A model generated the notes under the pieces. That model did no database searches. It worked only from the letters and a program-made list of their open reading frames with translations, and was not told the origin of the DNA. Position numbers and translations under genes: made by a program. Positions 1 to 20,339 of a DNA stretch of 20,339 bases are shown in pieces. Positions within the stretch are counted from its first letter, which is position 1; every line of letters starts with the position of its first letter. The DNA is from a virus: the IMG/VR virus record IMGVR_UViG_3300009420_003882, positions 1-20,339 of that record; one strand, 5' to 3'.

Positions 1-30
1 GTACGAACCAAAGAAATAGTTTATAGGAAG

Positions 31-62
31 TTTGTTTTATTGAAAAAGATTTAGTATCTTTG
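31..62 (+). promoter_or_regulatory. Class I Bacteroidota promoter for the prs-like gene
   Basis: A TTTG box at 31-34 and TATCTTTG at 55-62 are separated by 20 nt, matching the Bacteroidota primary-sigma consensus (TTTG / TAnnTTTG). The spacer is nearly identical to that of the promoter at 7605-7636, so both belong to the same promoter family. The start codon of the prs-like gene lies about 34 nt downstream. Confidence 0.85.
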
Positions 63-95
63 TTTTATTAATCATTAATCATTAATTATTAGTTT

Positions 96-1109
96 ATGAA
101 AAGTATTATATTTGCTGTTGATGGTCGAGAGGACCTATTATGTGAAATTATTATTGAACTAGGTAAGGGTGTAATGCAAACTGGTGAAATTAACACTGAA
201 CAGTTTTCTGATGGTGAGGTCTGTGCTGATTTTATAACATCAGTTAGGGGTAAGAGAATTTACCTTGTATCATCACCGAACACAGCTGATAAACTTATTC
301 AATTAAACTTTGCTATTGATGCGGCTAAGAGGGCTGGTGCTAAGGAGATTATACCAATCATTCCTTACTTCCCATATGCGAGACAAGATAAGAAGGACCA
401 ACCTAGAGGACCTATCGGTGCTAAGGTAATTGCAGAAATGATTGAGAATCGTGGTGCTACTTCGGTAATCACATTCGACCTTCATGCAGACCAAATTCAA
501 GGATTCTTTAACATACCAGTAATACATATGGAAGGTAAATTTCTATTTGATAGATATATCTTCGAACTATATCGTGATAAGTATGGTGATGAAATAGTCC
601 TATGTGCTCCAGATGCTGGTGCTGGTAAGAGAGTTAAGGGATTCAGAGACCAACTAAGAAGTAGATGGGAGATGGACCTACCAATAGTATACATTGATAA
701 GACAAGAGCTAAGGCTAATGTAATTGATACAATGACAATCATTGGTGAGGTTAGAGCGAAGCATGTCATAATCATTGATGATATGTGTGACACTGGTGGT
801 ACACTTTGTAAAGCAGCTGAGAGCCTTAAAAATGCTGGGGCTAAGACTGTTAGAGCAATTACAACCCATGGTGTTTTAAGTGGACCAGCATTAGAAAGAA
901 TATATGAGGCTAAGGAGAGTGGGGTTATGGATGACTTTGTTTGTTCCGACTCACTTTCAATTTACGGTAGGAGTATTGTTGTGGAGCAAGGGGTCTATCC
1001 TCAAGCCACAGAATTCATCACTCAAATATCAACGGCAAAGCAAATAGCTAAGGCAATAACAGCAACAGAAGAACATAGAAGTGTTGAGAATCTAAAGTTA
1101 ATAAATTAA
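96..1109 (+). CDS. prs: PRPP synthetase-family protein (ribose-phosphate pyrophosphokinase or phage ADPR-pyrophosphate synthetase)
   Basis: The 337-residue product has the full PRPP-synthetase signature: FSDGE (37-41), PYFPYARQDKK (90-100), DLHADQIQGFF (128-138), a flexible-loop DKTRAKANV (201-209) and the PRPP-binding loop VIIIDDMCDTGGTL (224-237). Prs transfers pyrophosphate from ATP to ribose 5-phosphate, giving PRPP for nucleotide and NAD synthesis. It is slightly longer than typical bacterial Prs (about 315), and the usual SPDxGG segment is replaced by APDAGAGKR (171-179). Phage homologues annotated as Prs include Adps, which pyrophosphorylates ADP-ribose in the NARP1 NAD-rebuilding pathway; the partner nicotinamide phosphoribosyltransferase-like gene would have to lie upstream of the window. 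Family assignment is firm; substrate is open. A strong promoter sits directly upstream. Confidence 0.93.
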   Translation: MKSIIFAVDGREDLLCEIIIELGKGVMQTGEINTEQFSDGEVCADFITSVRGKRIYLVSSPNTADKLIQLNFAIDAAKRAGAKEIIPIIPYFPYARQDKKDQPRGPIGAKVIAEMIENRGATSVITFDLHADQIQGFFNIPVIHMEGKFLFDRYIFELYRDKYGDEIVLCAPDAGAGKRVKGFRDQLRSRWEMDLPIVYIDKTRAKANVIDTMTIIGEVRAKHVIIIDDMCDTGGTLCKAAESLKNAGAKTVRAITTHGVLSGPALERIYEAKESGVMDDFVCSDSLSIYGRSIVVEQGVYPQATEFITQISTAKQIAKAITATEEHRSVENLKLIN

Positions 1110-1150
1110 TCACAAAACTAATTTTATAAATAAACAAATATAAATAACCA

Positions 1151-1750
1151 ATGGATAAACACGGTGAAATTATAGAAGGGTGTAAAAGAAATGAGAGAAC
1201 TTATCAAGAGTTATTTCACAGGATGTACTACGCTAGACTTATGGTGGTTTCAGTACGAATGGCACCAACTATTGATATTGCTAATGACTTGTTACAAGAT
1301 GGCTTTTTGAAAATATTTGAAAAGATTAGTACATTAGATAATCATAACCCATCAGTGATTTACAGTTGGTCTAAGAAAGTATTAACCAACACTATTCTAG
1401 ACCATTATAGAAGGACTAAGTTCGAAAGAAAGAATGTATTCTCTTCGGATGGTGATAATTTTCAGAATCAATATCATGACTTAGGGTATAATGGTGGTAC
1501 TAGTTTATTTTCTAGAAATGAAGAGGATAGCTACTTGGAAAGTAAGAAGGTTACACCAGAAATACTTATGGGTGCATTGAGTACACTTACACCACGATAC
1601 AAGTTAGTATTTAATCTTTACGTAATGGAAGGATATACACATGTAGAAATTGGAGAAATATTAGAAATCAGTGTTGGAACCTCTAAGTCAAGTTTATCAA
1701 AGGCTAAAGCTAAGATACGTAAAGAAATTGCATTATGTCAAGCGTTATAA
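1151..1750 (+). CDS. ECF-type RNA polymerase sigma factor
   Basis: The 199-residue protein has the two-domain layout of extracytoplasmic-function sigma factors. Region 2 spans about residues 20-90 (IDIANDLLQDGFLKIFEKI, then YSWSKKVLTNTILDHYRR, with the usual Trp of SW and the DHYRR end). An acidic/Asn-rich linker follows, then region 4 at about 138-195 (LSTLTPRYKLVFNLYVMEGY, then HVEIGEILEISVGTSKSSLSKAK), a helix-turn-helix for the -35/-33 box. No anti-sigma gene follows. It probably redirects host RNA polymerase to a set of element promoters. No clear promoter is seen in the 41-nt AT-rich gap after prs, so read-through from the prs promoter is likely. Which promoter class it reads cannot be told from sequence. 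Confidence 0.9.
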   Translation: MDKHGEIIEGCKRNERTYQELFHRMYYARLMVVSVRMAPTIDIANDLLQDGFLKIFEKISTLDNHNPSVIYSWSKKVLTNTILDHYRRTKFERKNVFSSDGDNFQNQYHDLGYNGGTSLFSRNEEDSYLESKKVTPEILMGALSTLTPRYKLVFNLYVMEGYTHVEIGEILEISVGTSKSSLSKAKAKIRKEIALCQAL

Positions 1751-1759
1751 AATTATGTT

Positions 1760-2407
1760 ATGATTAGAAAAAGAGCAAAGGTACATATGTTACCTACAGA
1801 AAGGGGTATAATAGCAACTTTCAAAAAAACAAATAAATTATCAAAACCTAACTTTAATGTTGGTATATTTGAAAGTGATGTATTTCAACCTCAACACCTC
1901 TACTTCACAAATGATGAAGAGATTAAGGATGGATATTGGTATTTAGCAACTATTTTTGGGCATGGAACGGAAGAAACTAAACCCTTACAATGGTCAGTTG
2001 GTACTAAACCATGTGGCGAACAACCAATGGGACGTAAAATCATAGCATCTACTGACCCTAAATTAATCAAATCAATAGAAGGATTAGAAGTATTTGGATT
2101 AAGTGAGAGAATTGCTAAACCATCACAAGCATTCATCAAAGCTTATTGTGAGCAAGCTGGATTTAATGAAGTTGATGTTGAGTATGAAGTTAATCATGTT
2201 TTAGATTTAGAAATTTTAGATGGAAAGACTCGTGTTAAAGGAACAATTTTTATACCTAAAGTAGACCCAATACACAACACTGTAACAATTCATCCTATTG
2301 TTGAGAAAATGTATCGTCTTAGTACAATCATTGAACTTTTAGAGGAATCGAGAGGAGAGTTTGAAGATTCTGATGATAAAATTGAATGGATTAAAGAAAA
2401 CTTATAG
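1760..2407 (+). CDS. Conserved phage-type protein of unknown function (MLPTE/HLYFTNDEEIK family)
   Basis: A 215-residue soluble protein starting MIRKRAKVHMLPTERG. The pattern of an N-terminal MLPTE, then QHLYFTNDEEIKDGYWYL (residues about 45-62) and a middle segment with RKIIASTDPKLI recalls a widespread family of uncharacterised proteins in Bacteroidota phages, including crAss-like phages, and plasmids. I recognise the pattern but know no function. The central AYCEQAGFNEVDVEYE segment is also typical. The C-terminus KIEWIKENL is repeated almost exactly at the ends of the next two small genes. The gene follows the ECF sigma gene by 9 nt and is probably in the same operon. Confidence 0.75.
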   Translation: MIRKRAKVHMLPTERGIIATFKKTNKLSKPNFNVGIFESDVFQPQHLYFTNDEEIKDGYWYLATIFGHGTEETKPLQWSVGTKPCGEQPMGRKIIASTDPKLIKSIEGLEVFGLSERIAKPSQAFIKAYCEQAGFNEVDVEYEVNHVLDLEILDGKTRVKGTIFIPKVDPIHNTVTIHPIVEKMYRLSTIIELLEESRGEFEDSDDKIEWIKENL

Positions 2408-2417
2408 ATATGGAAAA
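2385..2417 (+). repeat. Gene-border repeat, copy 1
   Basis: This stretch spans the 3' end of the 1760 gene (coding EWIKENL), its stop and the start codon of the next gene. Its last 28 nt (2390-2417) recur without mismatch at 2668-2695, and its first 17 nt (2385-2401) recur exactly at 2836-2852. The repeat therefore joins the end of one gene to the leader and first codons of the next. Confidence 0.85.
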
Positions 2418-2685
2418 GAAAGACATTGTAAAATATATGGCTACGATTGTAGCAAACTTAAATGCTAAAGAAAAGTTCTCTAAAACTTACTATAGAATAT
2501 TAGGTGGTCTTGAAGGGATGCTTATTTGTATTGGCAAGATACCATTACAAGGGGAGTTACCTTATATTGAAGTGCCGCACACTCGCAAGTCATTCTTTGG
2601 AAAGAAGATTGAAGAGACTAGAACTGAGTTATATCATGAATTGATTATTAGACTTGTAAAAGAGGTAATTAAAGAAAACTTATAG
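2410..2685 (+). CDS. Small orphan protein between border repeats
   Basis: A 91-residue protein with no family I recognise. It begins MEKKDIVKYMATIVANLNAK, has a middle segment GGLEGMLICIGKIPLQGELP that could form a short beta-rich core, and ends in a basic/amphipathic helix finishing VIKENL. It starts 2 nt after the previous stop, with the leader TATAGATATG. Start and end both fall inside near-identical short repeats shared with its neighbours, which suggests the gene is an exchangeable cassette in an otherwise fixed operon. Confidence 0.65.
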   Translation: MEKKDIVKYMATIVANLNAKEKFSKTYYRILGGLEGMLICIGKIPLQGELPYIEVPHTRKSFFGKKIEETRTELYHELIIRLVKEVIKENL

Positions 2686-2695
2686 ATATGGAAAA
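2668..2695 (+). repeat. Gene-border repeat, copy 2
   Basis: 28 nt identical to 2390-2417, again covering a gene's last codons (IKENL), its stop, the leader TAGAT and the next gene's ATGGAAAA. Exact identity across a coding end, a non-coding leader and a coding start is not expected from protein conservation alone and points to duplication or recombination. Confidence 0.85.
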
Positions 2696-2864
2696 ATTTA
2701 ATTGGAAATTGACATTGTTTGGAATTTGTTTTACTTGGCTTATGAGTATAGTACTCTTACCAAAAATAACATTTAATGAGTATGCTATTATTTCTACAAT
2801 ATTTTCTGTTGCTATTGTAGCAATTGTTAATATTCAATGGATTAAAGAAAACCTTAAACAATAG
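2688..2864 (+). CDS. Small two-helix membrane protein
   Basis: A 58-residue ORF starting ATGGAAAAATTT. It reads MEKFNWKLTLFGICFTWLMS, then IVLLPKITFNEYAIIST, then IFSVAIVAIVNIQWIKENL and KQ. Two hydrophobic stretches (about 8-25 and 32-49) separated by a short polar turn predict a hairpin membrane protein. Its ending IQWIKENL copies the ends of the two preceding genes. The start sits in the shared TATAGATATG leader, 2 nt after the previous stop. Function is unknown; phage membrane miniproteins of this size often act in lysis control or superinfection exclusion, but nothing here shows that. Confidence 0.6.
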   Translation: MEKFNWKLTLFGICFTWLMSIVLLPKITFNEYAIISTIFSVAIVAIVNIQWIKENLKQ

Positions 2865-2872
2865 AGATATGA
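2836..2872 (+). repeat. Gene-border repeat, copy 3 (composite)
   Basis: The first part (2836-2852) equals 2385-2401, and the last part (2854-2872, TTAAACAATAGAGATATGA) equals 3060-3078. This border therefore shares its left half with the upstream borders and its right half with the next one downstream. Confidence 0.8.
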
Positions 2873-3063
2873 TAAAAGTTAAAAGAAAAACTAAAAGAGA
2901 ACTTATTAGAAATAGATATTCGGGTGGTAGTTGGCATGAGAATGTAACTACAATATACTATTCGTTTTTAGGATTCAATGTGAAAACTATTCACAAATAC
3001 TTTATTTCTTATAGAGGAGAATTATGTACAACGGCTACTAATTTTTTCAATAAACCATTTTAA
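2869..3063 (+). CDS. Small basic orphan protein
   Basis: A 64-residue ORF starting MIKVKRKTKRELIRNRYSGG and ending TNFFNKPF. The first 17 residues are strongly basic; the rest is rich in aromatic residues (TIYYSFLGFNV, IHKYFISYRG) and could be a small beta structure. I do not recognise the family. I choose the ATG at 2869 rather than the earlier in-frame TTG at 2824, because 2869 follows the stop of the membrane-protein gene and carries the AATAGAGATATG leader used repeatedly in this operon. Confidence 0.55.
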   Translation: MIKVKRKTKRELIRNRYSGGSWHENVTTIYYSFLGFNVKTIHKYFISYRGELCTTATNFFNKPF

Positions 3064-3078
3064 ACAATAGAGATATGA
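3060..3078 (+). repeat. Gene-border repeat, copy 4
   Basis: 19 nt identical to 2854-2872, spanning the end of the 2869 gene and the ATG of a 9-codon ORF. Confidence 0.75.
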
Positions 3079-3104
3079 ATGATTTAAAGAAGGACTTAAT
3101 TTAA
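3075..3104 (+). other. Nine-codon ORF between two leaders (possible empty cassette)
   Basis: After the AATAGAGATATG leader, an ORF of only nine codons (MNDLKKDLI) ends in TAA and is followed at once by another AATAAAGATATG leader. The peptide resembles a bare gene end like the IKENL ends upstream. It may be what remains after loss of a cassette gene, or a leader peptide. I do not claim a functional protein. Confidence 0.35.
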
Positions 3105-3111
3105 TAAAGAT

Positions 3112-3207
3112 ATGAAAAGTTTAGGAGATAGAATGAAGATTGACATGGAAACACCCGTTTTCACTGAAGATACAGGTTATCTACAAGACCCAATTCCAAC
3201 TATTTAA
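3112..3207 (+). CDS. Very short ORF, possible gene fragment
   Basis: A 31-codon ORF (MKSLGDRMKIDMETPVF, then TEDTGYLQDPIPTI) preceded by AATAAAGATATG. The opening KSLGDRMK is reminiscent of the N-terminus of Thg1-like tRNA-His guanylyltransferases, but the remainder does not continue that family and no catalytic residues are present. If related, it is a fragment. It could also be an independent miniprotein. No related sequence is visible in the other frames just downstream. Confidence 0.35.
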   Translation: MKSLGDRMKIDMETPVFTEDTGYLQDPIPTI

Positions 3208-3215
3208 CGGTTGGG

Positions 3216-3247
3216 GTTGAAATTGTCACTTTAAAGGTGTATGTTTG
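3216..3247 (+). promoter_or_regulatory. Probable promoter for the A1-like gene
   Basis: GTTG at 3216-3219 and TATGTTTG at 3240-3247 are 20 nt apart, as in the other Bacteroidota-type promoters of this window. The first box is a weak match to TTTG. The ATG at 3277 lies 29 nt after the -7 box. Confidence 0.55.
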
Positions 3248-3276
3248 TAGAAATAAGATAATAGCAATAAAAATTT

Positions 3277-4863
3277 ATGAAGTTTAAAGAATTAACGAAG
3301 GTCCAAATAAAAGAAATTACTGATATTTACACTAGTAAAGATATTTCTTGGGATATCAAAGAAAAAGCATTAGCTGATTATATTGGTAAATCTACGAGGA
3401 CCGCTAGAGGTTGGTGTAGTAAATTAGGACTTACAAAACCAACAGAGGTAGCCTCACCACAATACGAGGATGCTAGAAAGAAGAAGGTTAATAAGAAGAA
3501 GAAGGTTTATCTAATCACATCGGCTCAATCTAATACGAGCATCAACGATGAGATGTTAGATAGTATGGAGTTGTATGCTGAGAAGCACAACGCTGAGATA
3601 CTAATAACACCATTGAAGTATTCAGTGGATATGAGTTTTAATAAAAGTCATACATGGGCTAAGAGAACCATTCCATATCTAAACGCTAATCGACAAGACC
3701 TATGTAAGACATTAAGTTATTGTGGAGACGTTAAAATCCTCCCAACGGGTAAATGGCCTTTATCGTCATTATCACCACTTACTGGTCTTAATTCGGCCAT
3801 CTATGGTTCACCTAAGATTCACCAAGAGTCTCACCCAACATTACAAGGGGATAGTGCAAAGATATTAGCAACGACTGGTTCTTTAACGAAGGGTAACTAT
3901 ACTGATAGCAAGCAAGGTAAACATGGGGAACATTATCACCAGTTTGGTTTTGTTGTTGTTGAGATACAAGATAATAAGATATTTCACTTGAGACAAGTTG
4001 AGGTTAATAAAGATGGTTCATTCGATGATTTATACTTTCACGTTGAGAATGGTGAGATTACAAGAAATACTGAAATTGAAGGGATTGTAATTGGTGATGT
4101 TCACTTTGCAACAGTTGATGAGGTTGCATTGGATACGACATTCAAGTTGATGGATGAGTTAACACCGAAGCATGTTGTATTAGAAGATGTGTTTGATGGA
4201 CAATCAGTCAACCCACACAATTTAGATGACCCATTCTATCAAGCTAAGTTAGAGTACATGGGTAAGAATGACCTTGAAGAGGAATTGGATGACATGATGG
4301 AAAAGTTGGCCCGATTCGAAAAATTTGAGAACGTTGTCATTGTTAGAAGTAACCATGATATATTCTTAGAGCGATTCTTAAAGAGAGATTGGCGTAAGTT
4401 ACCAACCATGAAGAACTCACTAGCGTATATGGATTTATCAGCAATGATAATAAGAACTTATAAGGCTGGTAAGCATTTCAAAGGTGTAATACCAACATTA
4501 ATCACGGAGAAATTCCCTAAGTATCATGCGTTGGATTATGATGAACCATACTACATCAAACACTTTGCAGTGTTTAATCATGGTGAGAAAGGTTCTAACG
4601 GTTCTAGAGGTGGTGGAGCAAAGAATTGGAGTAAGTTTACTAGTGGTGTTGATGGTCATAGAGAAAGAGGTGTGATTACAGCACACACGCATACACCATC
4701 ACGTTATGGTAATTCGATATGTGTTGGTCACATGTTGTTACCTCAAGATTATACGATTGGTTCACCATCTAGTTGGATTCAAAGTAATGCCATTGTTTAT
4801 AAGAGTGGCAAAGCACAACAAATCCATATCATCGATGGGATATACTATACAACATTTAAGTAG
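3277..4863 (+). CDS. T5 A1-like calcineurin-type metallophosphoesterase with N-terminal HTH
   Basis: The 528-residue product has a helix-turn-helix-like N-terminus (about 5-50, ADYIGKSTRTARGWCSKLG), a basic KKKVNKKKK linker at 68-76, and a C-terminal metallophosphoesterase domain. All five metal-binding blocks are visible in order: GDVH (273-276), an Asp in LEDVFDG (302-308), SNHD (358-361), His435 in NHGEKG and AHTH (469-472). Such domains hydrolyse phosphodiesters with two bound metal ions. The HTH plus phosphoesterase layout recalls the T5 A1 early protein, linked to host DNA degradation and shut-off, and similar genes occur in large phages. That family link is by pattern only. The gene ends in TAG, which overlaps a potential GTG start of the Nudix gene. 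Confidence 0.8.
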   Translation: MKFKELTKVQIKEITDIYTSKDISWDIKEKALADYIGKSTRTARGWCSKLGLTKPTEVASPQYEDARKKKVNKKKKVYLITSAQSNTSINDEMLDSMELYAEKHNAEILITPLKYSVDMSFNKSHTWAKRTIPYLNANRQDLCKTLSYCGDVKILPTGKWPLSSLSPLTGLNSAIYGSPKIHQESHPTLQGDSAKILATTGSLTKGNYTDSKQGKHGEHYHQFGFVVVEIQDNKIFHLRQVEVNKDGSFDDLYFHVENGEITRNTEIEGIVIGDVHFATVDEVALDTTFKLMDELTPKHVVLEDVFDGQSVNPHNLDDPFYQAKLEYMGKNDLEEELDDMMEKLARFEKFENVVIVRSNHDIFLERFLKRDWRKLPTMKNSLAYMDLSAMIIRTYKAGKHFKGVIPTLITEKFPKYHALDYDEPYYIKHFAVFNHGEKGSNGSRGGGAKNWSKFTSGVDGHRERGVITAHTHTPSRYGNSICVGHMLLPQDYTIGSPSSWIQSNAIVYKSGKAQQIHIIDGIYYTTFK

Positions 4864-4868
4864 TGAAT

Positions 4869-5309
4869 ATGAAAGTAAAATCAGCTGGGGTTTTCCTAGT
4901 AAGAAGAGATAGAAAGATTTTAGTGGGACACCCAACTAATCATAAACTAAGTTTTTGGTCAATACCTAAGGGTAAAATTGATGAGGGTGAAACACCACTT
5001 GAAGCGGCTATTAGAGAAACTTATGAAGAATGTAATGTAAAGTTATTCAAAGACTTACATCACTTTATCGACTTAGGTACTCATGTTTACCGTCACAAGA
5101 AAAAGGAAGTTACGTTATATGCTCATTTAGAGACGAAACAATCACATTGGGATAAATTCAATATTAAATGTAATTCTAATGTTCCAGAAGAAAGAGGTGG
5201 TTTCCCAGAGTTTGATAACTTTGAATGGGTAACCTTCGAAGAAGCAAAGAAAATACTTCACAGCACTCAAGTCGAAGGTCTTAAAGTGTTAGAAAAAAAA
5301 TTAAGTTAA
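4869..5309 (+). CDS. Nudix hydrolase
   Basis: A 146-residue single-domain protein with a Nudix box at 35-57, GKIDEGETPLEAAIRETYEE then CNV. It fits GX5EX7REUXEEXGU except that Asn56 replaces the last Gly. The catalytic Glu residues (50, 53, 54) are present. Nudix enzymes cleave nucleoside diphosphates linked to another group; substrates could be ADP-ribose, dinucleotides, damaged dNTPs or capped RNA ends, and sequence does not decide between them. A GTG at 4863 overlapping the previous stop would add two residues; I prefer ATG 4869, but the downstream GIY-YIG gene shows that GTG starts are used here. With a PRPP-synthetase-like gene nearby, ADP-ribose or NAD metabolism is one attractive reading. 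Confidence 0.85.
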   Translation: MKVKSAGVFLVRRDRKILVGHPTNHKLSFWSIPKGKIDEGETPLEAAIRETYEECNVKLFKDLHHFIDLGTHVYRHKKKEVTLYAHLETKQSHWDKFNIKCNSNVPEERGGFPEFDNFEWVTFEEAKKILHSTQVEGLKVLEKKLS

Positions 5310-5311
5310 TT

Positions 5312-5479
5312 ATGATAGAATTCTTTGAATTTCTTAATTCTTGCTCACAACCGAGAACTATACTATATTTATTATTCATAATGATAATGACATACATGAC
5401 CTTCGTAGGGTTAGTTGGTCTAGTTAGAACAATAAGAGGTTGTAATGAAGAAGATTACGACGATACAGAAAAAGAATAG
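5312..5479 (+). CDS. Small single-pass membrane protein
   Basis: A 55-residue ORF, 2 nt after the Nudix stop: MIEFFEFLNSCSQPRTILYL, then LFIMIMTYMTFVGLVGLVRT, then IRGCNEEDYDDTEKE. A hydrophobic segment at about 17-38 followed by a highly acidic tail predicts a single membrane helix. No family is recognised. Its tight placement between the Nudix and Smr genes supports translation as part of the operon. Confidence 0.6.
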   Translation: MIEFFEFLNSCSQPRTILYLLFIMIMTYMTFVGLVGLVRTIRGCNEEDYDDTEKE

Positions 5480-5481
5480 AA

Positions 5482-5703
5482 ATGAATAGACTTGATTTAC
5501 ACGGTTTTAAACATATCGAGGTTCCAAGAATACTTGAACAGTTTATATACGACCAAATTAACAGAGATAGTAAAGAGATAGAGGTTGTTACTGGGAATAG
5601 TATTAGGATGAAAAGTATTGTCAAGGAAATAGCTGATGATTATGGTATGGAAGCCAAAGAACTATGGGGTAACAATGGTACAATGGTAATAAAGCTAGTG
5701 TGA
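5482..5703 (+). CDS. Small Smr-domain protein
   Basis: A stand-alone Smr (small MutS-related) domain of 73 residues. The hallmarks are the N-terminal LDLHG (4-8), a helix with EQFIYDQI, and the strand-loop VEVVTG-type motif EIEVVTGNSIRMKSIVKEI (about 32-50), where TGxGxxS is usual. Smr domains nick or bind nucleic acid, and bacterial examples act as endonucleases on RNA or branched DNA. The gene starts 2 nt after the membrane-protein stop, and its TGA overlaps the GTG start of the GIY-YIG gene (GTGA), implying translational coupling. Confidence 0.8.
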   Translation: MNRLDLHGFKHIEVPRILEQFIYDQINRDSKEIEVVTGNSIRMKSIVKEIADDYGMEAKELWGNNGTMVIKLV

Positions 5704-5945
5704 AACAGTGGGTGGTATATATACTACTATGCTCAGATGATAGCCTTTACACTGGAATCACGAACGATTTAACATCACGAGTAGATAAGCATAACCAAGG
5801 AAAGGGTGCTAAGTATACACGAGGTAGAGGACCTGTAAAGTGTGTCTACAAAAGGGATATGGATGATAAGTCATCAGCTCTAAAAGAAGAGTATCGAATA
5901 AAGCAATTAACAAAGAAGAATAAGTTAGAGTTGGTAAATGGTTGA
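5700..5945 (+). CDS. GIY-YIG nuclease-domain protein (YhbQ/UvrC-like single domain)
   Basis: An 81-residue single GIY-YIG domain. VYILLCSDDSLYTGIT (residues 6-21) carries the GIY and YIG equivalents (VYI and YTG). The catalytic Arg follows in DLTSRVDKHN, and the Glu is in LKEEYRIKQLTKKNK. The length and KYTRGRGPVKCVYKRDM segment match the YhbQ-type subfamily of small chromosomal proteins rather than a homing endonuclease. It starts with GTG, overlapping the Smr stop. Activity on DNA is expected of the fold, but the biological target is unknown. Confidence 0.85.
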   Translation: MKQWVVYILLCSDDSLYTGITNDLTSRVDKHNQGKGAKYTRGRGPVKCVYKRDMDDKSSALKEEYRIKQLTKKNKLELVNG

Positions 5946-6348
5946 ATTGAATGACATAATAATAAAATACATTGACAGCATTTATGAGGTCAAGGGTGGT
6001 ATTACTGTGCATTCCAATGGTGCAGAAGTTTACTATAATGAGATGTATGAACACATTACAAATGTTTTCAATTTAGATACGTTTATTGCTAGTGGTTACC
6101 TTTATGAATATTTTTCATATACTGAGTTAGACTATGAGATATTTGTATGTAAGACTAGACCTCTTGACCCATCTGACTATATCTGGGCACCTTACATTCC
6201 ACTCCAAGATATAGCTATAATCGAAGACAATAGTGAGTTATCACCAATGACAATTTCAAGTAGGTATAGTAGAAGAATTATGGGTGGTATTGACCCAGCT
6301 GAAATAGGTGGTGATATGACAGTATATACAAATATCAGTGCGTTATAA
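5938..6348 (+). CDS. Orphan acidic protein
   Basis: A 136-residue protein starting inside the end of the GIY-YIG gene (8-nt overlap). It is acidic and tyrosine-rich (DYEIFVCKTRPLDPSDYIW, about 66-84; GGIDPAEIGGDMTVYTN near the end), without transmembrane or zinc motifs. No family is recognised. Overlap with the preceding gene suggests coupled translation in the 4869-6348 cluster. Confidence 0.65.
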   Translation: MVELNDIIIKYIDSIYEVKGGITVHSNGAEVYYNEMYEHITNVFNLDTFIASGYLYEYFSYTELDYEIFVCKTRPLDPSDYIWAPYIPLQDIAIIEDNSELSPMTISSRYSRRIMGGIDPAEIGGDMTVYTNISAL

Positions 6349-6383
6349 ATTTATAATGATATTTATGGTTAGGAGGAATAATA

Positions 6384-6415
6384 ATTCCAATTAAATTTGT
6401 TTTTGTCATTGGAAT
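6384..6415 (+). promoter_or_regulatory. Inverted repeat flanking a -33 box (operator candidate)
   Basis: ATTCCAAT at 6384-6391 and ATTGGAAT at 6408-6415 are perfect inverted 8-mers, 16 nt apart, placed symmetrically around the TTTG -33 box at 6396-6399. Another GGAAT lies at 6375-6379. Position and symmetry suit a repressor site; a transcript hairpin is less likely because it lies upstream of the start point. Confidence 0.5.
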
Positions 6416-6427
6416 AACGTATATTTG
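6396..6427 (+). promoter_or_regulatory. Class I promoter for the 6436 operon
   Basis: TTTG (6396-6399), a 20-nt spacer and TATATTTG (6420-6427). The ATG of the next gene is only 8 nt beyond the -7 box, so the transcript would have a very short or absent leader. Confidence 0.8.
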
Positions 6428-6435
6428 TAATATAA

Positions 6436-6810
6436 ATGAAGAGAATCGTTACGAGAAAGGGTAAGCTTGAGAATAAAGTTAGAGAAGAGTTAAACAAAGA
6501 ATTCCCTAAGGTGGGACCAATTTTAGATGCTGTCGATAGTTTTCACAAGGATAACCTAGCAACAATAGAAAAGTTAAAAAAGAAAAAACAGATTGAAGCT
6601 AAACGCATCAATGGAGCACTTAAACAGTGTATAAATTCACATGGTCCTATAACCAAACTTCTCATTGGAAGTGCGAGCAAACGGATATATGGAGCACTTC
6701 TTAGTAATCACAACGAAGAAGAAAAGAAAAAAAAGGTTTCAGTTAAGTCAATGCTTATTGGTGCCGCAATAATAACAGTTTTATATATAATAATTAATCT
6801 AATATTTTAA
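6436..6810 (+). CDS. Tail-anchored orphan protein
   Basis: A 124-residue, lysine-rich protein with a helical, probably coiled-coil middle (DNLATIEKLKKKKQIEAKRI, about 39-58) and one C-terminal hydrophobic segment (SMLIGAAIITVLYIIINLIF, 105-124) ending exactly at the stop. This is the layout of a C-terminally anchored membrane protein with its bulk in the cytoplasm. No family is recognised. The stop overlaps the next start by one base (TAATGG), so the pair with the HAD gene is translationally linked. Confidence 0.7.
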   Translation: MKRIVTRKGKLENKVREELNKEFPKVGPILDAVDSFHKDNLATIEKLKKKKQIEAKRINGALKQCINSHGPITKLLIGSASKRIYGALLSNHNEEEKKKKVSVKSMLIGAAIITVLYIIINLIF

Positions 6811-7421
6811 TGGATACAAAGCAATTAATCAGAATGGAAAAAGATAAAATTAAAAAAGTATTAAGAGAAAATACTGAGGGTCGCTCAATTGACCCTAGTC
6901 AAATAACATCAATAATTGTGATGGACTTCGACGGTACCACCATGGATACACTTAACCCAGATAAGGGAAGACCAATCTATAAGGAGAAGACTGGTCAAGA
7001 TTGGCCATTCAAAGGATGGTGGGGTAGACCAGAATCCCTTAATATGGATGTATTCGACTTCCAACCAATACCAGAGGTTAAAGCTGCGTACAATAAAGTA
7101 GCACCAAACATAAACGCACTTAAGGTATCACTTACTGGACGTAGACCAAACTTAGGTAAGTTAGTTGAGGCTATCCTTACAGCGAATGGTTACAAGTTTG
7201 ATAAATACCTTTTCAACTACGGTAGTGATACTCTTTCTAACAAGATAGAACAACTAGGTAAACTACTTGAGGAATTCCCTAATGTTAAATACGTAGCTCT
7301 ATATGACGATAGAGATGAGCACGTACCAACGTTCAAGAAGTGGGGTGATGACCAAATCAAGAGTGGTCGATTAGATGATTTCAATTTCACACATGTCTTC
7401 AATGAAGACTGGACTAAATAA
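6810..7421 (+). CDS. HAD-superfamily phosphatase, HAD_SAK (RNA-repair) like
   Basis: A 203-residue HAD protein. Motif I is VMDFDGTTMDT (37-47, nucleophile Asp39, acid/base Asp41), motif II is SLTGRR (107-112) and the acidic motif IV is YDDRDEH (165-171). The GWWGRPESL segment (69-77) after motif I, and the LTGR and YDDR pattern, are those I associate with the 'Swiss Army Knife' RNA-repair HAD family, whose members occur in RNA end-healing systems and in phages. A phosphatase acting on RNA or nucleotide ends is therefore plausible, but the subfamily is inferred by pattern. The first 30 residues form a charged helix outside the HAD core. Confidence 0.75.
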   Translation: MDTKQLIRMEKDKIKKVLRENTEGRSIDPSQITSIIVMDFDGTTMDTLNPDKGRPIYKEKTGQDWPFKGWWGRPESLNMDVFDFQPIPEVKAAYNKVAPNINALKVSLTGRRPNLGKLVEAILTANGYKFDKYLFNYGSDTLSNKIEQLGKLLEEFPNVKYVALYDDRDEHVPTFKKWGDDQIKSGRLDDFNFTHVFNEDWTK

Positions 7422-7474
7422 CCCTATCGTTTTTTATAAATCTATTATAGTATGAACATAAAGGTTGTAGGTTG

Positions 7475-7603
7475 GTGAAGTGGTTGGTTGAGTATTGTTT
7501 AGATAATGACGTAGACTTACCAGAATATAATTCACATTCAGCCAATCCACTAGGTCGAGAGAACATACTTAGTTATTTAACTAATTTTAAAAAATCACAA
7601 TAA
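7475..7603 (+). pseudogene. Open 42-codon reading frame without a good start (fragment?)
   Basis: A frame open from the stop at 7448-7450 to TAA at 7601-7603 reads VKWLVEYCLDNDVDLPEYNS, then HSANPLGRENILSYLTNFKK. The only starts are TTG 7472 or GTG 7475. An ATG at 7452 is in another frame and ends after eight codons. Composition looks coding, so a gene whose 5' part suffered a frameshift is one explanation. The phrase CLDND(x)LP also appears in the interrupted frame at 17040-17160. No family is recognised. The rest of the 7422-7640 gap holds only the next promoter. Confidence 0.35.
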
Positions 7604-7604
7604 A

Positions 7605-7636
7605 TTTGTTTTATTGAAATTAATTTAGTATCTTTG
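7605..7636 (+). promoter_or_regulatory. Class I promoter for the metalloprotein/RNase R operon
   Basis: TTTG (7605-7608), 20 nt, TATCTTTG (7629-7636). The spacer TTTTATTGAAA and the ATTTAG before the -7 box match the prs promoter almost base for base. The ATG at 7641 follows four bases after the -7 box, implying a leaderless or nearly leaderless mRNA. Confidence 0.85.
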
Positions 7637-7640
7637 TAAT

Positions 7641-8162
7641 ATGATAACAGACAACCTTAAACAAGAATTACTATCTAGACACTCTACAACATTGAACTTC
7701 AATGCTTTAGTTGAATTCATGGAGGAATCTAAGGTTGAATTTATAGGTTGTGAATTAAGAAATGTTCTTGGTATGGCAACTGGTGATAAGGTTAGGATTA
7801 ACATGGGTGTGATTGGTAGTCAATACGCTGATTATTTGTTCTTTGTTATTTTACATGAATATTGCCATACAATCAGAATTAACCGAATGGGTAAGAAACA
7901 ATTAGTTGAGTCCTTATCTACTGAGAATCTTGATGATTTAGTAGACCATGTTGTAGGGGAGGAAATTCTTGCTGATAGATATGGTTCTCGTATGTTCTTT
8001 AGGTTTAACAATAGAATATTTCCGTCAGACCGTACACAAAGATTACATATAAAAATAAATAAAGAGTCATATAAAAACATTGTATCTGGAATACATGGTA
8101 AGATACAAGGTAGTGAAGAAAAATACGATAAACTAATAAATAGTTTCATCATAACAGAATAA
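7641..8162 (+). CDS. Putative zinc metallopeptidase (HExxH ... ExxAD)
   Basis: A 173-residue protein with HEYCH at 72-76 inside a hydrophobic helix (FFVILHEYCHTI) and EEILADRYGSRMFF at 107-120. This HExxH plus downstream ExxAD arrangement is that of M48/M78 (ImmA-like) gluzincins, in which the second Glu is the third zinc ligand. There is no signal peptide or membrane segment. ImmA-type enzymes cleave phage repressors, but the substrate here is unknown. The gene sits immediately after a strong promoter and 5 nt before RNase R, with which it must be co-transcribed. Confidence 0.7.
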   Translation: MITDNLKQELLSRHSTTLNFNALVEFMEESKVEFIGCELRNVLGMATGDKVRINMGVIGSQYADYLFFVILHEYCHTIRINRMGKKQLVESLSTENLDDLVDHVVGEEILADRYGSRMFFRFNNRIFPSDRTQRLHIKINKESYKNIVSGIHGKIQGSEEKYDKLINSFIITE

Positions 8163-8167
8163 AATTA

Positions 8168-10123
8168 ATGAATAAAGAAAATAAGATAAAGGTAGGTGAC
8201 GTATTGGAAGGAACCATCAGCATGAACGCTAGTGGTAGTTGTTACCTTACAAGTAAAGACCTACCTAAGGATATATATATCCATAATACAAAGACCAATA
8301 AAGCATTGCATCTTGACCTAGTTAAGATTGAAGTTGTTAGTGGTAAGGGTCAAAAAGGTATTGAAGGTCGAGTAATTGAAATACTTGAGAGATTTAAAGA
8401 TACCTTTGTTGGTACACTTCAAGTATCTGAGAGATATGCATTTCTTGTACCAGACTCTAAGAAGATGTCAATTGATATCTTTATTCCACTATCAAAACTA
8501 ATGGGTGGTACAGATGGTCAGAAAGCTGTTGGCAAATTAACCAACTGGAAGGATGATGCAAAGTCACCTAACGGAAAGATAATTGAAGTACTAGGTGATG
8601 CTGGTGATAATGACGTAGAGATTCATTCGATATTACATGAATACGACCTACCCTATTCTTTTGATGAAGATGTTATTGCAGAATCAGAACTAATTTCAGA
8701 GGTTATTACCGATAAGGAAATAAGTAAAAGAAAGGACATGCGTAATGTACTTACATTTACCATTGACCCAGACACAGCTAAGGACTTCGATGATGCCCTT
8801 TCAGTAGAATGGGTAGATGGTAAGATGGTTGTTGGTGTTCACATTGCAGATGTATCACACTACCTAAGACCAGACACGTCTTTAGACAAGGAAGCACTTG
8901 CAAGAGGGACTTCGGTTTATCTTGTGGATAGAGTGGTTCCAATGCTACCAGAGAGACTTTCTAATGGATTGTGTAGTCTTAGACCACACGAAGATAAACT
9001 ATGCTTCTCAGCTGTGTTTACTCTTGACAGCAACGGTCATGTAATGAATGAATGGTTCGGAAGAACTGTGATTCATAGCGACCATAGGTTCACATATGAA
9101 GGTGCACAAGATATTATTGAAGGGGATACGGAAAAAATATTTCAAGGTTTCGGGATGGACTTTGACCCAATTCTATATAATATGTTAATTGATGCTGTAA
9201 CCCGATTAGATAAGACCGCTAAGAAGATGAGAGCACAACGTTTCAAGCGTGGTTCTATTTCATTCGATAACCAAGAGATTAAGTTCAAGTTGGATGAGAA
9301 CAACAAACCAGTTGATATCCTATTCAAGATACAAAAGGATTCTAACAAGTTGATTGAGGAATACATGCTATTAGCTAACAGACATGTAGCGACCTTCCTT
9401 AAGAAGAAAGGACCTTGTGTTAACAGAGCGCATGATAAGCCAGACCCAACTAAGTTGGAATCACTTAAGGAGTTCGTTGCACCATTAGGGTATCATATCA
9501 AGACTGGGAATGCAGATGAGATTACATCAACACTGAATCAATTGTTAATTGATGTTAAGGGTACACCACTTGAGATTATGATTGGAAATCTTGTGGTAAG
9601 AACTATGCAGAAGGCTAACTATACTACTGAGAACATGGGTCACTATGGTCTTGGGTTTAAGGACTATGCACACTTTACCTCACCAATTAGGAGATATGCA
9701 GATGTTATCATCCACAGAATGCTTGGAAGGGCTTTAGAGGGTAAATCGTCTATGAAACCATCTAAGTTAGAGGCTAGATGTAAGCACATTTCAGAAAGAG
9801 AGATAAAAGCACAGAAGGCTTCTAGAGATTCGGATAAGTACATGCAATGCATCTACATGTCTGAACGTGTAGGTAAGCTATTCAAGGGTAGAATTTCATC
9901 AGTTCAAGAGTACGGTGTATTCGTTAGTATTGATGAGAATGGTTGTGAAGGTCTTGTAAGACTATCAGAGATTGGTGGTGATACATTCACAGCTGATGTA
10001 CTTAACCACTGTGTGATTGGTCACAATACTGGTGAGAAGATTCACTTAGGTGATGAGATTGACATCGTTGTTAAGGGTGTTGATGTTGAAAGAAAGAATA
10101 TTGATTTTACACTAATAAGATAA
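8168..10123 (+). CDS. rnr: RNase R family 3'-5' exoribonuclease
   Basis: A 651-residue RNase II/R enzyme. There is an N-terminal OB/cold-shock-like region (about 8-110, including FVGTLQVSERYAFLVPD). The RNB catalytic domain starts near 190, with the active-site cluster IDPDTAKDFDDA (199-210; four Asp for two metals). VHIADVSHYL and VVPMLPERLSNGLCSLRP follow, and the C-terminal S1 domain begins at about 575 (GKLFKGRISSVQEYGVFVSI). All hallmarks appear intact. It lacks the long basic tail of E. coli RNase R and is somewhat shorter than cellular Bacteroidota RNase R. It degrades structured RNA and, with tmRNA-SmpB, non-stop mRNA. An smpB gene lies 1.5 kb downstream. The stop overlaps the next ATG by one base. 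Confidence 0.95.
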   Translation: MNKENKIKVGDVLEGTISMNASGSCYLTSKDLPKDIYIHNTKTNKALHLDLVKIEVVSGKGQKGIEGRVIEILERFKDTFVGTLQVSERYAFLVPDSKKMSIDIFIPLSKLMGGTDGQKAVGKLTNWKDDAKSPNGKIIEVLGDAGDNDVEIHSILHEYDLPYSFDEDVIAESELISEVITDKEISKRKDMRNVLTFTIDPDTAKDFDDALSVEWVDGKMVVGVHIADVSHYLRPDTSLDKEALARGTSVYLVDRVVPMLPERLSNGLCSLRPHEDKLCFSAVFTLDSNGHVMNEWFGRTVIHSDHRFTYEGAQDIIEGDTEKIFQGFGMDFDPILYNMLIDAVTRLDKTAKKMRAQRFKRGSISFDNQEIKFKLDENNKPVDILFKIQKDSNKLIEEYMLLANRHVATFLKKKGPCVNRAHDKPDPTKLESLKEFVAPLGYHIKTGNADEITSTLNQLLIDVKGTPLEIMIGNLVVRTMQKANYTTENMGHYGLGFKDYAHFTSPIRRYADVIIHRMLGRALEGKSSMKPSKLEARCKHISEREIKAQKASRDSDKYMQCIYMSERVGKLFKGRISSVQEYGVFVSIDENGCEGLVRLSEIGGDTFTADVLNHCVIGHNTGEKIHLGDEIDIVVKGVDVERKNIDFTLIR

Positions 10124-10311
10124 TGGAAAAAGTAACATTAGAAGTGCCTAAGGAACATGCAGAAGAAGTAGCTGAATTTTTCAATGAGGTATTACTTGAT
10201 GAAGATTATGCTAATAGTTTTAAAACGGTTGTGTTCGCAATTATTAACGATAATAATTCTGTTGCAGATAACCTTTCAATCTTCAAAGAATGTATCGATG
10301 GTCAACATTAA
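10123..10311 (+). CDS. Small acidic orphan protein
   Basis: A 62-residue acidic protein beginning MEKVTLEVPKEHAEEVAEFF and ending SIFKECIDGQH. Predicted mostly helical, without cysteine pairs or membrane segments. Its ATG overlaps the RNase R stop (TAATGG), so it is translationally coupled to RNase R and may be a small partner or regulator of it; that is inference from position only. Confidence 0.65.
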   Translation: MEKVTLEVPKEHAEEVAEFFNEVLLDEDYANSFKTVVFAIINDNNSVADNLSIFKECIDGQH

Positions 10312-10329
10312 TTTTGTTTTTGTTGGATA

Positions 10330-10479
10330 ATGAAACATACTTATAGTATAGAAACCCTTTACCACTTTAACTGTGGTTCTTGTACCAAATGGTGGAGTAT
10401 TGGGGATTTCATAATACCTAAGACAAACACTATCACTTGTCCACATTGTGGTAAGGAGTGTGAATTTAAAAAGTTATAA
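10330..10479 (+). CDS. Small zinc-ribbon protein
   Basis: A 49-residue ORF with two CxxC knuckles: Cys15-x2-Cys18 (NCGSC) and Cys37-x2-Cys40 (TCPHCGKEC). They are separated by an 18-residue loop containing WWSIGDFIIP. This is a classic single zinc ribbon, likely binding nucleic acid or a protein partner. The start ATG at 10330 lies 18 nt after the previous stop and the end is 1 nt before the next ATG, giving a close operon fit. Confidence 0.7.
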   Translation: MKHTYSIETLYHFNCGSCTKWWSIGDFIIPKTNTITCPHCGKECEFKKL

Positions 10480-10480
10480 T

Positions 10481-10996
10481 ATGTCCATATCAAAAGAAAG
10501 ATTAGATGAGTTGTTCCAAGAAATGTTAGCTAATGCTGATGAGGATGGGTGGTGTGAAATACCAGAAGACCTTAGTGAAGATGAAGAGGTTGAGTTATCA
10601 AAACATTTGTTGATGATTACAATGCAAGAAAGATTAGATATTATATTTGAAGGTATTGGTGATATAGTTTCATACATACTAAATCTTCGTGATAAGATAG
10701 ATGGGCTTGATAAAATGGATTTAATCAAATTAAAGAGTTCATTAGATGGTATCAAAGTTGATGCTCAAGAGATATTGATAGACCTTCATTCAGATGACAT
10801 TGTTAAGGACTTCTTCAATCTACACATGATTGATTCTATGGATGAAAAATCGAAGATGGAGTCAATCGAAGCTAAGAAACAAATGATATCCATGGTAGGT
10901 GTAGAATTTAAGGATGATATCATCACCATGAAGAAAAATTGTGCAGAGTTGATAGAGTTGGTTGAGGAATTACATGAAGATATTAAAGATAAATGA
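10481..10996 (+). CDS. Acidic helical orphan protein
   Basis: A 171-residue, almost entirely helical protein (MSISKERLDELFQEMLANAD; ECAELIELVEEL-type repeats near the end) with strong D/E content and probable coiled-coil stretches at about 57-100 and 130-165. I start it at ATG 10481, just after the zinc-ribbon stop, rather than at an upstream GTG (10448) inside that gene. No family is recognised. Its end overlaps the next ATG (10993-10996). Confidence 0.7.
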   Translation: MSISKERLDELFQEMLANADEDGWCEIPEDLSEDEEVELSKHLLMITMQERLDIIFEGIGDIVSYILNLRDKIDGLDKMDLIKLKSSLDGIKVDAQEILIDLHSDDIVKDFFNLHMIDSMDEKSKMESIEAKKQMISMVGVEFKDDIITMKKNCAELIELVEELHEDIKDK

Positions 10997-11130
10997 AGGG
11001 AGAAGTAAAATTAGATTTGGGTGAATATGTGATTGAAGTTATTCACAACGATAATGGTCACTTGATGGTTACGATTCTAGATGAATTAGGTGAACCAATT
11101 GAATTGATTGAAATCACCAACGATGACTGA
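10993..11130 (+). CDS. Short orphan protein
   Basis: A 45-residue ORF, MKGEVKLDLGEYVIEVIHND, then NGHLMVTILDELGEPIELIE, then ITNDD. The alternating pattern predicts a small beta sheet. It overlaps the previous gene by 4 nt (ATGA) and the next by 8 nt, which makes translation credible despite the size. No family is recognised. Confidence 0.6.
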   Translation: MKGEVKLDLGEYVIEVIHNDNGHLMVTILDELGEPIELIEITNDD

Positions 11131-11542
11131 TAATAAACTTATAGAGTCTTATATATTAAAGTGTTATGGATTTACATCAAACCATGATGGGTTTCGTATT
11201 ATTGATAAATTAAATGATAGTTTTATCACACTTCAAGAGATGTTTAGATTTATGGATAGGATGTTCCCTAATATGAATACCATAAATATTGTAAGTGATT
11301 GGTTTCAATTAAATCAATACACAGTTACAAATAAAATTAGGGTATATCTAGACCAATACAAATTGGTTTTAGGGGGTAGACGATTGGTTTGGGATGTAAT
11401 CAATGGGTTCGGTAAGTCATTCGATAAGAATGAGTTATATAAGTTAACCCCAAATCACCATAAAACTGTGATAGACTATATCTATGACGTATGGTTTAGG
11501 GAAATGAGTGAAGTAGAAACAAAAAAATTGATAGGTTGTTAA
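11123..11542 (+). CDS. Orphan protein, possible winged-helix fold
   Basis: A 139-residue protein starting MTDNKLIESYILKCYGFTSN. The central segment TLQEMFRFMDRMFPNMNTIN, then IVSDWFQLNQYTVTNKIRVY (about 33-72) looks like a helical DNA-binding unit, followed by a beta-hairpin-like LVLGGRRLVWDV, but I cannot assign a family. I use ATG 11123, overlapping the end of the preceding ORF by 8 nt, rather than the non-ATG extension at 11108. It is the last gene before the smpB promoter. Confidence 0.65.
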   Translation: MTDNKLIESYILKCYGFTSNHDGFRIIDKLNDSFITLQEMFRFMDRMFPNMNTINIVSDWFQLNQYTVTNKIRVYLDQYKLVLGGRRLVWDVINGFGKSFDKNELYKLTPNHHKTVIDYIYDVWFREMSEVETKKLIGC

Positions 11543-11553
11543 AAATAAAACAA

Positions 11554-11569
11554 AAAATGCTTGCATTTT
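11554..11569 (+). promoter_or_regulatory. Palindrome over the -33 position of the smpB promoter
   Basis: AAAATG-CTTG-CATTTT is a perfect inverted repeat whose centre, CTTG (11560-11563), is the -33 box of the smpB promoter. It may be an operator, or the weak end-of-operon hairpin of the upstream transcript, although no good T-run follows. Confidence 0.45.
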
Positions 11570-11591
11570 AGTTTTAAATTACGTATATTTG
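11560..11591 (+). promoter_or_regulatory. Class I-like promoter for smpB
   Basis: CTTG (11560-11563), 20 nt, TATATTTG (11584-11591). The -33 box is one base off TTTG. smpB begins 18 nt after the -7 box. Confidence 0.7.
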
Positions 11592-11609
11592 TAAACCGAT
11601 AAACGAAAC

Positions 11610-12059
11610 ATGGAACAAATTACTAGAAATAAGAAAGCGTATTTTGAGTACTTCATTGAAGATACCTACACTGCTGGTCTTGTACTACTAGGTAGTGAGG
11701 TCAAGTCAATTAGGCACGGTAATGTTTCTATCAAAGAAGCTTACTGTATCGTAATTGATGGTGAAATGTTCATAAGGGGTATGCACATTTCACCATTCAA
11801 AGAATCTGGGATGCACCAGAATCATGACCCAACTAGGGAAAGAAAACTATTATTGAATAAAAAAGAAATTCTTAAGTTGCAAGAAAAAGTAACCCAAAAA
11901 GGTTTTACTATAATACCACTTAAGATTATAATAACAAAGAGGGGGTTAATCAAGATAGATATCGGACTTGGTATGGGTAAAAAATTATTCGATAAGAAAA
12001 ACACTATTCGTGAAAAGGATGTAAAGCGGGATACTGATAGAGAATTAAAAAATATTTAA
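11610..12059 (+). CDS. smpB: SsrA-binding protein SmpB
   Basis: A 149-residue SmpB of normal length. The OB-fold signature is complete: NKKAYFEYFIEDTYTAGLVL (7-26), GSEVKSIRHGNVSIKEAY (28-45), MHISPF (58-63), NHDPTRERKLLL (71-82), ITKRGLIKIDIGLGMGKKLFDKK (107-130) and the tail IREKDVKRDTDREL. SmpB binds tmRNA and places it in stalled ribosomes, the C-terminal tail filling the mRNA channel. It has its own promoter. No tmRNA gene is seen in the window, so it would use host or elsewhere-encoded ssrA. Just past the stop, the -1 frame encodes a second copy of the tail motif, with a slippery A_AAA_AAT at 12049-12055 in phase. Confidence 0.95.
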   Translation: MEQITRNKKAYFEYFIEDTYTAGLVLLGSEVKSIRHGNVSIKEAYCIVIDGEMFIRGMHISPFKESGMHQNHDPTRERKLLLNKKEILKLQEKVTQKGFTIIPLKIIITKRGLIKIDIGLGMGKKLFDKKNTIREKDVKRDTDRELKNI

Positions 12060-12142
12060 TTATAAATAAACTATATAAGGAATATAGTAATACAATCAAA
12101 GATAGGGATATCAAAAGGGATATCGATAGGGACATTAATTAA
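12056..12142 (+). other. Second SmpB-like tail in the -1 frame
   Basis: From the end of smpB the -1 frame stays open to TAA at 12140-12142 and ends IKDRDIKRDIDRDIN. This parallels the authentic smpB end IREKDVKRDTDRELKNI both in protein and in DNA. The slippery heptamer A AAA AAT sits in the correct phase just before the stop. Either a tandem duplication of the gene end left a remnant, or a minor frameshifted product carries a doubled tail. No structure needed for frameshifting could be confirmed by eye. Confidence 0.45.
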
Positions 12143-12163
12143 ACACAAAAAACAAATAACTTT

Positions 12164-13039
12164 ATGAAAGGAATTTCAATCTCAACAAGCATTACCACTA
12201 GGGAATCAGAATCATTTAAGAAATATTTAAGAGATATCTCTAATATCAAACCATTCGCAACACCAGAGGATGAGGAAATATGTGCATTCAAAGCTTGGGA
12301 GGGTGATGACTTAGCAAAGAAAGAATTGGTTACGAGAAATCTTAGGTTCGTAGTTTCTTGTGCAAAGCAATATCAAATAAAGGGTGTTCCCCTTGAGGAC
12401 CTTGTTAATGAAGGGAATATAGGTATGACCAAAGCAGCGAACAAATTCAACCCAACAATGGGATTCAAGTTTATAACATTTGCTGTGTGGGACATCAAAA
12501 AGACTATCAACGAATATCTTACCAACAATAGTAGAACAATTAGATTACCAAACAATAAGGTTAATTCCCTTAATAAGTTCAAGAAGCACCTTTCTAGTCT
12601 TGAACAAATTCTTGAGAGACCACCAACTAATTACGACATAATTGAACACTATTCATCAGAGTATTCTATGGATGAAATTGAGAGGTTGAGTGATTTGTTG
12701 TACAATGAATCATCTTCTTCTCTAGATATGAGTATTGGTGATGATGGTGCAACACTAGGTAACCTACTTACAGATTCATCAATGGGTAATGCTGATATGT
12801 TTGTAGTTGCTGGTGATATGGAAGTCAACATAAACAACGTATTATCAACACTTAAACCAATGGATAAGGAAATTATAGTCAAGTTGTTCGGTTTAGATGG
12901 TGAAACACCATATACACTTGCTGATGTTGGTGACATGATGGCGTTGAGTAGAGAGAGTATCAGACAAAAAAAAGAGGGTGCTTTTAGGTTATTACGTAAT
13001 AAATTTAAAACAAACGCTAAAGACATCCTTAACAATTAA
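12164..13039 (+). CDS. Primary-type (RpoD/sigma-ABfr-like) sigma factor
   Basis: A 291-residue sigma-70 protein with the layout of the Bacteroidota primary sigma. The region 1.2-like start is SISTSITTRESESFKKYLRD (5-24). Region 2 follows (TRNLRFVVSCAKQYQIKG 57-74; EDLVNEGNIGMTKAANKF 78-95; GFKFITFAVWDIKKTINEYL 100-119), then region 3 (IRLPNNKVNSLNKFKKHLS, 126-144) and region 4 (LSTLKPMDKEIIVKLFGLDG, 227-246; TLADVGDMMALSRESIRQKK, 251-270). The near-invariant AVWWIRQSI of region 2.3/2.4 reads AVWDIKKTI, so promoter melting or -7 recognition may differ from the host sigma. The class II promoters all lie downstream of this gene, making it a candidate reader of them. No promoter of its own is evident, so it is probably co-transcribed with smpB. 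Confidence 0.92.
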   Translation: MKGISISTSITTRESESFKKYLRDISNIKPFATPEDEEICAFKAWEGDDLAKKELVTRNLRFVVSCAKQYQIKGVPLEDLVNEGNIGMTKAANKFNPTMGFKFITFAVWDIKKTINEYLTNNSRTIRLPNNKVNSLNKFKKHLSSLEQILERPPTNYDIIEHYSSEYSMDEIERLSDLLYNESSSSLDMSIGDDGATLGNLLTDSSMGNADMFVVAGDMEVNINNVLSTLKPMDKEIIVKLFGLDGETPYTLADVGDMMALSRESIRQKKEGAFRLLRNKFKTNAKDILNN

Positions 13040-13066
13040 CATATGAGGACACATTTGTGTACACGG

Positions 13067-13098
13067 TTTGAATTTTCCTTGTTTTCTAGGTATTTATT
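13067..13098 (+). promoter_or_regulatory. Possible promoter for the 13114 gene
   Basis: TTTG (13067-13070), 20 nt, TATTTATT (13091-13098). The -7 box is imperfect. An inverted repeat ACACA-TT-TGTGT lies just upstream at 13049-13060. Confidence 0.45.
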
Positions 13099-13113
13099 AT
13101 TAAATAGAATATT

Positions 13114-13461
13114 ATGGACAAGGATAACATAAAGAACATACTTAGAACAACTGGAAAAATAAACGAGGATGAGGAATCGGAAGATAAAGCAACACGTTCG
13201 GAATACGAGAGGGTTAGGACTTTGTTAGATAACGATAAGATTAACCATGCTGGTGTGATAAAGCAATTGTGGGGGTCTAAGGATGCGACGAAGAGGTCGT
13301 TGTTCAGAAAGAAGTTGCACCAGACATCCAACGATTCTGGTGGTACGTATGAGTTCTCTAAGGATGAGGTATCGAAGATTATGTCAATACTAACAAACTT
13401 TGCTAACGAAATATCTTCTTCTATAAAACCGAGTAAAAAAACCTTCAAGGGGGAGGATTAA
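13114..13461 (+). CDS. Orphan charged protein, possibly DNA-binding
   Basis: A 115-residue, highly charged protein. The N-terminal third is acidic (KINEDEESEDKATRSEYERV). The middle SEYERVRTLLDNDKINHAGV, then IKQLWGSKDATKRSLFRKKL (about 29-68) reads like a helix-turn-helix-type unit of a kind I have seen in Bacteroidota phage proteins, and DSGGTYEFSKDEVSKIMSIL follows. No defined function. The gene is followed by an intrinsic terminator. Confidence 0.65.
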   Translation: MDKDNIKNILRTTGKINEDEESEDKATRSEYERVRTLLDNDKINHAGVIKQLWGSKDATKRSLFRKKLHQTSNDSGGTYEFSKDEVSKIMSILTNFANEISSSIKPSKKTFKGED

Positions 13462-13468
13462 GAAATAA

Positions 13469-13486
13469 TATATAGTATTATATATA
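13469..13486 (+). repeat. AT-only near-palindrome, copy 1
   Basis: TATATAGTATTATATATA lies between the 13114 gene and its terminator. It differs at one of 18 positions from 17718-17735, and a shorter relative lies at 18224-18240. All three are directly behind stop codons. Confidence 0.5.
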
Positions 13487-13490
13487 AAAA

Positions 13491-13517
13491 AAAGCTTCAC
13501 TATGTGAGGCTTTTTTT
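13491..13517 (+). terminator. Intrinsic terminator after the 13114 gene
   Basis: A 10-bp stem (AAAGCTTCAC / GTGAGGCTTT, one G-T pair) with a TAT loop, followed by T7 in total beyond the GC part and preceded by an A-run, so it could stop transcription from either strand. It closes the smpB-sigma-13114 unit. Confidence 0.88.
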
Positions 13518-13538
13518 ATGAAAAAAAAATAAAAAAAA

Positions 13539-13569
13539 TAGGAATAACCAAATAAGTTTTGTATCTTTG
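13539..13569 (+). promoter_or_regulatory. Class II promoter, copy 1 (13592 gene)
   Basis: TAGGAATAACC starts at 13539 and TATCTTTG at 13562, 23 nt from T to T. The TAGGAATA element takes the place of the TTTG -33 box. Confidence 0.8.
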
Positions 13570-13591
13570 TCACCAATCATAAAATATATGT

Positions 13592-13978
13592 ATGGATATT
13601 CAAAACACATTGATAGAGTTCTTTAGTAACTATGATAAAATAGCAAAACTATATCGTGCTAAGGAAAAGGAAGTATCACGTATAGATAGAGAGTTAGCAG
13701 ATTTCTACCATAGAGTAGAAGGTACTCATCTAACACATAATACCCAAGGACATGGATTGATTCTCCAACTACAAGACATACTTGAACGAAGACGTGGGAT
13801 AAAATTAGAGGTTAATCTTATGAAGTCGTTTATGTCTATTACGTCACCACATATGAATACGGCTATTACTAAGAATACTAGCGTACTTCAAAAGCATATA
13901 AATCAACTCAAAGAAATCAGTGATACTGGGGGTAAGGGGTATGATGGTAAAAATACTTTGAAGATTTCTTTAGATTAA
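13592..13978 (+). CDS. Helical orphan protein (phage-type)
   Basis: A 128-residue protein, mainly helical: SNYDKIAKLYRAKEKEVSRI, then DRELADFYHRVEG (about 12-44), followed by LILQLQDILERRRGIKLEVN. The pattern of a helix with DRELADFYH and a second helix ending in an ERRR-IK-E motif resembles small uncharacterised phage proteins in which a similar D-x-x-L-x-D-x-x-H precedes a RR-x-x-K helix. The function of those is not known to me. Transcribed from the first class II promoter. Confidence 0.65.
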   Translation: MDIQNTLIEFFSNYDKIAKLYRAKEKEVSRIDRELADFYHRVEGTHLTHNTQGHGLILQLQDILERRRGIKLEVNLMKSFMSITSPHMNTAITKNTSVLQKHINQLKEISDTGGKGYDGKNTLKISLD

Positions 13979-14010
13979 TTAGGAATATCGAATATAGTTT
14001 CTTATATTTG
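13979..14010 (+). promoter_or_regulatory. Class II promoter, copy 2 (14046 gene)
   Basis: TTAGGAATATCG (13979-13990) and TATATTTG (14003-14010), again 23 nt from T of TAGG to T of TATA. It begins directly at the stop codon of the preceding gene. Confidence 0.82.
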
Positions 14011-14045
14011 TATCTGTTCAATAATATTCACTAAAACAATTTATT

Positions 14046-14687
14046 ATGAAAACTAAAGACGTTTACGACACACATGGAAACAAAACAACAATTGTGGTTG
14101 ATAAGAGAGTAAAGAAATCGGTACTACTAGGGGTTGAATTCAATGTCTCTAAAGCACTTATCATCATTGAGAATGATAAGGACTTAGATGAGATGTTCCG
14201 TGAGAAATTCGGTACAGACTATAAGATGTGTCATGCACTTATTAATTCGGGTACTGGACTTAAGCCTAAGGCTGAGAAATATATCAAAGATTTGTTCGAA
14301 AAGGTTATCTTACATCGTGACGAATTGGTTGAGAAATACAACAAGGTAACACTTAAAGTTGTTAAACCTACTCCACCACCAACAAAGGTACTTAAAGAGG
14401 GTGAGAACCCTAAAAAGGCAGTTCAGACATCTGTTAAGAAAAAGAGATGGGGACTTATTTCTATCGCTAAAGATGTTGTTGATAATTTCAGTGGGAAATC
14501 AAAACAGATTCACAGAACTGGACAGAAGGTTCAAGAGTTGAAGAAGATGTTTGCTCGTCTTGAGATGAGAATCTTCAATGAGCGTTTCAATAATAAAACA
14601 CTTGATGATAAGCAATTGCGTGAAATCAGTGGTGCTGTTGAGACATTCAATAAGAAGATTGAGAGTATTGTAAATCCAAAGAAATAG
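14046..14687 (+). CDS. Basic orphan protein
   Basis: A 213-residue lysine-rich protein. The N-terminal part (about 1-105) is alpha/beta; a proline stretch TPPPTK (about 109-114) and a basic linker VQTSVKKKRWG precede a helical C-terminal domain (about 150-213; RTGQKVQELKKMFARLEMRI). Two domains joined by a proline/lysine linker and the high charge suggest nucleic-acid or protein scaffolding, but no family is recognised. The next gene begins 4 nt after its stop. Confidence 0.65.
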   Translation: MKTKDVYDTHGNKTTIVVDKRVKKSVLLGVEFNVSKALIIIENDKDLDEMFREKFGTDYKMCHALINSGTGLKPKAEKYIKDLFEKVILHRDELVEKYNKVTLKVVKPTPPPTKVLKEGENPKKAVQTSVKKKRWGLISIAKDVVDNFSGKSKQIHRTGQKVQELKKMFARLEMRIFNERFNNKTLDDKQLREISGAVETFNKKIESIVNPKK

Positions 14688-14690
14688 GTT

Positions 14691-15188
14691 TTGGATATCA
14701 AAGAAGCAGAGATATTGGCTGACTCACTTATGAGTCAGCACTTAGCTGATAGATGGAAATTTAAATGGGACAAGGCTACTAGTCGATTTGGTTCTTGTTG
14801 TAATTCATCTAAGACACTCACTCTTTCAAGGAAACTTACTGAGTTGAATGACATCGTGGATGTCAAGGATACTATACTACATGAAATTGCACATGCTCTA
14901 GACTACGAAGAACGTGGTACGTCTAACCACGATAAGAATTGGGTTAAGATTGCTAAGAGCATTGGTTGTGATGGTATTAGATGTTATGGAAGACATGTCA
15001 TTACACCACCTAAGCCACCAAATAAGTGGATTGCATCATGTAGTAATTGTGATTATACCACCCTAAAGGCTAGATACAGTGTTAACGCTTGTGGGAAGTG
15101 TTGTAAGAAATATAACAATGGGAAGTATACAAAGAAATTCCATTTAAAATATGAATTAATTCAAAATAAATTAGGAATAACCAAATAA
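14691..15188 (+). CDS. SprT-like zinc metalloprotein
   Basis: A 165-residue SprT-family protein. WKFKWDKATSRFGSC (22-36) and LTLSRKL (43-49) are followed by the catalytic helix DTILHEIAHALDYE (60-73; HEIAH 64-68) with a third ligand His80 (GTSNHDKNW). A C-terminal zinc ribbon uses Cys117/120 and Cys134/137. Eukaryotic relatives (SPRTN) cut DNA-protein crosslinks; bacterial and phage members are poorly defined. The start is TTG at 14691, 3 nt after the previous stop; the first in-frame ATG (residue 14) would clip the SprT domain's leading helix. Confidence 0.88.
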   Translation: MDIKEAEILADSLMSQHLADRWKFKWDKATSRFGSCCNSSKTLTLSRKLTELNDIVDVKDTILHEIAHALDYEERGTSNHDKNWVKIAKSIGCDGIRCYGRHVITPPKPPNKWIASCSNCDYTTLKARYSVNACGKCCKKYNNGKYTKKFHLKYELIQNKLGITK

Positions 15189-15202
15189 GTTCCTTATATT
15201 TG
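15171..15202 (+). promoter_or_regulatory. Class II promoter, copy 3 (15263 operon)
   Basis: TTAGGAATAACC (from 15171) and TATATTTG (15195-15202), with the same 23-nt phase. The upstream box lies inside the last codons of the SprT gene. The first 19 nt are nearly identical to copy 1. Confidence 0.82.
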
Positions 15203-15225
15203 TACCAGTAGCAATTTAAAAACCA

Positions 15226-15246
15226 GTTAGGATGACCAATCCTAGC
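15226..15246 (+). ncRNA. Leader hairpin, copy 1 (GACCA loop)
   Basis: GTTAGGAT-GACCA-ATCCTAGC folds into an 8-bp stem with a GACCA pentaloop in the mRNA leader, 16 nt before the ATG. A second copy at 17319-17339 keeps the loop exactly. The stem differs at three positions, and every difference still pairs (including G-U), which is evidence for a selected RNA structure. Confidence 0.6.
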
Positions 15247-15254
15247 ATAAACCA

Positions 15255-15262
15255 AAGTAACT
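15255..15262 (+). promoter_or_regulatory. AAGTAACT start-site leader (first of 11)
   Basis: The octamer AAGTAACT abuts the ATG. Identical or one-base variants abut the ATG at 15902, 16092, 17347, 17740, 18069, 18253 (TAGTAACT), 18413 (TAGTAACT), 18613, 18838 and 19057. Most are preceded by AAACC. It is not a Shine-Dalgarno sequence. Confidence 0.85.
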
Positions 15263-15898
15263 ATGAAAGAGTTAACCGTAGAGGTTGGATTCACAACCGA
15301 TTGCATGGGTGAGGTCTCATCCATCAAGCTAGAATTTTCAGATAACGTATTAGAATCAATTAGAAAGCACCAAGCTTACGTGAAGGACAATAGTGATGTA
15401 TTTAAAGTCGTTATGGACTTCGATGCTGAATTGCTTGATAGTGATGGGAATGAAACAGAATTTTTTAGAACTTATGGTGGTGAGTTATTCATCTTTCAAG
15501 AGACACTATATTACTTCACACAATCGAAGTATGATGCTAGTGTTCAAATAGAATCTAACGAATTCCAATTAACAGACATCTTAACTGAGGAAGAATATGA
15601 TGCATTCTCTAGAAGCTCTCTAACGTGCAATGAATGTGCATCTGATGTTGACTTATGTGAATGTGGTGTGTTGAACGTTAAAAACGCTCGTAAGTTGCTT
15701 AAAGAGGAAGGACACTTTGTTGAGAACCTTTGGTGTAGTGGAGATATTATCGGTACTGGTGAGAACATGGATATCGAAATCTCAGAAGAACAAGCACTAG
15801 AAATTATGGGGTTGATGGGTCGTAGACACGATGCGACGATTGGTGTCAATTGGGACTTCATTGAAACAATCATCGAAGAATATTTTAATAACAAATAA
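15263..15898 (+). CDS. Acidic protein of the small-protein array, with Cys cluster
   Basis: A 211-residue acidic protein, the largest of the array. The N-terminal 130 residues look beta-rich (MKELTVEVGFTTDCMGEVSS start). A cysteine cluster at about 120-137 (LTCNECASDVDLCECGVLNV) could bind one zinc, and the rest is helical (ISEEQALEIMGLMGRRH). No family recognised. It starts immediately after AAGTAACT and is driven by class II promoter 3 through the GACCA-loop leader. Confidence 0.7.
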   Translation: MKELTVEVGFTTDCMGEVSSIKLEFSDNVLESIRKHQAYVKDNSDVFKVVMDFDAELLDSDGNETEFFRTYGGELFIFQETLYYFTQSKYDASVQIESNEFQLTDILTEEEYDAFSRSSLTCNECASDVDLCECGVLNVKNARKLLKEEGHFVENLWCSGDIIGTGENMDIEISEEQALEIMGLMGRRHDATIGVNWDFIETIIEEYFNNK

Positions 15899-15909
15899 AC
15901 TAAGTAACT

Positions 15910-16086
15910 ATGAGTAATCAAGACAAAGTATTAAAAGTAGTAATGGAAAGATATGGTTCGTTAACCGAATTGTATGAAGATATGAGAGAAGATGTGGATG
16001 TAGTACTAGTCAATCTAGCTTATGACCTTAATGATGAATTAGATGAAGATGAAATTGAAGATGTAATTCACAAATTATTAACCTAA
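15910..16086 (+). CDS. Tiny acidic array protein
   Basis: A 58-residue ORF, MSNQDKVLKVVMERYGSLTE, then LYEDMREDVDVVLVNLAYDL, then NDELDEDEIEDVIHKLLT. Very acidic and helical. AAGTAACT touches the ATG, and the next gene starts 13 nt after its stop, which supports it as real. Function unknown. Confidence 0.7.
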   Translation: MSNQDKVLKVVMERYGSLTELYEDMREDVDVVLVNLAYDLNDELDEDEIEDVIHKLLT

Positions 16087-16099
16087 AAACCAAGTAACT

Positions 16100-16642
16100 A
16101 TGAGTAAAGTAGCAAGATTAGTAGAGTTCTCACTTTTAACGAGAGTAATCGTTGAAGAGAACGCAACAGAAGACCAAATTATCAAAGCATCCTACAAGGG
16201 AATTCAAGCTAAGATTGATAACCGAGAATTGGGTGACAACCTAGTGGAGAATGACCTAGACGATGAATGTCCGTTCGGTACGTTCGATACGGATAACCCA
16301 AGGGTAACAGTTGTCTTATTGAGTACAGTTGATAAGAAGTATCTAGTAACGGGTAGAGGATTACCATTACAGATTATATCATTTGTTGACTATTCAGATT
16401 GGGATTCTATTAAGGGTATGGATGATAATGCTGTGTTGGATTGTGAGATTGACTTTGATGATTCAGTTGAAGAGAAGGACATGGATAAATTCTACTCATT
16501 CCAAACGGTAAATCTAGTAGAGAATGAGGATGGTAGTGTTTCAATGGGGCATCATTATGAAAATGCTGATGAATTAATTGTATCCCACAAACCACTGGCA
16601 GAAGCGATTGTAGAACATTCTTCAAAAATAAACCTTAAATAA
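16100..16642 (+). CDS. Acidic array protein
   Basis: A 180-residue acidic protein starting MSKVARLVEFSLLTRVIVEE. Repeated stretches such as NDLDDECPFGTFDTDNP and FDDSVEEKDMDKFYSFQ are rich in Asp/Glu, while the end GHHYENADELIVSHKPLAEA contains histidines. No family recognised. Carries the AAGTAACT leader; the last gene of this transcription unit before the next class II promoter. Confidence 0.7.
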   Translation: MSKVARLVEFSLLTRVIVEENATEDQIIKASYKGIQAKIDNRELGDNLVENDLDDECPFGTFDTDNPRVTVVLLSTVDKKYLVTGRGLPLQIISFVDYSDWDSIKGMDDNAVLDCEIDFDDSVEEKDMDKFYSFQTVNLVENEDGSVSMGHHYENADELIVSHKPLAEAIVEHSSKINLK

Positions 16643-16674
16643 TTAGGAATATCAATAAAGATGTTGTATCTTTG
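16643..16674 (+). promoter_or_regulatory. Class II promoter, copy 4 (16697 gene)
   Basis: TTAGGAATATC (from 16643) and TATCTTTG (16667-16674), 23-nt phase conserved. It begins right at the stop of the previous gene. Confidence 0.82.
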
Positions 16675-16696
16675 TTGAACACCAAAACACAGAGAT

Positions 16697-16978
16697 ATGA
16701 AAAAGGTTTACATTTTACAGACTGGAAGTTACAACAAGACAAGTGATAGATTTGAATTCTATGATGTAGAAGTATTCTCATCAAAGAAGAAGTTAGAAGC
16801 TAGTGTTGAGAATAGTATGGTTGATTGTAACAAGGGTTATGATATTGTTCGTGAACATCATGATTATCACTCTAGTGATTTACAATACACTATGATTGAC
16901 TATAAGTGCTTATCAGCGGATTCAAGTGGTAGAGAAATGAAGGTAAGATACCTTCTTAAGGTAAAAGAATTACGATAA
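16697..16978 (+). CDS. Small orphan protein
   Basis: A 93-residue protein, MKKVYILQTGSYNKTSDRFE, then FYDVEVFSSKKKLEASVENS and so on, with an alpha/beta look and a KKLEASVEN helix. No family recognised. Unlike its neighbours, its leader is CACAGAGATATG, the second leader type otherwise found in the 2400-3114 cluster. The GT-rich non-coding segment follows immediately. Confidence 0.65.
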   Translation: MKKVYILQTGSYNKTSDRFEFYDVEVFSSKKKLEASVENSMVDCNKGYDIVREHHDYHSSDLQYTMIDYKCLSADSSGREMKVRYLLKVKELR

Positions 16979-17212
16979 GATATTAAGATACGTGCCAAGC
17001 AAATATCCTTACGAGGAGGCTAATGTTCCATTGACATGACGAGAACTAGGGTAGTGCCTAGATAATGACTTACCACTCAAGGGTACAGTTGTGGCTAGTA
17101 GTAGACTAGGTTGGAGGTGTAAGCCATCGCATGGTTCTAATTGATAAAGACTCAACATCTATAAACCTAACCCTATTATCAAGGGGACAGCACACGTTGG
17201 TTGGAAAGTTAA
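16979..17212 (+). ncRNA. Segment without an intact gene: structured RNA or decayed ORF
   Basis: Between the 16697 gene and a terminator, 234 nt lack any intact ORF. Against RNA: one frame from 16992 reads protein-like (VPSKYPYEEANVPLT; CLDNDLPLKGTVVASSRLGW; KPNPIIKGTAHVGWKVRK), broken by TGA, TAG and TGA-TAA, and it contains a loose internal repeat KGT..GW. For RNA: local hairpins such as CTAGG-GTAGTG-CCTAG (17047-17062) and CCAT-CGC-ATGG (17124-17134), higher G content, and the strong terminator directly behind. I cannot match it to tmRNA, RNase P, a tRNA or a group I intron. Confidence 0.4.
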
Positions 17213-17255
17213 GGTACGTAAGTTGAGCGAAAGTAGATTTACGTACCACTTTTTT
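17213..17255 (+). terminator. Intrinsic terminator behind the non-coding segment
   Basis: GGTACGTAA (17213-17221) pairs perfectly with TTACGTACC (17239-17247); a G-T pair can extend the stem. The loop is 15 nt, and T6 follows at 17250-17255. It ends the transcript from class II promoter 4. Confidence 0.75.
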
Positions 17256-17264
17256 AAAAAAATA

Positions 17265-17296
17265 TTAGGATATGTCATTTATTATCCTTATATTTG
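17265..17296 (+). promoter_or_regulatory. Class II promoter, copy 5 (17355 operon)
   Basis: TTAGGATATGTC (from 17265) and TATATTTG (17289-17296), phase 23 nt. This copy has lost one base pattern of the GAATA part (GATAT) but keeps TTAGGA. Confidence 0.75.
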
Positions 17297-17318
17297 TTTT
17301 AACAATTTAAATAAACCA

Positions 17319-17339
17319 GTTGGGGTGACCAATCCTAAC
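17319..17339 (+). ncRNA. Leader hairpin, copy 2 (GACCA loop)
   Basis: GTTGGGGT-GACCA-ATCCTAAC forms the same 8-bp stem and GACCA loop as 15226-15246. The flanking leader (CAATTTAA, AACCA before; AGTAACT after) is also shared. Base changes between the copies retain pairing. Confidence 0.6.
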
Positions 17340-17354
17340 ACAAAACAAGTAACT

Positions 17355-17717
17355 ATGAGTAACTGTAAAGCATCAACAAGTGTAAGTCATTTTATTATTG
17401 ACGTTTCCAATGAACAAGCTGTATTAGATACGCTAATGGAGATTATGGAGCAAGATAATGACCTTACTGAGAATGAAGATTATTTCCAAGAAGACACCCT
17501 AACTCTAGGGTTCGAATCAGAAGCAGACCGTATCGTGAAGGAGTACATCAAAGAGAATGGTGTACCTAAGACCACAACAGAATACGAGAAAGCATTCAAT
17601 AAAATTTCAGAAAGCATTTCAAACCAAGAGTACTTTGGTCAATGTTCAGTAGATTTTTTAAAGATTGATGATACCAACATATCAGTGACTTTCATGATTG
17701 GTGGTCAAGAAGATTAA
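17355..17717 (+). CDS. Acidic array protein
   Basis: A 120-residue acidic protein beginning MSNCKASTSVSHFIIDVSNE and ending VTFMIGGQED. The middle is strongly acidic (EIMEQDNDLTENEDYFQEDT). I use ATG 17355 with its AAGTAACT leader; an upstream in-frame TTG at 17223 lies inside the terminator loop and before the promoter, so it is rejected. No family recognised. Confidence 0.72.
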   Translation: MSNCKASTSVSHFIIDVSNEQAVLDTLMEIMEQDNDLTENEDYFQEDTLTLGFESEADRIVKEYIKENGVPKTTTEYEKAFNKISESISNQEYFGQCSVDFLKIDDTNISVTFMIGGQED

Positions 17718-17735
17718 TATATAGTATAATATATA
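17718..17735 (+). repeat. AT-only near-palindrome, copy 2
   Basis: TATATAGTATAATATATA starts right after the stop of the 17355 gene and runs into the AAACCAAGTAACT leader of the next. One mismatch with 13469-13486. The related stretch at 18224-18240 sits in the same position relative to the 18077 gene. Confidence 0.5.
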
Positions 17736-17747
17736 AACCAAGTAACT

Positions 17748-18056
17748 ATGAATAAAGTAAAATTAGTGTTCGCAGATGCTGAAGGAAACCTTACTGGGAA
17801 AGAGCAAGTACTAGACCTTCCAACTGAGTTAGATAAGCAGAACCAAAAGACCGATAACATGGATTGGGATGAGGACAAAGACAATGCTATTCAAGAGTAT
17901 GAAAGCCTATGTATCATGAGCGTAGACTTAGCTGATGAGGTTGGATTCAACAAGGGGGTTGGAAGTCCATGGGCTGAGTTCAGAAAGCTAACAGACCAAG
18001 ATAAAGCAGATGGTGTCTCAATGTGTATTGAGATATATGATAGAGATAATGATTAA
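17748..18056 (+). CDS. Acidic array protein
   Basis: A 102-residue protein, MNKVKLVFADAEGNLTGKEQ start, ending MCIEIYDRDND. Asp/Glu-rich throughout (DNMDWDEDKDNAIQEYESL). AAGTAACT abuts the ATG. No family recognised; extreme acidity is shared with its neighbours. Confidence 0.7.
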   Translation: MNKVKLVFADAEGNLTGKEQVLDLPTELDKQNQKTDNMDWDEDKDNAIQEYESLCIMSVDLADEVGFNKGVGSPWAEFRKLTDQDKADGVSMCIEIYDRDND

Positions 18057-18076
18057 ACCAAATAAACCAAGTAACT

Positions 18077-18229
18077 ATGAGTAAGACAATCAAAATACAT
18101 TTTTCAGAAGAAGACCTTCAAGACTTACAAAATGGGGAGACATTTATATGGTCATTCAACACAAAAGAAACCAACGAATTAATTGACGTTGAATTATTCT
18201 TAGGTGATGAAACAGAAGATGAAATATAG
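18077..18229 (+). CDS. Tiny acidic array protein
   Basis: A 50-residue ORF, MSKTIKIHFSEEDLQDLQNG, then ETFIWSFNTKETNELIDVEL, then FLGDETEDEI. Beta-strand, helix, strand pattern with an acidic end. AAGTAACT abuts the ATG at 18077, and the next gene has the same arrangement, which supports it as real. No family recognised. Confidence 0.68.
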   Translation: MSKTIKIHFSEEDLQDLQNGETFIWSFNTKETNELIDVELFLGDETEDEI

Positions 18230-18240
18230 AGTATAATATA
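18224..18240 (+). repeat. AT-rich near-palindrome, copy 3 (diverged)
   Basis: ATATAGAGTATAATATA overlaps the stop of the 18077 gene and is a diverged relative of 17718-17735, again followed by an AAACC-type leader. Confidence 0.4.
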
Positions 18241-18260
18241 AACCAACAAACCTAGTAACT

Positions 18261-18401
18261 ATGAAGAAAGTAAAATCAATTGATATCCTTAACTGGCATG
18301 GTAGCGACCATTCCATAGAAGAATTAGCCGAAATAATGGCTGAAATCTTGAATGGGGAATATCCCGTAGAACTAGCAAGAGAGGAAATCCTTAATTATTA
18401 A
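18261..18401 (+). CDS. Tiny acidic array protein
   Basis: A 46-residue ORF, MKKVKSIDILNWHGSDHSIE, then ELAEIMAEILNGEYPVELAR, then EEILNY. A helical, acidic miniprotein. TAGTAACT abuts its ATG. No family recognised. Confidence 0.66.
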   Translation: MKKVKSIDILNWHGSDHSIEELAEIMAEILNGEYPVELAREEILNY

Positions 18402-18420
18402 CCAAATAAATCTAGTAACT

Positions 18421-18609
18421 ATGTTAAATACAAAACAGATTAAAACATTACAATCTAAAGATTGGAGTGTAAAAGATAAAGGGTTCTACATTACCATCTA
18501 TTCAGATGAAGTTGATGGTGACGTGTGGAGACAACTTTGTGAGCAAGTTGATGTCTCAATCGATGCGACTGAGATTACCGTATTAGGATTCGGAGTAATT
18601 AGTAAATAA
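18421..18609 (+). CDS. Small array protein
   Basis: A 62-residue protein, MLNTKQIKTLQSKDWSVKDK, then GFYITIYSDEVDGDVWRQLC, ending VLGFGVISK. A compact alpha/beta pattern, less acidic than its neighbours. TAGTAACT abuts the ATG. No family recognised. Confidence 0.68.
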   Translation: MLNTKQIKTLQSKDWSVKDKGFYITIYSDEVDGDVWRQLCEQVDVSIDATEITVLGFGVISK

Positions 18610-18620
18610 ACCAAGTAACT

Positions 18621-18824
18621 ATGAAAGAGCCAAGAGAAGATTGTATTCATTTAGATAGATTGAATGAAATATGGAGTATATCATATAAGGGGATATGGTA
18701 TGAAGTACATGTTGATGCAACAGAAGAACGTAAAATCTATGATACCTTCGCTGAGAGTGGTGAAGTAACACCCGAAATCTATAAGCACCTAGAGGAAGAG
18801 GTGAGTAAAATTGATAACATATAA
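18621..18824 (+). CDS. Acidic array protein
   Basis: A 67-residue acidic protein, MKEPREDCIHLDRLNEIWSI start, SYKGIWYEVHVDATEERKIY middle, helical acidic end. AAGTAACT abuts the ATG, 11 nt after the previous stop. No family recognised. Confidence 0.68.
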   Translation: MKEPREDCIHLDRLNEIWSISYKGIWYEVHVDATEERKIYDTFAESGEVTPEIYKHLEEEVSKIDNI

Positions 18825-18845
18825 TAACCAATAAACTAAGTAACT

Positions 18846-19043
18846 ATGAGCAACAATAAAAAGATTTATGTAAGATTAGGTGTCGAAGATATCGTTTTAC
18901 CAGTAGAAGAAGTAGAAAACTTTAATGGATATTTAACTGCCATTGATGAGGAAGGGAATGAAATCGCAACACCATGTTCTTATACCATTGGGTATGAAGA
19001 TAAGGATGGAAACGAATGTGAAAAGGACGGAACACCACTATAA
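18846..19043 (+). CDS. Acidic array protein
   Basis: A 65-residue acidic, beta-rich protein, MSNNKKIYVRLGVEDIVLPV start, ending EDKDGNECEKDGTPL. AAGTAACT abuts the ATG. No family recognised. Confidence 0.68.
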   Translation: MSNNKKIYVRLGVEDIVLPVEEVENFNGYLTAIDEEGNEIATPCSYTIGYEDKDGNECEKDGTPL

Positions 19044-19064
19044 ACCACTAAAACCCAAGTAACT

Positions 19065-19448
19065 ATGAAAACAATTGAAGGAATTAACTTTCACAACTTA
19101 GAGGTTGTTATTAAAGGTACAGATTACCAAAGACACGATATAGACTTAGGAGCATTAACACTATCAGTTGATGGTAGAGAGTTCATCTTAGACGTTGTAC
19201 AGTCGTACAGTGATGAAGTTGAGGAAGATGGTACACTTAGGATAACTTGTGACATTGAAGTAGATGAAGATACTTTTGATGAATGTCCATATGATTTGAC
19301 TAAGGATGACCTATTGGATTGCGAACACAACAACCTTGAACGCACCTTGTTTGTTGGTGGTGAGGTAGAATTTGATGTAGTGTCAATCACCTTACATTTC
19401 GATGATTGCAATGGTCAAGACTACCAATTATTGGTCGATGAAGACTAA
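19065..19448 (+). CDS. Acidic array protein
   Basis: A 127-residue, strongly acidic, beta-rich protein (DVVQSYSDEVEEDGTLRITC, then DIEVDEDTFDECPYDLTKDD; ends FDDCNGQDYQLLVDED). The last member of the AAGTAACT array before the FtsK promoter. No family recognised; the charge and beta pattern would suit a DNA-mimic protein, but that is speculation. Confidence 0.7.
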   Translation: MKTIEGINFHNLEVVIKGTDYQRHDIDLGALTLSVDGREFILDVVQSYSDEVEEDGTLRITCDIEVDEDTFDECPYDLTKDDLLDCEHNNLERTLFVGGEVEFDVVSITLHFDDCNGQDYQLLVDED

Positions 19449-19482
19449 TAAATCTAGAATTTATAAAATAATCACAAATAAA

Positions 19483-19514
19483 TTAGGAATAACGGATATA
19501 ATTCCGTATCTTTA
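19483..19514 (+). promoter_or_regulatory. Class II promoter, copy 6 (ftsK-like gene)
   Basis: TTAGGAATAACGG (from 19483) and TATCTTTA (19507-19514), 23-nt phase. The -7 box ends in A instead of G, the only deviation among the six. Confidence 0.78.
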
Positions 19515-19532
19515 TAATGTAACAAAAACCCA

Positions 19533-20339
19533 ATGAATAAAATTCGTAACCATATCGTAAGTTTAATTTTAACTAAAACAAACAATATGGATTTCACTAA
19601 TTTAATATTTAAATTGCCTACTCTTAACTTGTTGAATGATTACGTTAAGTCGTACTCACCAAGCAAAGAAGACACTGATACTCTTTCAAATAAGATTAAG
19701 GATATCTTTGATTCATTCGGTCTTACCGTTGAAAAGGGTGATGTATCTGTTGGTTCGAATGTAACTCAATATGAGTTCACACCAAGCAAGGGAACAAAGT
19801 TGTCTAAGATTAAAGGACTTGAAGGTGACCTTGCATTGCACTTAGGAGTACAAGGGGTGCGTATTATTGCACCAGTTGTAGGAAAGGGAGTTGTAGCAGT
19901 TGAAGTACCTAATAGTGAGTCTAACATTGTTGGACTTAAGACAGTACTCAAAGCTGACTACTTGAAATGTAGTAAGATGGAATTACCAATCTCATTAGGT
20001 GAGACATCAACGGGTAACCCATTCACATTCGACCTTACAAAGTCACCACACGTATTGATTGGTGGTGCTACGGGACAAGGTAAGTCTGTTGGTATCAACG
20101 TTATGCTTACTAGTCTTTTATTCAACACATCACCACAATTATTGAAGTTAGTACTTGTGGATGTTAAAAAGGTTGAATTGGATATCTATAACAAAATTGG
20201 TGACCAATATAAGACTGACTTTAATGATAGTCTTGTATACACTGAGACTAGTGATATCGTTAAGAACCTTAATTTTGTTGTTGATGAAATGGACACGAGA
20301 TATGACCTACTTAAAATGGCATCTTGTAGAAATATAAAA
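19533..20339 (+). CDS. ftsK: FtsK/SpoIIIE-type DNA translocase, soluble form (3' end cut by window)
   Basis: 269 residues are visible and the frame is open at the window end. After a short N-terminal region comes the FtsK beta domain (VTQYEFTPSKGTKLSKIKGL, about 77-96; GVRIIAPVVGKGVVAVEVPN, 108-127). The alpha domain follows, with Walker A GGATGQGKSVG (177-187) and Walker B LVLVD (206-210) followed by VKKVEL. The GATGQGKS form and the VDEMDTRYDLLKMASCRNIK segment closely follow Bacteroidota FtsK. The four-helix membrane domain and long linker of cellular FtsK are missing, so this is a cytoplasmic pump that could move element DNA in segregation, transfer or packaging-like steps. ATG 19533 is used; ATG 19587 (residue 19) is an alternative start. 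Confidence 0.92.
   Translation, partial: MNKIRNHIVSLILTKTNNMDFTNLIFKLPTLNLLNDYVKSYSPSKEDTDTLSNKIKDIFDSFGLTVEKGDVSVGSNVTQYEFTPSKGTKLSKIKGLEGDLALHLGVQGVRIIAPVVGKGVVAVEVPNSESNIVGLKTVLKADYLKCSKMELPISLGETSTGNPFTFDLTKSPHVLIGGATGQGKSVGINVMLTSLLFNTSPQLLKLVLVDVKKVELDIYNKIGDQYKTDFNDSLVYTETSDIVKNLNFVVDEMDTRYDLLKMASCRNIK

Follow-up and report, generated by a model that had tools for sequence, protein, structure and literature searches.

The exact repeats at consecutive gene borders of this phage DNA are best explained as recurrent borders at a fast-changing accessory locus, marked by stop-start leaders, copied tails of one gene (g215) and turnover via short repeats. We place the probability of this reading at about two in three. 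The window, that is the whole stretch of 20,339 nt analysed here, is a complete virus record and a metagenomic fragment. A Bacteroidetes host is suggested by protein matches in Flavobacterium and Cellulophaga phages along with TTTG/TAnnTTTG promoter-like sequences. The repeats have two components, an A-rich leader before start codons and a copied 3' end of g215 (Table 1). In the proposed mechanism, each border would supply an A-rich translation start and stops in two other frames, ending the previous gene and opening the next, and the first three borders would additionally bear a copy of the g215 3' end. Genes would enter and leave through recombination at short repeats of 9-28 nt. The genes g91 and g58 would have been inserted at the end of g215 via template switching or illegitimate recombination, with tail and leader copied each time, and genes would exit by deletion between short repeats, as for thg1.

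Exact repeats at consecutive gene borders

The exact repeats described in the initial annotation were all recovered: 28 nt (2390/2668), 17 nt (2385-2401/2836-2852) and 19 nt (2854/3060). Each of them covers, as had been stated, the last codons of a gene, its stop, the leader and the following ATG. The 17-nt match lies at the core of a longer, imperfect pair of 28 nt that starts at 2374 and 2825. As a chance control, the longest exact repeat was scored in 100 third-order Markov shuffles. The shuffle maximum was 18 nt window-wide and 16 nt for pairs at most 800 nt apart. The 28-nt repeat is longer than the longest repeat of every shuffle and is therefore not a chance event, and the 19-nt repeat exceeded every shuffle value for pairs within 800 nt. 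A 24-nt pattern of the border with the g215 tail gave four matches in viral contigs, all within the coding sequence of one unrelated phage, and these were rejected as chance. A role of the borders as promoters or structured RNA was also rejected, as neither was seen; the flavobacterial -7 element TAnnTTTG is absent from the border sequences.

Table 1. Features of the border locus and of the second leader array in the window.
Feature	Position	Strand	Evidence
g215, PHROG 15656 family protein, source of the WIKENL tail	1760..2407	+	PHROG E 1.8e-23
g215 3' end from which the tail was copied	2374..2401	+	25/28 identical to 2825-2852
Border copy 1, IKENL-stop-leader-ATGGAAAA	2390..2417	+	28/28 identical to 2668-2695
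g91, orphan, 91 aa, copied IKENL tail at end	2410..2685	+	no Pfam/PHROG match
Border copy 2	2668..2695	+	28/28 identical to 2390-2417
g58, hydrophobic orphan of 58 aa, ending in WIKENLKQ	2688..2864	+	no relative found
g215-tail copy closing g58	2825..2852	+	25/28 identical
Leader type A, full form TTAAACAATAGAGATATGA	2854..2872	+	exact copy at 3060-3078
g64, orphan, 64 aa	2869..3063	+	no relative found
Leader type A, second full copy	3060..3078	+	identical to 2854-2872
Probable fossil 3' end of a homologue of the L067 128-aa gene	3082..3114	+	carries the 'empty slot'
thg1 deletion scar as read from the L067 alignment, 31 aa (first 9 and last 22 residues of tRNA-His guanylyltransferase)	3112..3207	+	92/96 nt
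Single remaining 9-nt repeat copy AGAATGAAG at the deletion junction	3130..3138	+	join to L067 thg1
Second array, 11 starts with leader type C (..ATAAACCAAGTAACT-ATG)	15263..19448	+	0 clusters in 10 shuffles

Leaders before unrelated small genes

Besides its two full copies, the type A leader occurs at 2402 and 2680 in contracted form, directly before start codons. Type A was found at 6-7 gene starts (5 exact) in G003, the 88-kb record holding locus L004, at 2-3 gene starts in L020/L021 and as one copy in L067, the closest relative of the window. A sister leader, type B (TAAACCAAAACAAAGATG), occurs in 8, 5 and 4 copies in G003, G008 and G015, on the coding strand only, and the reversed pattern, taken as control for these counts, gave no match. 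In two other phages the genes that follow type A are small and unrelated, as are those that follow type B in three. In the second array of the window, the type C starts span 15263 to 19065, and one weak match to this leader was found in the records of ten relatives. The leader sequences of the arrays are TAAACAATAGAGATATG, TAAACCAAAACAAAGATG and ATAAACCAAGTAACTATG, and in the window, leaders of one array resemble each other far more than they resemble those of the other array.

An all-against-all comparison of about 42 leader-headed genes gave one clear cross-phage homologous pair (window 18846 and G003 31631), along with one further, weak match (E 0.002 over 22 residues). The two members of the homologous pair carry different leaders, so the leaders belong to arrays and not to genes. 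Besides the window, leader clusters were present in 2 of the 112 locus strands examined, and the exact full type A leader had 7 scattered matches in bacterial genomes, about the chance level. Leader clusters are therefore not a general rule. A wider proposal, offered tentatively and somewhat against the odds, is that otherwise unrelated Bacteroidetes phages share portable stop-start joints, meaning A-rich leaders with stops in two other frames, which would make orphan small genes interchangeable while each array homogenises its own leader.

Gene turnover between conserved flanks

The locus is hypervariable and lies between flanks that are conserved, a ribose-phosphate pyrophosphokinase gene on one side and thg1 or an A1-type DNA transfer gene on the other. 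From pyrophosphokinase to A1, the window carries one sigma factor gene, g215, g91, g58, g64 and remnants, L067 carries two sigma factor genes, a 60-aa and a 128-aa gene and thg1, and L003 carries two small genes and thg1. L002 has another gene set upstream of thg1, with no pyrophosphokinase seen in the stretch examined. The genes between the borders had been called unrelated orphans, and this description holds: g91, g58 and g64 gave no Pfam or PHROGs match, no relatives were found for them, and they are mutually unrelated (best blastp E 0.018). The idea that the array genes are diverged paralogues was set aside, being without blastp support at that value. For g91, no relatives were present in viral contigs and phage matches were no better than E 0.7. 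Exchange appears to have affected the A1 gene itself, since the A1 protein of L067 (5001-6575) is about 41% identical to that of the window, far below the about 83-85% of the adjoining prs, NUDIX and GIY-YIG proteins.

In L067, thg1 is intact (282 aa) and carries AGAATGAAA twice, once close to each end, at a spacing of 753 nt. A join made at the two copies leaves 96 nt, 92 of them identical to the window. By this comparison, the ORF 3112-3207 arose by in-frame deletion of thg1 between 9-nt direct repeats. It is without an intact Thg1 domain (PF04446), which is intact in L003 and L002 and full length in L067. In L030 (1635-1889) and L032, thg1 has independently lost an internal part in frame, with apparent AAGG microhomology, and an 84-codon frame is left.

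The nine-codon interval 3075-3104 had been proposed as an empty cassette slot. The interval is there, but the 33 nt ahead of the thg1 scar resemble the end of the 128-aa gene of L067, so that it is probably a fossil of a lost gene's 3' end. Positions 3084-3137 align with L067 4051-4107 at 84% over 57 positions, thg1 start included. Among ATG-anchored segments, none of the 358 in L067 scored as well, and 12 of the 34,126 from other loci did. The alternative of a functional gene of nine codons at 3075 was dropped, the fossil being preferred.

These observations bear on whether co-infecting phages exchange whole cassettes through homologous recombination at the borders, which is close to what had been suggested for this locus from the repeats. 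Common leaders flank different genes across phages, and gene content between the conserved flanks differs in every informative relative. The 28-nt border would also permit exact, seamless excision of g91. However, no two genomes were found whose sole difference is one gene lying between two copies of the 28-nt border, no swapped pair was observed, the demonstrated event at thg1 used intragenic 9-nt repeats, and the same gene lies under different leaders in two phages, so that leader and gene are not one travelling unit there. The earlier suggestion is supported in part. Border exchange of cassettes as the whole explanation is doubtful; within the preferred reading of recurrent borders with short-repeat turnover, exchange may take place at the 28-nt border itself.

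Source of the copied tail

The match of g215 to the PHROG 15656 profile covers 106-231 of 231, C-terminus included. The C-terminus W[IV]x[EDQ]NL was present in 19 of the 25 loci of this family. Of the 68 viral sites that match the DNA pattern of the tail, 56 lie at the end of a g215-family gene. Family members of the Cellulophaga phages phi14:2, phi38:1 and phi4:1 end in WIKENL, WVKENL and WVEENL, respectively. The genes at 2410 (g91) and 2688 (g58) carry the tail with the same codons as g215, and neither matches PHROG 15656. As the tail is native to the g215 family and g91 and g58 lie outside it, copying ran from g215 to its two downstream neighbours. The WIKENL ends had been taken as neutral borders; they were instead copied from the 3' end that a single gene family conserves. 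In L116, a 52-aa ORF ends in a similar junction of tail and leader.

The chief rival on this point holds that g215 paralogues once stood here in tandem and decayed, the tails being leftovers of head-to-tail copies whose downstream bodies were replaced or deleted and whose 3' ends were fused to other frames. Tandems of the family do exist, 678 nt apart in L137 and L176 and 900 nt apart in L162. Tail-only or shortened family forms are found in L118, L114, L115, L159 and L167; that in L118 (about 5336-5485, reverse strand) is a 49-aa gene which keeps the C-terminal part alone. The g215 relatives in L004 and phi38:1 start with ME, as do g91 and g58. On the other hand, g91 and g58 have no other likeness to the g215 family, and the 28-nt identity crosses stop, leader and start, for which a single recent copying is simpler. 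We consider paralogue decay unlikely, and hold that g91 and g58 would have been inserted by tail-copying recombination.

Possible function of the leader

In Flavobacterium johnsoniae, translation starts without Shine-Dalgarno pairing, and A at -3, -6, -12 and -13 together with low structure raises translation (PMC6847099). The leaders resemble these initiation regions in the same adenines and in having little structure near the start, and differ from them in that 16-19 nt are nearly identical throughout an array. Every copy counted has adenine at -12, and all but two have it at -13 as well; types A and B share an A at -6, and types B and C one at -3. The mean MFE of the leaders ranged from -0.6 (window) to -1.5, against a background of -5.2 kcal/mol. 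Nearly all full-form type A copies have stops at -14 and -7, both in frames other than that of the start. With stops in two other frames and a start codon, the leader would close almost any upstream gene and open the next. The protein ends KQ and NQNKDE ahead of leaders are the leader itself translated. On sequence features and the literature, the leader is probably an A-rich, unstructured, non-Shine-Dalgarno translation start, and it may have been retained for good translation starting.

The likeness among leaders could partly reflect common selection on Bacteroidetes start sites. That such convergent selection acted alone, with no role in gene exchange, is improbable: the leaders do fit the known start determinants (PMC6847099), but near-identical blocks of 16-18 nt are local to each array, no clusters appeared in shuffles, most relatives have no arrays, and the copied g215 tail and the identity beyond the start codon are left unaccounted for. 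Least probable of all is WIKENL as a functional C-terminal peptide tag gained by unrelated proteins, which would suit the extreme conservation of the end in a family just about 30-45% identical and the tail on the L116 ORF, but not the identical codons and the identity into the non-coding leader and next start, which point to DNA copying, nor the two residues of g58 beyond WIKENL.

Comparison with known systems

The closest known kinds are the start-associated sequences (SAS) of cluster K mycobacteriophages and the PeSL cassettes of T4-like phages. A PeSL consists of an early promoter and a stem-loop. The cassettes in T4-like phages were reportedly described by Arbiol in 2010 and Comeau in 2014. 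PeSL cassettes are like the present borders in being an intergenic repeated expression signal proposed to shuffle small accessory genes (PMC4503421). They differ in that the signal here is a nearly unstructured translation leader without evident promoter or hairpin.

SAS and ESAS are asymmetric short repeats just upstream of the starts of many unrelated gene families (PMC3203893). Like them, the leaders lie immediately upstream of starts of different-family genes, nearly all in one orientation, and are common to related phages. In contrast to the G-rich SAS consensus GGGATAGGAGCCC, the leaders are A-rich, have no Shine-Dalgarno sequence and do not match that consensus, and the 17-bp inverted repeats of SAS/ESAS were not seen here. 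The present repeat also overlaps the end of the previous gene, has its own form in each array and adjoins a copied tail.

The ORFanage of cyanophage S-PM2 is likewise a losable block of orphan genes; there, one deletion of many ORFs was attributed to mispackaging (PMC4503421), whereas here a single gene was lost between 9-nt repeats. The borders are unlike integron cassettes, being unstructured and without inverted repeats (no attC-like site), and no integrase was found among the window proteins scanned, which were part of the window ORFs. The papers searched gave no account of leaders of this kind in phages of Bacteroidetes, which is weak evidence of absence.

Other features of the window

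The window encodes both protein partners of trans-translation, an RNase R-like RNB protein (8168-10123; PF00773, E 3e-108) and SmpB (11610-12059; PF01668, E 3e-56); tmRNA was not found in the window. A non-coding gap at 16979-17250 ends in a strong hairpin and T-run (GGTACGTAAG..TACGTACC ACTTTTTT) and is a candidate small RNA, with no Rfam match and an overall fold z of only -1.23. Promoter-like repeated blocks were observed at 7594, 13527, 13968, 15160, 16622, 17254 and 19472, most of them with TTAGGAAT and ending in TATCTTTGT or TATATTTGT. These blocks may serve the phage's own sigma factors (1151-1750 and 12164-13039).

Significance

The origin of phage orphan genes, and their insertion into operons without breaking the neighbours, is an open question. 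For annotation, the locus carries a warning, as two tiny ORFs here, the thg1 scar and probably the nine-codon interval, are remnants and not genes. With borders, copied tails and a deletion scar readable at one locus, it offers a testable picture of stop-start signals and short-repeat turnover.
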